DNA of 64,000 nucleotides from Psychrosphaera sp. B3R10 (GTDB lineage: Bacteria; Pseudomonadota; Gammaproteobacteria; Enterobacterales; Alteromonadaceae), in contig NZ_JAHKQH010000014.1 in NCBI RefSeq assembly GCF_018861025.1, forward strand, positions 1-64,000. The letters run 5' to 3'. The notes beneath the pieces were generated by a model. The model saw only the letters and a program-made list of their open reading frames with translations, was not told where the DNA came from and did no database searches. Position numbers and translations under genes: made by a program. The number at the start of each line of letters is the position of its first letter. Within the stretch, counting starts at the first letter, position 1. Shown here one piece after another: positions 1 to 64,000 of this stretch.

Positions 1-2
1 TA

Positions 3-358
<356 letters not shown>

Positions 359-500
359 ATTCGAATGCATAGCGCTGGGTTTTGGATTTTTGAATAAAAT
401 TTTCAACACTGATAGTGCAAGTTTTTGAAATTAACTTAGGTTGATTTCGTAACTTGGTCATTAAGTAAACTATTACGAGATGATTGAGTTCAGAAGCTGA

Positions 501-531
501 TGCCTCGCAATGTCGAGGCATTTTAGTTTTT
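501..531 (+). terminator. Rho-independent terminator after tRNA-fMet
   Basis: A 7-bp stem TGCCTCG/CGAGGCA (501-507 with 514-520) and a 6-base loop are followed by a T-rich tail. It lies 142 bases past the tRNA gene and would end or attenuate transcription from it before rimP. Confidence 0.7.
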
Positions 532-578
532 ACAGTATGTTTTGTATGCCCACATTATGTAACTGGGGCATATGCAAC

Positions 579-599
579 AGGGCTTTAGGCCCTTTTTTT
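579..599 (+). terminator. Attenuator-like terminator in the rimP leader
   Basis: The stem AGGGC/GCCCT with a TTTAG loop is followed by seven Ts, ending 25 bases before the rimP start. A second hairpin, ATGCCC/GGGCAT at 546-571, sits just upstream. Two termination-like structures in a row between the tRNA and rimP suggest that read-through into the nusA operon is controlled here. Confidence 0.65.
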
Positions 600-623
600 G
601 TACTTATGTTATGGGAAAAAGAT

Positions 624-1082
624 TTGACTAGTTTAGAATTACGTTTAACTGAAATGATGAGATCTTCGGTAACTGCGCTGGGTTTTGATTTACTTGGTGT
701 TGAATTCGTTCGAGCGGGTAATCACTCAACATTGCGTATTTATATTGACCATGAAAATGGTATTACAGTTGATAACTGTGCAGATGTATCAAATCAGGTA
801 GGCGCAATTTTGGATGTTGAAGATCCTATTGCAACTGAATACGCCTTAGAAGTTTCATCACCGGGCATGGATAGACCTTTATTTACCATTGAGCATTTTG
901 CTTTGGTTGTAGATGAAACTGTAAATGTACGACTTAATGTGCCACAAGATGGGCGTCGTAACTTTAAAGGCAAATTGGTTAGCGTTGAAGAAGATATGCT
1001 TAATATTGAAATCGATAACCAAATATTTACCCTATTTATTGATAATGTCGCAAAAGCAAACTTGGTCGCGAAGTTCGACTGA
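624..1082 (+). CDS. rimP: Ribosome maturation factor RimP
   Basis: RimP (about 152 residues) assists maturation of the 30S ribosomal subunit. The sequence has the family signature LTSLELRLTEMM near the N-terminus, then STLRIYID, the central LEVSSPGMDRPLF motif, and an SH3-like C-terminal part ending KANLVAKFD. The reading frame is open upstream to base 510, but family alignment begins at the TTG at 624, which has a GGGA Shine-Dalgarno sequence 7 bases upstream. An ATG at 606 is the alternative and would add six residues. It is the first protein gene of the rimP-nusA-infB operon, 22 bases before nusA. Confidence 0.93.
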   Translation: MTSLELRLTEMMRSSVTALGFDLLGVEFVRAGNHSTLRIYIDHENGITVDNCADVSNQVGAILDVEDPIATEYALEVSSPGMDRPLFTIEHFALVVDETVNVRLNVPQDGRRNFKGKLVSVEEDMLNIEIDNQIFTLFIDNVAKANLVAKFD

Positions 1083-1104
1083 TAATTAAAGGAGCGAAGT
1101 AATA

Positions 1105-2601
1105 ATGGCAAAAGAACTATTACTAGTAGCGGAAGCAGTATCGAACGAAAAAGCGGTACCTCGTGAAAAAATCTTTGAGGCACTGGAGTTTGCTCTAGCG
1201 GCTGCAACTAAAAAGAAATATGAGTTAGATATCGAAGTTCGAGTACATATCGACCAAGAAACTGGTGAGTACGACACATATCGTCGTTGGTTAGTAGTAC
1301 CTGACGACCATGTAATGGAAAACCCAAGTGCAGAAATGAGTCTTTCTGCTGCGCAATACGACGAACCTGAGTTACAATTAGGTGATTTCGTAGAAGATCA
1401 AATCGATTCAATTAAATTTGACCGTATTACGACTCAAATGGCGAAGCAAGTCATCGTCCAAAAAGTTCGTGAAGCGGAACGTGGCCAAATCGCAGAAGCG
1501 TATATTGGCCAAGTTGGTGAATTAATCACTGGTATCGTTAAAAAAATGAATCGTGACAATGTTATCCTTGATTTAGGTAACAATGCTGAAGCTGTATTGT
1601 TTCGCGAAGATATGATCCAACGTGAAACATTCCGTCCGGGCGACCGTGTTAGAGCATATTTATATGCTGTAAGACCTGAAGTTCGTGGGCCACAATTGTT
1701 TGTGAGTCGTACTAAATCTGAAATGCTGATTGAATTATTCCGCATTGAAGTTCCGGAAATCGGCGAAGAAATGTTAGACATTATCGCTGCAGCACGTGAT
1801 CCTGGTTCAAGAGCCAAAATCGCTGTTAAGTCAAATGACCGTCGTATTGACCCAGTTGGTGCGTGTGTTGGTATGCGTGGTGCTCGAGTTCAAGCAGTAT
1901 CCGGTGAATTAAATGGTGAGCGTGTTGATATCGTATTATACGATGGCAATCCTGCGCAGTTTGTTATCAATGCGATGGCACCAGCAGAAGTAGCGTCTAT
2001 CATCGTAGATGAAGACAGCAAGTCTATGGATATTGCAGTTGCTGCTGACAATTTAGCAATGGCTATTGGCCGTAACGGTCAAAACGTTAGATTAGCTAGC
2101 CAATTAACTGGTTGGGAATTAAACGTGATGTCAGAAGCCGACATGGCTGAAAAACATCAGGCTGAAAATAGTAAAACAGTCACGTTATTTATGACTGGGT
2201 TAGAAATCGATGAAGATTTTGCCACTATGTTAGTTGAAGAAGGATTTTCTTCACTAGAAGAAGTAGCTTATGTGCCAGTTTCTGAATTATTGGAAGTTGA
2301 CGGATTAGATGAAGACATTGTAGAGGAACTACGAAGTCGAGCTAAAGCAACATTGACGACACAGGCTTTAGCAAATGAAGAGTCGTTAGAAAACGCAGAA
2401 CCCACTGAAGAGTTATTAAATCTTGAAGGTGTCGATCGTCATTTAGCATATGTATTAGCGAGTAAAGGTATTTGTAACCTTGAAGATCTTGCTGAACAAG
2501 GTGTTGATGACCTTGCAGACGTGGAAGAATTGACCGAGGAAAAAGCCGGTGAATTAATCATGGCTGCCCGTAATATTCAATGGTTCAGTGACGAAGTTTA
2601 A
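1105..2601 (+). CDS. nusA: Transcription termination/antitermination protein NusA
   Basis: NusA binds RNA polymerase and nascent RNA to modulate pausing, termination and rRNA antitermination. The 498 residues show the N-terminal RNAP-binding domain (about 1-125), an S1 domain (about 135-200, [20 protein letters not shown]), two KH domains (about 230-345, with [13 protein letters not shown] and [13 protein letters not shown]), and two acidic C-terminal AR repeats (about 365-425 and 440-495). Length is close to the 495 residues of E. coli. The ATG has AAGGAG 10 bases upstream. It lies between rimP and infB, as in most gammaproteobacteria. Confidence 0.98.
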
Positions 2602-2625
2602 GGTTCAACGGAGGTTAAATTAAAT

Positions 2626-5250
2626 ATGACAGATGTTAGTTTAGAAAAACTAGCCCAAGACGTGGGAACTCCGGTTGACAAGCTGGTAACGCAATTTGCA
2701 GATGCAGGCATCAGCAAAAATACCGGTGATATGATTACCGAAGATGAAAAGAAACGGTTACTTGACCACTTGAGCAAGTCTCATGGTGGCGAAGGTGCTG
2801 AACCTAAAAAAATGACATTGCAACGTAAGACAAAAAGTACGTTGAGTGTAAACAGTGGCTCTGGAAAAGCTAAAGACGTAACAGTTGAAGTTCGCAAGAA
2901 ACGTACGTTTGTTAAACGCAGCGAAACAGAACTTGCGGCAATTGCAGAAGCGGAAGAGAAGTCACGTGCTGAAGCAGCAGAAAAAGCACGCGTAGAAGCT
3001 GAACAAAAAGCACTTAAAGACGCAGAACATAAAGCGCTTAAAGATGCTGAAGCAAAAGCAAAGCGTGAATTAGAAGCAAAACGTAAAGCGGAAGCTCAAG
3101 CGGCAAAAGCGGCTAAGCCAGTTGATCCTAACGAATCAGCAGAAGCGAAACGTATACGTGAAGCATTAGAACAAGAAGCAATAAAAAAAGCAGAAGCAGA
3201 AGCTGAAAAGCTAACTGAAGAAGCACGTAAACTTGCTGAAAAGAACGAAAAAACTTGGGCAGAAGAAGAAGAGAAACGTAAATATAAGTTAGAGCATGAA
3301 TCTGAAGAAGATCTTCACGTTCACTCATCTATTTACGCTCAGCTTGCAGAAGATGACCAAGATAAAAACGAAGAGAAAAAAGCACGTCGTAAATCTAAAC
3401 GCAGTGGTAAAGATGACGCGCAGCAATTAACTGGCCGTCGTCGTAAGAAAGCGTCTGAAAATCAGCATGCTTTCCAAAAACCTGCAGCACCGGTTGAACA
3501 AGTTGTTAAACTTAGTGAAACCATTACGGTAGCAGAACTTGCTTCACGTATGTCGGCTAAAGGCGCTGAAGTCGTTAAGACTATGATGAAAATGGGCGAA
3601 ATGGTTACCATTAACCAGGTGTTGGACCAAGAAACTGCAACATTAGTTGTTGAAGAAATGGGCCACAAATACGTTCTAGTTAAAGAAAATGAACTAGAAG
3701 AAAGCGTATTAACTGACCGTAATACAGGTGAAGGCGATGCAACAAGTCGTGCTCCGGTTGTTACTGTAATGGGCCACGTTGACCACGGTAAAACGTCTCT
3801 TCTAGATTATATCCGTAAAGCAAATATTGCTGACGGCGAAGCGGGTGGTATTACTCAGCACATTGGTGCGTACCACGTTGATACGCCAAACGGTATGATT
3901 ACGTTCCTTGATACTCCTGGTCACGCGGCATTTACGTCAATGCGTGCTCGTGGTGCGAAGGCAACGGACATTGTTATCATTGCAGTAGCTGCAGATGATG
4001 GTGTTATGCCACAAACTAAAGAAGCGGTACAACATGCTAAAGCGGCAGGTGTACCACTGATTATTGCGGTAAACAAAATCGATAAAGAAGCTGCGGACCC
4101 AGATCGTGTTAAAAACGAACTTGCTGCACTAGACGTTATCCCTGAAGCATGGGGCGGTGATACTCAGTTTATCCACGTTTCGGCTAAAACAGGTGAAGGC
4201 GTTGATGAGCTTCTTGAAGCAATTAGCTTAATCGCTGAAGTATTAGAATTAACTGCGGTTGATCATGGTGCTGCTCACGGTGTTGTAATCGAATCTCGTC
4301 TTGATAAAGGTCGTGGCCCTGTTGCTACCGTACTTGTTCAAGAAGGTGAATTGAAACGCGGTGACATTGTATTATGTGGCTTTGAATATGGCCGCGTAAA
4401 AGCGATGAAAGATGAAAACGGTAAAGAAATTAATGTTGCCGGTCCGTCTATCCCAGTTGAAATTTTAGGTCTTTCAGGTGTTCCTGAAGCCGGTGATGAA
4501 GCGACTGTTGTTAAAGATGAGCGTAAAGCTCGTGAAGTTGCTAACTCTCGTCACGGTAAACATCGTGAAGTGAAATTAGCTAGACAACAGAAAGCTAAGC
4601 TTGAAAACATGTTTGCTAACATGGAAGAAGGCGACGTTTCTGAACTTAACATCGTACTTAAAACCGACGTTCAAGGTTCATTGCAAGCAATTAGCGAGTC
4701 TCTTGCTAAATTGTCTACCGATGAAGTTAAAGTGAACATTGTTGGTTCTGGTGTTGGTGGTCTTACTGAAACTGATGCATCTTTAGCACAAGCTTCAAAC
4801 GCAATTGTTGTTGGTTTTAACGTTCGTGCTGATGCAACTGCACGTCGCTTAATGGAACAAGAGAACATTGACTTACGTTATTACAGCGTAATCTATGATT
4901 TGATTGACGAAGTTAAACAAGCGATGTCTGGCATGTTGGCGCCGGAATTCAGACAAGAGATAATTGGTCTTGCTGAAGTTCGTGACGTATTTAAGTCACC
5001 AAAAATTGGCGCTATTGCTGGTTGTATGGTTACTGAAGGTAACGTTAAACGTAACAACCCAATCCGCGTATTACGTGAAAATGTCGTAATTTACGAAGGT
5101 GAGCTAGAATCATTACGTCGCTTTAAAGACGACGTGGCTGAAGTTCGCAACGGCATGGAATGTGGTATCGGTGTTAAGAACTATAACGACGTTAAAGTTG
5201 GCGACCAAATCGAAGTATTCGAAGTTGTAGAGATTCAGCGTACGCTGTAA
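2626..5250 (+). CDS. infB: Translation initiation factor IF-2
   Basis: IF-2 is the GTPase that delivers fMet-tRNA to the 30S subunit and promotes subunit joining. The 874 residues include an N-terminal IF2_N module (about 1-50), a long charged Ala/Glu/Lys-rich region likely to form a helix (about 90-225), a second IF2_N module (about 295-345), and the G domain with GHVDHGKT at 383-390, DTPGH and NKID. Domains II to IV follow. Start at 2626 is supported by GGAGG 10 bases upstream. A stop-proximal terminator at 5274-5297 partly separates it from rbfA. Confidence 0.98.
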
Positions 5251-5273
5251 TCCCCGTCAAATGTTGTTTATAA

Positions 5274-5297
5274 AGGGGGCTTATATGCCCCTTTTTT
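5274..5297 (+). terminator. Terminator between infB and rbfA
   Basis: The hairpin GGGGC-TTATAT-GCCCC is followed by six Ts. It lies 24 bases after the infB stop and before rbfA, so expression of rbfA and truB depends on read-through or another promoter. Confidence 0.8.
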
Positions 5298-5335
5298 GTC
5301 TTTAATTTATTTGGTTTAGCCATTTGGAGAGGAAA

Positions 5336-5752
5336 GTGCAAACAAACTTTTCTAGAACAGATCGTGTAGCACAGCAAGTGCAACAAGAGATCGCAATGAT
5401 CCTTCAACGTGATTTTAAAGATCCACGTGTAGGTTGGGTAACAGTTTCATCTGTTGAAGTCACTCGAGACTTAGCTTATGTAAAAGTGTTTTTTACTTTG
5501 TTAGGTCAAGACGACAACCAAGAAAAAATAGAAGAAACCAAAGTTGTTTTAAATAACGCTTCTGGCTTTTTCAGAAATGAAATCGGCAAGCGTATGCGTT
5601 TACGTATCGTACCTGAAATCAAGTTTATCTATGACGATAGCTTAGTTACGGGTATTGAGATGTCTAAAAAGGTATCTGAAGCGATATCTAAAGACCAAAC
5701 ACTTCGCGCAAAAAGTGGCGATAATCCTGCTGATAGTCAAGTCGAGGACTAA
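5336..5752 (+). CDS. rbfA: 30S ribosome-binding factor RbfA
   Basis: RbfA binds the 30S subunit near the 5' end of 16S rRNA and is needed for late maturation and cold adaptation. The single KH-type domain is recognisable from RVAQQVQQEIAMILQRDFKDPR, VTRDLAYVKVFFT and MRLRIVPEIKF. The frame is open to a TTG at 5324, but the GTG at 5336 gives MQTNFSRTDRVA, which matches the family N-terminus residue for residue, and has GGAGAGGA just upstream. This gives about 138 residues. Its stop codon abuts the truB start with no gap. Confidence 0.93.
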   Translation: MQTNFSRTDRVAQQVQQEIAMILQRDFKDPRVGWVTVSSVEVTRDLAYVKVFFTLLGQDDNQEKIEETKVVLNNASGFFRNEIGKRMRLRIVPEIKFIYDDSLVTGIEMSKKVSEAISKDQTLRAKSGDNPADSQVED

Positions 5753-6688
5753 ATGGCAAGACGTAAAAAAGGACGGCCGGTCAATGGCATCGTTTTAGTT
5801 GATAAAAGCCAAGGGTCGTCTTCTAACCATATTTTACAAAGAGTTCGTGCAATTTATGGTGCGGAAAAAGCAGGTCATACAGGCGCGTTAGATCCGTTAG
5901 CAACGGGTATGTTGCCTGTTTGTCTTGGTGAAGCAACTAAGTATTCTCAGTATCTTCTGGAATCAGACAAAGCCTACATCGTTACTGCAAAATTTGGCGA
6001 GCGTACTGATACCAGTGATGCGGAAGGCGAGGTGGTTGAAACGTTTGACGTGAACATTACTGAATCACAAATTCTTGAGCACAAAGCAACCTTAACTGGT
6101 GACATCAAGCAAGTCCCAACCATGTTTTCTGCGCTTAAGCACAATGGTCAGCCTCTGTACAAGCTCGCTCGACAGGGAATAACGGTTGAACGCGAAGCTC
6201 GCCCAATTACTATATTTAAGTTCGAATTATTGCGTTTTGACGGCGATGAAGCTGATTTTGAAGTTCATTGTTCAAAAGGCACTTATATTCGAACCTTGAT
6301 TGACGACTTAGGGCAGCTGTTAGGTTGTGGCGCCCACGTTAAAGCTCTGCGTCGGATTAAAGTGGCAAATTATCCAGCTGATAAAATGTTAACGGTTGAT
6401 CAAATTCAAGCGCTAAAGGATGACAATATGGACGAGGAAGGTGTTGTTGATACAACTGCGCTTGATAGTCATTTATTACCCCTTGAAACTGCTTTAATTG
6501 GATTACCAGAAACAATGTTAACTGCTCGCCAGATCGAAGTTTTGCGATATGGTCAAACTGTTGCGGTTGATATGCCTGATGTTGCAGAAACAAAAATATT
6601 TGAAAAAGACACAAACGTATTCCATGGCGTAGTTAGCATCAAGTCTGGTGTCGTTAAAGTGAAACGACTAGTTGTTGCACCTCAGTAA
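5753..6688 (+). CDS. truB: tRNA pseudouridine(55) synthase TruB
   Basis: TruB converts uridine 55 in the T loop of tRNAs to pseudouridine. The 311 residues carry the catalytic motif GALDPLATGMLP (Asp in ALD is the nucleophile), the KxxKVPTMFSALK-like segment and CSKGTYIRTLIDDLG, followed by a small PUA-like C-terminal part. Length matches the family (314 in E. coli). It starts on the base after the rbfA stop, so translation is probably coupled. A terminator follows at 6739, which is unusual because rpsO commonly comes next. Confidence 0.97.
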   Translation: MARRKKGRPVNGIVLVDKSQGSSSNHILQRVRAIYGAEKAGHTGALDPLATGMLPVCLGEATKYSQYLLESDKAYIVTAKFGERTDTSDAEGEVVETFDVNITESQILEHKATLTGDIKQVPTMFSALKHNGQPLYKLARQGITVEREARPITIFKFELLRFDGDEADFEVHCSKGTYIRTLIDDLGQLLGCGAHVKALRRIKVANYPADKMLTVDQIQALKDDNMDEEGVVDTTALDSHLLPLETALIGLPETMLTARQIEVLRYGQTVAVDMPDVAETKIFEKDTNVFHGVVSIKSGVVKVKRLVVAPQ

Positions 6689-6738
6689 ATTCAAATATTT
6701 CGTTTTTACCTCTGGGTTTACTCAAATGTAATGTTAAA

Positions 6739-6761
6739 AAGTCACTTAGGTGGCTTTTTTT
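6739..6761 (+). terminator. Terminator after truB
   Basis: AAGTCAC pairs with GTGGCTT (one T-G wobble) around a TTAG loop and is followed by Ts to 6761. It closes the rimP-truB operon. Confidence 0.75.
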
Positions 6762-6972
6762 ATACGCGGCATTTAATACAAGACATACGTATTCACTGTT
6801 AAAGCAGCCTTTTATTGATGATATCGGTAGGCCAATCAATAGTTTTAAATATTAATCTACGGTAGATTTAAACGTGGTTGTGTCGTAAAAATTACTATGC
6901 AACTTCACAATGTAAAGTTTGTTAATGCCGCTGTCAGGCGCGTTTAAGTTTGAGTAAGGATAAGTAAAAACT

Positions 6973-7896
6973 ATGGAACGTAATTCATTTATTTGGTTTT
7001 CAGCGTTAATGCTTTTGTTGTTAAGCAGTTGCTTATTCGCTAAACCCATGACCGTCAGTAGTGGGACTTTAATTCAAGATAAGGTGATGTCATTTGATGC
7101 AATCGCACCAAGGACTATCAATGTTTGGCTCCCTGATGGCTACGACATTAACAAAACGTACGATGTGTTATATATGCACGATGGCGATATGTTATTTGAT
7201 GCGACTACGACTTGGAATAACCAAGAGTGGCAAGTAGACGAAGTGGTTAGTAAGTTGATTGCTGAACATCGTGTTAGGCCATTTATTGTTGTTGGAATAC
7301 CTAATGGTGGACTGCAACGAGCAGTGGAATATTTTCCTAAAGTACCATTAAATCAGATGAACAATCTGCAAAAAACAGAGCTAATAAAGGGACTACCGTT
7401 ACCTGAGAATAAGCCCTTTATCGTTACGTCAGATGAGTACCTTGCATTTCTAGTCACCAAAGTCATACCTTATGTTGAGTCAACATTTTCGGTTAATCGC
7501 GGCGGTAAACATAGATATTTAGCTGGTTCGAGTATGGGAGCTTTGATCTCTTGGTACGGATTGATGCAATACCCTGACGAATTTGCAGGGGCTATTTGTA
7601 TGTCGACGCATTGGGTTGGATTAAAAAGTGATAATGGCGTCGCGTTTAAACAGTTCTATAACTATATTGCTTCAAACCTATCTAAGCTAAAAGACCACAA
7701 ATTGTATTTTGATTACGGAAATCAAACCTTGGATGTAAAATATCCCAAGTATCAACAACAAATAGACGCTCTTTTCACAACCCGTCAATACCCTAAAGAA
7801 CAATGGCAAAGCTTGTTGTTTGACGGCCATGACCACACAGAACGTTCTTGGCAGTCTCGACTACATGTGCCTCTGGCGTTTATGTTTGGACACTAA
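6973..7896 (+). CDS. Exported alpha/beta-hydrolase (esterase D-like family)
   Basis: The 307-residue protein belongs to the putative-esterase alpha/beta-hydrolase family (Esterase_D/IroE type). It has an N-terminal hydrophobic signal (residues 8-19) with LSSC at 17-20 that could be a lipobox, though a signal peptidase I site after LFA is also possible. The nucleophile elbow is GSSMG with Ser187, and the C-terminal FDGHDHTERSW supplies the likely catalytic His. MHDGDMLFD near residue 68 is typical of the family. The substrate cannot be told from the sequence; relatives cleave siderophore, carbohydrate or lipid esters. It sits alone between truB and rpsO and is an accessory insertion there. Confidence 0.8.
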   Translation: MERNSFIWFSALMLLLLSSCLFAKPMTVSSGTLIQDKVMSFDAIAPRTINVWLPDGYDINKTYDVLYMHDGDMLFDATTTWNNQEWQVDEVVSKLIAEHRVRPFIVVGIPNGGLQRAVEYFPKVPLNQMNNLQKTELIKGLPLPENKPFIVTSDEYLAFLVTKVIPYVESTFSVNRGGKHRYLAGSSMGALISWYGLMQYPDEFAGAICMSTHWVGLKSDNGVAFKQFYNYIASNLSKLKDHKLYFDYGNQTLDVKYPKYQQQIDALFTTRQYPKEQWQSLLFDGHDHTERSWQSRLHVPLAFMFGH

Positions 7897-7996
7897 GTGG
7901 ATGTCTAAAAGTACCATTTTGTTACAAACTTTGTATTGCATTGGTGTATTTGAAGTTCTTATTATGGGGTCATTCAAAATACAATAGGTTTTAAGA

Positions 7997-8971
7997 TTGG
8001 ACGTAAGAACTGCCGAAAATAACAAATTAGTTAGTGACGTTGTTGAAAGAGGACTGTCACGTTATTTTTCATCGCGCCACGAACTTGTCGACCAATTTGT
8101 TGAAAATAATTTTTCGATCAAACCGGCTTTTGAACTCAATAAAAAGGCTTTTGGTTTGGATATGTTAAAAACGCCACTGAATATTTTATGGACACCACCC
8201 CATTTTTTACTTTCAGGCACCGGTCGCATTCTCAAAAGAGTTTCTAACAATAGGCTCGGTGACCGTTTAGTTAAATTGCCGGCGGGTATTAAAACGGATG
8301 TAGAACAAGAAGTTGCTTGGCGCGTTCAAACTCAACTTTTGGAATTACCATACGAACAAGGTCCTCGTAAATTTACTGAAAACCGAATGTTAGCAATGAT
8401 CTTAGAGGACGATAAGCTTAATGCTCTTTTTGACCAAAGTTTAATGCAACTCGCTGATCTTGTTGGTAACGAATCAGGGCAAAGAGCCTTAGCTGAAAAG
8501 TTATTAGTTTATGTCGACAGTAGAAAAGCCGCGGCAGAGTTGTCATCGGCTTTTGTTGCTCTAGCCGCTGGTTACGCAGCAAATAAATCGGTTAACTTTG
8601 GCGCGATGGGGTTGGGCAGTGTTTTGGCAGCCGGTATTGCTCATAATGTGGCTGTTTCTAGTTTTGTTTTAGGTAATACCCTAGGGGGACTTTATTATTC
8701 GGTATTCACTGCAAGTGCGTCCAAAACTATGATTGCGTTGAGTACTGGTGGAGTTGCAGTGGCACTTGGGGTTATCGCTTCATATACAGGATTTGTTACA
8801 GATCCTTTGCAAAAACACTTTGGCATGCACCAAAAAAAACTACACAAGGTGATAGATAAATTGGAGCAACAATTTGTTGCTGGGGATAAAAGCGCTATGC
8901 AATTTAAAGACGGTTTTGTTGCACGGTTCCTCGATTTAGCGGACTTAATGTTAGCTGTCACAGTTAAATAG
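7997..8971 (+). CDS. DUF6635-like membrane-associated protein of unknown function
   Basis: I recognise this 324-residue protein only as resembling the uncharacterised DUF6635 family, chiefly from the C-terminal pattern VTDPLQKHFGMHQKKLHKVIDKLEQQF. The N-terminal half is soluble and charged. Two or three hydrophobic stretches lie at about 185-205, 208-232 and 240-265. No catalytic motif is visible. The start is TTG at 7997, the only candidate after an upstream in-frame stop (7985), with a weak AGG 9 bases before it. It is between the esterase and rpsO and shows no clear operon partner. Confidence 0.6.
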   Translation: MDVRTAENNKLVSDVVERGLSRYFSSRHELVDQFVENNFSIKPAFELNKKAFGLDMLKTPLNILWTPPHFLLSGTGRILKRVSNNRLGDRLVKLPAGIKTDVEQEVAWRVQTQLLELPYEQGPRKFTENRMLAMILEDDKLNALFDQSLMQLADLVGNESGQRALAEKLLVYVDSRKAAAELSSAFVALAAGYAANKSVNFGAMGLGSVLAAGIAHNVAVSSFVLGNTLGGLYYSVFTASASKTMIALSTGGVAVALGVIASYTGFVTDPLQKHFGMHQKKLHKVIDKLEQQFVAGDKSAMQFKDGFVARFLDLADLMLAVTVK

Positions 8972-9013
8972 TGTTTTGTTGGCGATAAATATGCTTATTT
9001 GTTGGTCTTTTTC

Positions 9014-9041
9014 TTGACCTTATATCTAAAACAAGTAGAAT
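9014..9041 (+). promoter_or_regulatory. rpsO promoter
   Basis: TTGACC (9014-9019) and TAGAAT (9036-9041) are separated by 16 bases. A GC-rich stretch follows the -10, as in stringently controlled ribosomal promoters. It lies 80 bases upstream of the rpsO start. Confidence 0.7.
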
Positions 9042-9121
9042 TCGCGCCTCCTCTTTATAGGGGGCGTTCCTGTTGGCTGAGTTAGTGATCGGCTGGCAAT
9101 CATTAAAATTTGGAGAATACT

Positions 9122-9391
9122 ATGTCACTAAGTGTAGAAGAAAAAGCAGCAATCCTTGCGGATTTCGGTACTTGCGAAAACGATTCTGGTTCTGTTGAAG
9201 TTCAAGTTGCATTGTTAACTGCTGACATCAACAAGTTACAAGACCACTTTAAAGCGCACAAAAAAGACAATCACTCACGCCGTGGACTTTTACGTAAAGT
9301 AAGTCAACGTCGTAAGCTTCTTGATTACCTTAAAGGTAGCAAGCTTGATCGTTACAACGACTTAATCCAACGTTTAGGCCTACGTCGCTAA
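9122..9391 (+). CDS. rpsO: 30S ribosomal protein S15
   Basis: S15 is a primary 16S rRNA-binding protein of the 30S platform. The 89 residues match the family over the whole length ([54 protein letters not shown]). The frame extends 12 bases upstream to an earlier start, but the ATG at 9122 with GGAG 6-7 bases before it gives the universal N-terminus. It has its own promoter and terminator. It is separated from truB by two unrelated genes and from pnp by two more. Confidence 0.97.
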
Positions 9392-9412
9392 GCGAAGTAG
9401 TCATTGGATTAG

Positions 9413-9439
9413 AAAAGGAGCATATATGCTCCTTTTTTT
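9413..9439 (+). terminator. rpsO terminator
   Basis: A near-perfect palindrome with stem AAAAGGAGCA/TGCTCCTTTT around a 4-base loop is followed by Ts to 9439. It starts 22 bases past the rpsO stop. Confidence 0.9.
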
Positions 9440-9545
9440 GTATCTGTTTTTTAGGTATAAGTTTATTGATTGCCTATAAGTTTCTACTTTTCAGTAGGAA
9501 TAAACTAATCTTACTGCTGGCATTACTCATAAATTAAAGGTCTCA

Positions 9546-10586
9546 ATGTTTAGAATATTTTTTTACTCAGTTTTGATATTTATGTCACAGACTATCGTCG
9601 CTGAAGTTGCGGTTGATATATTACCGGATGCATACACCGAACGAGATAAAGAGGTTTTGGCAAAAACCAAATTGTGTATCGACACGATAGAAAATACAGG
9701 TTTGACTTATATCGAGCCCAAATTATTGAAACGTTATTGCCGTTCAAAAGCGTGGGCAGAGGTATACAACCCAGGCCGATACGCAATGCGGATCATTAAT
9801 GAAAAAGCGACAGAGTTTAACCCGTTTGTAATTACACCTCATAGACATAGCTACATAATGCCAGTCAGTTATTCAGACAATTTTAATTCCGAAGCCTATA
9901 GTGAAGTCGGAACTAATATAGATCATATGAAAAACTATGAAGCTAAATACCAAATCAGCTTAAAAGTTCCATTATTTACCTCTGATATTTTTGTCCCTGG
10001 GGATTCGCTTTATTTTGGTATGACAATTCAAGCTTGGTGGCAATTGTATTCAGAAAAACTTTCAAGACCTTTTAGAGAAACGAACTATCAACCAGAAATA
10101 TTTTATCAAGCGCCACTGCCATTTAAGCCATTTGGTGGGAATATGGGATTTGAATTAGGTATTGAACATCAGTCTAACGGTCAGTCTCAACTGTTGTCTC
10201 GAAGTTGGAACCGAATAAAATTTGGTATTTTATATGAACGTGGCGACCATTTTGTTGCATTTAGACCTTGGTACAGGTTGCCGGAAGGGGACAAAGAAGA
10301 GCCTTTATCGCCCATTGGTGATGATAACCCTGATATTGAAGATTACATGGGGCACTATACGATTGACGCGGCTTATGCGTTTTCTGACACGCGTAAAATT
10401 GCTGTAATGATCCGTAAAAATTGGCGAACAGGGAATGGCGCTATTGAAATAAACTTCACGAAACCAATCTTTGGCCGGATGATCGGTTTAGTTCAATATT
10501 TTAGCGGCTATGGTGAAAGCTTGATTGATTACAATCACAAGCAACAAAAGATTGGTTTTGGTATCGCACTAACTGAAATCTTCTAA
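9546..10586 (+). CDS. pldA: Outer-membrane phospholipase A (OMPLA)
   Basis: PldA is a calcium-dependent outer-membrane phospholipase A1/A2 that removes phospholipids misplaced in the outer leaflet. A signal peptide covers about residues 1-19 (ending VAEV). The beta-barrel region carries the diagnostic catalytic segment HQSNGQS with His208 and Ser210, and SWNRI with Asn222; spacing equals that of the E. coli His142/Ser144/Asn156 triad. The C-terminal YGESLIDYNHKQQKIGFGI is also typical. The protein is 346 residues, longer than the 289 of E. coli because of an extended N-terminal region with a Cys pair. It stands alone between rpsO and pnp. Confidence 0.93.
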   Translation: MFRIFFYSVLIFMSQTIVAEVAVDILPDAYTERDKEVLAKTKLCIDTIENTGLTYIEPKLLKRYCRSKAWAEVYNPGRYAMRIINEKATEFNPFVITPHRHSYIMPVSYSDNFNSEAYSEVGTNIDHMKNYEAKYQISLKVPLFTSDIFVPGDSLYFGMTIQAWWQLYSEKLSRPFRETNYQPEIFYQAPLPFKPFGGNMGFELGIEHQSNGQSQLLSRSWNRIKFGILYERGDHFVAFRPWYRLPEGDKEEPLSPIGDDNPDIEDYMGHYTIDAAYAFSDTRKIAVMIRKNWRTGNGAIEINFTKPIFGRMIGLVQYFSGYGESLIDYNHKQQKIGFGIALTEIF

Positions 10587-10609
10587 TGTAGGAAAATAGA
10601 TAGGTATTC

Positions 10610-10640
10610 AACCCGAATTTAATTTCGGGTTGGTTATTTT
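10610..10640. terminator. Bidirectional terminator between pldA and the convergent haem-protein gene
   Basis: AACCCGAA/TTCGGGTT with a 6-base loop lies between two convergent genes. A T-rich stretch follows on the plus side and an AT-rich stretch on the minus side. Confidence 0.7.
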
Positions 10641-10651
10641 TCTAAATAAAA

Positions 10652-11230
10652 TTATCTAGAGCTGACGACTTTTTTAAGTACAAAGGCGCCCATTAAATCT
10701 CCGGCTTTATAGCCTATCGCTTTGTCATTCGGATAATTGAGTGCTAAATTTTCATTTACCGTATCTAACATATTACTGCCATGGCAATTTAGACATACGG
10801 GTTCTGCTTCAATAGCTTTCATATATTTATAAACAACTTTTTTTGGTCCAACGCTGGTTAGGCGTTCAACACTTAGCTGAGATATAGGTTTGCCGTTGTC
10901 ATATGCTTTTTGAAATTGCTTTAATTGATTGGCTTCCCAAGCGTCCGGTTTATTGTCTGGATTACGGAACTTTAAACTGGTTCGTTCCAAGTCCCAACCA
11001 CCGGTGCCATTTTGAACTAGCATATTTTGAGCAATTGACTCACACCCTTTGACGCTGCGTTTTAATGTTCCTAAGTCGATAGTTGACTGCAGTGTAGTGC
11101 GCAATTGATGGTTGTACGCGGTGATTTTTATGTCAGCCAATTGCTTTAATTTTGATGTTTCAACTTGCGCGGCATATGCCGAAATCGCAACAAGTGATGA
11201 AACACCCAAAATAAATATTCGTTTAGTCAT
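10652..11230 (-). CDS. Periplasmic c-type haem protein, DUF3365 (Tll0287-like)
   Basis: The 192-residue protein has a signal peptide (1-20, ending AYA) and a Tll0287-like/DUF3365 domain. One haem-binding motif CLNCH lies at residues 146-150, followed by the typical IGYKAGDLMGAF. Proteins of this family bind a single c-type haem in the periplasm, often as sensor or redox modules; the role of stand-alone versions is not known. It is transcribed opposite to pldA and divergently from pnp. Covalent haem attachment would need the Ccm system, which is not in the window. Confidence 0.85.
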   Translation of the reverse strand: MTKRIFILGVSSLVAISAYAAQVETSKLKQLADIKITAYNHQLRTTLQSTIDLGTLKRSVKGCESIAQNMLVQNGTGGWDLERTSLKFRNPDNKPDAWEANQLKQFQKAYDNGKPISQLSVERLTSVGPKKVVYKYMKAIEAEPVCLNCHGSNMLDTVNENLALNYPNDKAIGYKAGDLMGAFVLKKVVSSR

Positions 11231-11351
11231 TTTTATGCCCTATCTAGAAAAACGCCCAGCACTATAAAACTATAATGAATTCGTTTGATTAGCAATTTTT
11301 GTTGCGGTTATTTTGGGTTAAAAGCTCAGACAGATTATTTAATTTCATTTA

Positions 11352-11380
11352 CTGACAAGCTTAAAATACGGGCGTATAAT
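11352..11380 (+). promoter_or_regulatory. pnp promoter
   Basis: CTGACA (11352-11357) and a consensus TATAAT (11375-11380) are separated by 17 bases. The expected transcript would start near 11387 and have a leader of about 120 bases before the pnp start, a region where E. coli pnp is autoregulated by RNase III and PNPase. Confidence 0.85.
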
Positions 11381-11507
11381 ATGCGCGAATTTAAATGAAA
11401 ACATGATTCAGTATGGGGATACACTTTTTTGTAATAGTGCAACATCGTGGTCATAAAGACGCCCTAAGATAAACGCTGAATAAAAATGAAAATGAAAGGA
11501 AAAAAAC

Positions 11508-13613
11508 GTGACTCCAATTATTAAGAAATTCCAGTATGGTCAACACGAGGTCACTCTTGAGACGGGCGTTATTGCACGTCAAGCAAGTGCTGCTGTTATG
11601 GCAAGCATCGGTGATACGGCTGTACTTATTTCAGTTGTTGGTAAAAAAGAAGCTAGTCCTGGACAAGACTTTTTCCCACTAACAATTAACTATCAAGAAA
11701 AAGCTTATGCTGGCGGTAAAATCCCTGGTGGGTTCTTCAAACGTGAAGGTCGTCCTGCAGAAGAAGAAACGTTAATTGCTCGCCTAATTGACCGTCCATT
11801 ACGTCCATTGTTCCCAGCTTCATTCAAAAATGAAGTACAAGTCATTTGTACTGTAATGTCTGTTAATCCTGAAATTGCCCCGGACATCGTTGCATTAATC
11901 GGTGCGTCTGCAGCAATCTCAATTTCTGGTATCCCATTTAATGGCCCTATCGGTGCTGCACGTGTTGGTGTAATTGATGGCCAGTATGTTTTAAACCCTT
12001 CTCAAACTGAACTAAAAGTAAGTGACTTAGATTTAGTTGTTGCTGGTACTGAAAATGCAGTACTTATGGTTGAATCTGAAGCAGCTGTTTTATCTGAAGA
12101 AGTCATGCTTGGTGCAGTTGTTTATGGTCATGAACAAATGCAAGTGGTTGTTTCTGCAATCAACGAATTTGCTGCAGAAGTTGGCAATCCTGCGTGGGAT
12201 TGGTCTGCTCCAGCAGAAAACACAGAATTAAAAGAAAAAGTTGCTGCACTAGCATCTGAAGGTATTACAGCTGCATACGCTATCGCTGACAAAATGGAGC
12301 GTTACGCTGCCGTTGGCGAAGTGAAAAAAGCAACAATTGCGACACTAGTTGAAGAAGCTGGTGAAGAAGGCGTTAACGAAAAAGAAGTGTCTGAACTTGT
12401 ACATGACTTAGAGAAAGACGTTGTTCGTTCACGTATTTTAGCTGGTGAAAAACGTATCGACGGTCGTGAACCAGATATGATCCGTGCACTAGATGTTAAA
12501 ACTGGCATCTTACCGCGTACACACGGTTCTTCTTTGTTCACTCGTGGTGAAACTCAAGCTATCGTTACGTGTACTTTAGGTACTGAACGTGATTCACAAA
12601 TCATTGATTCGTTACTTGGCGAAAAACGTGACCCGTTCATGCTTCATTATAACTTCCCTCCATATTGTGTTGGTGAGACTGGTTTCATCGGTTCTCCTAA
12701 GCGTCGCGAAATTGGCCATGGCCGTCTTGCGAAACGTGGTGTTTTAGCGGTAATGCCTTCACAAGCAGAATTCCCATACACAGTTCGTCTAGTGTCGGAA
12801 ATTACAGAATCTAACGGCTCGTCTTCAATGGCTTCTGTATGTGGTTCTTCTTTAGCACTTATGGATGCTGGTGTTCCAATTAAGGCGTCTGTTGCTGGTA
12901 TCGCGATGGGTCTAGTTAAAGACGATAACAACTTTGTTGTATTGTCTGACATCCTTGGTGATGAAGATCACTTAGGTGACATGGACTTTAAAGTTGCTGG
13001 TACTACTGAAGGTATTACAGCACTACAAATGGACATCAAGATCGAAGGGATTACTCGTGAGATCATGGATAAAGCGTTAGTTCAAGCTAAAGCAGCACGT
13101 ATCCATATTCTAGGTGTTATGGACGAAGCAATCGGCGGACACCGTGAAGAGATGTCTGAGTTTGCGCCTCGTATCTACACTGTTAAAGTTCCAGTTAAGA
13201 AAATCGCTGATGTTATCGGTAAAGGTGGTGCAACTATCCGTGCGCTTACTGAAGAAACGGGTACAACAATTGAAATCGACGACGATGGAACCGTTAGAAT
13301 TGCTGCAACAGACGGCGTAAGCGCTCAAGCCGCTATCGACCGTGTTAAGCAACTAACGACTGACCTAGAAGTTGGCCGTGTTTATCAAGGTAAAGTTGCA
13401 CGTATCGTAGACTTCGGTGCGTTTGTTAACGTTCTACCTGGTAAAGATGGATTGGTCCACATTTCACAAATCTCTCAAGATCGTGTTGAAAATGTATCTG
13501 ACGTATTATCAGAAGGCCAAGAAGTTGCCGTTAAAGTTCTCGAAATTGACCGTCAAGGTCGTGTTCGTTTGAGCATGAAAGAAGCGGGCGAAAAGACTGA
13601 AGCAGCTGAATAA
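11508..13613 (+). CDS. pnp: Polyribonucleotide nucleotidyltransferase
   Basis: PNPase degrades RNA processively 3' to 5' by phosphorolysis and is part of the RNA degradosome. The 701 residues show two RNase PH domains (about 1-215 and 310-540), a helical linker, a KH domain (about 553-610, [21 protein letters not shown]) and an S1 domain (about 620-690, [26 protein letters not shown]). The GTG start at 11508 has AAGGA 7 bases upstream. It is normally next to rpsO; here 2.1 kb of accessory genes lie between them, and it has its own strong promoter. Confidence 0.98.
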
Positions 13614-13637
13614 TATATAGCAACGCTTTTATCTTAG

Positions 13638-13666
13638 AAAAAAGAGAGCTTCGGCTCTCTTTTTTG
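13638..13666 (+). terminator. pnp terminator
   Basis: GAGAGC-TTCG-GCTCTC with a stable TTCG tetraloop is flanked by six As and six Ts. It lies 25 bases after the pnp stop. Confidence 0.92.
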
Positions 13667-13750
13667 TATTTAGCGCACTGCAATGTAAAACGCTGTTTAT
13701 CATCGGTTCAAATTTATGTTATTAATACGCCTACTAATCTAGGAGTCAGT

Positions 13751-14671
13751 ATGAAGCTATTGTTTTCGCTAGTTGTTATTTCAGCGAGTTTATTAAGTGG
13801 TTGTGCCACCAAGTCGGTTGAACAAAATTCTCGACCTCATTTTGTCAATAATGCGGTCATTACCGAACCTCTCGAAATTGACTATCAAAGCGAACTTGCT
13901 GTTGCAAAATTGTCGCAGCTAATTAACCACGTTAAGTTAGACAACGACAAGATGGCCCAGCTGTTATATGACCGTGGGGTTATTTTTGACAGTATGGGCC
14001 TTAGAACATTAGCTCAACTCGATTTCCGTCGTGCTCTTGAGTACAAACCTGCGTTTGCCGATGCCTATAATTTTATTGGTATTCACATGACATTAATTGG
14101 TCAGTTCTCTCAAGCATTTGAGATTTTCGATAATGTTCTCGAAATTGAACCAGAACATAGTTATGTCTATTTAAACCGAGGTATCGCTTTATATTACTTT
14201 GGTAAAAATGAACTGGCAGTTGATGACCTAGAAACCTTTTTAATGCGTCAGCCAAATGACCCTTACCGAGCTATGTGGTTGTATCTCGCAGAATATGAAA
14301 TCAATCCTGAAGATGCACGTTTGAGACTTATTTATAACGCCTCAATGATTGATAAAAATAAGTGGTCTTATCAATTGATCGACCTTTTCCTTGGTGACAT
14401 CGACGAAAAGCAATTTATTGAAAATATGAGCAGATCACTGCAAAGCCCTCGAGAACTGGTTGATCGCCTATGCGAAGGCTATTTCTATTTGGCGAAACTC
14501 AAATTACAGCAAGGTGATGAAGAAACCGCAAAAAACTATTTTCGACTTGCGTTATCTACCAACGTATTTGAATTTGTTGAGCACAAATACGCAAAACTTG
14601 AATTGGCTAAACTGTATGAAAAAGCTAAGCAACGATACAATCCAGCAAATCAGTTACCTGTAAAAAATTAG
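13751..14671 (+). CDS. nlpI: Lipoprotein NlpI (TPR protein)
   Basis: NlpI is an outer-membrane lipoprotein with tetratricopeptide repeats that acts as adaptor for peptidoglycan endopeptidases and the Prc protease. The 306 residues have a signal peptide with lipobox LLSGC (Cys about residue 18) and TPR units, for example LDFRRALEYKPAFADAYNFIG and AFEIFDNVLEIEPEHSYVYLN. The frame is open to 13664, but the ATG at 13751 with AGGAG 5 bases upstream gives a correct lipoprotein signal. Location directly after pnp is as in E. coli. Confidence 0.92.
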   Translation: MKLLFSLVVISASLLSGCATKSVEQNSRPHFVNNAVITEPLEIDYQSELAVAKLSQLINHVKLDNDKMAQLLYDRGVIFDSMGLRTLAQLDFRRALEYKPAFADAYNFIGIHMTLIGQFSQAFEIFDNVLEIEPEHSYVYLNRGIALYYFGKNELAVDDLETFLMRQPNDPYRAMWLYLAEYEINPEDARLRLIYNASMIDKNKWSYQLIDLFLGDIDEKQFIENMSRSLQSPRELVDRLCEGYFYLAKLKLQQGDEETAKNYFRLALSTNVFEFVEHKYAKLELAKLYEKAKQRYNPANQLPVKN

Positions 14672-14688
14672 TGAATTAAGTAACAATC

Positions 14689-16383
14689 ATGCAACCGTTA
14701 TTAAAATGTTTGGTGTTTGTTACTTACCTTTTTTTATCAAAAAGTGATGGGATCATTTTTACTCCAGTTATAGTCTGGTCCCATTTTGATGAATCTCAAT
14801 CGTATCCGTATGTTGCCGCTGAATTTGGACACCCTCAGGCAAACTACACGGTATTTCAAAACAATCGTGACATTCAGTATTTAAAACGAGCTGCAAATTT
14901 TGGCGTAGCTCGCGCTGCATTTCAGTTGTTCGAACTCGCCCACAAACAAAATAATATCTCTGAGTCACTACTTTGGCTAAATCATGCAAGTGTATTGGGC
15001 AGCATAGATGCTCGATTCGAACTGCTGAAATTGCATATATTGGAAAAAAATTGGCAACAAGCTGACAAATATTACAAACAACATCTCGCTGACTGGCCAA
15101 AACTAACAGCAGTTAAATTGAAACAGGTTAATCAAATGCAGGTTCAAACCGAATTTGCCCTTTCTACCGACAATGACTTACTTAATTCTAAAGTTGATGT
15201 ATCAGTACCAATATTGAGCAATATTGATAATGGGCGTAGATACAATACGGTTTCTCAATGTGAGATTTCCGCTGACGTGCTAGTTGCAAATAAGTCACTG
15301 TTGGCTTCGACCCAAGAATTGCTCGCGGAATATCAGCAAGAGAATAGGGCGCGCCAATCTGTTTGTTTTCCAAATGTGTATGTCGCTCATTCAATATCGA
15401 GCTTTTGTGAAGAAGATGAAGTTGGGCGAATTGATTGTGATTTACCAAAATTGTCATTAGTGTATAAGACGTTGTCCACTAAGGATAACGCTAAGCGCTT
15501 CTCCAGCCACTTATTAGTCGTTGTTGATAAAGGGGACGCTAATACACGTGGTGGTCTCATGTTTATCGACAGTCAAGATAACGTAGCAGTATTAAGACAT
15601 GAAATTGCCCATTGGCTACAACTATATGACGAATATCAAATCCACCCGTCTCAGCAAGTTTTATTATGCCAAACGTATAATCACAAAACGTTAGGGAAAA
15701 ACTTAGTCGTAGCGACTGAAGAATTTAGCATCACAGAGCTTGAAGCGATCTATCACAGAGAGTTGTTCCCAGCGAACACCTGTAAAAATACCAGTTATAA
15801 AGCGTATAAGTTTTATTCAGCGCCGTCGTTTATGGAATATTTAGATTTACCTATTTCGAGTCAATATTGGGAGTTGATGACGACCAATTCTGATCTGGCT
15901 TTGACGCCCGCCGCGATGAATTTTGCTTTAGCCTACAGAACCGACGATACGGCGCTACTTGATAAGAAAACAAAGCAGTTGCGACTTAATGAACAAGTCT
16001 ATTGGCTAACGCAGGCATCGAATTTAAACTTTCTCCCGGCAAAAAGAATGCTGGCCCAGTATTATTTTAAAAACGGTGACTTCCCTTCAGGCCTAGATTT
16101 GCTAAGCGATGCTGCTCACGGGGGCGATCCAACGTCACAGGTTCTATTAGGTCATTATTATATCGAATCCACTTGGCTACCTCAGGATCTTACAAGCTCT
16201 GCACATTGGTATAAACAAGCGGCGATTCAGGATGATACGTACGGGTTGTACTTTTACGGCAAGTGTTTGGAAAATGGCTGGGGTTGTATACAAGACATTG
16301 ATAAAGCATTTGAATATTACGAACGAGCTGCCAAGCTCGGCAGCGCACTCGCACTAAAAAGGCTAGGACATCTGTTGGAGTAA
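14689..16383 (+). CDS. Exported Sel1/TPR-repeat protein with a central HExxH metallopeptidase-like motif
   Basis: The 564-residue protein begins with a hydrophobic signal (about 1-16). Residues 60-130 and 430-560 contain Sel1-like helical repeats (for example AAKLGSALALKRLG at the end). The central part (about 190-400) carries LRHEIAHWLQLYDEY with HEIAH at 304-308, the zinc-binding pattern of gluzincin-type peptidases, and several Cys residues that could form disulfides. Downstream Glu residues could give the third ligand but none is certain. It starts 17 bases after nlpI and is probably co-transcribed, so a cell-envelope role is likely. I do not recognise a named family. Confidence 0.65.
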   Translation: MQPLLKCLVFVTYLFLSKSDGIIFTPVIVWSHFDESQSYPYVAAEFGHPQANYTVFQNNRDIQYLKRAANFGVARAAFQLFELAHKQNNISESLLWLNHASVLGSIDARFELLKLHILEKNWQQADKYYKQHLADWPKLTAVKLKQVNQMQVQTEFALSTDNDLLNSKVDVSVPILSNIDNGRRYNTVSQCEISADVLVANKSLLASTQELLAEYQQENRARQSVCFPNVYVAHSISSFCEEDEVGRIDCDLPKLSLVYKTLSTKDNAKRFSSHLLVVVDKGDANTRGGLMFIDSQDNVAVLRHEIAHWLQLYDEYQIHPSQQVLLCQTYNHKTLGKNLVVATEEFSITELEAIYHRELFPANTCKNTSYKAYKFYSAPSFMEYLDLPISSQYWELMTTNSDLALTPAAMNFALAYRTDDTALLDKKTKQLRLNEQVYWLTQASNLNFLPAKRMLAQYYFKNGDFPSGLDLLSDAAHGGDPTSQVLLGHYYIESTWLPQDLTSSAHWYKQAAIQDDTYGLYFYGKCLENGWGCIQDIDKAFEYYERAAKLGSALALKRLGHLLE

Positions 16384-16434
16384 AGTCAGTTTCAGTGCAG
16401 GGCGTGTTCAATATTGGTGAATGTAACTTAGTAT

Positions 16435-16464
16435 TTGACAATGTTGAAGTTGTTTTTGTATTGA
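16435..16464 (+). promoter_or_regulatory. Possible promoter for the small HTH gene
   Basis: A consensus TTGACA at 16435-16440 is followed after 18 bases by TATTGA. The match of the -10 is only fair. Confidence 0.4.
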
Positions 16465-16534
16465 ATTCAATGGGTTAATTTTTGGTACGTTTATTCCATT
16501 ATTTCACTGTGTCCAATAGGAATAGGTGGATGAA

Positions 16535-16765
16535 ATGAGTCTATTTAATGAAGAGATCCGAATTAAGATAATGAGCGCAGTTCGTTATGAGAACAGATTA
16601 ATTGGCGATGTATCAGACGAATTTGGTGTCTCAAGAAAACAGATATTCGACTGGCTAAAAACGGCGGAGCGTATTGATAAACGTACCAAAGCGCTTAAAC
16701 AAAGTGGGATCAAGCGCCGAATGGAAAAACTCAATAAAGAGTTGGAATCGCTAAATTTAGTCTGA
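16535..16765 (+). CDS. Small helix-turn-helix protein
   Basis: The 76-residue basic protein has a helix-turn-helix of the transposase-OrfA/resolvase type (RLIGDVSDEFGVSRKQIFDWLKTA, split here as DVSDEFGVS and KQIFDWLK) followed by a Lys/Arg-rich helix. The ATG at 16535 has AGGTGG 5 bases upstream; a GTG at 16526 would add three residues. No transposase gene or terminal repeats are adjacent, so it is either a free-standing DNA-binding protein or a relic of an element. Confidence that it is a real gene is moderate. Confidence 0.55.
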   Translation: MSLFNEEIRIKIMSAVRYENRLIGDVSDEFGVSRKQIFDWLKTAERIDKRTKALKQSGIKRRMEKLNKELESLNLV

Positions 16766-16946
16766 AAATTATAGGTTGTTAAATTTTTGTTTGTAGAATT
16801 TGTAGATACAGAGCGCTTCGTTTGCTGCATGAATGGAAGTGAAAGAGTTCTTAACTAACCGCAGTTTTTGTGTTCGATAAAATTTTGTCGGTTTGGTTAA
16901 CGCAACAAAATACCTAAATTTTGCTTAACTAATTTATAAATTTAAA

Positions 16947-16983
16947 CTGGAAAACATCAATCTTTCATATTGATGCTTTCCAG
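16947..16983 (-). terminator. Hairpin downstream of the PEP-CTERM gene
   Basis: CTGGAAA-A-CATCAAT pairs with ATTGATG-C-TTTCCAG around a 7-base loop. It starts 14 bases past the stop of the minus-strand gene at 16997, with AT-rich sequence after it. Confidence 0.7.
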
Positions 16984-16996
16984 TGCAAGTAAGTTT

Positions 16997-17599
16997 TTAT
17001 TGTGACTTTCTTAGTTTACGTGACGTTAATCCTATCAAGCCTAATGCAAAAATCGCCAGTGTGGAAGGTTCTGGTACGTCGGCTGTGGTAACGCCTTCAA
17101 ATTGAATTTCTGCTATTATAGCGTAGTTTGCACCATGACTCGTTTTAAACGTAAGGTCTATAAAGGAAACATTTGTCGCACTTATTGCCTGCGTTTGAAT
17201 GCTTTGTAAGTCTAACAAACTGCCAGAATAGCTATTGAGACTAAATAGGTTTTCATCCAAGAAGGTGAGTTGAAAATCTTTAAGACCTTCACTATCACCA
17301 TCAATACCACCACCATTATTCCAGATACTTACTGAGCTAAGGTCGTAGTTGTCATCTAGTGTTAAGCGTACTCTGTCATCTTGATTTCCAGATAGGGGAC
17401 GAAAGCCAAACCAGCGTGAACCTGCCGTTGTATAGCCATCAACAAGCTGCCCAACACCACCACCGGTATTCCAAGCAGTACCAGATTCGACAGTTGCACT
17501 ATCCGGTATTATTAAGCCAGCATAGGCGTTGTGCATAAAACCCAGTCCAGATACAAGTGCAAAAATTCTAAACAAGTGACCAATTTTATTAATTTTCAT
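16997..17599 (-). CDS. PEP-CTERM sorting-domain protein with F5/8-type-C-like domain
   Basis: The 200-residue exported protein has a signal peptide (about 1-27, ending AYA), a beta-rich central part (about 30-170, with LDDNYDLSSVSIWNNGG) resembling discoidin/F5-8C carbohydrate-binding domains, and a C-terminal PEP-CTERM signal: VPEPST, a hydrophobic segment, and the basic tail RKLRKSQ. Such tails are processed by exosortase, and the proteins usually go to the surface or exopolysaccharide. The longer frame to 17647 is rejected because ATG at 17599 has AGGTGGA 8 bases upstream and gives a standard signal peptide. No exosortase gene is in the window. Confidence 0.85.
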   Translation of the reverse strand: MKINKIGHLFRIFALVSGLGFMHNAYAGLIIPDSATVESGTAWNTGGGVGQLVDGYTTAGSRWFGFRPLSGNQDDRVRLTLDDNYDLSSVSIWNNGGGIDGDSEGLKDFQLTFLDENLFSLNSYSGSLLDLQSIQTQAISATNVSFIDLTFKTSHGANYAIIAEIQFEGVTTADVPEPSTLAIFALGLIGLTSRKLRKSQ

Positions 17600-17913
17600 C
17601 TTTAGATCCACCTTTATAAAAACGAACCATTTGGCTAGTTTTATCAATTTAAGTTAACAGAGCAAAGAATGTTCCATAGATGGAAACTGTATATGCATCA
17701 ATGTCATAGATTTTTTTCAAATGGGTATAATATCAATGTTGTAAAAGATATGGACAGGTGAACATGGCGTGATTACTTTAAAGATTACGGGATATTTGAC
17801 TGAGTTTATTTTACTCGGCAATACAGTTTCCGCTTTTTATCATTCATTTTAATATGATTAAAGGGCCCCTGATGCAACGGAAAAATCAGTCATATTTTAA
17901 TGTACTTCAACAA

Positions 17914-18129
17914 TTATCCTCTAATTAGGGGTTTTAACATGCCTTCTAGTCCATTCAGTTTAATTTCATACAATAGGGCAAGTTGTTTCCCTAAATTAGA
18001 GTTTGGGAAGCCTTGTTTATGAAACCAAACTAAATAGGGTTCAGGTAGATGGATCAGCTTTCGACCCGCATATTTACCAAAAGGCATTTCTGTATTAATC
18101 GCCTCTATGAGGGCTTTTTTGTCTAACAT
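17914..18129 (-). CDS. DUF3820 family protein
   Basis: The 71-residue protein matches the DUF3820 family: MPFGKYAGRKLIHLPEPYLVWFHKQGFP is the diagnostic core (written here as MPFGKYAGRK and LPEPYLVWF). Function is unknown; some members were linked to quorum-sensing regulated traits. ATG at 18129 is preferred because a GTGGA lies 5 bases upstream; a GTG at 18138 is possible. It follows the diguanylate cyclase gene by 3-12 bases on the same strand, so the two form an operon. Confidence 0.85.
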   Translation of the reverse strand: MLDKKALIEAINTEMPFGKYAGRKLIHLPEPYLVWFHKQGFPNSNLGKQLALLYEIKLNGLEGMLKPLIRG

Positions 18130-18141
18130 ATTGTCCACTTG

Positions 18142-19059
18142 TTAAGGCGCCACTACTTGATTTCGGCCCATTTTTTTTGCCTTATATAGGTTTTGGTCAG
18201 CACTCACCAACAATGAATCTAAAGTACTCGTTTCATGAATTGTTTTAGAAACCCCGATAGAGGTCGTTAAATTTATATTGTGCCCGTTACAGCTCAGAAC
18301 TTGCCCGTTGATTACTTTCAAACAACGATTGGCAACCCCTTTTGCGTTGGTAGCGTCGGTGTTTGGTAACAACAAGGCAAACTCTTCCCCGCCTATTCTG
18401 GCAAATACATCATAGGGGCGTAAACACGTTTTGATCCTTTCAACAAATTCTTTTAGTACTTCATCACCAGCTGCATGGCCGTACTTGTCGTTTATTTCTT
18501 TGAACAAATCTAGGTCAAAAATTAACAGTGTCAGTGGTGTACCGTACCTTGTACTTCTGTCTATTTCAGTCTCAGCCAATTCGCTGAATTGCCGACGATT
18601 GTAAATACCGGTTAGAAAATCTGTCGAAGCAGCCATACGGAGCTGTTCCTGGGTATGTTCTAACTCAAATTGCAGCGATTTGTTCGAAGTTATGTCGGTC
18701 CCATGTAAAAAAAGACAGTCCTCAACAATAAATTCAGACACCTTAATCCATCGGCCATCATACAAATCAACTTCAAACGTTCTAAAGTTATCTGACCTTT
18801 GCTTGGATTCTGCCGCCGCTAACCATTCATCGATATTGTCGGTTTCGATTAGTATCCCTCTTTCTCTAGTAAAACAACTACGTACTATAGTAGAAAAAGT
18901 TTGTCCGATTATATCTTCAATTGGCGCATCAACAAAGCCAGCAAAAGCTGCGTTGCAATAGATGTATCTATTTTTACTATCCGATAGCGCAACAATGTCT
19001 TTACTGTTATGCAGCGCTTGTGACATTAATTCGGAAACGGTTGAGTTCTTTTTATCCAT
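18142..19059 (-). CDS. Diguanylate cyclase with N-terminal PAS domain
   Basis: The 305-residue soluble protein makes c-di-GMP. A PAS domain spans about residues 10-125 (ALSDSKNRYIYCNAAFAGFV), then a short helical linker, then a GGDEF domain (about 140-305). The active-site motif is GGEEF at 223-227 and an inhibitory RxxD site (RPYD, 214-217) lies five residues before it, so product inhibition is expected. STDFLTGIYNRRQF marks the domain start. There is no transmembrane segment. It is upstream of, and probably co-transcribed with, the DUF3820 gene. Confidence 0.93.
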   Translation of the reverse strand: MDKKNSTVSELMSQALHNSKDIVALSDSKNRYIYCNAAFAGFVDAPIEDIIGQTFSTIVRSCFTRERGILIETDNIDEWLAAAESKQRSDNFRTFEVDLYDGRWIKVSEFIVEDCLFLHGTDITSNKSLQFELEHTQEQLRMAASTDFLTGIYNRRQFSELAETEIDRSTRYGTPLTLLIFDLDLFKEINDKYGHAAGDEVLKEFVERIKTCLRPYDVFARIGGEEFALLLPNTDATNAKGVANRCLKVINGQVLSCNGHNINLTTSIGVSKTIHETSTLDSLLVSADQNLYKAKKMGRNQVVAP

Positions 19060-19300
19060 TATAAAACAGGTTGGTGGACGTAAACTATAGTCTAGTGGGC
19101 GTATAGCGATATGTCTATATTAAAAATACAGTTCCAAAGTCGTGTTTATCAAACATAAAGACATTTGAGCCTTTTTCCAGCGATAAAGCGGTTGGTCTAT
19201 TTGAATTTACTGTTTGAGGAAGGTGTTGATATGCGTCTTTGAAATGAGCTTTGGATCAGTTTTGAGTCTAGTTTAAGTGGGAGGTGGGAGGAATAACATA

Positions 19301-19339
19301 TAATCATTGCCAGGCCGCATATTCGGTTGGCAATGATTA
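19301..19339 (-). terminator. Long hairpin downstream of the LysR gene
   Basis: A perfect 12-bp inverted repeat TAATCATTGCCA/TGGCAATGATTA encloses a loop that can itself pair CCG/CGG. It starts 20 bases after the stop of the minus-strand gene ending at 19359. There is no clear T-run, so termination is likely but not proven. Confidence 0.55.
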
Positions 19340-19358
19340 TGTTTGTTGTCTTTTCTAC

Positions 19359-20237
19359 TTATTTTGCAAAAGACGTTAGCATCCATTGAACAAATACATC
19401 GAGCTCATCTCTTGACGCATGCCAATCATGTTGGATTAAGTAATAGCGGTCTCGAGTATGAAGTTGCTTTTCAAAAAGAGGCATAATGACCCCTTCATCA
19501 AACCAACTTTGGCTAATCGGTAACGGTACTAATGCTATGCCTAGACCCTGTTGAGCTGCGCGTGCTACTGAAAACATACTGTCAACTTGGACAATTCGTT
19601 TAGGATCGAAATCATCAACGTCGTTTTCACTGGCCCATTGATGCCACGACCAAGGGCGAGATTGATGTAATATTAGTGGCGCTTCGTATAACGCTTGTTT
19701 GCCTAATGGTTTTAATTTTTGGTAAAGCGCTGGGCTACATGCAGGCATATAACTTACGGGAAATAGCTCATATGTAAGTGCGTCTGTTGGTTTTGATGCC
19801 GCAAGTACTATGGATAGGTCCGTTTCTTTTTTGTTTTCAGAACGAGACTTTACCGTTTCAAGTTGCAAATTAATATTTGGATTTTGATCTGACCAATGAC
19901 TTAATTTTGGAACAAATAGTTCGTTCGCAAAAAATTCGGGTAATGAAATACTAATTACCGAGTTTTCTGTTTCTTCACTAAATTTTTCAATTGTACTTTC
20001 AAGCTGCTCTATAACAGGTGCAATAGCTTGATAAAAATTTATACCATCACGAGTCAATTCAATTGCTCGAGTTTGTCGTTTAAAAAGCTGTTTAGACAAC
20101 TGCTCTTCTAACAATCGGATTTGATGACTGACCGCTGAAGGTGTTATGTGCAATTGCTTTGCTGCATGTTTAAAACTTAAACATCGGGCTGCAATACAGA
20201 ACGAGCGCAAACCACGAATTGGGGTTTGAATAGACAT
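19359..20237 (-). CDS. LysR family transcriptional regulator (GcvA-like)
   Basis: The 292-residue protein has the N-terminal LysR winged HTH (residues 5-63, AAKQLHITPSAVSHQIRLLEEQL and LFKRQTRAIELTRDG) and a C-terminal substrate-binding domain (about 92-288). The N-terminal pattern RGLRSFCIAARCLSFKHAAKQL resembles the GcvA subgroup. The effector and targets are unknown. It is transcribed away from the small-RNA array that begins 280 bases upstream of its start, and no divergent protein gene is adjacent, so the target gene is not obvious. Confidence 0.9.
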   Translation of the reverse strand: MSIQTPIRGLRSFCIAARCLSFKHAAKQLHITPSAVSHQIRLLEEQLSKQLFKRQTRAIELTRDGINFYQAIAPVIEQLESTIEKFSEETENSVISISLPEFFANELFVPKLSHWSDQNPNINLQLETVKSRSENKKETDLSIVLAASKPTDALTYELFPVSYMPACSPALYQKLKPLGKQALYEAPLILHQSRPWSWHQWASENDVDDFDPKRIVQVDSMFSVARAAQQGLGIALVPLPISQSWFDEGVIMPLFEKQLHTRDRYYLIQHDWHASRDELDVFVQWMLTSFAK

Positions 20238-20513
20238 AGGACGTCCTTAAATAATTTTCAAGTATACTTTAGTTATAAGATAGCAAGGCCTAGGCCAAAC
20301 TTTAGGTGTTTGAATTTAAAGGAAAATATATTATAGGTAATCATCGGACGTGATATTTGCACCAGTTTGGTGAGTGTTAAATTAATTTAAGTTATGTATA
20401 TGTCCAAAAGAGGGATGCACTGCCAGACAATCTTAATGAGAGAGTTGTGATTAGTAGCAAAGGGAATTGCTGAGAGTGAGGATATAGGATCTTTGATTTT
20501 GTGAATTTTAGGC

Positions 20514-20616
20514 AAAAAAATAGGCTCCCTAAAAAAGGAGCCTTAAAATTAGTTACCAAATAAGGTTAACTACAATCAACAGGGTAAGAACAAACCCGAG
20601 GAGGCATGAACTTATG
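20514..20616 (-). ncRNA. Repeat small RNA copy 1 (divergent copy)
   Basis: A predicted RNA of about 103 nt reads from about 20616 down to the T-run at 20514. The terminator stem is GGCTCC/GGAGCC, whereas other copies have GGCCACT/AGTGGCC, so the stem changed on both sides. The CCUCCUC core is present, but the flanking AACC/GGUU stem of the other copies is lost. The second conserved segment UUACCCUGUUGAUUGUAGUU is kept. Promoter: TTTACA, 16 bases, TATACT. No family name is known to me. Confidence 0.7.
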
Positions 20617-20618
20617 TA

Positions 20619-20650
20619 TTAGAGTATAGACTCTTTACTCTAATTGTAAA
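20619..20650 (-). promoter_or_regulatory. Promoter and operator of small RNA copy 1
   Basis: On the minus strand, -35 TTTACA (20645-20650) and -10 TATACT (20623-20628) with 16 bases between. A perfect inverted repeat TTAGAGTA-N9-TACTCTAA covers 20619-20643, overlapping the spacer and -10, and is a likely regulator site. Confidence 0.65.
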
Positions 20651-20806
20651 GCGGTATTTTGAAATATTTCTACAAAAGTGTAAATAAATAACAAAACAAC
20701 GATATTTTCGACAATTTTATCTTTATTTTAATTGGTAGATGCTTTGGAATTAACGAATAGCGCCCGCGGGCAACATGAAATAAGGGAATAAGTAAGCAGG
20801 GAAGGC

Positions 20807-20912
20807 AAAAAAAGAGGCCACTTCAAAAGAGTGGCCTTAAAATTAGTTACGAAATATGGCGAACTACAATCAACAGGGTAAGATCTAAACCTGAGGAGGG
20901 TTAAGAACTTGT
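20807..20912 (-). ncRNA. Repeat small RNA copy 2
   Basis: Predicted RNA of about 106 nt. From the 5' end: a small hairpin AACC-CUCCUCA-GGUU that exposes an anti-Shine-Dalgarno loop, a segment closed by UUACC/GGUAA with UGUUGAUUGUAGUU in the loop, and a terminator AGGCCACU/AGUGGCCU followed by seven Us. First of four nearly identical units with a 185-186 bp period. Confidence 0.75.
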
Positions 20913-20914
20913 GA

Positions 20915-20946
20915 TTAGAGTATAGAGTCTTAACTCTAGTGTCGAA
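20915..20946 (-). promoter_or_regulatory. Promoter and operator of small RNA copy 2
   Basis: Minus strand: TTCGAC (20941-20946), 16 bases, TATACT (20919-20924). The inverted repeat over 20915-20939 has arms TTAGAGTA and AACTCTAG (6 of 8 paired). Confidence 0.6.
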
Positions 20947-20992
20947 CGCATTAATTTAATCTAATGGTTTATATTTTTTCATGTGTAAAATT

Positions 20993-21097
20993 AAAAAAGA
21001 GGCCACTTCAAAAGAGTAGCCTTAAAATTAGTTACCAAATATGGCGAACTACAATCAACAGGGTAAGATCTAAACCTGAGGAGGGTTAAGAACTTAT
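20993..21097 (-). ncRNA. Repeat small RNA copy 3
   Basis: Same layout as copy 2: AACC-CUCCUCA-GGUU hairpin, UUACC/GGUAA closed segment, terminator. One terminator-stem base differs (GGCUACU against AGUGGCC), which leaves a U-G wobble pair and keeps the stem. Confidence 0.75.
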
Positions 21098-21099
21098 GA

Positions 21100-21131
21100 T
21101 TAGAGTATAGAGTCTTAACTCTAGTGTCGAA
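21100..21131 (-). promoter_or_regulatory. Promoter and operator of small RNA copy 3
   Basis: Minus strand: TTCGAC (21126-21131), 16 bases, TATACT (21104-21109), with AACGCGTT directly upstream of the -35. Confidence 0.6.
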
Positions 21132-21177
21132 CGCGTTAATTTAACCTGATGGTTAATGTTTTTTCATGTGTGATATT

Positions 21178-21282
21178 AAAAAAGAGGCCACTTCAAAAGA
21201 GCGGCCTTAAAATTAGTTACCAAATATGGCGAACTACAATCAACAGGGTAAGATCTAAACCTGAGGAGGGTTAAGAACTTGT
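21178..21282 (-). ncRNA. Repeat small RNA copy 4
   Basis: Same layout as copy 2. The terminator stem has GGCCGCU opposite AGUGGCC, again a wobble-compatible change. The anti-SD hairpin and the UUACC/GGUAA segment are unchanged. Confidence 0.75.
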
Positions 21283-21284
21283 GA

Positions 21285-21316
21285 TTAGAATATAGAGTCT
21301 TAACTCTAGTGTCGAA
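21285..21316 (-). promoter_or_regulatory. Promoter and operator of small RNA copy 4
   Basis: Minus strand: TTCGAC (21311-21316), 16 bases, TATATT (21289-21294). AACGCGTT precedes the -35. Confidence 0.6.
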
Positions 21317-21362
21317 CGCGTTAATTTAACCAGATGGTTAATGTTTTTTCATGTGTGATATT

Positions 21363-21467
21363 AAAAAAGAGGCCACTTCATAAGAGTGGCCTTAAAATTA
21401 GTTACCAAATATGGCGAACTACAATCAACAGAGTAAGATCAGAACCTGAGGAGGGTTAAGAACTTGT
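21363..21467 (-). ncRNA. Repeat small RNA copy 5
   Basis: Same layout as copy 2, with a changed terminator loop base and two changes in the linker. In the direction of transcription it is the first unit of the five-copy array. Confidence 0.75.
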
Positions 21468-21469
21468 GG

Positions 21470-21501
21470 TTAGACTATAGAGTCTTAACTTTAGTGTCGA
21501 A
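21470..21501 (-). promoter_or_regulatory. Promoter and operator of small RNA copy 5
   Basis: Minus strand: TTCGAC (21496-21501), 16 bases, TATAGT (21474-21479). The inverted repeat is the most degraded of the set. Confidence 0.55.
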
Positions 21502-21539
21502 CGCGTTAATTTAACTCGATACTTAAATAATTATTATCT

Positions 21540-21919
21540 ATGAGGTTTAGAATCTAACTCTTGAAATTAAGGTGTTTTTGTACCAAAGCAAACGTCATTT
21601 TGTTTGGTTAAAATTGAACTAGCAACATTTACCAAATGGTTAACATTAGTTTGAGTGCCCATCAGGCAATACCATTGGGAGTCAATTAGTGTTTGTCAAA
21701 GCGTTTAAAATAACGATAAGCAGAACCACTCTTATGCTTAGCAACAACTAATAATTGTATTCACGATGCCCTAGCAATCTATCCTAATAGTGCTTGCAGA
21801 GGTAGCGTTTGCAAATTGTACTTTTAAAATAAGTCATTTTACGTCGCTATCGCACCTCAGAAAATTAGCTGTTTATATTTTTAACTCAAAATCAACGGGC
21901 CAATCGAATAGCACTTTTA
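21540..21919. other. Non-coding gap between the small RNA array and the MATE gene
   Basis: I see no gene, clear terminator or repeat copy in these 380 bases. It is AT-rich and downstream of the minus-strand MATE gene. Confidence 0.5.
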
Positions 21920-23293
21920 TTATTCTTTAAAAAACAAACCAAACGGATTACCTGATTTTTGGCGACGTTGATATAAAACGGTTACCGTCAGCAACAATGC
22001 CAAGAATTCCGCACTTGGGCCAGCTAACCAAATGCCTTTTTCGGCAAACAAGAGTGGCAGAATAAAAATCAACGGCAGGGTAAAAACGTATACTTTTGCC
22101 AGGCGTAAAATAGCTGCTCTTTTTGCATCTCCCATCGCTTGGAACACAACACCAATCATCATCAACGGACCTAATAAAAACAAGGCTGATGACATAATAG
22201 GCATAATACGTGCGACTTCTGCAGTTACACTTATATCGCTAACAAACACGCCACCTAACTGGTTTTTAAGTAGCAATACAAATAATTGGCAAAATGCACA
22301 ATAAATAAAAGCGATGAAGATGGCGATTTTAATTGCACTGTTTGATCTTAGCCATTCTTTTGCCCCTATGTTATTGCCTAAAATGGTTTGAAACGCCATG
22401 CTCAAGCCTAACAATGGCAGAAAAATAAACGTCATAATTCGGGTGATAATGCCATAAGCTGCCACAACCATGCTGTAGTTTTCATTACTCCAAATTTGTA
22501 AGTTATATAAAATAAAGGCAGAAGAAAGCGCGACACCAACATAAGACAAACTCGTTGGCGCGCCTAACGCCAAAAAGTCGGCCCATAACTTACGGTTCGC
22601 AGTAAAGCGCACAATAGACACCTTTAACGCGGTTTTACTGTAACGGCGAAATAAGTACACAGCAAACAGTGATAAGGTTTGCGCTAACAAAGTACCGTAA
22701 ACAGAACCAACTACGCCCCAGCCAAGCATCGCAATAAAAATGTAGTTAAATATAATATTAAAGAATACCGATAACAAAGGCACAACTGCCATAAAAGACA
22801 TTTGTCCTTCACAACGTAAGCTGTCGCTATTGATAGTGAGAATAAATAGCAATGGTGAGAAAAATATCATTAAAGATAAATAATTGTAACTCATGCTAGA
22901 TAAGCTCGCTGAACCATTATTAACAAACAACACCAATTGTTCACCGCCGCCTAAAAACAGTAAAATCAGCATCATGCTAACAAACATTGATAGTGTCATT
23001 GCTTGGCTATAGGCCGATATAGCTTGGTCCGTTTTATTGGCGCCCAACAGCCTTGCCATCACACTTGAAAAGCCCGCAGACACCCAGCTTGATAAAGCCA
23101 CCAGTAACATAAAAGCAGGAAATACTGAAGTAACGGCTGCAAGTGCATGTGCTCCAACATATTCACCTAGAAAGTAAGCATCAACTAATGAAAACGAACC
23201 ATTGACCAACATCATTAAAATTATAGGTGCGGCGGTTTTCATAAATACAGACGGTAACGAACCGACAAGAAACATGTTTTTAGAATGGGGCAT
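21920..23293 (-). CDS. MATE family efflux transporter
   Basis: The 457-residue integral membrane protein has twelve predicted hydrophobic segments in two homologous halves, typical of MATE (multidrug and toxic compound extrusion) antiporters that use Na+ or H+ gradients. Recognisable parts include LMLVNGSFSLVDAYFLGEYVGAHALAAV near the N-terminus (here quoted as FLGEYVGAHALAAV) and LGAPTSLSYVG at the start of the second half. The substrate is unknown. It follows the AraC-type regulator by 53 bases on the same strand, which suggests a regulator-pump operon. Confidence 0.92.
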   Translation of the reverse strand: MPHSKNMFLVGSLPSVFMKTAAPIILMMLVNGSFSLVDAYFLGEYVGAHALAAVTSVFPAFMLLVALSSWVSAGFSSVMARLLGANKTDQAISAYSQAMTLSMFVSMMLILLFLGGGEQLVLFVNNGSASLSSMSYNYLSLMIFFSPLLFILTINSDSLRCEGQMSFMAVVPLLSVFFNIIFNYIFIAMLGWGVVGSVYGTLLAQTLSLFAVYLFRRYSKTALKVSIVRFTANRKLWADFLALGAPTSLSYVGVALSSAFILYNLQIWSNENYSMVVAAYGIITRIMTFIFLPLLGLSMAFQTILGNNIGAKEWLRSNSAIKIAIFIAFIYCAFCQLFVLLLKNQLGGVFVSDISVTAEVARIMPIMSSALFLLGPLMMIGVVFQAMGDAKRAAILRLAKVYVFTLPLIFILPLLFAEKGIWLAGPSAEFLALLLTVTVLYQRRQKSGNPFGLFFKE

Positions 23294-23346
23294 TATTTAA
23301 GTCCTAATAGTATAAGTCTCGTAAGAAAAAGGCTCGTAAGTAAAAA

Positions 23347-24210
23347 CTATTTAATTGGTAGATAAATATCAGTGATCACTTCATGTTCGGGCACGTCGTG
23401 GACAAAATTTACATAATGGAAAAACACGGGAAAATCTCTGCATTGTTCACCACTTGTTGGTAACCATTGTTGATATAAATAATAAACCCCTTTTTTTAAG
23501 TCATCGCGATGCCCAATATCACGAACAACGGCGCAACGTCCTGCTGGAATAATTTTATTTACTACACCGTATTCGTTTTCTGGAATGTCTGCTTTTACTG
23601 AGCCGCAGAGATCAAAATGAAAATCTTCTGCTTTTACTACATTAGGATCAGAGTAAGGAATGCCGTAAGTATTACTGGTTTTAATTGGTGATAACTTGCT
23701 TGCTTTGCGCCAAGCAATAAACTTCATTGATGTTTGATAGTGGAGTTTAGGGTCACCATAATGCGCCAATGCAGCTATTTTTTGCTCTTCAAAATAAACG
23801 ACTTTCACATCCATTTTATGTTCCGTTTTATCAATTAACTGTAGGGTCAATGTATCCGTTTTATCGTGCCAGTTAAGCCACTTTGGGGACTTTCTAAACT
23901 CAGACGGACTTTGTCCAAACTCACGTTTAAAGGCTCTTGAAAACGCTTCGGCACTTTCAAATCCAGCCTCAAAAGCAATATCGATAATTTTAATGTCAGC
24001 TTTAAATACCAACCTAAAAGACGCTCGCTTTAATCGTGACATCTGAATAAACTTAATTACACTAAGCCCGGTATATGCCGAAAAAACACGATGAAAGTGA
24101 AATTTAGAAAACCCCGAAACCGTGCTTAACCTGTCTAATGTTAAGTCATCATCTAGATTCTGATTAATGTAATCACATACTCTAAAGAGGTTTTGTTCAT
24201 AGTTATTCAT
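23347..24210 (-). CDS. AraC family regulator with GyrI-like effector domain
   Basis: The 287-residue protein has an N-terminal AraC/XylS double HTH (about 8-106, with LSTVSGFSKFHFHRVFSAYTG and FEAGFESAEAFSRAFKREFGQSP, each quoted only in part as GFSKFHFHRVF and AFSRAFKREFG) followed by a GyrI/SbmC-like small-molecule-binding domain (about 130-287). This is the arrangement of Rob/SoxS-like multidrug regulators that bind hydrophobic ligands. It precedes the MATE pump gene and is probably its activator in response to pump substrates. Confidence 0.9.
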   Translation of the reverse strand: MNNYEQNLFRVCDYINQNLDDDLTLDRLSTVSGFSKFHFHRVFSAYTGLSVIKFIQMSRLKRASFRLVFKADIKIIDIAFEAGFESAEAFSRAFKREFGQSPSEFRKSPKWLNWHDKTDTLTLQLIDKTEHKMDVKVVYFEEQKIAALAHYGDPKLHYQTSMKFIAWRKASKLSPIKTSNTYGIPYSDPNVVKAEDFHFDLCGSVKADIPENEYGVVNKIIPAGRCAVVRDIGHRDDLKKGVYYLYQQWLPTSGEQCRDFPVFFHYVNFVHDVPEHEVITDIYLPIK

Positions 24211-24556
24211 TTGACTAAACTTATCCCAGTGTTTTACTCATTTTTCAGTATTGAATTTTATGCGTTGTACAGTTTTATTAATCTTAAGCAGATTTTACAT
24301 GTTGCCGTAAAAAAAATATTGACTGAGATTGCTAATCAGTAAAACAAAATAATTAACTAAAGTGGGTAAGCCGTTAATCCGTTTTTGGTTTTTCCCCTAA
24401 TTAATAGTTTTCCCAGTGACCTAGGTGAGCCAAATGACCATGTCTTTAAGTCAGATGAAGGCGTAAGTAACTGATTGTTATAGATGCCGAACCTATCAGC
24501 CAAATTGACATTATTTTCAATAGTTGTCTTAACGAATCAAATATGAAACAAGTAAA
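24211..24556. other. Non-coding gap between divergent AraC and ParD-like genes
   Basis: About 345 bases with no convincing gene. The promoters of the two divergent transcription units must lie here; only the plus-strand one (24557-24585) is clear. Confidence 0.5.
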
Positions 24557-24585
24557 TTGACACTTATTTTCATGGAGTATATGAT
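24557..24585 (+). promoter_or_regulatory. Promoter of the ParD-like/map2 operon
   Basis: TTGACA (24557-24562), 17 bases, TATGAT (24580-24585). Transcription would start near 24592, giving a leader of only about 23 bases. Confidence 0.8.
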
Positions 24586-24599
24586 TCGAATACAATTTG

Positions 24600-24614
24600 T
24601 ATACGGAACGTATA
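24600..24614 (+). promoter_or_regulatory. Palindrome directly before the ParD-like start codon
   Basis: TATACG-GAA-CGTATA is a perfect palindrome with 6-bp arms that ends on the base before the ATG at 24615. The likely ribosome-binding GGAA lies in its centre. It could be an operator for autorepression or an mRNA hairpin hiding the ribosome-binding site. Confidence 0.6.
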
Positions 24615-24821
24615 ATGGGAATAGTTAAAATATCTGATCAGTTACATGATGAAATTAGAAAGTCTAGCAACGTCATGTCTAGATCAATCAACTCACAAGC
24701 TGAATTTTGGATAAAAATGGGTATGCTTGCAGAGCTAAATCCAACACTTACCTTTCATGAAATCATTAAAAGTCAATTGCTTAAAGAAAACCTTGCTATT
24801 GAAGGGTTATTGCATGAATAA
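24615..24821 (+). CDS. ParD-like antitoxin-family protein
   Basis: The 68-residue protein resembles the ParD-like family (ribbon-helix-helix related: MGIVKISDQLHDEIRKSSNVM, quoted in part as VKISDQLHDEIRKS, then SRSINSQAEFWIKMGMLAELNP). The reading frame runs 18 bases upstream to a TTG, but the ATG at 24615 gives the family N-terminus. It overlaps the next gene, a second methionine aminopeptidase, by 8 bases, so translation is coupled. No ParE toxin is present. This pairing of a ParD-like protein with a type I MAP occurs, to my knowledge, in other marine gammaproteobacteria; its meaning is not known. Confidence 0.8.
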   Translation: MGIVKISDQLHDEIRKSSNVMSRSINSQAEFWIKMGMLAELNPTLTFHEIIKSQLLKENLAIEGLLHE

Positions 24822-25590
24822 AACAGTGATAAAAACGGAAACTGAAATTAACTTTATGAGAGAGTCTGGTAGGCTTCTATCTAAAGTATTTGCAATGCTC
24901 GACGACTTTATTTGTGAAGGTATAACAACGTTAGATATTGACTCCAAAGTTGAAAGTTACATTGTTAATGAATTAAAGTCCCGGCCTGCAAGTAAAGGGC
25001 AATATGGTTATCAGTATTCACTCAACTCTTCGTTAAATGATGTGGTATGCCATGGCGTACCTAATGATAGGCATATTTTAAAAGCCAAAGATATTTTAAA
25101 TATTGATATCACCTTAGAAAAAAATGGTTATATCAGCGATTCAAGCAAAATGTATACTTTCAGTGCAACAAGCGCTGAAGCGAAACGATTAGTTAAAACC
25201 ACTTACGAAGCAATGTGGGAAGGTATTAAGGTCGTAAAACCTAAAGCTACGCTGGGTGATATTGGTCATGCTATTCAAAAGCATGCAGAATCTGCGGGTT
25301 ACAGTATTGTAAGAGAATATTGCGGCCATGGCATTGGTAAAGAGATGCACGAAGAGCCGCAAGTTCTCCATTATGGCAAACCTCATTCAGGTTTTGTTTT
25401 AGAAGCAGGAATGACTTTCACTATAGAGCCAATGATCAATCAAGGTTCAAAGAAAATAAAAACTAAAAAAGACGGTTGGACAGTAGTCACGCGTGATAAA
25501 AAACTTTCTGCTCAGTGGGAGCATACGATTTTAGTTACGCAAACTGGTTATGAAGTGCTAACCCTTCGTGAAGATGAAATACTATTATAA
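24814..25590 (+). CDS. map: Second type I methionine aminopeptidase
   Basis: MAP removes the N-terminal methionine of nascent proteins. The 258 residues keep the active-site set of the family: His in VVCHGVPND, Asp in LNIDITL, Asp in SDSSKM, His in CGHGIGKEMHEEP, Glu in FTIEPMIN and Glu in QWEHTI. The frame is open to 24757, but the ATG at 24814 lies inside the end of the ParD-like gene and gives the family N-terminus. It is clearly diverged from the canonical map at 38339-39130, so the organism has two. Terminator after the stop is not evident. Confidence 0.92.
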   Translation: MNKTVIKTETEINFMRESGRLLSKVFAMLDDFICEGITTLDIDSKVESYIVNELKSRPASKGQYGYQYSLNSSLNDVVCHGVPNDRHILKAKDILNIDITLEKNGYISDSSKMYTFSATSAEAKRLVKTTYEAMWEGIKVVKPKATLGDIGHAIQKHAESAGYSIVREYCGHGIGKEMHEEPQVLHYGKPHSGFVLEAGMTFTIEPMINQGSKKIKTKKDGWTVVTRDKKLSAQWEHTILVTQTGYEVLTLREDEILL

Positions 25591-25680
25591 TGGATAACCT
25601 ATGCCGTTAGCTGCTCAAATCTAATGCTGCTTATTGCTTAAAGGTATGAACTTCGGTGGTTGACTCAATATCTTTGTTCA

Positions 25681-25722
25681 AATCACAAATCACAAATCAC
25701 AAATCACAAATCACAAATCACA
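25681..25722. repeat. Heptamer tandem repeat (AATCACA)x6
   Basis: Six perfect copies of a 7-base unit lie in the intergenic region 90 bases after map2. The copy number could vary by slippage, but the repeat is outside any gene or recognised promoter. Confidence 0.95.
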
Positions 25723-25865
25723 AACAGCTATGCTTGTCACAGTCCAATTTGATAAACATTGTTAATGTGTAGACTTATATCAATAGCAAATTTGTTTCGT
25801 GCTTAGATACTACTAATTGGATGCTTAGCTATGAAGTGTTTAGTTAATTATTAGAATGAAGGGAT

Positions 25866-25972
25866 AAAAAAAGAGGCCACTTCAAATAAAGTGGCCTTAA
25901 AATTAGTTACCAAATTCGGCGAACTACAATCAACAGGGTAAGATCTAAACCTGAGGAGGGTTAAGAACTTGT
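25866..25972 (-). ncRNA. Repeat small RNA copy 6
   Basis: A predicted RNA of about 107 nt with the same parts as copies 2-5, 4.4 kb away from them: AACC-CUCCUCA-GGUU hairpin, UUACC/GGUAA segment, terminator GGCCACUU/AAGUGGCC with a different loop and seven Us. Conservation of the RNA part and of the promoter at a separate locus argues that the unit is a gene. Confidence 0.75.
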
Positions 25973-25974
25973 GA

Positions 25975-26006
25975 TTAGAATATAGAGTCTAAACTCTATC
26001 GTCGAA
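25975..26006 (-). promoter_or_regulatory. Promoter and operator of small RNA copy 6
   Basis: Minus strand: TTCGAC (26001-26006), 16 bases, TATATT (25979-25984). AACGCGTT precedes the -35, as in copies 3-5. Confidence 0.6.
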
Positions 26007-26052
26007 CGCGTTAATTTAATTCGATAGGTGAATTATATTCATTTATTTGGGT

Positions 26053-26158
26053 AAAAAAGAGGCCACTTCAAATAAAGTGGCCTTAAAATTAGTTACCAAA
26101 TTTGGCGAACTACAATCAACAGGGTAAGAACTAAACCTGAGGAGGGTTAAGAACTTAT
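26053..26158 (-). ncRNA. Repeat small RNA copy 7
   Basis: A predicted RNA of about 106 nt, 187 bp from copy 6. It has the AACC-CUCCUCA-GGUU hairpin, the UUACC/GGUAA segment and the GGCCACUU/AAGUGGCC terminator. Its upstream region is of the copy-1 type rather than the copy 2-6 type. Confidence 0.75.
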
Positions 26159-26160
26159 AA

Positions 26161-26192
26161 ATAGAGTATAGACTCTTTGCTCTATTCACTAG
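26161..26192 (-). promoter_or_regulatory. Promoter and operator of small RNA copy 7
   Basis: Minus strand: -10 TATACT (26165-26170); no good -35. Inverted repeat arms ATAGAGCA and TACTCTAT with N9 between (26161-26185), one mismatch. A weak -35 beside a good operator suggests dependence on an activator. Confidence 0.5.
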
Positions 26193-26220
26193 CGTTATAA
26201 ACTAACGCATTAAGTTAATT

Positions 26221-26838
26221 TATTTCACTTGTTGACTAAAAATAACAGGTCCCTATCGCAATCTAAGCCAGACAATCATATTTGAATACATTATTAGTAA
26301 TTAAAGCAATCCATCGGTTTACTAACTATTCAGTTACGAATATATGGTATTTGCTCTAATAAAAAGTAATGTGAATACGTTAGTCAGCGCTAAATCTCAA
26401 ATATAACATTATTGTGTAGTCATTCTAGCGGCATAGTGATATCTGCATTTAATGACTTCTTGTTCATTTCCACACGACCCATGTGTTTGTCAAATCAGCT
26501 AATTAACCATAAAACAAGTTTGCGCGAAAAATCTCGATTTTAATTATTTTTGTCAGAATAAACACCGTATTAGGGAAAAGGGGATAGCCGGCGTATTTAT
26601 TTCATCTAATGGGTTATTTAATTTGGTGTGTCTAGCAATCTAATTATTGTTATCTTCTTCTTGTCTCATTGATTCATTTAAAAGGGGGAACAATAGAAAA
26701 TCTCATACCCCTGTTTATAAGTTACAGATAAGATTTAGGACAGAAATTGTCATAGTAGTTAAATGTAGATTAGTGGTTACACATTATATTGTTATCTTTA
26801 TATAACGTGCTGTTATTCGGTTTCTACTTTTGGTATGA
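26221..26838. other. Non-coding gap, 618 bases
   Basis: I see no gene, repeat or RNA structure that I can support in this AT-rich stretch. It lies beyond the stop of the minus-strand membrane-protein gene (26839). Confidence 0.5.
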
Positions 26839-27807
26839 CTAACTACCAAGTACTTTAACGACTTCTTGATTAATTTCAGTTAATGCAAAGTTATGTGCTT
26901 TCGAACGAGAACCCTCACCGACGGCTTTTTTAGGGTAAACATAGTCCTTTGTTTTAATGTCATCGCCATATAACTCGTCGAGTGCTGCGCGTATTTCACT
27001 CAGTGTTTTTTCAAGATTTGAGGCAAAATTTGGGCGTTTTCGAATTGTGTGGCCTAGCTCGATAAGACGAGAAAAATATTTACGACACAGCTGGCTAAAT
27101 TCATCCGGGAGATCTTTGTTTGGGTTTAGTGATTTCTCCGGATACTTTAAACAGTATTCGACAAGCGACGCGTAAAAACAGAGTGGCTTATTAGCTAAGG
27201 CAACTTGTACACCTGTTACCGGATTTACTAACACTTTTTGATGTAAGTCTATTTTTAACCTGCAGGGATCGATGTCTATGAAACGTTCTTCGGCAACATT
27301 TTTAAGTGTTTTTTCACTATAAAATATGTAGATAGAGGCAATAAATATGGCAATAAAAAATGGCCATAAACTGATAAAAGAAAATAAACTTATCGGAGGA
27401 TGCACTACTATTATATAGGTGTCGTTATTAATGCCAGTTAAAACAAGATTGTATTGTCTTAGTTCGGGATCCGCAGCCGTGGCTGAAACCTCAACACCAA
27501 CAACTCTAATAGGATAGTGTTTGTCGATTAGGATCTTATTTAATTTGGCTAAGTATCGGCCCCCTTCAGTGCCATCTTCTATATATATAGGCAATACATC
27601 AAAGTTATGAGTTAAATCCATTGCGATACGTTGCTTTATTTGGTTTTCAGCATTTATAACATCGACTTGCTCAGATTGAACGTAACCTATTGTGTAAGCA
27701 CCTTGAAGCACAAATAGCGTTGGTATGAACCATAAATAAAAGCGTCGAGTTAAAAATATGTGTTTTATCGCACCAAAATCTAAGGTGAACCTGGAAATAT
27801 TCGCCAT
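26839..27807 (-). CDS. Inner-membrane protein with periplasmic domain and possible winged-helix C-terminus
   Basis: I do not recognise this 322-residue protein. One membrane segment lies at about 24-45 and a second at about 138-162, enclosing a periplasmic domain of about 90 residues. The cytoplasmic part (about 170-322) begins RLKIDLHQKVLVNPVTGVQVAL and continues with helices; its beta-hairpin-then-helix pattern is reminiscent of an OmpR-type winged helix, but this is only a guess. It starts 1 base after the stop of the periplasmic-binding-protein-like gene upstream, so the two products surely act together, perhaps as a ligand sensor and a membrane signal transducer. Confidence 0.6.
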   Translation of the reverse strand: MANISRFTLDFGAIKHIFLTRRFYLWFIPTLFVLQGAYTIGYVQSEQVDVINAENQIKQRIAMDLTHNFDVLPIYIEDGTEGGRYLAKLNKILIDKHYPIRVVGVEVSATAADPELRQYNLVLTGINNDTYIIVVHPPISLFSFISLWPFFIAIFIASIYIFYSEKTLKNVAEERFIDIDPCRLKIDLHQKVLVNPVTGVQVALANKPLCFYASLVEYCLKYPEKSLNPNKDLPDEFSQLCRKYFSRLIELGHTIRKRPNFASNLEKTLSEIRAALDELYGDDIKTKDYVYPKKAVGEGSRSKAHNFALTEINQEVVKVLGS

Positions 27808-27808
27808 G

Positions 27809-28702
27809 TTATTGATTTAACTCCGGAATCGTTTTTGCCATATTACAGTGGGCAAAAGGGATTAGATTGAGACTTTTATAATAGTTTTGAGACTGGCCAG
27901 TGGATAATTGCAATAGCATAGATTGACTAGCACATAATAAGTCATCATTTCGATTTGTCAGTTTGATGTACCAAGAAGAACCACTAACTGGGCTGGATAT
28001 TGGTATTCGGTAATTTGTTGAAAATAAAGCTTCATCTTCAGCTTGCCAATACGACGAAATAATATCTACATCACCAGAATATAACAAAGTTCGCATTTCT
28101 TTATGGCTGCGTGCATATACGATGTCTAACTTTTCGAGTGATAAACCAAGTTCGGTAAATATTTGAACTGGAATGATGTGGCCACTGCGGCTGGTTGGGT
28201 AATTCAGAAGGGCAATTCGTTTGTCTAAGAAGTAGTTTTTGGTCAAAACTGGACGTTCTTTTCGGGCGATTAGATAGGCTTGATATTTAGGGTAACTTGC
28301 AATTTTTGTATACCCATGAGTTTCTTCAGACTTGAGGGCACTCATGATGTTTTCTTTTACTAAGGCAAGATCGGCAATCCCTTTCCCAATGATTTGCAAC
28401 GTATGGCTATCATTGATATGCCAAAAAGATTTAACGCTGCCAAACTGTTTGTTGATGACTTTGTTGTTGCATGCAACATCATTTAGCATGCTCGCAGCTT
28501 CTTTGCCGCCACTAAAAATAAAAAACTGTTCTTTATTATGTGTGCTTGACGTCAGACATTTTTTTGTTTCAACAATTAAATTAGGTATTGACGTGGGTAA
28601 ATTGCCATTAGTTTTGCCAGATATCCACCAAGTGAACATCGAAAATAGACACAAAACTGTCACATACCAACTGGTTTGAGCTCTATGCTGTGATTTGTTC
28701 AT
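27809..28702 (-). CDS. Periplasmic substrate-binding-protein-like (PhnD/SBP type 2 fold)
   Basis: The 297-residue protein has an N-terminal hydrophobic segment (about 11-27) that acts as signal or anchor. The rest resembles type 2 periplasmic binding proteins of the phosphate/phosphonate-binding (PhnD-like) kind: an LALVKENIMSAL region, then KRIALLNYPTSRSGHIIP with a loop that could bind an anion, then IFTELGLSLEKLDIVYARSHKEM and SGDVDIISSY. No ABC transporter permease or ATPase is adjacent, so a sensing role with the downstream membrane protein is more likely than transport. Confidence 0.65.
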   Translation of the reverse strand: MNKSQHRAQTSWYVTVLCLFSMFTWWISGKTNGNLPTSIPNLIVETKKCLTSSTHNKEQFFIFSGGKEAASMLNDVACNNKVINKQFGSVKSFWHINDSHTLQIIGKGIADLALVKENIMSALKSEETHGYTKIASYPKYQAYLIARKERPVLTKNYFLDKRIALLNYPTSRSGHIIPVQIFTELGLSLEKLDIVYARSHKEMRTLLYSGDVDIISSYWQAEDEALFSTNYRIPISSPVSGSSWYIKLTNRNDDLLCASQSMLLQLSTGQSQNYYKSLNLIPFAHCNMAKTIPELNQ

Positions 28703-28957
28703 AATAATTTTTTCATTGGTAAATACATGTTTATTTATCGACCGGTAAAATTACTTTTAGTAATAAGTAAGTTTATTTTAGCACTGTAACATTATGATTT
28801 TAAAGTTTTATTACAAGGGGATTATGAATTGTGTTAACGCCTTTTTACTTAATCCTGTAACGGTAAAGTGACGGCATGAATTTTTGGTGTTGGTAAGTTG
28901 TTGTATTTACTAATGTTGCCAAAATGTTTAAAAATTTAGGCCAATTAAGGAATTATT

Positions 28958-29854
28958 GTGTTTGCTAATTTAAAATCAACTTTGCCAATACAGCTTTTGA
29001 ATAAAACGAAAGTAAGTTTAGGCACTGCAGTCTTTATTGCATTGGTATTAGTTATGACGACTTATATACCAAAGGTGAATGCATGGGGGCAAAATGGTCA
29101 TCGTATCGTTGGTCAAATTGCTTTGAATCATTTGACACCGGTTGCACTAGAGAAGGTTCTCGCCTTATTGTCAGGTGACCGATTACCAGAAGTCACAACT
29201 TGGGCAGATGAGATGCGATCGAACCCAGACGAGTTTTGGAAGTATCAATCTTCAAAATGGCACTATATCAGTATTAACAAGCTTACCGACTTTAAACCTG
29301 AAAAATACAACTTCCCATTCCAAGAAACACCAAAAGATATCTACTCCGCAATCCTTAAAAATATCACAGTATTAAAAGACAAATCCTCTTCTCAAGCCGA
29401 CAAAGAATTTAACCTTCGCTTTTTGACGCACTTAATCGGTGATCTGCATATGCCTTTGCATGTTGGTCGTAGCGAAGACCGCGGTGGCAATCGTATAAAA
29501 GTGAAATATTTTGGTAAGGAAACTAATTTACACTCTTTGTGGGATACGGCATTAGTTGAATCACAAAATCTCTCTTATAGAGAGTTTGCGGACTTTATAG
29601 AAACAAATGATCAAGCAGTCATCAGCAAGTATTTAAACTCTGGTGTACAAGACTGGATCACGGAATCATATGAATTTAGTCAAATTGTTTACAACATTGG
29701 CGATGGCGACTTTGGTTATGAATACCAATATCAAAATATGCCAATTGTTAAAACGCAATTGTTAAAAGCGGGTATTCGTTTGGCTGGCATGCTGAACCTA
29801 ATTTTTGACCCGGCCTCAGAGCCTGGCAAAAATGCAGTAACAAAAATCCAATAA
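28958..29854 (+). CDS. S1/P1-type zinc nuclease
   Basis: The 298-residue exported enzyme belongs to the S1/P1 nuclease family, which degrades single-stranded DNA and RNA to 5'-nucleotides with three zinc ions. The signal ends at NA-WGQNGH, leaving the N-terminal Trp43 that ligates zinc in this family, with His48 following. Further ligand motifs are HLIGDLHMPLHVG, DRGGN and LHSLWD. The GTG start at 28958 has AAGGA 6 bases upstream. It is followed by a TonB receptor and an alkaline phosphatase on the same strand. Confidence 0.93.
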   Translation: MFANLKSTLPIQLLNKTKVSLGTAVFIALVLVMTTYIPKVNAWGQNGHRIVGQIALNHLTPVALEKVLALLSGDRLPEVTTWADEMRSNPDEFWKYQSSKWHYISINKLTDFKPEKYNFPFQETPKDIYSAILKNITVLKDKSSSQADKEFNLRFLTHLIGDLHMPLHVGRSEDRGGNRIKVKYFGKETNLHSLWDTALVESQNLSYREFADFIETNDQAVISKYLNSGVQDWITESYEFSQIVYNIGDGDFGYEYQYQNMPIVKTQLLKAGIRLAGMLNLIFDPASEPGKNAVTKIQ

Positions 29855-29896
29855 TCACAACTTTGAAGTTAAACAACACTTACTAGGAACTGAAAA

Positions 29897-32800
29897 ATGA
29901 AGCTGATTAAACGCAGTGCTCTTGGACTGGCCGTCGCAGCGGCCCTAAATGTTGCACCAGTTATGGCTGACGAAACGTCGTCTGCTATACGTGGTGTGGT
30001 AACAGGTAACAATGGTAGTCTCGTAACTGACGCAGTTATTACGATCCTACATGAACCTACCGGTCGTGTTACTACGTTAAAAGTAAACGAAGCAGGTAAC
30101 TTTAATGCCAAAGGTTTACGCGTTGGTGGTCCATACAAAATCGTTATTGATTCTGATGAATACAAAGATTCTGAAATTAGCGATGTTTATTTGCAAGTTG
30201 GCAAAACGTTACGTTTAAGCCCTGTTTTGAATCTAGAAGAAATGGAAACTATTACGGTTACAGGCGCTCGTATTGTGAGTGATAACCGCGGTGGTGGTGC
30301 AAGTTTTGGGTTGCGTGAAATTGAATCAACACCTTCTGTTGACCGTGATTTAAAAGAAGTTTTACGTTTGAACCCATTAGTTAATATTGGTGCTGGTTCT
30401 GAGTCGCAAATGTCAATTGCTGGTTCAAACCCTAAGTATAATAGCTTTAGTGTTGATGGCGTTCGTCAAAATGATGACTTTGGCCTTAATGGTAACGGTT
30501 ACCCAACTCAACGTTCACCGATCTCTATCGATGCGGTTGAGCAAGTTTCTGTAAATGTTACGCCTTTCTCAGTGACAAACTCTGGTTTCTCTGGTGGTCA
30601 GGTCAATGCAGTAACTAAGTCTGGTACAAATGAATTTCATGGTTCAATTTTTATTGAAAAGAAAAGTGATGCGTTAGCAGGTGATGTTAAAGACCCGTTT
30701 TCTGATGAAGAACGTGATATCACGCCTGAATTTAGCGAAGACGTTTGGGGTTTCACTGTTGGTGGACCAATCATCAAAGACAAATTGTTCTTCTTTACCT
30801 CGTATGAGAAGTACGACGCAACGGCACCTATCGAATACGGACCAGACGGTTCTTCAGCGCCTAATTCAACAGATGCAACTGTTGCGAGTTATAACGAAGT
30901 TGTGCAAATTGCAAAAGATGTATATGGCGTAGATGCCGGAAACTGGGAAGTTGCTCCTACAGAAGAAGATGAAAAGTTCCTTTTAAAATTAGATTGGAAT
31001 ATCAACGAAGATCATCGTGTTTCTGCAACTTACCAACACACTACGGGTAACAGTATTCGTAACCAATCTTCAAGTGGCAGTGAGTTACGTTTAAGCTCAC
31101 ATTGGTACAATAAAGAAGAAACACTGGATAACTTAAGCGTACATTTATATTCAGACTGGACAATGGACCTATCAACTGAATTTAAAATTGCGTTCAAGAA
31201 CGTAGAAACAATTCAAGCTTCATCAAGTAAGGCATTTGGTGATATCACTGTTGCTACGGGACTAGATAGTCGCGGCCGTCCAGCAGGGAATATTGCCTTT
31301 GGTTCAGACCAATATAGACACGGTAATGAACTAGATAACCAAACGTTAAGTTTGCGTTTTGCTGGTGAATATTTAATGGGTGATCACGTTATTGGTTTCG
31401 GTATCGAACATGAATCAATTGACGTTCGCAACTTGTTTGCTCCAGATTCATTAGGTCGTTGGGAATTCGACAGTATTGAGGATTTCCGTAACAAAGAAGC
31501 CGCTGAATTTTTCTATTCAAATGCGTACAGTAACGACTCTGAAGACGCTGCTGCAAAATTCAATTTCGGTAGCACCTCTTTATTTATAGAAGATGCTTGG
31601 GCGATTACGTCAGACTTTGAAGTTACAGCTGGTCTACGTTATGAAACTATTCATAACGACGATAAGCCTGCTTATAATGAAAACTTTGATAACCGTTATA
31701 GCTCAATGGGTATCCGTAATGACGTAAGTCTAGACGGTTTAAGTATCATATTACCTCGTATCTCATTTGTTTGGGATGTTGATTTCGATACTGTTGTACG
31801 TGGTGGTATCGGTCGTTTCTCGGGTGGTCGTCCAAATGTTTGGATTTCAAATGCCTATAGTAATGACGGTGTAACATACACTACGTTCAACGACGGTAGC
31901 ATCGATGATTCACTTTTCTTATCTAATGTAGATATTAAACAAGTACCTACAGATGTCCAAAACAGTTTAGTTGCTGGTGACGGTAACGTGAACGTAACTG
32001 ACCCAGACTTTGAAATGCCTTCTGATTTGCGTACTAGCATCTCAATTGAACACACGTTTGATATACCTGCTGTTGGCGAAGGTTTTGTTGCAAGTGCTGA
32101 GTTTATCCATGTTGAAAAAGAAAATGACGTTCATTGGGTAGATTTAACTCGTAAAGAAATTGGCACAACTGCTGATGGCGGCCGTATCATTTATGAACCA
32201 ATTGATTATTTGACTGGCGAACGTACTAACCGTTATGACTTAATGTTAACCAATGCAGATAAAAATGGTACTAGTGACATTTTCACTACTAGCCTATTTA
32301 AAGCATGGGATAACGGTGTAACATTAAACATGTCTTACACTATTCAAGACATCACTGAAGGTAATGCAGGCGCAAGCTCTACTGCTAAATCTAACTTCCG
32401 TTATGTTCCAGCTGTGAGCAGAAACGTACCGCATATTGCAACTTCTGATTATGAAATTGAACATCGTTTTGTCTTAAACTTAGGTTATACAACTGAGTTT
32501 TTTGCAGGCTACGATACTAAGTTCAACTTGTTCTTTGAACGTAAATCAGGCTCACCATACTCGTACACAATGGGTGCATTTAGAGATGGTGACTTAGGTG
32601 ACCAAAGCTCATTCTACAGTGATGGTTATTACTTACCTTATATTCCAACAGGTGCTGATGATCCTAACGTTATTTTTGACGGTATAAGCTACGAAGACTT
32701 TGCTGAACTTGTTGAAAAAAGTGGACTTTCAGGCTACGCCGGCGGTTACGTTCCTAAGAACGTTGGCCGTACACCTTGGAGAACTCGAATGGACTTACAT

Positions 32801-33070
32801 GTTGAACAGGAAGTTCCTGGCTTCATGAAAGGTCATAAAGGTTCAATCTACTTCGATGTTAAGAACTTACTTAACTTATTCGACGAAGACAGTGGTTTAG
32901 TATTGAATAAACAATACCAAAATCAGGGCATCGTTGATTATGATTTGGATGACCAAGGTCGTTATGTTTACGATGAACCTTTCTATGGTAGAGAAACTGA
33001 CAATTTTGACCAAATCGTTGTTGAAGATTCTGCATGGTTAGTTAAAGTCGGTATTAAATATCGTTTCTAA
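29897..33070 (+). CDS. Oar-like TonB-dependent outer-membrane receptor
   Basis: The 1057-residue protein has a signal peptide (1-24), an N-terminal carboxypeptidase-regulatory-like beta-sandwich (about 28-110), a plug domain (about 115-235, with ITVTGARIV and FSVDGVRQNDDFG) and a large beta-barrel ending in the aromatic terminus KVGIKYRF. It is of the OmpA-related Oar type. The substrate is not known from sequence; the flanking nuclease and phosphatase suggest uptake of nucleic-acid breakdown products or phosphate-containing matter. It lies 42 bases after the nuclease gene, so co-transcription is likely, and is closed by a terminator. Confidence 0.92.
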   Translation: MKLIKRSALGLAVAAALNVAPVMADETSSAIRGVVTGNNGSLVTDAVITILHEPTGRVTTLKVNEAGNFNAKGLRVGGPYKIVIDSDEYKDSEISDVYLQVGKTLRLSPVLNLEEMETITVTGARIVSDNRGGGASFGLREIESTPSVDRDLKEVLRLNPLVNIGAGSESQMSIAGSNPKYNSFSVDGVRQNDDFGLNGNGYPTQRSPISIDAVEQVSVNVTPFSVTNSGFSGGQVNAVTKSGTNEFHGSIFIEKKSDALAGDVKDPFSDEERDITPEFSEDVWGFTVGGPIIKDKLFFFTSYEKYDATAPIEYGPDGSSAPNSTDATVASYNEVVQIAKDVYGVDAGNWEVAPTEEDEKFLLKLDWNINEDHRVSATYQHTTGNSIRNQSSSGSELRLSSHWYNKEETLDNLSVHLYSDWTMDLSTEFKIAFKNVETIQASSSKAFGDITVATGLDSRGRPAGNIAFGSDQYRHGNELDNQTLSLRFAGEYLMGDHVIGFGIEHESIDVRNLFAPDSLGRWEFDSIEDFRNKEAAEFFYSNAYSNDSEDAAAKFNFGSTSLFIEDAWAITSDFEVTAGLRYETIHNDDKPAYNENFDNRYSSMGIRNDVSLDGLSIILPRISFVWDVDFDTVVRGGIGRFSGGRPNVWISNAYSNDGVTYTTFNDGSIDDSLFLSNVDIKQVPTDVQNSLVAGDGNVNVTDPDFEMPSDLRTSISIEHTFDIPAVGEGFVASAEFIHVEKENDVHWVDLTRKEIGTTADGGRIIYEPIDYLTGERTNRYDLMLTNADKNGTSDIFTTSLFKAWDNGVTLNMSYTIQDITEGNAGASSTAKSNFRYVPAVSRNVPHIATSDYEIEHRFVLNLGYTTEFFAGYDTKFNLFFERKSGSPYSYTMGAFRDGDLGDQSSFYSDGYYLPYIPTGADDPNVIFDGISYEDFAELVEKSGLSGYAGGYVPKNVGRTPWRTRMDLHVEQEVPGFMKGHKGSIYFDVKNLLNLFDEDSGLVLNKQYQNQGIVDYDLDDQGRYVYDEPFYGRETDNFDQIVVEDSAWLVKVGIKYRF

Positions 33071-33128
33071 TTAGTTTAGTGACAATATGATTTGCATCAG
33101 CAATTCATAAATTAGAAACTTAGTAATT

Positions 33129-33156
33129 AAAGCGGCTCATAGTAGAGCCGCTTTTC
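33129..33156 (+). terminator. Terminator after the TonB receptor gene
   Basis: AAGCGGCTC/GAGCCGCTT with a 6-base loop and a short T-run lies 60 bases past the stop and before the phosphatase gene. Confidence 0.8.
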
Positions 33157-33183
33157 TGTATTAATCTTAAAGGAATTTTTACC

Positions 33184-34569
33184 ATGTTGTATTTTGGTTT
33201 ACGTAATAATAAAAATGTTTACGCACGGATTGGAGGTTTTTTATGTATATTATTAGCGAATTCAACAAGCGTTAACGCAGCAAATACGCCAGTAACGTCG
33301 GCGGATAAACCGCACAATATTATTTATTTAATAGGTGACGGTATGGGTAGCCCGCATACAACGGCGTATCGATATTACAAAGCAAATGCGCAGGGCAAAG
33401 TTCGCGGTGATAAGAGTAAAATACCAAGCACAGAATTTGACAAGCACTTAGTTGGTATGGCGAGCACATACCCAGCTGATGATACACTTGTTACAGACTC
33501 GGCAGCAGGTGCTACAGCTCTTGCAACGGGTTTTAAATCTTATAACGGTGCGATAGGAGTCACTCCAGATCAGCAGTCACAATTAACGTTATTAGAGCGC
33601 GCCAAGCAATTGGGAATGGCAACCGGTGTTGTCGCCACTGCACAGATAAACCACGCGACGCCAGCCAGCTTTATCGCTCATATCGATCACAGAAAAAAAT
33701 ACGATGAAATCGCTGATCAATACATTAGTTCAACTTCAAACAGCGTACTAAATGACACGATAGTTACCGACGTCATGTTAGGCGGCGGTACTAAATATTT
33801 TGACCGTGAAAGTCGTAAACTTGTAAAAGAGTTTACGCAACAAGGCTTTCAGTATATTGATTCGATGTCGGATTTAGATTCTTTGAAAAAATTACCGGTA
33901 CTTGGTCTTTTTTCTGAAGAAGGTATGCCATTCGCGATTGATTCAGAGCAGCCAAATCGCCTAACTGCAATGTCAAAAGCGGCACTTAGATTAGTAGAGA
34001 ATGCGCCTAAGGGCTTTTTCTTAATGTTAGAAGGTAGTCAGGTCGACTGGTGTTCTCATGGGAATGACATTGCCTGTGCGATGGCAGAGATGACCGACTT
34101 TGAAGCCACGTTAAAACTTGCGGTGGATTTTGCTAAACAAAACGGAAATACCACGGTCGTTGTAACTGCAGATCACTCAACAGGTGGACTTACATTGGGT
34201 CGAGACGGAAAGTATGTTTGGCAAGCCGAGCTTGTTCACAAAATTAAAATTTCATCGGGTCACTTTTCTAGTTTGGTAAAAGAAGGGCAAAGTATTAAAG
34301 ATGTTTGGGAAAAATACATCGATTTACCGTTAGAAAAAGACGAGTTGGCGAAACTTGTTAAAGCGTCTGAGTCTGAAAAACAATACGCACTTTCAAATGC
34401 TATTTCTAAACTGACAGCTAAAAAGACTGGCACAGGTTGGACAACCGGCGGCCATACTGGAGAAGATGTTCAGGTTTTTGCGTTTGGACCTCATAAAGAC
34501 ATGTTTGTCGGATTTCAAGACAACACCGACATCGCCAAAAAGCTCTTTAGTCTATTACCGAAAAAATAA
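33184..34569 (+). CDS. phoA: Alkaline phosphatase
   Basis: The 461-residue exported enzyme hydrolyses phosphomonoesters in the periplasm. A hydrophobic signal lies at about 15-32 (ending VNA). Active-site motifs of the PhoA superfamily are all present: IIYLIGDGMG (Asp52), VTDSAAGATAL with nucleophile Ser106, LEGSQVDWCSHGND, VTADHSTGG and the C-terminal GHTGEDVQVFA. It follows the TonB receptor by 113 bases with a terminator between. The symbol is given by family; orthology to E. coli phoA is not certain. Confidence 0.9.
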   Translation: MLYFGLRNNKNVYARIGGFLCILLANSTSVNAANTPVTSADKPHNIIYLIGDGMGSPHTTAYRYYKANAQGKVRGDKSKIPSTEFDKHLVGMASTYPADDTLVTDSAAGATALATGFKSYNGAIGVTPDQQSQLTLLERAKQLGMATGVVATAQINHATPASFIAHIDHRKKYDEIADQYISSTSNSVLNDTIVTDVMLGGGTKYFDRESRKLVKEFTQQGFQYIDSMSDLDSLKKLPVLGLFSEEGMPFAIDSEQPNRLTAMSKAALRLVENAPKGFFLMLEGSQVDWCSHGNDIACAMAEMTDFEATLKLAVDFAKQNGNTTVVVTADHSTGGLTLGRDGKYVWQAELVHKIKISSGHFSSLVKEGQSIKDVWEKYIDLPLEKDELAKLVKASESEKQYALSNAISKLTAKKTGTGWTTGGHTGEDVQVFAFGPHKDMFVGFQDNTDIAKKLFSLLPKK

Positions 34570-34632
34570 TAGCTCGCATCTAACTTATTCGTAGTTTGTT
34601 TGCTTGGCTTTTATTGAGCCTTAATAGGCAAT

Positions 34633-34663
34633 AAAAAATCCAGCGCACTGCGCTGGATTTTTA
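34633..34663. terminator. Bidirectional terminator after phoA
   Basis: ATCCAGCG/CGCTGGAT extended by A and T runs on both sides. It sits between the convergent phoA and dapD genes. Confidence 0.85.
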
Positions 34664-34780
34664 TTTGTAAGACAATAAAGAAACGATGTGTTTCTATATT
34701 TTCACCATGTTCCTAAAGCATTGAACCTATCGAGATTATTGAGTCGATCCTCATTTCAGCAATGCAACTAGGCCCTTGGA

Positions 34781-35626
34781 TTATTCGTCAATACTGCGTA
34801 AAAGGGCGTTAACGCCGACTTTTGCACGTGTTTGAGCATCTACCTTTTTAACTATGATAGCTGCGTATAAAGAGTGTGTGCCGTCTTTTGATGGTAATGA
34901 GCCTGGGACCACAACAGAACCAGCAGGGACTCTGCCGTATGTAATTTCGCCTGTTTCGCGGTCATATATACGAGTTGATTGGCTAATATAAACACCCATT
35001 GATAGCACTGCGCCTTCTTCAATTACAACGCCTTCAACGACTTCTGAACGTGCACCGATAAAACAATTGTCTTCGATAATTGTAGGATTAGCTTGAAGTG
35101 GTTCTAAAACGCCACCAATGCCAACGCCACCTGAAAGATGAACGTTCTTACCAATTTGAGCACAAGACCCCACAGTTGCCCATGTATCGACCATAGTACC
35201 ATCATCGACAAACGCACCAATATTTGTGAATGAAGGCATCAATACAACATTTTTACCAATAAAGGCACCTTTACGGGCTGCTGCAGGAGGAACGACACGC
35301 ATACCACCTTGTTTAAATTGCTCTTCTGTATAAGAGGCAAATTTACTGTCAACTTTATCGTAAAATAGCGTCTCGCCACCATCCATAACTTCATTATCGC
35401 AAATGCGGAATGACAACAAAACGGCTTTTTTAAGCCACTGATGTACAACCCATTCACCGGAGATTTTTTCTGCAACTCGGGCTGCACCTTTGTCCAATAA
35501 TTCAATCGCTTCTTCCACTGCCGACTTAACTTCTGCTGTAACAGAAGTTGGCGTGATATTGTCGCGATTTTCGAATGCCTCTTCGATCAACGTTTGTAAT
35601 TGGGCAATGTTGGTTTGTTCAGTCAT
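34781..35626 (-). CDS. dapD: Tetrahydrodipicolinate N-succinyltransferase
   Basis: DapD transfers succinyl from succinyl-CoA to tetrahydrodipicolinate in the lysine/diaminopimelate pathway. The 281 residues match the family (274 in E. coli): an N-terminal helical domain and a left-handed beta-helix with hexapeptide repeats (about 110-230), including [31 protein letters not shown] (quoted only as [15 protein letters not shown]) and [17 protein letters not shown]. It is 31 bases downstream of glnD on the same strand, the usual arrangement. Confidence 0.97.
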
Positions 35627-35657
35627 GTTATTCCTACTTTTCTAGAACGTTAATTTA

Positions 35658-38270
35658 TTAAGATAATGCGTCTTTTAACGCTTCTGATAGCGCTAATTGT
35701 TGTTCTTCATTCAACTTCTTATTGTCTGCAGTTGAAATTTTAAAGATGTCTTCAGCGCGTTCACCGATTGTGCTGATCTTTGCTGAATACACCATAATTT
35801 GATTGTCTTTAAATACAGTTGCAATTTTTGCAAGTAATCCCGGCGTATCCAAAGCCGTAATTTCCAACATATCGCGATAGTTACTTTTAGCATCCATAAA
35901 ACGAACACCGACTTTAATCTGAAATTGCTTAATTTGTCGTGGGACACGCTTATTGATTGTTGTTGCACAAACTTCGCCACTGATGATTTTAATCAATAAG
36001 TGTTTTATTTCATCGCGACGAAATTCAGAATCAATAACTGCATCGTCTTGATCTAAAACGATAAACGTATCTAGCAAATACCCATCTTTTGTATTCATAA
36101 CGTGCGCATCGGCGATGTTGACGTTTTTAGTATCAAACGCACTTACGATATTACTGAAAACACCGGCACGGTCTTTAGCATAGACAAAAACCTGAGTTCC
36201 GCCTCTTATGGGCCCTTCGCTAACCAGCACTAAAGGCTGTTTACTGCGATTTTTATGATTTAAAAGATGCTCGGTATGCCAGGCTATATTTCTAGGGGCA
36301 TGTCGAGAGAAATACAAAGTTCGAAATTGCTTCCAAATATGATGGACTTGCTCTTCGATAATGCCTTTGTCGGCCAATAGGGTTAACGCTTGTTCTTTAT
36401 GATCTTTGGCTGTTTCACGCATGTCTTTAGCGTTTTCTAAACCTTGACGTAGCGCCCGTTGAGTTGACAAATAAAGATCGGATAACAGTGAGTTTTTCCA
36501 GTCATTCCACAAGTTTGTATTCGTAGCGCGTACGTCGGCTACAGTTAAACAATATAGGTGATTTAAACGGGTTTCGTCTTTTACTTTTTTTGCAAAATCG
36601 GAAATGACGTCAGGGTCATAGATGTCATTTTTTTGGGCGGTTACCGACATCAGTAAGTGATTGTCCACTAACCAGGAAACTAGTCTTGTGTCTGATTTTG
36701 GCAATTTGTGTAGGTCACCAAAGTGGGTCGCGTCGATTGCTCCTAGTTCACTATGATCACCGCCGCGGCCTTTACCAATGTCGTGGAAAATACCGGCGAT
36801 ATATAGTAATTCTGGCTTATCTAACCGTTTGAAGATTGCACTACACAACGGAAACTCATTGTTGTATTGCGGCTGTGAAAAACGATACAGGTTTTTGACT
36901 AACCTATGTGTATGTTCATCAACGGTATAAGCGTGGAATAAATCGAATTGCATTTGGCCAACAATATGTCGCCAATTAGGCATATAGTAAGCTAATACGC
37001 TGTGTTTGAGCATTAACGTAAATGCATGACCCATAGAGTTAGGGTGTCGTAAAAACTCCATAAACGCATTTCGGCATTTTTCTAAGTCTTGCAAATCCCC
37101 CATCAAACGCCGGCGAACGCGTCGGAACAAGCGAATTGTGGCTGAGTGCAGTTTTTCTACCTGTGGGTTTTCTGCGATGTGAATAAACATCTTAAAAATG
37201 TTAGCTCGATAGAAAAATACGTCTTCGTGGCGCACTAACAAGGAACGTCCATGAATCGCAAAGTCATCATCAAGGACAATGACATCTCTAGTAACACCTA
37301 AAATTGAAGAGTTGAATCGTTGTAACAACATTGAATTTAACTCAGTTACGCGGCGCGCAACACGAAAGAAGCGTTTCATCATGCGTTCGACGGATGGTTT
37401 GCCATCGTCACCAAAACCCATTAACTCAGCAACTTGCGGTTGATAATCAAACAAGAGTCGATTTTCACTGCGTTTAGCAACGATGTGCAGAGCAAAGCGC
37501 ATTTGCCACAAGTAGTCTTGGCACTCCTGCATTTCTTGATATTCGTCTTGTAACAAATAGTCATGACCGACAAGTTCGGCGACACTTTGAGTATTGTAGT
37601 GCTTTTTTGCAACCCAAGAGATAGTTTGCAGGTCTCGCAAACAACCAGGATTGGCTTTTAGATTCGGTTCAAGGTTGTACGACGTTGAGTGATAGCGTGC
37701 ATGACGCTCTTCTTGTTCATCACGTTTTTTAATATAAAAGTCTTGGCTAGATAGAAATTTTGATTTATTTAATTCAACTTCAAGTTCCTCGAAGTTATGG
37801 TTGTTGCCGCAAATTAAACGACGTTCCATTAAGTTGGTTGCAATTGTTATATCGTCTTTGCCAATATCTATTGCTTCTTTTATGGTTCTTACCGCATGAC
37901 CAACATCAAATTTTAGGTCCCAAAGTGTCGTTAAAAATAAACTTATTTTTTCTTGTACAGCGGGCTTGATTGTTTTTTTGCTTAATAATAATAAATCTAT
38001 ATCTGACTCTGGGTGTAACTCACCACGACCATAACCACCAACAGCAAGTAAACTGATGTCTTCCTCGACATGAAGGTCACTAAGTTGCCACACATTAAGT
38101 AGGATAAAATCAACAAAGTCAGAACGTGCGTTAACTAATCTACGAACCGTCATTAACCCAAAATTCTCACGACTCCAATCACCGAACTCCTTCAGGCGAG
38201 TTTTATACTCAAGCAGTTGAAACGGCACTGGTAGTGGTGACAGTAATTCATTCGGGATCTGTATATTCAC
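35658..38270 (-). CDS. glnD: Bifunctional uridylyltransferase/uridylyl-removing enzyme
   Basis: GlnD uridylylates and deuridylylates the PII proteins in response to glutamine. The 870 residues show the nucleotidyltransferase motif GGYGRGEL (78-85) with the metal-binding SDID (89-92), the HD phosphohydrolase motif HDIGKGRGGDHSELG in the middle, and two C-terminal ACT domains (about 690-770 and 795-865) that bind glutamine. All catalytic residues of both activities are visible. It lies between map and dapD, as in related genomes. Confidence 0.97.
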   Translation of the reverse strand: MNIQIPNELLSPLPVPFQLLEYKTRLKEFGDWSRENFGLMTVRRLVNARSDFVDFILLNVWQLSDLHVEEDISLLAVGGYGRGELHPESDIDLLLLSKKTIKPAVQEKISLFLTTLWDLKFDVGHAVRTIKEAIDIGKDDITIATNLMERRLICGNNHNFEELEVELNKSKFLSSQDFYIKKRDEQEERHARYHSTSYNLEPNLKANPGCLRDLQTISWVAKKHYNTQSVAELVGHDYLLQDEYQEMQECQDYLWQMRFALHIVAKRSENRLLFDYQPQVAELMGFGDDGKPSVERMMKRFFRVARRVTELNSMLLQRFNSSILGVTRDVIVLDDDFAIHGRSLLVRHEDVFFYRANIFKMFIHIAENPQVEKLHSATIRLFRRVRRRLMGDLQDLEKCRNAFMEFLRHPNSMGHAFTLMLKHSVLAYYMPNWRHIVGQMQFDLFHAYTVDEHTHRLVKNLYRFSQPQYNNEFPLCSAIFKRLDKPELLYIAGIFHDIGKGRGGDHSELGAIDATHFGDLHKLPKSDTRLVSWLVDNHLLMSVTAQKNDIYDPDVISDFAKKVKDETRLNHLYCLTVADVRATNTNLWNDWKNSLLSDLYLSTQRALRQGLENAKDMRETAKDHKEQALTLLADKGIIEEQVHHIWKQFRTLYFSRHAPRNIAWHTEHLLNHKNRSKQPLVLVSEGPIRGGTQVFVYAKDRAGVFSNIVSAFDTKNVNIADAHVMNTKDGYLLDTFIVLDQDDAVIDSEFRRDEIKHLLIKIISGEVCATTINKRVPRQIKQFQIKVGVRFMDAKSNYRDMLEITALDTPGLLAKIATVFKDNQIMVYSAKISTIGERAEDIFKISTADNKKLNEEQQLALSEALKDALS

Positions 38271-38338
38271 GTTTTCGCCTTTTAGGATCGAAAGCGGCTT
38301 GCGCCGCCGGGGTTATAGTCTAGTCATGGTAAAACTAC

Positions 38339-39130
38339 TTAGTGTGTAATGATCCGAGGGAAGTCTTCATCATTTCTCAATGTGAGAACTTCAACGCCAT
38401 TTTCAGTCACAAGTAATGTATGTTCCCATTGTGCCGATAATTTTCTATCTTTTGTGACTGCCGTCCATTGATCTTTAAGCACTTTTAACTTGTGTGTTCC
38501 GGCATTAATCATTGGCTCTATAGTAAAACACATGCCAGCCTTAAGTTCTTCGCCTGTTCCAGCCCGGCCGTAGTGCACTACTTGAGGCTCTTCATGGAAT
38601 CCTTCGCCAATGCCGTGACCACAAAAATCGCGGACTACCGAATATGAATGTTTCTCTGCATGGTTTTGAATGACCTCACCGATATCGCCTAAACGACAAC
38701 CTGGTTTAACTAACTCAATGGCTTTATAAAGGCATTCTTGGGTAACAATCGCTAATCGTTTCGCCATGATGTTTTCTTTTCCGACAAAAAACATTTTTGA
38801 CGTATCGCCATGCACACCATCCTTAATTACAGTTACGTCAATATTGACACTGTCGCCATCTTTTAGTGGCTTGTCATCCGGTATGCCATGACAAATAACA
38901 TGGTTTATTGATGTACAGATACTTTTAGGGAACGGAGGGTGACCATAATTTAATGGTGCAGGGATACAACCTTGCACGTCAACAATATAATTGTGGCAAA
39001 TGGTATTGAGCTCATCCGTTGTAACGCCAACTTTTACATGTTCACCGATCATTTCCAATACTTCGGCAGCTAAACGGCCTGCAACTCGCATTTTCTCTAT
39101 TAGTTCAGGTGTTTTAATTATTGCAGCCAT
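38339..39130 (-). CDS. map: Type I methionine aminopeptidase (canonical copy)
   Basis: The 263-residue enzyme has the complete metal site: His in HVICHGIPDD, Asp in NIDVTVI, Asp in HGDTSKM, His in CGHGIGEGFHEEP, Glu in FTIEPMIN and Glu in QWEHTL. Location divergent from rpsB and upstream of glnD is the conserved one, so this is the housekeeping copy. The second copy (24814-25590) differs over much of its length. Confidence 0.96.
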   Translation of the reverse strand: MAAIIKTPELIEKMRVAGRLAAEVLEMIGEHVKVGVTTDELNTICHNYIVDVQGCIPAPLNYGHPPFPKSICTSINHVICHGIPDDKPLKDGDSVNIDVTVIKDGVHGDTSKMFFVGKENIMAKRLAIVTQECLYKAIELVKPGCRLGDIGEVIQNHAEKHSYSVVRDFCGHGIGEGFHEEPQVVHYGRAGTGEELKAGMCFTIEPMINAGTHKLKVLKDQWTAVTKDRKLSAQWEHTLLVTENGVEVLTLRNDEDFPRIITH

Positions 39131-39190
39131 AAAATCCTCTTATTATTTTCACAACCTAGATGTTAAAAAATATACAATATTTAACGGTAA

Positions 39191-39417
39191 TTGTTGTGTT
39201 TGATTACTCGGGTATGGTATAAAGCGCGCCTTATTTTTACAAAGGTTTTTTGAGTATTTACTTAAATCATTTTTGGATAAGTAAGTAAAACTAACATTAA
39301 TTTTAAATAACACACATATATCGACACATTCTCCGGGGTGCCAAAACGTTGAAAAACGGTGAGGTCGGATTGGAATGGGATATATGGAGGCCTAACCCCA
39401 TACAGAGGAAAATTAAA
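39191..39417 (+). promoter_or_regulatory. rpsB promoter and leader
   Basis: An extended -10 TGG-TATAAA (39215-39223) is followed by a GC-rich discriminator GCGCGCC, as expected for stringent control. The leader of about 190 bases contains a hairpin ATGGG/CCCAT (39375-39401) enclosing a GGAGG just before the true ribosome-binding site. In gammaproteobacteria S2 represses its own operon through the rpsB leader, so this structure is a good candidate for that site. Confidence 0.6.
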
Positions 39418-40140
39418 ATGGCAAACGTATCAATGCGTGACATGCTACAAGCTGGCGTACACTTCGGTCACCAAACTCGTTACTGGAACCCTAAAATGAA
39501 ACCTTTCATTTTTGGCGCTCGTAACAAAGTTCATATCATCAACTTAGAAAACACAGTTCCTATGTTCAACGATGCATTAGACTTCATCAAGTCTGTTTCT
39601 GCTCGTAAAGGTAAGATCTTGTTTGTTGGTACAAAGCGTGCAGCGAGCGAAGCTATCAAGGAAGCGGCTACTCTTAGCGACCAATACTACGTTAACCACC
39701 GTTGGTTAGGTGGTATGTTGACTAACTGGAAAACAGTTCGTCAATCTATCAAGCGTTTAAAAGACTTGGAAGCGCAATCTGAAGACGGAACGTTTGAAAA
39801 GCTTACTAAAAAAGAAGCTTTGATGCGTACACGCGAAATGGAAAAGCTAGAAAAAAGCTTAGGCGGAATTAAAAACATGGGCGGTTTGCCAGATGTGATC
39901 TTCATCATCGACGCAGACAACGAGCACATTGCTATCGCTGAAGCAAATAACCTAGGTATTCCTGTTGTTGCAGTAGTTGATACTAACTCTAACCCAGACA
40001 ACATCGATTTTGTTGTTCCAGGTAACGACGACGCTATCCGTGCAATTCAGTTATACACTTCAGCAGTTGCTGGCGCCATCAAAGAAGGTCGCTCAAACAA
40101 CTTAGAAGTTCAAGCTGAAGATTTCGTAGAAGCTGAATAA
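39418..40140 (+). CDS. rpsB: 30S ribosomal protein S2
   Basis: The 240 residues match S2 throughout ([72 protein letters not shown], each a family hallmark; the last is quoted in part as [18 protein letters not shown]). The frame is open upstream to 39349, but the ATG at 39418 with AGAGGA 8 bases before it is the true start. It is co-transcribed with tsf, 129 bases downstream. Confidence 0.97.
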
Positions 40141-40147
40141 TTGTCAT

Positions 40148-40207
40148 AAATCGTTTTTAACGATTTAATTTACGACAATAGTAAGGGGTCATAGTTTCTA
40201 TGGCCCC
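40148..40207 (+). promoter_or_regulatory. Two hairpins in the rpsB-tsf gap
   Basis: AAATCGTT/AACGATTT (40148-40166) and a strong 10-bp stem GGGGTCATAG/CTATGGCCCC (40185-40207) lie between rpsB and tsf. No T-run follows, so they more likely modulate mRNA stability or partial termination than stop transcription. Confidence 0.6.
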
Positions 40208-40269
40208 GATACCAGATTAAATGATGTCATTGCTCGCAAAAGCGATGACTAATACATGAGGACAGAATC

Positions 40270-41121
40270 ATGGCAGTAACTGCTGCATTAGTTAAAGAAC
40301 TTCGTGACCGCACAGCAGCGGGCATGATGGATTGTAAAAAAGCGTTAACTGAAACTAACGGTGATATTGAACTAGCAATTGAAAATATGCGCAAAAATGG
40401 CCAAGCGAAAGCGGCTAAAAAAGCGGGTAACATTGCTGCTGAAGGTACAATTGTCATTAAACAAGCAAACGGCACAGCTGTTCTTGTTGAAGTTAACTGT
40501 CAAACAGATTTCGTTGCAAAAGACACTGGCTTCTTAGCATTTGCTAACGAAGTTGCTGAAGCTGCAATCGCTTCTACAATGACTATCGACGAGTTAAAAG
40601 CTAAATTTGAAGAAGCTCGTGTAACGCTAGTGACTAAAATTGGTGAAAACATCAATGTACGTCGTCTTCAATACATCCAAGGTGCTGCATTAGCAGAATA
40701 CCGTCACGGTGAGAAGATTGGTGTTGTTGTCGCTGGTGAAGCAGACGCAGAAACTCTTAAGCACATTGCTATGCACGTCGCTGCAAGCAAGCCTGAGTTT
40801 GTTAATCCATCTGACGTACCTGCTGAAGTTGTTGAGAAAGAAAAAGCGATCCAAATTGAAATCGCAATGAATGAAGGCAAGCCTGCTGAAATCGCTGAAA
40901 AGATGGTTTTAGGCCGCATGAAGAAGTTTACTGGTGAGGTTTCTCTTACTGGCCAAGCATTCATCATGGAACCTAAGAAAACTGTTGGCGATATTCTTAA
41001 AGAGAAAGGCGCTACTGTTTCTTCATTCGTTCGTTTAGAAGTTGGTGAAGGCATTGAGAAGAAAGAAGAAGATTTCGCATCAGAAGTTGCTGCGCAAATT
41101 GAAGCTGCTAAAAAAGCTTAA
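40270..41121 (+). CDS. tsf: Translation elongation factor Ts
   Basis: EF-Ts recycles EF-Tu by nucleotide exchange. The 283 residues include the N-terminal UBA-like domain ([16 protein letters not shown]), the TDFVAKD core motif and the C-terminal domains; length equals E. coli. The ATG at 40270 is preceded by a GAGGACAG region. It is the second gene of the rpsB-tsf operon. Confidence 0.97.
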
Positions 41122-41137
41122 TTCTACTTTATCTTAG

Positions 41138-41167
41138 AAAAAACCGCGGTTGTCCGCGGTTTTTTTA
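41138..41167. terminator. Terminator after tsf
   Basis: A perfect stem AAAAAACCGCGG/CCGCGGTTTTTT with a TTGT loop lies 16 bases after the tsf stop and 17 before the end of the convergent lipoprotein gene, so it can serve both. Confidence 0.93.
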
Positions 41168-41183
41168 TGTCTGAAATTTGAGA

Positions 41184-42011
41184 TTAATTAATTTCAATAT
41201 GCGAGGTTACTTTACTCGCTCGTTTCTCACTACCACTTGAAGTCGAGTTATGCTCGTGTTCATTGGTTTGCGCTGGGATAAGGGCAGACTGTTCCTGATC
41301 TTGTCCATATAACGGATGGTAACTGCCTTTGGGTATGGTATTAAATACCCTTGAATTGACCTTATTGGCTAATGGCAGATAGTCTGTTGTACTTGTATTT
41401 ATCGCAGTAATAATTAGATTGAATAAAAAGCTGTCAGAATCCCCACTGGTATTTTCAACAACAACATCATTTTGCTGCCAGAGTGTTTCACCTGAGTTAG
41501 TTGAAACAAGTTGGAATTTGGCACCAACAGCGACATTTCCTCCAGCAATATAATAAGACGTATTCCAATGACTAATATCCACAAACAATACCGCATCGGC
41601 GCCAAACAGCTGCTGATATTTATAAAGTGGAATTGCTGAAAGCTGTGCGCCGTCAATAATACCTTCATTAGCGAACACAGATTCGACGTACGGCACTGAC
41701 AATACATAGTAACCCGCTTCGGCGAGTGGCAACGCTAAAGTTGCTGAGTAGAGTTGTGCTGCGTCTGCGGCGGTTGTTGTATTGCGAGCAGGCAACACCA
41801 ATATGGACTTTATTTTTTCCTGATACATATTTGGGTACGCCTGCAATTTGCTATAACCCGAAGTAGTTTGGCAAGCTTGCAATACAAGTAAACATGCAAT
41901 TATGGAAGCGGCTGATATAAACTTTTTTGCCATTTGCAGATATACGGTTTGGTTAATGGCCTGATGACATATTGAACTTTTCACATTGTTAATAGTTATT
42001 TTGTTCGCCAT
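41184..42011 (-). CDS. DUF799 (GNA1162-like) lipoprotein
   Basis: The protein belongs to the DUF799/GNA1162 family of outer-membrane lipoproteins related to TolB-N/CsgG-associated folds. The lipobox is LQAC within [21 protein letters not shown]. Two starts are possible. The ATG at 42011 has GAGG 7 bases upstream and overlaps the preceding stop (TAATG), which gives 275 residues but an unusually long 26-residue extension before the signal. The ATG at 41933 gives a textbook lipoprotein signal but has a poor ribosome-binding site. It is last in a four-gene operon with a CsgG-like protein. The tail is Ser/Glu/His-rich and low in complexity. Confidence 0.8.
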   Translation of the reverse strand: MANKITINNVKSSICHQAINQTVYLQMAKKFISAASIIACLLVLQACQTTSGYSKLQAYPNMYQEKIKSILVLPARNTTTAADAAQLYSATLALPLAEAGYYVLSVPYVESVFANEGIIDGAQLSAIPLYKYQQLFGADAVLFVDISHWNTSYYIAGGNVAVGAKFQLVSTNSGETLWQQNDVVVENTSGDSDSFLFNLIITAINTSTTDYLPLANKVNSRVFNTIPKGSYHPLYGQDQEQSALIPAQTNEHEHNSTSSGSEKRASKVTSHIEIN

Positions 42012-42358
42012 TATTCAACCTCGATAGTTAATAAAATCTTATCAACATAATATTGAGCCTCTGGAAAATATTGTTTTTCTAGAGTCAACAATTCGATGGC
42101 TCGACTTTTATTACCAAGTGATTGCTCCATTATGGCCAACTCAAATCGCACACCCGGCGGCACCGGCTTATTTTTGCTAGGTGCATTGTTGATTATACCT
42201 TCTAGCTCTGTTTTGTGGCGATTAAACGCATGACTGTCATCATTTTTGCGGTAGTCATAAAGGGTATTTTGGTAGTTTCCCCAGTAATACATCGTTTTGG
42301 CGGCGCAACCGGTTAGGGTTGTTACACAGACCAACAAGCATAAATAGGCTAATTTCAC
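42011..42358 (-). CDS. DUF4810 lipoprotein
   Basis: The 115-residue protein has a lipoprotein signal with lipobox TLTGC (Cys18) and the family hallmark MYYWGNYQNTLYDY at about 23-36. The rest looks like a TPR-type helical pair (FELAIMEQSLGNKSRAIELL). DUF4810 proteins commonly sit beside CsgG-like and DUF799 lipoproteins. It overlaps the gene before it by 4 bases and the DUF799 gene after it by 1 base, so the three are translationally coupled. Confidence 0.87.
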   Translation of the reverse strand: MKLAYLCLLVCVTTLTGCAAKTMYYWGNYQNTLYDYRKNDDSHAFNRHKTELEGIINNAPSKNKPVPPGVRFELAIMEQSLGNKSRAIELLTLEKQYFPEAQYYVDKILLTIEVE

Positions 42359-42669
42359 GGTATAATTACATCCACTGTTTGACCTTGTGTGACAAAAATA
42401 TTCTTGTTTATAACGAGTTTGCCATTACGCAGAACTTTAAGCTCGTGACTGCCTATGGCTATTGGAAACTTAGCGACAGTCTTTCCATTGAGTTCAAACG
42501 TTTTAGTTTTTGCATCAATGTTGGTAATGGTTTGCCCTAAAATAATAGTGGCACCAATAAAGTTACCTTCAAGCTGAACATAAGCTTGGTCAACAGGCTG
42601 ATTTGTGTATTGCACGCTGGTGCAGGCTGAAATGATAAACATAAAAGTAACGAGTATTAATTTCTTCAT
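42355..42669 (-). CDS. Small lipoprotein with PEGA-like domain
   Basis: The 104-residue protein has a signal with lipobox IISAC. The rest is beta-rich, with IGSHELKVLRNGKLVINKNIFV resembling the PEGA surface domain. The frame extends to 42768, but ATG at 42669 with AAGGA 8 bases upstream gives the correct signal. It is second in the operon, 128 bases after the CsgG-like gene. I cannot name it further. Confidence 0.75.
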   Translation of the reverse strand: MKKLILVTFMFIISACTSVQYTNQPVDQAYVQLEGNFIGATIILGQTITNIDAKTKTFELNGKTVAKFPIAIGSHELKVLRNGKLVINKNIFVTQGQTVDVIIP

Positions 42670-42797
42670 AAAAACTATCCTTATAACCAAATGAGTCGAT
42701 ATGTAATGGCTTTGTTTTGAAAACGTTTTTTTGGTGACTAACCCAGTGGCGTTTAAGCCTGTAATCACCTGGGTTAACCAAAAATAGTCTTGTTAAA

Positions 42798-43736
42798 TTA
42801 ACGTTCTCTAACTTGGTATTGAGTTAGAAGCGCCTCGTCAATTTTGCCATCGACCAAATCCACAAAGCTGATCTGACTTTCACCTTCTCCCGCATTAGTT
42901 GCGACTTTAACTGTCGCGATAATACGTCCAGGTAATTCGATTGATTGACCTGTCTGAGGATTAGTTACCGACTTTCCAGGTTGGTAGATTGATAACATTG
43001 TTCCTGGTGTTAGACCTTGATTTAAGCCACCTGCAATGATCAGTTGTTGGTCCTGAACGCCCAACACGTAACTCTTCCAAGGTTTGTCTAGTAGGTTGTT
43101 CATTATGTTTGCAACAAGTTTAGATATCGCCGCGGAAACGGCTTTGTCGTCTAGTGAGGTATTAAATGCAGCAACTTCACCAACGCCAAATACTTGATTT
43201 GCCTCCGACGTGGCTTCGCCTGTTGCTTCTTCGGAATAGATAATTTCAGATGTAGCGACATTCACTAGCCGAACATTGACAGTTGCACGGGCTTTTTGGA
43301 TTTTATTTCTTGAAAAAATACCCACTTCGCTGACCGTTTCCCTGCCAAATTCGGAAACAGAACCTAGCAATAAATATTCAGCTCCAATTAAACTGGCATC
43401 AAATTTATTGTTAGTTTCATTCTTCAATAGCTGTAAATCACTTCGTTCTAACAAGATAAACTTTCCGCTTTGAGTCAGCCTAGCATTTAGAATATCACTG
43501 GCTTGTTTACCTAAACGGTTGTTATTACCATCAACTAAAAAACCAGACTGGCGTTTTGATTCGTCAGAAAATCGACCTATAGCAACAATTCGTTTGAGGC
43601 CTTGCTCTGAACTTAACTTGGTTTTAGCAATTTGGTCGGGAACCGAAATGGGTTTGTTAATTTGCTCCTTGGTCGCACTGGTGCAGGCAGAAATTGTCAA
43701 AACCATAAATAATGAGGGTAATAAGTGTCTTTGCAT
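42798..43736 (-). CDS. CsgG/HfaB family lipoprotein
   Basis: The 312-residue protein has a lipobox ISAC and a CsgG-type domain (about 45-240: KRIVAIGRFSDES, LLLGSVSEFGRE, RATVNVRLVNVATSEIIYSEEATGEA quoted in part as NVRLVNVATSEIIYSE). CsgG proper forms the curli secretion pore, but relatives like this one occur with DUF4810 and DUF799 lipoproteins in non-curli clusters. No csgA, csgB or csgE-like gene is adjacent, so curli export is not supported. ATG at 43736 with AGGA 8 bases upstream is preferred over 43763. It heads the four-gene operon. Confidence 0.85.
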   Translation of the reverse strand: MQRHLLPSLFMVLTISACTSATKEQINKPISVPDQIAKTKLSSEQGLKRIVAIGRFSDESKRQSGFLVDGNNNRLGKQASDILNARLTQSGKFILLERSDLQLLKNETNNKFDASLIGAEYLLLGSVSEFGRETVSEVGIFSRNKIQKARATVNVRLVNVATSEIIYSEEATGEATSEANQVFGVGEVAAFNTSLDDKAVSAAISKLVANIMNNLLDKPWKSYVLGVQDQQLIIAGGLNQGLTPGTMLSIYQPGKSVTNPQTGQSIELPGRIIATVKVATNAGEGESQISFVDLVDGKIDEALLTQYQVRER

Positions 43737-43883
43737 AAATGTAATCCTTTGACATTGTGGCACGAAATGGTCAGTAAAAAATGTTAAGAAGTACCAGTCC
43801 GTGTGATTTCTTACTTTATGACAGACGTAAAATTAAAAGGTTCATTAATTTGTTTTCTACCGAATAAAATAAATTTCTTAATA

Positions 43884-45782
43884 TTATTGCCAATAATATG
43901 AATAGCTTAAGTCTATTGAATTTTCGAAGGGGCGGCGTTCAATGCTGAATCGCACGTCATAATCAATCCCTAAACCAAATCTGTTTTGCCACTTAAGTGT
44001 AGGGACGTTGTCATAAGAGGTATCAGCAAGTCCAATTATGGGCTGATTTAATTCAATATGACTTTTCCAATACGAATTAAAGTCCCAAAGGTAACCTAGC
44101 GTTAAACTTGCAGAAATAGGGCGAAGGTAAGAAGTTGACGTTTGCAGTTTTAACTCAGGCATCCCATAGACCGTCCCACCTCCAAAAGCATAGGCTTTAC
44201 CTAGCCCAAGCTCTGTCGTCGCATTAATACATTCAAAGCATTTTTGTTGATTGGATTCAAACCCAAGCCGAATTTTCCACGCTAAATTAGATGTCTCGTT
44301 TAGATCTGTTTGTGCCGGTTGTAACGTGAGTATATTGGTTATGTCAAAACGCTCTAGTCGAACCCCTTCATCAGACACCAAAAATTCTAAGTCACCCATT
44401 TGCAATGAGGAGTTGGCTAGACGTCCAATATCATTAGAGAGTAAGTCATAATAGGTCGCTCGCATCCTAATTTTAGTTGCTAATTGGCCGCTAGATGAAT
44501 GACGAACGGTGATTTGCGTCATGCTAGGTTGTTGGCCTAAATGCGGAGCGGTTTCAATTTTTGTAGGCTTGAAGTTGCCACCGGTAGGCAATAAGAGCCG
44601 CTCTTTTAACAATTTCTTTCTAAAGGAATTATCGGTTTTCCCGAGCTGATGTTGATAATTTAAAAACTCAATTAATGTATTAATAACATTAACCTTTTCA
44701 GCAAGGCTCAAACTTGTGTAAGCGTTATGACTATTGTCTGTGTTATTTAAAAGTGAGTTGGTACGCCATTGGCTATTTAATTTAACAACCACTTCCTTTT
44801 CAGTGGCAGTTAGGTGTTGATAGTTCGACAGAAAACTAGAGAATTTGGATTGATGTTTATCGATTGAAGCAATTAAGTTGTTACTTGGTGTTGCAATCGC
44901 TTTAAAAACATTTATTGGTTGGGCCCAATAAAACTCGTCATCGATTAATTTTCTATCGGTAATTATGCTAATTAATTCTGCAATACGAGACGCGCAATTG
45001 TCGTTCAAATAGTAATAATCAAATTTTTGTCTACGAAGTTCCCATACGTGCATGATCAACATTTGAAGTTGAGTATTAGAAAGCGCCAACTGATAGTCCC
45101 AGAGGTCTCTGGATTCTTGTTCGGCATACATTTTATGATGACGGAAAAAGCTATCTTCTTTAAATGCGGCAAAATAACCACCGAAAAAACCTTTAAATAC
45201 GTACGTCAGTGCACCGTCTTCAGGGGGGATTGCAGCACCAAAATTAACACTGTGGTCAAGTAATAAGTTACTGCCCGTTGAGTTTGATTGATAGTTGAAT
45301 TTTAGTAATAAGTGCCCAAAAAAAGATGCCGGGTTGCCCAAGTACCCAGAAGCATATACTAGGCTTGCGGATTTAAGACTAGGCAATTTAGCCCATTGAT
45401 TAAAGTCTTCACAGTGGTTTAAGTTATATTGAGAAGTGTTTAAATTAAGTTGCTTGGAGAGCCAACTAAAGCGAGCCGGAAAGCGACAACTGGGATGATT
45501 GTTGTCTGTAGGAGTGGAAAATAGCAGTTTAATGTTAGCGAGTAATTCAGCACTGCTGTCAGTTTTCCCATTGTCACTCAAAAAATAGGAATCAGAAGTC
45601 ACTTCACTTTGAAATAGGCCATCGTTATTTTTGTATCGTAGTAAACCGATCCAAAACGGATCATTAGCAAGCGATTGTATTTCCTCGCTTGGCCTAGCAC
45701 TTATTTCCGTATTTGATTTGGGGATAGGGGAAGCAAAAGCTTGAATACAAAGAAAAAAGAATAAAAATAGAATAAATCTCAT
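43884..45782 (-). CDS. DUF4105 (Lnb-type) periplasmic/outer-membrane protein
   Basis: The 632-residue protein has a signal peptide (1-17) and a DUF4105 domain (about 130-310) with the hallmarks YASGYLGNPASFFGHLLLKF (20 residues) and DYYYLNDNCASRIAEL, which contain a conserved His and Cys reminiscent of a papain-like Cys-His pair. The C-terminal half (about 400-632) is rich in alternating hydrophobic strands and may form a beta-barrel. Function is unknown. It is followed upstream by a DUF3015 gene on the same strand, a frequent pairing. Confidence 0.8.
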   Translation of the reverse strand: MRFILFLFFFLCIQAFASPIPKSNTEISARPSEEIQSLANDPFWIGLLRYKNNDGLFQSEVTSDSYFLSDNGKTDSSAELLANIKLLFSTPTDNNHPSCRFPARFSWLSKQLNLNTSQYNLNHCEDFNQWAKLPSLKSASLVYASGYLGNPASFFGHLLLKFNYQSNSTGSNLLLDHSVNFGAAIPPEDGALTYVFKGFFGGYFAAFKEDSFFRHHKMYAEQESRDLWDYQLALSNTQLQMLIMHVWELRRQKFDYYYLNDNCASRIAELISIITDRKLIDDEFYWAQPINVFKAIATPSNNLIASIDKHQSKFSSFLSNYQHLTATEKEVVVKLNSQWRTNSLLNNTDNSHNAYTSLSLAEKVNVINTLIEFLNYQHQLGKTDNSFRKKLLKERLLLPTGGNFKPTKIETAPHLGQQPSMTQITVRHSSSGQLATKIRMRATYYDLLSNDIGRLANSSLQMGDLEFLVSDEGVRLERFDITNILTLQPAQTDLNETSNLAWKIRLGFESNQQKCFECINATTELGLGKAYAFGGGTVYGMPELKLQTSTSYLRPISASLTLGYLWDFNSYWKSHIELNQPIIGLADTSYDNVPTLKWQNRFGLGIDYDVRFSIERRPFENSIDLSYSYYWQ

Positions 45783-45787
45783 AAATT

Positions 45788-45812
45788 AAAAAGCCTGCAC
45801 AGGCAGGCTTTA
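45788..45812 (-). terminator. Terminator after the DUF3015 gene
   Basis: AAAGCCTGC/GCAGGCTTT with an ACAG loop lies 20 bases past the DUF3015 stop; the minus strand continues with TTTTT. It precedes the DUF4105 start by only a few bases, so that gene must have read-through or its own promoter. Confidence 0.85.
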
Positions 45813-45831
45813 TCTCGCATAAAAGAAAAAA

Positions 45832-46335
45832 TTAGCTAACAGTACACGCTGCTACATGTTGACTTGTTTTTAAATACATTGCTTGAGCTTTAGCTGTAGA
45901 CGCTAATTCAGCAAATGATTCATCAGTCGCAATATCGTTGCGAATAGCCGCGGTTACTTTAGCATGGTTTGCAACATCGCAACCCATAAGTGACAACATG
46001 GCTGTTGCATGACGGCCTTCACCTTTACTGATGTCTGTTTCGATTTGCTCAATCGACTCATTAATGAATACAGCAGACGCAACATTAATGCCTTTACATT
46101 GCTCTGGTGACGCAGCCATAGAGATAAGGGCAGTCGTACCTAAATCCCAAATAATGTTAGAAACAGCGGCCGCTACAGGCATGTCTTTAAAAATTAAGGC
46201 TCCGATCCCACAGTCTGTCCATGCATTTTTTACTGCTTTGGCAGCCTGATCAACAGTATCATCAGCTAGTGTAGAAGCAGAAAAAGACAAAGCCACGGTT
46301 GTAGAAATAGCAAGCACGTATTGTTTTAACTTCAT
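45832..46335 (-). CDS. DUF3015 exported protein
   Basis: The 167-residue protein has a signal peptide (1-24, ending LADD) and the DUF3015 signature DCGIGALIF near residue 42, with conserved Cys residues. Family members are small periplasmic proteins of unknown function. It is transcribed toward the DUF4105 gene, from which a terminator separates it, and divergently from pyrH. Confidence 0.85.
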   Translation of the reverse strand: MKLKQYVLAISTTVALSFSASTLADDTVDQAAKAVKNAWTDCGIGALIFKDMPVAAAVSNIIWDLGTTALISMAASPEQCKGINVASAVFINESIEQIETDISKGEGRHATAMLSLMGCDVANHAKVTAAIRNDIATDESFAELASTAKAQAMYLKTSQHVAACTVS

Positions 46336-46452
46336 TGATAGTCTTCCTTTATATAAATATTCAAATTCACATTAGCATTATTTTTTTTGACGGCAAATAT
46401 ATTTTTCGCCATTTTTGTGACTAAAACTTTGTTTCTAACAATCACTTTTGCT

Positions 46453-46481
46453 TTGCTATAACCGTAAAAATCCCCTAGAAT
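46453..46481 (+). promoter_or_regulatory. pyrH promoter
   Basis: TTGCTA (46453-46458), 17 bases, TAGAAT (46476-46481), with a GC-rich discriminator (ACGCGGC). It lies 50 bases upstream of the pyrH start. Confidence 0.65.
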
Positions 46482-46530
46482 ACGCGGCAATTTGCACCTC
46501 ATAATTTCAATCTACGGGAGCCTTCAAAAC

Positions 46531-47262
46531 ATGAAGCCAGTTTATCGACGCATTCTTTTAAAATTAAGCGGTGAGGCCCTTATGGGCGAAGAAGGGTTTG
46601 GAATTGACCCTAAAGTCTTGGACCGTATGGCGCAGGAAATAAAAGAGTTAGTAGAAAAGGATGTCCAAGTTGGTGTGGTTTTAGGCGGAGGTAATATTTT
46701 CCGTGGTGCACCACTTGCAGAAGCTGGAATGAATCGCGTTGTCGGTGATCACATGGGGATGCTTGCTACTGTGATGAATGGTTTAGCAATGCGTGATGCC
46801 TTGCATAGAGCACATGTAAACGCACGTTTAATGTCGGCGATTCCACTTAAAGGTGTTTGTGACGATTATTCTTGGGCTGAGGGCATTAGCTTATTAAAAA
46901 GCGGTCGCGTTGTTATATTCTCTGCAGGTACTGGCAATCCATTTTTTACAACCGACTCAGCCGCATGTTTACGCGGAATTGAAATAGAAGCCGACGTTGT
47001 GTTAAAAGCAACTAAAGTTGATGGTGTATACTCTGACGACCCAATGAAAAACCCAGATGCGGTATTGTACCCTGCATTGGATTATCAAGAAGTTATTGAA
47101 AAAGAATTAAAAGTTATGGATCTAGCTGCATTTACGTTGGCCCGTGACCATAATATGCCTATCTGTGTATTTAATATGAATAAGCCTGGCGCTTTAAAAC
47201 GTGTTGTGACAGGTGAGCAAGAAGGTACAATCGTATCTAATAACAAGATTGAAAGTTTATAA
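46531..47262 (+). CDS. pyrH: UMP kinase
   Basis: PyrH phosphorylates UMP to UDP in pyrimidine synthesis. The 243 residues show the amino-acid-kinase fold: [53 protein letters not shown] and [14 protein letters not shown]. The frame is open to 46492, but ATG at 46531 with GGGAG 10 bases upstream matches the family. It is first in the pyrH-frr pair. Confidence 0.97.
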
Positions 47263-47282
47263 ATTTTTAAAGGAATTTTAAC

Positions 47283-47840
47283 GTGTTAAATGAAATTCAA
47301 AAAGACGCAGCTGTGCGTATGGACAAGAGCATCGATGCTCTTCAAACTCAATTAAATAAAATTCGTACTGGACGAGCTCATCCGAGCCTTTTAGATGGCA
47401 TTCAAGTGTCTTATTACGGTGCGGATACCCCACTTAACCAATTAGCCAACGTTTCGATTGAAGATTCACGTACGTTAGCATTGACTGTATTTGATAAGTC
47501 ACTGACACAAGCTGTTGAAAAAGCAATTATGATGTCAGACCTTGGTTTAAATCCAATGTCAGCAGGTACGGTTATCCGTATTCCATTACCAGCATTAACC
47601 GAAGAGCGTCGTCGTGACTTAGTTAAAGTGGTAAAAGGCGAAGTTGAAAGTGGTCGAATAGCAGTGCGAAATATTCGCCGTGATGCAAATGGTGATTTTA
47701 AATCGTTGTTAAAAGATAAAGAAATATCTGAAGACGAAGCTCGCCAAGCTGAAGACGAAATTCAAAAGTTAACAGACGCTAAGATGAAAATTATCGATGC
47801 GATGTTTGACAAAAAAGAAAAAGAATTGATGGAAATTTAA
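47283..47840 (+). CDS. frr: Ribosome recycling factor
   Basis: RRF splits post-termination ribosomes with EF-G. The 185 residues equal E. coli in length and show [43 protein letters not shown] and IRRDAN. The start is GTG at 47283 with AAGGA upstream, a common choice for this gene. It lies 20 bases after pyrH. Confidence 0.97.
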
Positions 47841-47865
47841 TCGCTCATTGGTGGTGATTAGTTAT

Positions 47866-47900
47866 AAACGCCGTGTAGTTTTACCACTCGGCGTTTTATT
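47866..47900 (+). terminator. Terminator-like hairpin between frr and uppS
   Basis: AAACGCCG/CGGCGTTT encloses a 15-base loop and is followed by TTTTATTATTTTT. It lies between the frr stop and uppS start and could limit read-through. Confidence 0.7.
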
Positions 47901-47917
47901 ATTTTTAGGTGAAAATA

Positions 47918-48679
47918 ATGGCAAAAGTAGACGTTGTCGCTGACGTATTAGAGCATTACGCCGATTCAATTCCACAGCATGTTGGGATTATAATGGACGG
48001 CAATGGTCGATGGGCGCAACAAAAAGGAATGCCAAGAGTATACGGCCATAAGAAAGGTGTTGACTCGGTTCGTGCTGCGGTGAAGTTTGCGCGTCAGGTT
48101 GGGATCAAGTCACTTACATTATTTGCGTTTTCAAGTGAGAACTGGAAACGACCAGAGGAAGAAGTTTCTGGGTTAATGGACCTATTTATGTTGGTACTCA
48201 CAAAAGAAATAAAGAATTTACACAAAAATAACGTGAAGTTAAAAATAGTAGGCGATATCACGGCATTTAGTGCAGGAATTCAAAAGAAAGTGGCCTCGGC
48301 TCACGAACTAACGGGTAACAATACAGGGTTAACCTTAAATGTTGCTGCGAATTACGGCGGCCGTTGGGACATTGTTGAAGCAGCAAAGTCACTTGCGGAT
48401 AAAGTTAAACGTGGCGAGTTGGAAAGTGCTGACATTGATGAAGCATTATTTGACTCACATACGCAATTTGCTGAACAACCTGATTTAGATTTATTGATCA
48501 GAACGGGGGGAGAGACTCGGATCAGTAACTTTTTACTATGGCAAGTAGCCTACGCAGAATTGCATTTTACACCACTTTATTGGCCAGCATTTAACGCATT
48601 AGCATTTGCTCAAGCTGTTGAAGCTTTTGCCGGAACAGAACGACGATTTGGGTTGACCGGCGAGCAAGTTAAACGCTAG
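47918..48679 (+). CDS. uppS: Undecaprenyl diphosphate synthase
   Basis: UppS builds the C55 carrier lipid for cell-wall synthesis by cis-condensation of isopentenyl diphosphate. The 253 residues show HVGIIMDGNGRWA, LTLFAFSSENWKRP and LLIRTGGETRISNFLLWQ. A GTG at 47909 is in frame, but ATG at 47918 has AGGTG 6 bases upstream and is preferred. It begins the uppS-cdsA-dxr-rseP-bamA series. Confidence 0.96.
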   Translation: MAKVDVVADVLEHYADSIPQHVGIIMDGNGRWAQQKGMPRVYGHKKGVDSVRAAVKFARQVGIKSLTLFAFSSENWKRPEEEVSGLMDLFMLVLTKEIKNLHKNNVKLKIVGDITAFSAGIQKKVASAHELTGNNTGLTLNVAANYGGRWDIVEAAKSLADKVKRGELESADIDEALFDSHTQFAEQPDLDLLIRTGGETRISNFLLWQVAYAELHFTPLYWPAFNALAFAQAVEAFAGTERRFGLTGEQVKR

Positions 48680-48714
48680 TGCACTTAAAATTATAATAAA
48701 AATAGGATTTAAGT

Positions 48715-49584
48715 TTGTTAAAACAACGAATTATTACAGCCTTGATACTGGGTGCGTTATTACTGTTAGCGTTATTTAATCTGCCTTCAGACTGGTTTAC
48801 TTGGTTATCTTTAGGGGTATTTGGTTATGCAGCCTACGAATGGAGTAAATTAGCCGAGATAAAATCCGCTGTTAATCAATTGCTTTATGCTGGCGGATCA
48901 GTCGCTCTTGGACTGGCACTCTATTTAGGTTACCTAGAGCAAGACCTGTGGACCATTACAGGTCAACTGACCGAACAAAACTACTTACTTATGTTATGCG
49001 CCTGTTGCTGGTGGTTTGTCAGCTCAGTATTAGTTTTGATTTACCCACGTGGGAATCGCGTTTGGCAACATCAACCTATTGTTAAGGCCGTATTTGGTTA
49101 TTTAACCGTTATACCGGCTTGGCTTGCATTATTAACCATACGTCAATGGCATTATGAGTTAGATGTCGATAAAGGCGCTTGGCTCGCTTTATTTGTTTTT
49201 GGTATTGTATGGGCCGCAGATATAGGCGCTTATTTTGCGGGACGTCGTTTTGGCAGTCACAAACTTATGCCACGGGTAAGTCCTGGAAAAACGATTGAAG
49301 GCTTTTTGGGTGGAATGGCTGCTGTTGTTTTACTAACCGTTTACGTATTGTGGAATTCAGAAACTTCGATGGATAGCTGGTTTGTACTGATCTTATCCTG
49401 CGTAGCCATTGGTGTCATTTCTGCATTTGGCGACTTGAGTGAAAGCATGTTGAAGCGTGACGCTGGCATGAAAGACAGTGGCAATATTCTTCCCGGTCAC
49501 GGTGGATTATTGGACCGTATCGATTCGTTAACCGCTGCAATGCCTGTGTTTTTGGTATTTTTCAGTCATTTTTATCTTAATTAA
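48715..49584 (+). CDS. cdsA: Phosphatidate cytidylyltransferase
   Basis: CdsA makes CDP-diacylglycerol for phospholipid synthesis. The 289 residues form about eight membrane segments and carry the signature SPGKTIEGFLGG and the C-terminal DSGNILPGHGGLLDRIDSL. The start is TTG at 48715 with AGGA 7 bases upstream. It lies 35 bases after uppS and just before dxr. Confidence 0.95.
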   Translation: MLKQRIITALILGALLLLALFNLPSDWFTWLSLGVFGYAAYEWSKLAEIKSAVNQLLYAGGSVALGLALYLGYLEQDLWTITGQLTEQNYLLMLCACCWWFVSSVLVLIYPRGNRVWQHQPIVKAVFGYLTVIPAWLALLTIRQWHYELDVDKGAWLALFVFGIVWAADIGAYFAGRRFGSHKLMPRVSPGKTIEGFLGGMAAVVLLTVYVLWNSETSMDSWFVLILSCVAIGVISAFGDLSESMLKRDAGMKDSGNILPGHGGLLDRIDSLTAAMPVFLVFFSHFYLN

Positions 49585-49593
49585 TTGGCGACA

Positions 49594-50772
49594 ATGCAGA
49601 ATCTAACAATCCTTGGAGCAACCGGCTCAATAGGGCTTTCGACACTCGATGTTATATGTCGTCATCCAGATAAATTTAACCTATATGCTGTTAGCGGCAA
49701 TACCAATGTTAAAGCAATGGCTAAGATTTGTTTAGAACACAAACCTCAAATTGCAGTAATGGTAGAAGAAGCCGCGGCTTGCGCGCTTAAAGCATTAGTA
49801 CCAAGCTCGGTAAAAGTGCTCAGTGGTAAAGAAGCCTTAGTAGAAATTGCAGCTTGTACTGACGTTGATACTGTTATGGCCGCTATTGTTGGTGGCGCAG
49901 GTTTAGAGCCTACAATGGCCGCCGCTAAGTCGGGCAAACGAATATTGTTGGCAAATAAAGAAGCCTTAGTCATGAGCGGCGAATTATTCTTAGATGAAGT
50001 TCGTAAAAGTGGCGCAACTTTATTGCCGGTCGACAGTGAACATAATGCCATTTTTCAAGCGTTACCTGCCGCAGTTCAAAAAGGCGGGAAGTTAACAGAC
50101 TCGGGTGTTCACAAAATTTTATTGACGGGGTCTGGTGGACCTTTTTTAACTAAACCACTAAATGAATTTGAAGCGATTACCCCAGAAATGGCAGTGGCCC
50201 ATCCTAATTGGGATATGGGCGCTAAAATCTCTGTGGACTCCGCCACAATGATGAACAAAGGTCTTGAGTTTATCGAGGCACGTTTGCTGTTTAATGCTAG
50301 TTTTGAACAAATTGATGTCATTATCCATCCTCAATCTATTATTCATTCGATGGTGAGTTACAATGACGGCTCGGTAATTGCGCAAATGGGACAACCTGAT
50401 ATGCGCACACCGATTGCTCATACGTTGGCTTTTCCAAATCGAATTGACTCCGGGGTAACACCACTCGACTTTACCCAACTTGCAGATTTTTCGTTCCAAG
50501 CGCCTGACTTAAACCGTTTTCCAAATTTAGCATTAGCATTAGAAGCATCTAAATGTGGACAAGCAGCAACAACGATACTGAATGCTGCCAATGAAGTTTC
50601 TGTCGCCGCGTTTTTATCTCGTCAAATAGGATTTAATCAAATCGCAACAATAAATGAAGGTGTACTAAATAAGCTTGCTGGTGAGTCTGTAGCGAGTTTA
50701 GACGATATATTAGCGCTAGATACAATGAGTCGAAAATATGCTGCCACAGCAGTGTTGGAGCCATTGTTATGA
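49594..50772 (+). CDS. dxr: 1-deoxy-D-xylulose 5-phosphate reductoisomerase
   Basis: Dxr makes methylerythritol phosphate in the non-mevalonate isoprenoid pathway. The 392 residues show the NADPH motif [14 protein letters not shown], the metal/substrate motif LPVDSEHNA, and [12 protein letters not shown] at 49585 follows the cdsA stop directly, but ATG at 49594 gives the family N-terminus. Neither has a clear ribosome-binding site, so coupling to cdsA is likely. Its end overlaps rseP by 4 bases. Confidence 0.96.
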
Positions 50773-52112
50773 TTGATTTTATTTGGAACCTACTGAGCTT
50801 TGTAGTCGCCCTAGGTATTTTAGTATTTGTACATGAATATGGCCACTTTTGGGTTGCCAGAAAAAACAAGGTAAAAGTTATTCGTTTTGCGGTGGGTTTT
50901 GGTAAACCAATTTACAGTTGGCACGGGAAAACCGGTACTGAATATGTTATCGGTCTAATCCCATTAGGTGGCTATGTAAGAATGTTAGACGGTCGTGTTG
51001 ACGACGTTGCAGAGGCAGACAAACCATTTAGCTTTGATCAAAAATCCGTCAAACAAAGAATTGCAATCGTTGCTGCAGGCCCAATGATGAATTTTATATT
51101 CGCGATATTTGCGTTATTTGTCATGTTTTTAATGGGGGTACCGGCGGTAAAACCTGTCATAGGTAACGTTATCGCGGACTCACCCGCGCAACATGCGGGT
51201 TTATATGCCAATGATTTAATCATCAAAGTTGAAGATCAGTCAGTTGGAGATTGGGAAGCGGCGAGCTATGCATTAATCAATCATATCGGTAACGACAGAG
51301 TGAACCTCACAGTAAGTCGTGGCAACTTTGAAACAACAGCAACACTAAATACGATAGGCTGGACCGTTTCGGACGGGCAGTTGCTCAGTGGGCTTGGTAT
51401 CGAGCCATTTCGGCCAGAACCAACGCTTGAGTTAGGTCATGTTGTTGCTGAATCTGCGGCCGACTTAGGCGGGCTTAAAGTTGGCGATACTATGTTGGTT
51501 TTGGATAATGTTCCATTAACCACTTGGAAACAGGCCACCGGGATCATAAGTGAATCCGCAGAAAAGGAATTAGTGCTTTTAGTGCAACGAGGTGAAGAAC
51601 GTATAACCTTGACTATCCGGCCAACTAACAAACCGACCGCAGAGGGTTTCAGCAATGGCTACCTTGGCATCGCACCTAAGTTTGAGAATTGGCCAAAAGA
51701 CTATGTATTTAATCATCAATATGGTATTTTGCCCGCCGTACAAAAAGCAGTTGTTAAAACTTATGAATTAATCACCATGAGTTTCCAGACAATCGGCAAG
51801 TTAATAACAGGCGTTATTGGATTAGATAACCTAAGTGGTCCTATTTCAATCGCACAGGGCGCTGGTATCAGTGCTCAGAGCGGAATTGTTTACTTTGTCA
51901 GTTTTTTAGCTTTGATAAGTGTCAATCTTGGTGTAGTCAATCTATTACCACTGCCAATATTGGATGGCGGGCACTTAATGTATTTTTTAATTGAACTAAT
52001 TAGAGGTAAACCTGTCTCTGAAAGGGTGCAAGAAATCGGTTTTAGGATCGGTGCTTTTGCATTATTAATGATAATGGGTATCGCCATTATGAATGATTTC
52101 GGCAGATTGTAG
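50769..52112 (+). CDS. rseP: Site-2 protease RseP
   Basis: RseP is the inner-membrane zinc protease that cuts RseA in the sigma-E envelope stress pathway. The 447 residues include the HEYGH metal motif in the first membrane segment, two tandem PDZ domains (about 125-205 and 215-300) and the second active-site motif [10 protein letters not shown]. It starts within the dxr stop (ATGA) and precedes bamA, as in E. coli. Confidence 0.96.
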
Positions 52113-52161
52113 TGGCTGATTATATCTTGCCTGTAGTAGTTGTATTGGAACAAAAATAATA

Positions 52162-54633
52162 ATGAAACATATCGTAGTTAGTATTCTCTTAATTTCTCTT
52201 AGTTGCTTTTCTATTGCAGACGAACAACGATTTGTTATTGAAGACATTCAAGTTAATGGTTTGCAACGTGTCGCACTTGGTGCCGCACTGACGCATGTGC
52301 CGTTTTCCGCAGGTGACGAAATAACTGAGTTTTATGTAGCGCAATCGATTAAACGCTTATACGCGTCTGGCCATTTTGCAAATATTGAAGTGTACCGTGA
52401 TGGCAACACAATAATTTATAAGGTGACGGAAAGACCTACCATCAGCGTTATTGAATTTGATGGTAACAGTGATATTAAAGACGAGCAGTTACAAGGCAGT
52501 TTAGACGACTCTAATATACGAGTTGGCGAATCCCTCGATAAAACTATCTTAACGAACATTGAGTCGGCACTTACCGACTTCTATCATAGTGTTGGTAAAT
52601 ACAATGCTACGGTAAATGCGAGTGTCACTTACTTACCTCGAAATCGCGTAAAGCTAAAGTTTGAGTTCGAAGAAGGCGACGCAGCTGAAATTCGTCAAAT
52701 TAACATTGTTGGTAATGAAGTTTTTGAAGACGAAGAATTGTTACTTAAGATTGAATCAAAGCAAAACCTGGCTTGGTGGCAGTTTTTAGATAATGACCGT
52801 TATCAAAAGCAAGCACTACAGGGCGATATTGAAACAATACGTGACTACTATTTAGAATTTGGTTATTTAAAGTTTAATATTGAATCGACTCAAGTTTCAG
52901 TCGCACCAGATAAAGAATCGGTTTACATCACACTTAACGTGACTGAAGGTGAACCGTTTACGGTGACTGGTTTTGAATTTATCGGCGACTTGTTGGGACA
53001 AGAAGAGTTTCTTAAGAGACTCGTACCAATTAGAATCAATGAACATTATAACGGTGAAGTAGTTACTTACACTGAAGAAATGATCACTAAATACCTCGCT
53101 CGCTTTGGTTATGCAAATGCACAGGTTAAGACGATTCCTCAGCTTGATGAAGAGAAAAACGAAGTTGCTTTAACTATCTCGGTTGACCCAGGTAAACGTG
53201 TTTATGTTCAACGTGTTTCGTTCATAGGTAACTTTAATACGTCAGATGAAGTATTGCGCCGTGAGATACGCCAGTTTGAAGGTGCAACATTATCTAATGA
53301 GTTATTGGAATTATCTAAAAACCTTATTCAACGTTTAAAATACATTGAAACGGTTGAGTTCGAAGTCAAAGAAATCCCAGGCCGTGACGATGCGGTAAAC
53401 GTTCAATTTACCATTAAAGAACAACCGTCAGGTTCATTCCAAGCAGGTGTTTCTTATGGTGATTATACTGGGCTTGCATTTAATGCGTCGGTACAGCAAG
53501 AAAACTTTTTAGGTACAGGTAACTCGGTTGGTATTTCACTTAACACTTGGAAAGCGCAGCAAACAATTGCTCTAAACTATACCGATAATTACTTTACGGA
53601 TGATGGCGTAAGTCTTGGTGGCCAAATCTCCTACAGTAATTATGATGCGTCAAAAGTTAATCTAGTAACGTATTCGCGTAAAACAATCACCGTCGGTCCA
53701 ACATTAAGTTGGCCGGTTATGGAAAATAACCGTGTTAGTGTCGGTATGGCGTATAAAGATATTGAGATATCAGCGTTGCAGCCATACGATCAGATCCGTC
53801 GATTTGCGAGCTCGTTCATTGACCCTGACAACCCAGATGCCAAGTTCAAATTTGAATCGGTCGAAGCGTCAATTGGCTGGAGTCGTAGCACACTAAACCG
53901 CGGCGTATTCCCAAGTAATGGTTCAAGTCAATATTACGGCTTTAAGGTGACGGTTCCGGGTTCTGACGTAGAGTACTTTAAGTTTAACTTTGACTCGAAA
54001 TTCTATTTCCCATTGTCACGTGATCATAAGTGGACGTTCTTAACTCGATTAGAAATGAACTACGGTAATGGTTACGGAACGCTTGATGGTAATCAACAGA
54101 CATTGCCATTTTGGGAAAATATGCAACAACGTTCAAACGACTTACGTGGTTTTGAAAGTAATACGATTGGACCAAAAGGAATTGTTAGAAGCCCTCAAAC
54201 AATTTCTGGTGGAATACCAAATCAACTTGGTGGCACAACAAGTGTAATTGCAGGTTCGGAAAAAGATGTCTTGTCGACAACGTACCGTGCAACTGGTGGT
54301 AACGCATCTGTATTTGGTGGAATTGAGCTAATTACACCAACACCATTTTTATCTGATGAATACGTAAATTCGGTTCGTACATCAATATTTGTTGATGTTG
54401 GTAATGTATGGGATACCGAGTTTGATCTTGGTTACTATGACGATTTATCGGCAACTGAACGTGCAAAGTTAGTTGATTATTCAGACCCTGGTCGCTATCG
54501 TGCGTCTACCGGTGTGTCAATTCAGTGGCTTTCACCTATGGGACCTATGGTATTTACCTGGTCTAAGCCGTTAAAAGAATACGAAGAAGACGAGCATGAA
54601 GTATTTAGCTTCAATGTCGGTACAACATTCTAA
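52162..54633 (+). CDS. bamA: Outer-membrane assembly factor BamA
   Basis: BamA is the core of the complex that folds outer-membrane proteins. The 823 residues have a signal peptide (1-20), five POTRA domains (about 22-420) and a C-terminal 16-strand barrel (about 425-823) with the family loop RGFESNTIGP and the terminal Phe (FNVGTTF). Length is close to the 810 of E. coli. It is 50 bases after rseP and 34 before skp. Confidence 0.97.
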   Translation: MKHIVVSILLISLSCFSIADEQRFVIEDIQVNGLQRVALGAALTHVPFSAGDEITEFYVAQSIKRLYASGHFANIEVYRDGNTIIYKVTERPTISVIEFDGNSDIKDEQLQGSLDDSNIRVGESLDKTILTNIESALTDFYHSVGKYNATVNASVTYLPRNRVKLKFEFEEGDAAEIRQINIVGNEVFEDEELLLKIESKQNLAWWQFLDNDRYQKQALQGDIETIRDYYLEFGYLKFNIESTQVSVAPDKESVYITLNVTEGEPFTVTGFEFIGDLLGQEEFLKRLVPIRINEHYNGEVVTYTEEMITKYLARFGYANAQVKTIPQLDEEKNEVALTISVDPGKRVYVQRVSFIGNFNTSDEVLRREIRQFEGATLSNELLELSKNLIQRLKYIETVEFEVKEIPGRDDAVNVQFTIKEQPSGSFQAGVSYGDYTGLAFNASVQQENFLGTGNSVGISLNTWKAQQTIALNYTDNYFTDDGVSLGGQISYSNYDASKVNLVTYSRKTITVGPTLSWPVMENNRVSVGMAYKDIEISALQPYDQIRRFASSFIDPDNPDAKFKFESVEASIGWSRSTLNRGVFPSNGSSQYYGFKVTVPGSDVEYFKFNFDSKFYFPLSRDHKWTFLTRLEMNYGNGYGTLDGNQQTLPFWENMQQRSNDLRGFESNTIGPKGIVRSPQTISGGIPNQLGGTTSVIAGSEKDVLSTTYRATGGNASVFGGIELITPTPFLSDEYVNSVRTSIFVDVGNVWDTEFDLGYYDDLSATERAKLVDYSDPGRYRASTGVSIQWLSPMGPMVFTWSKPLKEYEEDEHEVFSFNVGTTF

Positions 54634-54666
54634 TTGAAAGATTTATAATAATTTTGGAGTAAAACA

Positions 54667-55170
54667 ATGACTTTAGTGAAAAAGATTTTAGGTGCAACAG
54701 CTGGTATTTTATTTTCAGTATCGGTTTTTGCAGAATCAATTGCTGTAATTGACGTACAAAAAATTGTCGCTCAATTGCCTCAGACTCAAGCAATGATGCA
54801 AACCCTAAATGAAGAATTTGCTGGCCCGAGAGAAGAACTGACTAAATTACAAAGTGACATAAAATTTAGTATTGAAAAGTTTCAACGCGAATCAATGACA
54901 ATGAGTCAAGAAGAGCAAGAAGCACTTAAAGTTAAAATCGAAGGAATGCAAAAAGAGTTTCAAAGTCGTGCACAGCCGCTAGACCAACAACTTAAACAAC
55001 GTCAAACTGAAGAGCGCAACAAGATCTTAGCGCTTGTTAAAGAAGCCGTTGATGCTGTTGCAGCAGAAGAGAAAATCGATATCGTGTTGCAAGCACAATC
55101 AATTGTATTCGTGACTCCTGAAAAAGACATTTCAGACAAAGTTACAGCGCGGATCAGCAAATTAAACTAA
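54667..55170 (+). CDS. skp: Periplasmic chaperone Skp (OmpH)
   Basis: Skp is a trimeric periplasmic chaperone for unfolded outer-membrane proteins. The 167 residues have a signal peptide (1-22, ending VFA), an AVIDVQKIVAQLP start of the mature protein and a long coiled coil (about 45-125). The order bamA-skp-lpxD is conserved. An attenuator-type terminator follows. Confidence 0.94.
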   Translation: MTLVKKILGATAGILFSVSVFAESIAVIDVQKIVAQLPQTQAMMQTLNEEFAGPREELTKLQSDIKFSIEKFQRESMTMSQEEQEALKVKIEGMQKEFQSRAQPLDQQLKQRQTEERNKILALVKEAVDAVAAEEKIDIVLQAQSIVFVTPEKDISDKVTARISKLN

Positions 55171-55194
55171 TTTAGGTTTACGCGTTATAATTGA

Positions 55195-55220
55195 AAAAGC
55201 CCACTCTATGTGGGTTTTTT
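55195..55220 (+). terminator. Terminator between skp and lpxD
   Basis: AAGCCCAC/GTGGGTT with a TCTAT loop is followed by TTTTTT. It ends 17 bases before the lpxD start, inside an otherwise continuous gene series, so it probably lowers lpxD expression relative to skp. Confidence 0.75.
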
Positions 55221-55236
55221 ATTGGGAGGATTTAAA

Positions 55237-56289
55237 ATGGCAATTACGTTAAAGCAATTAGCGGCCGAGATAACCAATCAAACTGGCTTAGAAACAGAAG
55301 TGATCGGTGACTCAAACTATGCAGTTACTAGTATCGCAACGTTACAGAATGCGACAAAACTGCAAATTTCATTTCTTGCCAATGCCAAATACAAAAAATA
55401 TTTAGCGGAAACGCAAGCGGGTGCAGTGATATTATCCAAAGCACAGCGAGATGATTTTGCTGGTAACCGCATTGTGATGGATAACCCCTATGCAGGTTTT
55501 GCGATAACCGCACAAGTTTTAGATTCTACGCCACTGCAAAGCGACGGAATTCATCAAACGGCAACCGTCGACCCAACCGCTAAGTTTGGCCTAAATGTTA
55601 AGATCGGTGCAAATGCCGTGATCGCAGCACACGTTGTTTTAGGCGATGATGTAGTGATCGGAGCAGGTTGTTATGTCGGGCAGGGTACAATGCTCGGCTG
55701 TCGAACTCAACTGATGCCAAATGTTACGGTTTACCATACGGTGAAGATAGGCTCAGATTGCACTGTACACGCAGGAACCGTGCTCGGTGCGGATGGGTTT
55801 GGCTATGCACCACTAAATGTTGAAGGTAATCAACACTGGTTGAAAATTCCTCAGGTCGGTCGTGTTGTCATCGGTGATCATACCGAAATTGGCGCATCTA
55901 CAACCATCGATCGCGGTGCAATAGAAGATACAATAATTGGTTGTCATGTCATTATTGATAATCAAATACAGATTGGACATAACGTTGAGATTGGTGATTT
56001 TACGGCTATTGCTGCCGGCACTATGATAGCGGGCAGTACTAAAATTGGTAAAAATGTCACCATTGGTGGGGTTTGCGCTATTAGTGGCCACTTAACAATA
56101 TGTGATAGAACATTTATTACTGGCAGGGCCTTCATAATGAAGGACATAAATGAACCTGGCGTGTATTCGTCTGGAATGCCAGCAACAACAAATAAAGAGT
56201 GGCGTAATAATACGGCACGTTATAGAAAACTAACGGAGCTATTTGACCGGGTTAAAAAGCTTGAGAAATCGAGTGACCAGGATAAATAA
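55237..56289 (+). CDS. lpxD: UDP-3-O-acylglucosamine N-acyltransferase
   Basis: LpxD adds the second acyl chain in lipid A synthesis. The 350 residues have an N-terminal uridine-binding domain (about 1-100), a left-handed beta-helix of hexapeptide repeats (about 105-305) with the catalytic His in IDNQIQIGHNV, and a C-terminal helix. ATG at 55237 with GGGAGGA 6 bases upstream is preferred over the in-frame start at 55210. Confidence 0.96.
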   Translation: MAITLKQLAAEITNQTGLETEVIGDSNYAVTSIATLQNATKLQISFLANAKYKKYLAETQAGAVILSKAQRDDFAGNRIVMDNPYAGFAITAQVLDSTPLQSDGIHQTATVDPTAKFGLNVKIGANAVIAAHVVLGDDVVIGAGCYVGQGTMLGCRTQLMPNVTVYHTVKIGSDCTVHAGTVLGADGFGYAPLNVEGNQHWLKIPQVGRVVIGDHTEIGASTTIDRGAIEDTIIGCHVIIDNQIQIGHNVEIGDFTAIAAGTMIAGSTKIGKNVTIGGVCAISGHLTICDRTFITGRAFIMKDINEPGVYSSGMPATTNKEWRNNTARYRKLTELFDRVKKLEKSSDQDK

Positions 56290-56313
56290 TTTTGTATTGA
56301 AAGGAGACACACT

Positions 56314-56778
56314 TTGTCTGAGCAATTAAACTCATTTGAAATCGAAAAAATCATGTCGTATTTACCACATAGATATCCTATGTTGCTGATAGATCGAGTT
56401 ATTGATTACAAAGTTGGTGAAACGCTACACGCGATAAAAAATGTAACGATCAACGAGCCAATTTTCACTGGCCATTTTCCTGGTCGTCCTGTGTTCCCTG
56501 GAGTTCTTATTTTAGAAGCTATGGCACAAGCAACTGGCCTACTTGGTTTTAAAACTATCGAAGCTGAAAAAGGCGCTGTTGACCCTGACGAATTGTATTT
56601 GTTTGCAGCAATAGATAACGCTCGTTTTAAAAATCCAGTTGTACCGGGTGATCAAATTCACTTCCACGTAACGTTTGTTAAAGAACGTCGTGGTATTTGG
56701 AAATTCACAGGTGAAGCTCATGTTGACGGTAAAATGGTGGCATGCGCAGAAATAATGTGTGCTCGTCGCGTATTATAG
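56314..56778 (+). CDS. fabZ: 3-hydroxyacyl-ACP dehydratase FabZ
   Basis: FabZ dehydrates 3-hydroxyacyl-ACP in fatty-acid elongation and competes with LpxA for substrate. The 154-residue hot-dog protein has [12 protein letters not shown] and [20 protein letters not shown] (20 residues) with the catalytic His and Glu. The start is TTG at 56314 with AAGGAGAC upstream. A terminator follows at 56801. Confidence 0.96.
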
Positions 56779-56800
56779 AATGACCAAAATCTTACGTAGA

Positions 56801-56825
56801 AAGTCGGTATATCCGGCTTTTTTTG
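56801..56825 (+). terminator. Terminator between fabZ and lpxA
   Basis: AAGTCGG/CCGGCTT (one T-G wobble) with a TATAT loop is followed by a run of Ts. The 220-base gap fabZ-lpxA is unusually long for this cluster, so lpxA probably has its own promoter in 56830-56990. Confidence 0.78.
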
Positions 56826-56998
56826 TATTTATGCCTAAATAAGCAACATTTACCACTCAGAACGTTTTCACCTGCTCGAATACCTGTTAAATTTTACATA
56901 TAAGAAATGGACTTATACGACTAGCACGGTCACAAGGGCTTGAATTTTGTCTAGTTTGCACTATTAAACTATGTATAAGCTGAGAAAGAGAATTTATT

Positions 56999-57760
56999 TT
57001 GATACATGAAACTGCAATTATTTCGCCGACAGCTAAGCTCGGTAACAATGTTTCAGTAGGTCCTTGGACTTACATTGGAGACAATGTTGAAATTGGTGAC
57101 GGAACTGTCATCCACTCACATGTAGTGATCAAAGGGCCAAGCAAGATTGGTCAGAACAATGTGATCTTTCAATTTTCGTCGGTTGGAGAAGATTGCCAAG
57201 ATAAAAAATTTGCGGGAGAAAAGACCTATTTAGAAATCGGCGACAACAATATTATTCGTGAAAATGTGACGATTCACCGTGGCACTATTCAAGATCAAAG
57301 TTTAACGAAAATTGGCAGTAATAATTTGTTTATGGCTTATACACACGTCGCCCATGACTGTGTTATCGGCTCGAATGTCATCTTCGCTAATAATGCAAGT
57401 GTTGCAGGTCATGTGCATGTCGGAGATTGGGCCATTTTAGGTGGCATGGTTGGTGTTCATCAATTTGTGCATATAGGTGCCCATAGTTTTATTGGACTAG
57501 ATTCAATCGTAGTAAAAGACGTGCCACCTTATGTGTTGGCGTCGGGCAATACCGCTGAACCGAAAGGCATTAATTCTGAAGGGTTAAAACGTCGTGGTTT
57601 CACCGCGGAACAAATATCGTCGATAAAACGTGCTTATAAGGAAGTTTACCGAAAAGGCAATTCTATTGCTGAAGCACTTGAACAACTTGATGGTGAAGAT
57701 ATTGCTATTGCACCGTTTAAGGCATTTATAGAGAACTCAAGCCGTGGGATCATTCGGTAA
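56999..57760 (+). CDS. lpxA: UDP-N-acetylglucosamine acyltransferase
   Basis: LpxA catalyses the first step of lipid A synthesis. The 253 residues form a left-handed beta-helix with hexapeptide repeats, the substrate segment VTIHRGTIQ, the catalytic-His region THVAHDC, IGGMVGVHQF, and the C-terminal motif EGLKRRGF. The start is TTG at 56999 with a GAAAGAG about 9 bases upstream. It is slightly shorter than E. coli (262). It precedes lpxB by 14 bases. Confidence 0.95.
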   Translation: MIHETAIISPTAKLGNNVSVGPWTYIGDNVEIGDGTVIHSHVVIKGPSKIGQNNVIFQFSSVGEDCQDKKFAGEKTYLEIGDNNIIRENVTIHRGTIQDQSLTKIGSNNLFMAYTHVAHDCVIGSNVIFANNASVAGHVHVGDWAILGGMVGVHQFVHIGAHSFIGLDSIVVKDVPPYVLASGNTAEPKGINSEGLKRRGFTAEQISSIKRAYKEVYRKGNSIAEALEQLDGEDIAIAPFKAFIENSSRGIIR

Positions 57761-57774
57761 ACTGCGGAATTGAT

Positions 57775-58935
57775 ATGACCGAATTAAAAATTGCAATCGT
57801 TGCCGGAGAGCACTCCGGTGATATTTTAGGCGCTGACTTAATGTCAGCGCTTTGTGATCTTGCCGCTGAAAAATCGTTTTCGATTTCATTCAAAGGTGTA
57901 GCAGGACCAAAAATGCAGGCACTCGGCGCAGAATCCATGTTTGATATGGACGAATTGTCAGTCATGGGCTTATTTGAAATATTAAAACGCCTGCCAAGGT
58001 TGCTCAAAAAACGTAAGCAACTTGCAGCCGATTTAATTGAGTGGCAGCCAGATGTGCTAATTGGTATTGATGCACCTGAATTTAATTTGGGTCTTGAGCT
58101 AATGTTAAAAGAGCGGGGGATCACCACAGTTCATTATGTTAGTCCGTCAGTTTGGGCTTGGCGTCAATCTCGGATTAAGACCATTAAAAAGGCCTGCGAC
58201 CTTGTCTTAGCGTTATTGCCATTTGAACAAGCATTTTATCAACAACATGATATGCCCTGTGAGTTTGTTGGTCATACTATGGCGGATCAAATCCCGTTAG
58301 AAGATCAGCAAAATACCATCAGAGAACGATTGCAGTTGCCTTTAAATCAAACAATTTTAGGTGTATTGCCAGGCAGTCGAGGTTCAGAAATTAAATTTTT
58401 GTTACGACCATTTTTGATTACGGCTCGACAACTGACGATGCAAATACCCAATTTGCTAATAATGATCCCTGCGGTCAATGACTATCGAGCTAAAGCAATT
58501 CAGAGTGTCATTGACGAAGCGTTTTCTGATTTGAACATCAAGCTTAGCATTGGCAATGCCCGAGACGTCATGGGGGCTTCTAACGCGGTTTTATTAGCTT
58601 CGGGAACAGCAACACTAGAGACAATGCTGATGAAAACGCCAATGGTCGCTGGTTACCAGGTTGGCTGGTTAAGTTATCAAGTATTCAGTCGGATGATTAA
58701 AACCCCGTATTTTACTTTACCTAATTTGCTAGCAAACAAAGAGTTAGTTCCTGAACTTATTCAGCACGAAATGACGGTAGAAAATATGGTTGAAGCGCTT
58801 TTGCCAATGTTAACCAAACCACAAAACGAACTTAAGCAGCAGTTTTTTGACATTCATCAGAATATCCAACGTAATGCCAGTCTTCGCGCGGCAAATGCCA
58901 TTTGGCCTCTGATTAAACGCGCTAAAGCAATTTAA
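57775..58935 (+). CDS. lpxB: Lipid-A-disaccharide synthase
   Basis: LpxB condenses UDP-diacylglucosamine with lipid X. The 386 residues show AGEHSGDILGADLM, GIDAPEFNLGLE, HYVSPSVWAWR, LGVLPGSRGSEI and LASGTATLETML, all family hallmarks of this GT-B enzyme. It follows lpxA directly and precedes rnhB by 16 bases. Confidence 0.96.
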   Translation: MTELKIAIVAGEHSGDILGADLMSALCDLAAEKSFSISFKGVAGPKMQALGAESMFDMDELSVMGLFEILKRLPRLLKKRKQLAADLIEWQPDVLIGIDAPEFNLGLELMLKERGITTVHYVSPSVWAWRQSRIKTIKKACDLVLALLPFEQAFYQQHDMPCEFVGHTMADQIPLEDQQNTIRERLQLPLNQTILGVLPGSRGSEIKFLLRPFLITARQLTMQIPNLLIMIPAVNDYRAKAIQSVIDEAFSDLNIKLSIGNARDVMGASNAVLLASGTATLETMLMKTPMVAGYQVGWLSYQVFSRMIKTPYFTLPNLLANKELVPELIQHEMTVENMVEALLPMLTKPQNELKQQFFDIHQNIQRNASLRAANAIWPLIKRAKAI

Positions 58936-58951
58936 AAACAAGGTAAATTGA

Positions 58952-59554
58952 ATGACTCAATCGATTACTTTTACCCGTCCAAACATAGATTTAATTGCCG
59001 GGGTTGATGAAGTAGGCCGTGGACCCCTAGTTGGCGATGTGGTGACCGCAGCGGTTATTTTAGATCCTAGTCAACCAATTGACGGGCTCAATGATTCAAA
59101 AAAGTTGACTGAAAAGAAACGAGCGTTGCTTGCTGAAGAAATAAAGAAAAAAGCATTGGCCTGGAGTATTGGCCGCGCGGATCCAAGTGAAATAGATGAA
59201 CTTAATATTTTACACGCCACTATGTTGGCGATGAAAAGGGCCGTTGCGCGCCTTGAGATTCAGCCTAATTTTGTGTTTATCGACGGCAATCGATGCCCTG
59301 ATTTACCTGTCCCCTGCGAAGCAGTTATTAAAGGCGATAGCCTAGTCGCTGAGATCAGCGCTGCGTCAATAATAGCTAAGGTCACTCGAGATACTGAAAT
59401 GGTCGAATTAGACAAAATTCACCCTGAATTTGGCTTTGCTAAACACAAAGGTTACCCCACAAAATTACACTTCGAAATGCTTGCTAAATATGGTCCGACA
59501 CCGCACCATAGACAAAGCTTCAAACCCGTGCGAAAAGCATTGGGTTTAGAATAA
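58952..59554 (+). CDS. rnhB: Ribonuclease HII
   Basis: RNase HII removes ribonucleotides from DNA. The 200 residues have the catalytic Asp-Glu in [23 protein letters not shown], the second Asp in VFIDGN and the third in [18 protein letters not shown]. It lies between lpxB and dnaE as in E. coli. Confidence 0.96.
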
Positions 59555-59580
59555 TAAATCGGAAATAAAATACCCCAATT

Positions 59581-62500
59581 ATGTCAGAACCAAAATTTGT
59601 TCACCTAAGAGTGCATAGCGACTATTCAATGATGGATGGTTTGCCGAAGGTTAAGAAATTGTTAGCGCGAGCGAGCAAGCTTGATATGCCAGCAATTGCA
59701 TTAACTGATCAAATGAATTTGTGCGGCCTCGTTAAGTTTTACGAAGGGGCACATAGCGCTGGCATCAAACCTATAATTGGCACCGATATTTGGCTTCGAC
59801 GTGCAGACGACGAACCGTTTTACCGCATGACCCTAATTGCGAAAAATAATGATGGTTATAAAAATATCACCAACCTAATATCTATGGCTTATTCACGTGG
59901 GTTAGTGAAAGACAAAATGGCGGTGGATAAAGAGTGGTTAATTGAACATCGAGAGGGCATTATTTTACTCTCTGGTGGTTACGACGGTGACTTAGCCTTT
60001 GGCTTGGCAAAAAATAACGACAAACTGCTGGAAGAAATTGTTGCACCGTACAAAGCCTATTTTGATGGGCATTATTTTATCGAAATTACTAGAACAGGCC
60101 GAAAGCCAGAAGATTTGTATAACGAACAAGTTTTAGAGTTTGCAGAAGAACAGGGATTGCCTGTTGTTGCAACAAACCAAGTAATGTTCTTAGATACCGA
60201 AGACTTTGAGCCGCACGAAGTTCGTGTTTGCATTAATCAAAAAAGAACAATGGATGATAAAAATCGTCCAAAAGAATACAGCAAAGAGCAATATCTCAGA
60301 ACAGAAGATGAGATGTGCGAGTTGTTTTCTGACATACCGCAAGCCTTGCAAAACACTGTTGAAATTGCAAAACGATGTAATGTTACCGTTCAATTAGGTA
60401 CTTATTTCTTACCTGAATGTCCCACGGACGGAATGACAGAGGCGGACTTTTTAGTTAAAGAATCTGAAAAGGGCCTCGAAGAACGTTTACTTATTTTATT
60501 CCCAGATCCAGATGAAAGGGCCATTAAGCGCAAAGAATATGATGAGCGCCTTGATATTGAACTTACCGTTATCAACCAAATGGGATTTCCTGGTTATTTC
60601 TTGATCGTTTCTGAATTTATTCAATGGAGCAAAGACAATAACATTCCTGTTGGACCTGGTCGGGGGTCAGGTGCTGGTTCATTGGTGGCATATGCTCTAA
60701 AAATTACTGATTTAGACCCACTTGAATTTGCCCTGTTATTCGAACGATTTTTGAATCCAGAACGGGTATCGATGCCAGACTTTGACGTCGACTTTTGTAT
60801 GGACCGCCGTGATGAAGTCATCGATCACGTTGCAGAATTATATGGCCGTGAAGCAGTATCACAGATCATTACATTTGGTACATTAGCAGCTAAAGCGGTA
60901 ATTCAGTCTGTTGGCCGAGTGATGAGTTTACCGTTTGGTTTTGTTGATCGAATTTCAAAAATGATCCCTGGTGATCCGGGGATGACGTTAGAAAAAGCAT
61001 TTAACGTTGAGCCACAACTTCAAGAAGCTTACGACGCCGACGGCGAAGTGAAAGAGCTTATTGACATGGCGCGTAAGTTGGAAGGTATTACCCGTGGTGC
61101 CGGTAAACACGCCGGTGGGGTTGTAATCGCACCGACCAAGATCACCGATTTTGCGCCACTTTACTGTGATGATGATGGCTCAAATCCTGTTACTCAATTT
61201 GATAAAAATGACGTTGAGACGGCCGGTTTAGTTAAGTTCGACTTTTTAGGCCTACGAACGCTTACGATTTTACAGTGGGCTGTTGATATGGCAAATAGCC
61301 GTATCGAAGACGAGAAAGACTACGTCGATATTACGCAAATTCCGGTAGACGATAAAGCCAGCTTTAGATTGTTGCTTAATTCTGAAACCACAGCGGTATT
61401 CCAGCTAGAATCATCGGGCATGAAAAGCCTTATTAAAAAACTGCAACCAGATACCTTCGAAGATATCATTGCACTCGTAGCACTATTTAGACCAGGTCCT
61501 TTGGACTCGGGCATGGTTGATAACTTCATCGAACGTAAACACGGCCGTGAAGAAGTTGCCTATCCAGATCATGAATATCAACATGAATGCCTAAGAGAAA
61601 TACTTGAACCTACCTACGGTATTATTTTATACCAAGAGCAGGTAATGCAGATTGCTCAGGAAATGGCTGGTTATTCGCTAGGCGGCGCTGACTTATTACG
61701 TCGAGCTATGGGTAAAAAGAAACCCGAAGAAATGGCGAAGCAACGAAGTACTTTCGCTGAAGGGGCTAAAAATAACAATATAGACCCTGACTTGGCGATG
61801 AAAATATTTGACCTCGTTGAAAAATTCGCGGGCTATGGCTTTAACAAATCTCATTCAGCAGCGTATGCATTAGTTTCATACCAAACACTTTGGATGAAAT
61901 GCCATTATCCATCAGAGTTTATGGCTGCGGTAATGTCAGCTGATATGGATAACACAGACAAAATTGTTACCTTAGTTGATGAATGTGATCGAATGAAACT
62001 CGTTATTGAGCCACCTAGTGTTAATTCAGGCTCATATAAATTTACCGTCAACGATGAAGGCCATATTATTTATGGCATCGGCGCGATTAAGGGCGTGGGC
62101 GAAGGCCCGGTCGAAGCGATTTTAGAAGCTCGAGACGCAGGCGGTCCGTTTAGTGATTTATTTGATTTTTGTGCGCGTGTCGATGTAAAACGTATTAACA
62201 AACGCGTATTAGAGAAACTGGTTTTAGCCGGTGCACTCGATCAACTTGGACCAGAACCGCACACGCAAGAAAACCGCGCTATTATTATGGCGACGTTGCA
62301 GGACGCACTAAAAGCGGCGACTCAAAAAGCGAAAGCGGCAGATGTAGGACAATCTGACTTATTTGGATTGTTGGATTCAGCGCCTGCTGAGCTTAAACAA
62401 CAGTTTAACGTAGCGAACCCATGGCCTGACTCTATTTGGTTACAAGGTGAAAAAGATACGTTAGGATTATTTTTAACAGGACATCCAATTAATGCGTTTA

Positions 62501-63066
62501 GGCGTGAATTGCGACATTACGCTAAAATAAAATTAAGTGACGTGGAACCAACTCGCCGAGACCAAATGATCACGGTAGCTGGGCTCGTTATAGATGTACG
62601 TGTTCTGATTAATAAAAAAGGCCGTAAATGGGCTTTAGTGACAATTGACGATAAATCGGGCAGACTCGCTGTGCGTTTCTTCCCTGAACAATACGATATG
62701 TACCTAGATCTTCTTCAAAACGGGAAAATTATTGTAATTAGTGGACAGGTCAGCTTTGATAATTTTAGTGACGGCAATACAATGACCGGTCGAGATGTAA
62801 TGTCGATGACTACAGCAAGAGAAAAATTCGCTAACTGCATTAAATTAGTCGTTAAAAGCGAAGAAGCTGCAGCTAAGTTGCAACAATCGTTGAAAAAACT
62901 TTTGTTGCCATATAAAGATGGGCAAACGCCTGTTCGAATTGAGTACGAAAATGCAATGGCTTCGGCAGTTATTGAGCTAGGAACCGCGTGGCGCGTCAGT
63001 CCAGATGAACAATTAATGTTCGACATAAATGACGAGTTGGCGTTGGAGCCTAAAATTGAATTCTAG
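59581..63066 (+). CDS. dnaE: DNA polymerase III alpha subunit
   Basis: DnaE is the replicative polymerase. The 1161 residues show the N-terminal PHP domain ([16 protein letters not shown]), the catalytic aspartates in [13 protein letters not shown] and in [33 protein letters not shown], the finger motif [14 protein letters not shown] and the C-terminal OB-fold and tail. Length is equal to E. coli (1160). It is 26 bases after rnhB and 50 before accA. Confidence 0.98.
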
Positions 63067-63116
63067 AATGTCAGTGCACTAGCGTTGGCAATAATAATAA
63101 TTTTTTGGTGGTATTA

Positions 63117-64000
63117 ATGAGTTTCAATTACCTTGAGTTTGAAAAACCGATTGCGGAATTAGAAGCAAAAATCAACGAACTACAGAAAGTAAATCGTGGT
63201 GGTGAGTTGGATTTGGGTCTAGAGCAAGAGATCACAAACTTAAAAGAAAAAAATCGTGAATTGACGAAAAAAATCTTTTCAAATTTAGGCGCATGGCAAG
63301 TAGCTCAAATCGCTCGCCATCCTCTTCGCCCATATACTCACGATTACATTAAACGTATCTTTACTGAATTTGACGAATTAGCAGGGGATAGAACCTATGC
63401 AAACGATTTGGCAATTGTCGGTGGTATCGCACGTTTAGACGATGAACCAGTAATGATCATCGGCCAGCAAAAAGGTCGTGACACAGCTGAAAAAATAAAA
63501 CGTAACTTTGGTATGCCTAAGCCAGAAGGTTACCGTAAAGCATTACGTTTGATGGAAATGGCTGAGCGATTTAACATGCCAATCATAACGTTTATCGACA
63601 CCCCAGGGGCTTACCCAGGTATTGGTGCGGAAGAACGTGGTCAAAGTGAAGCCATAGCTCGTAACCTAAAAGTGATGGCGGGACTTAAAGTGCCTGTTAT
63701 CTGTACCGTAATTGGTGAAGGCGGTTCAGGTGGTGCATTAGCGATTGGTGTTGGTGACCGAGTAAATATGTTGCAGTACAGCACATATTCTGTAATTTCT
63801 CCTGAAGGATGTGCCTCCATTTTATGGAAGAGTGCAACTAAAGCTGAAGAAGCAGCTGAAGCCATGGGGATCACAGCCGTTAAAATTAAAGAAAACGGTT
63901 TAATCGACAATATCGTTGATGAACCATTAGGCGGCGCACACCGTGATATGGATAAGATGGCTGCGACATTAAAACAACGTATTAAGCAAGACTTAGCTGA
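63117..64000 (+). CDS. accA: Acetyl-CoA carboxylase carboxyltransferase subunit alpha (cut by window end)
   Basis: AccA with AccD transfers the carboxyl group from biotin to acetyl-CoA in the first step of fatty-acid synthesis. Reading from ATG at 63117 ([19 protein letters not shown]) the frame stays open to the end of the window, giving 294 complete codons of the roughly 318 expected. Hallmarks are [37 protein letters not shown] and [16 protein letters not shown]. It follows dnaE by 50 bases, the usual order. Confidence 0.97.

Follow-up and report, generated by a model that had tools for sequence, protein, structure and literature searches.

A predicted family of LysR-linked small RNA genes in Psychrosphaera and other Alteromonadales, with receptor mRNAs as candidate targets

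Introduction

What might a run of near-identical intergenic units, each closed by a terminator-like hairpin, do in the genome of a marine gammaproteobacterium? The question is raised by a stretch of 64,000 nucleotides from Psychrosphaera sp. B3R10 (Alteromonadales according to NCBI; contig NZ_JAHKQH010000014.1, positions 1 to 64,000, here called the window), in which an original prediction had described a five-copy array of a small RNA (sRNA) gene with an anti-Shine-Dalgarno loop. We consider that each unit may be a tandemly amplified gene of a trans-acting sRNA of ca. 105 nt, equipped with a promoter and a terminator of its own. A LysR-type protein encoded by the gene just downstream would activate the units via a T-N11-A box situated about 60 nt before the predicted start, and the C-rich unpaired stretches that the RNA would display, i.e., the loop of hairpin 1 and (in Psychrosphaera) the linker ACCCUGUUGAU, would pair with mRNA start regions and block their translation, the mRNAs of TonB-dependent receptors being the best candidates. 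We put the probability of this reading at roughly 0.55. That the units represent a conserved sRNA gene family is, judging from the sequences, near certain, and the sRNAs probably bind the ribosome-binding sites of nutrient-uptake mRNAs. If the reading is true, marine Alteromonadales would possess a LysR-RNA circuit, not found in the literature searched, that controls outer-membrane nutrient receptors, and such receptors are central to how these marine bacteria feed on organic matter.

Results and discussion

Seven sRNA units in the window

The window harbors seven sRNA units, all on the minus strand, i.e., the five originally predicted (20.5-21.5 kb), which are real, and two more at 25.9-26.2 kb. 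All seven occurrences of the core TTACCCTGTTGATTGTAGTT are on the minus strand, and a count of seven was reached in none of 100 shuffles; a second core pattern scanned in the window returned the same seven minus-strand copies. In the five-unit block (20514-21468), copies 1 to 5 lie at 20514..20616, 20808..20913, 20993..21098, 21178..21283 and 21363..21468, and their start-to-start spacings (294, 185, 185 and 185) agree with the period of about 185 bp announced for four of the units, copies 1 and 2 being 294 apart. The two-unit block (25868-26159) is formed by copy 6 (25868..25973) and copy 7 (26054..26159). Each unit passes from a hairpin 1 with a CUCCUC loop through an unpaired linker ACCCUGUUGAUUG, which shows a single change in the window (in copy 5), to hairpin 2 and a terminator. 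The predicted loop display, AACC-CUCCUCA-GGUU, is found in copies 2-7 but not in the diverged copy 1 (GCCU-CCUC-GGGU). Intrinsic terminators, predicted for every unit, were detected by the terminator scan in seven of seven, and the fold energy of each of the seven RNAs was equalled in none of 200 shuffles (z -3.3 to -5.1).

A search of the complete genome with one unit (4.7 Mb in 48 contigs, E <= 0.001) recovered only the seven places in the window. Tandem, near-identical copies could also be the mark of a palindromic intergenic repeat that has spread by duplication and has no RNA function; however, the element scattered without its promoter part that the original prediction had envisaged is not what this search returns, as the copies are confined to one region of the genome. 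Moreover, the units are kept beside the same gene across genera, and the parts conserved are promoter, loop and terminator, which makes such a repeat highly improbable. The Rfam check suggested at the outset was run on the array and on 20 related loci and gave no Rfam 15 family at the gathering score, in support of the proposed independent gammaproteobacterial family of tandem sRNAs with an anti-Shine-Dalgarno loop. A permissive Rfam scan of positions 20480-21560 yielded 21 weak matches, the best to suhB/mmgR (E 0.012), an identity that we rejected, as these matches rest on the terminator part and lie below the gathering score. Elsewhere in the window, the S15 leader and t44 RNA are matched at 9069-9178 and 39293-39396 (both plus strand), and a short tandem repeat of TTTGTGA is present downstream of sRNA copy 6, at about 25680-25735.

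Occurrence within Psychrosphaera

With a covariance model of the seven window copies (R1), like units were recovered from relatives, as diverged arrays in three of them and as scattered copies in a fourth. Psychrosphaera saromensis SA4-48 has three copies (pattern scan), the uncultured Psychrosphaera 2-982 four on one contig and one at the edge of another, Psychrosphaera sp. F3M07 five in tandem, and the metagenome-assembled genome (MAG) HF-Dia12 three on three contigs. Units are present in five of the eight genomes of the genus (G000, G036, G077, G147 and G149); none were found in Psychrosphaera G134, and G148 gave a weak match only. A weak match in G108 was discarded as an sRNA unit, for it sits at the end of a coding frame, and so were the R1 matches in other genera (L012, L014-L019), which resembled unrelated terminators or coding DNA. 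An exact-pattern scan of named genomes found 35 stretches, of which seven belong to Psychrosphaera or HF-Dia12. The remaining 28 were attributed to chance, some (Microbulbifer included) without inspection; of those inspected, most lack a T-run.

Of the 23 copies, 21 retain the loop CUCCUC and 22 the linker ACCCUGUUGAU, while the stems vary. In alignment A6, 81.8% of the cells of the named helix pair, compared with 15-53% in slid versions, and covariation is weak (pairs changed on both sides were reached by 339 of 500 shuffles, pair types by 497 of 500). RNAalifold gave no structure on alignment A7 because this alignment slips, and therefore the hairpins were tested by arm swapping. With the 15 different Psychrosphaera hairpins, 45 of 1000 permutations give swapped arms that pair as well as the own ones. 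For 35 distinct hairpins of a wide set covering other genera, the own arms pair better in 1000 of 1000, in a set chosen by eye that favours hairpins and with arms compared within that set.

The LysR gene and a common promoter box

Just downstream of the array lies a gene for a LysR-type regulator (19359..20237, minus strand), the presumed activator of the sRNAs, whose orthologues also have an sRNA gene upstream. Its nearest named family is GcvA, the best score (206 of 288 bits) being under the cut-off, and the closest PDB chain is also GcvA. Further neighbours are MATE and AraC genes, and at least three genes separate copies 6 and 7 from lysR. Between the two sRNA blocks, together with the MATE transporter and a Rob-like AraC regulator, lies a gene resembling type I methionine aminopeptidase (24757-25590, plus strand, NCBIfam), and a second such gene was recognized by eye at 38339-39130 (minus strand).

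The promoter regions of copies 2 to 7, all on the minus strand, span 20914..20982 (the LysR-type box region of copy 2), 21099..21167, 21284..21352, 21469..21531, 25974..26042 and 26160..26229, and the box of copy 6 (ATGAA-N5-TTCAC) is the clearest in the window. They are covered by matches to R3, a promoter model that includes both the Psychrosphaera and the other-genera groups, at 20884-20982, 21069-21167, 21254-21352, 21439-21531, 25944-26042 and 26131-26229, respectively; these matches are partly given by construction, because R3 was built with two window copies. Copy 1 has neither a LysR-type box nor an R3 match. The consensus promoter reads AGTGAAAATAATTCACCTATC..GTGAATT..TCTCGTTTGTC, followed by a -10-like TATGAT or TATTCT, and its GTGAA-N5-TTCAC conforms to the T-N11-A pattern typical of LysR boxes. 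A loose form of the box is present in 39 of 41 promoters of the wide set and in 15 of 22 from Psychrosphaera, where shuffles would give 2.2 and 1.3. Overall the loose form is found in 54 of 63 against 3.6 expected and the stricter form in 40 of 63 against 0.4, with patterns that, like the wide-set hairpin list, were drawn up after the sequences had been viewed. As to the promoter originally assigned to every unit, a simple promoter scan places a sigma-70-like site directly before copies 1 and 4 only and shows no excess overall (18 sites, shuffle mean 23.3). This result is weaker than originally implied, and support for the promoters comes instead from their conservation between species. A palindrome, TAGAGT-N4-ACTCTA, adjoins the -10 region of the window copies (20914-20938 and equivalents), and a similar promoter (L009, about 1019-1050) precedes a small secreted-protein gene in G074.

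A like box with TCGTTTG, scored as TCGTTTGT with at most two letters off, precedes the next gene downstream of lysR at 24 of 29 loci (out of 30 with downstream DNA, counted without a shuffle control). By eye, this gene encodes a small secreted protein, mostly of about 170 residues, and in families f6 and f7 the box likewise stands before related proteins. Given that the box co-occurs with sRNA, secreted-protein and lysR genes, we infer that it is bound by the LysR protein, which would then activate the transcription of the units. Within f6 (L188, L189, L190, L192, L198 and L203), the protein behind the LysR-type box is conserved and has about 165 residues. Pfam gave no match for pieces of two related secreted proteins (an f6 piece among those tried), and 75 residues taken from the P. 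saromensis protein are matched in G036, G077, G147 and G149 and in none of G000, G108, G134 and G148.

Related RNA genes in other genera

A sequence-only model of the promoters and hairpin 1 of the 23 Psychrosphaera and HF-Dia12 copies (R2) was run on 394 genomes of the order and gave matches in 58 at E <= 0.05; many of these are surely due to chance. Seven places were inspected and five of them (in G038, G012, G074, G027 and G001) contain an RNA gene; of the remaining two, L114 is a protein gene and L117 is neither. In these five genomes a distinct short RNA gene, which has a terminator and a hairpin of the kind GAAAUC-UCCCCC-GAUUUC, is located upstream of the LysR-type gene that also adjoins the window array, and the step is not circular, because R2 holds no sequence from those genera. 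LysR orthologues were detected at E <= 1e-60 in 57 of 147 genomes of the family, one per genome, with identities of 55-73% outside the Psychrosphaera sp. B3R10 genome. Once G107, whose match lacks the N-terminus, had been dropped, 56 upstream regions were used, and by eye 40 of these (three from Psychrosphaera and 37 of the 53 others) have a short RNA gene that combines a similar promoter, a hairpin with a C-rich loop and a terminator. Another 15 have no RNA gene and one more (G115) is doubtful; all 15 belong to LysR proteins of 55-59% identity, though some regions with the gene have equally low values. An automatic filter (box, hairpin and T-run) caught 26 of the 56 regions, among them a false pick in G081 and, in G036 and G139, a hairpin other than the one with the C-rich loop.

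The loop of hairpin 1 is UCCUC in Psychrosphaera and UCCCC in most relatives inspected, and some genomes have more than one unit (three in G038, two each in G135, G112 and G003). In a second family, f16, R3 is also matched over most of its extent, again ahead of a LysR gene, whose start is the same in three genomes (G207, G304 and G188). From these sequences, a LysR-linked sRNA gene family appears to span numerous genera within one family and to reach at least one genus in a second. The finding is larger than was first reported; the original prediction mentioned neither the LysR gene beside the array nor the LysR-type box, and said nothing of a conserved linker or of an occurrence in other genera. 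At L112, L128 and L133, second promoter units with an altered or missing C-rich loop stand between the first sRNA and lysR and are possibly decaying copies. Promoter matches at L194, L195 and L200 (f25) and at L202 (f6) are followed by a short stretch with a terminator, in which no C-rich-loop hairpin was seen; they may mark further small RNA genes with a similar promoter.

Many genomes have a single unit on the lysR strand, ca. 210-530 nt before that gene and with a terminator in between, an arrangement that would suit a cis-acting leader or attenuator of lysR, in which the terminator stops most transcripts and controlled read-through sets the level of the regulator. Against such a main role stand the seven units of the window, each with a terminator and six with a conserved promoter, the position of copies 6 and 7 at least three genes away from lysR, and the fragmented MAG G149, where two of the three copies are on contigs other than that of lysR. 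We therefore regard a cis-acting leader as improbable and favour separate, trans-acting sRNAs. If this is true, the variation from one to seven copies lets one ask why small RNA genes multiply.

Candidate targets

The complement of the linker, CAATCAACAGGGT, was scanned with at most one mismatch in four Psychrosphaera genomes, and after 20 places within sRNA units had been dropped, 25 places outside sRNA genes were left, all of which were inspected. Five of the 25 coincide with the Shine-Dalgarno position of an open reading frame on the same strand, namely those of a TonB-dependent receptor (G036 and G077), a PHB-depolymerase-type esterase (G147 and G000) and a PII protein (G000), the names being best NCBIfam matches (under the cut-offs for the receptor piece and PII). 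With a seed shuffled except for CAGGGT, ten places were obtained, none of them at a Shine-Dalgarno position. The original prediction had offered two modes, action on ribosome-binding sites and sequestration of a protein, and with linker complements at start regions the former is the better supported, whereas nothing observed points to sequestration. Multi-copy genes and a loop displayed by a hairpin would equally fit a decoy whose C-rich loops titrate a protein or another RNA rather than pair with mRNA starts, but the linker has precise complements at start regions, and we think a decoy has little probability.

For the sRNAs read as blockers of translation, TonB-dependent receptor mRNAs appear to be the best target candidates. 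The receptor leader of G036 and G077, which are close relatives, contains a perfect 18-nt complement to the sRNA, AATCAATCAACAGGGTTA, and the receptor orthologues in G000 and G147 have AATCAACAGGG (11 nt). In leaders, ATCAACAGG occurs in nine of 20 receptor-like genes (seven of 18 without the two found by pattern) and in none of 128 other open reading frames, the receptors being taken from 20 loci among the 40 matches listed, plus one in the window. Exact complements of at least 9 nt to any part of the sRNA are found in seven of 18 receptors and 16 of 151 others (Fisher 0.004), and with the sense strand as a control the figures are none of 18 and six of 151. Receptor counts are not independent, because the genes with the motif amount to about three families and the species with the 18-nt complement are close. 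Whole-duplex energies separate the receptors weakly (p 0.02), with most of the twelve best being non-receptors. Even gene samples contain ATCAACAG in none of 311 cases in G036 and one of 326 in G108. The leader motif may be partly general, because G108, where no sRNA was seen, has a receptor-looking gene with AAACAGGGTTACAACATG. Random stretches of G036 and G108, intended as a control for receptor leaders, supplied no receptors, as the filter picked none. All target scans used the Psychrosphaera sRNA.

It is also conceivable, though unlikely, that LysR-activated sRNAs of this kind act mainly on mRNAs other than those of TonB-dependent receptors, be it those of the esterase and PII or, with the loop as the sole contact, a larger number of messages. 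Matches to the esterase leader come from two species and to the PII leader from one, and the C-rich loop is more widespread than the linker; yet the longest complement (18 nt) is that of a receptor leader, and the best non-receptor gene reaches 12 nt. The esterase leader (L239, about 680-725, G000 C5) contains an inverted repeat, ACCTTGTTGATTG...CAATCAACAAGGT; this mRNA could therefore mask its ribosome-binding site by itself, and it includes an almost identical version of the sRNA linker.

Comparison with known systems

A literature search, largely of papers outside subscription, recognised no such family. In Enterobacteria, GcvA is a LysR regulator encoded beside the small RNA that it activates, GcvB. 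The likeness is that of a LysR gene beside a small RNA gene, and the window LysR scores best against GcvA. We rejected GcvB as the identity of the units, for RF00022 has no match in the Psychrosphaera sp. B3R10 genome, and the same search detects E. coli among 14 control genomes. The CcsR RNAs of Rhodobacter, named in the original prediction, are tandem copies with anti-Shine-Dalgarno loops and are linked to CcaF and RpoH through an RpoH-type promoter and the neighbouring ccaF. Tandem homologous copies and anti-Shine-Dalgarno loops are common to both, whereas the string CCUCCUCCC is absent from the window loops (CUCCUCA, or CCUC in copy 1). For the rhizobial SmelA075 and SmelA099 families, hairpin loops with CCUCCUCCC are described as anti-Shine-Dalgarno, on variable stems (PMC3927594); these RNAs have three and four such hairpins each, the present ones only one of this kind. 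The same string appears once in the NfeR1 paper (PMC10746234).

A closer analogue is the group of LysR-controlled AbcR and NfeR1 RNAs. In AbcR RNAs, the first hairpin loop contains CUCCCA and a second motif, GUUCCC, stands between the hairpins (PMC5461406), VtlR activates abcR1 as well as a gene for a small hypothetical protein (PMC7486931), AbcR1 and AbcR2 are sibling copies whose targets are uptake systems (PMC5461406, PMC7486931), and LsrB of Sinorhizobium activates NfeR1 via a T-N11-A box in the stretch from -72 to -60 (PMC10746234). The AbcR RNAs with VtlR or LsrB and the present genes are alike in a C-rich first loop, a motif between the hairpins, the link to a LysR regulator (here a presumed activator), a small-protein gene under presumably like control and multiple copies; uptake-system mRNAs are candidate targets here. 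They differ in the motifs, with a UCCUC or UCCCC loop and the linker ACCCUGUUGAU here instead of CUCCCA and GUUCCC, in the position of lysR directly downstream, in candidate targets that are TonB-dependent receptors and not ABC transporters, and in copy numbers of up to seven. NfeR1 shares the LysR-type activator with an upstream T-N11-A box (predicted here) and differs in organism group and sequence. As a sequence, the T-N11-A box that characterizes the AbcR/NfeR1 group is found in 54 of 63 promoters here, window copy 1 being without it.

Because the motifs differ and no RNA family matched, we do not file these RNAs as AbcR/NfeR1 members, and none of the 21 weak Rfam matches at 20480-21560 is named AbcR or NfeR1 (judged by name alone). 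By analogy, the layout nevertheless resembles the LsrB/VtlR-AbcR/NfeR1 circuit more than CcsR, so that of the original comparison the loop and the tandem copies remain. Tentatively, and with somewhat less than even odds, we postulate a gammaproteobacterial counterpart of LsrB/VtlR-AbcR, in which one LysR protein would drive an expandable bank of anti-Shine-Dalgarno sRNAs plus a small secreted protein, the RNAs would restrain TonB-dependent receptors, and copy number (one to seven) would tune the dose between species. If true, the AbcR circuit would have a parallel here that is either independent or very old. In one of the relatives, G038, CUCCCA can be read across stem and loop.
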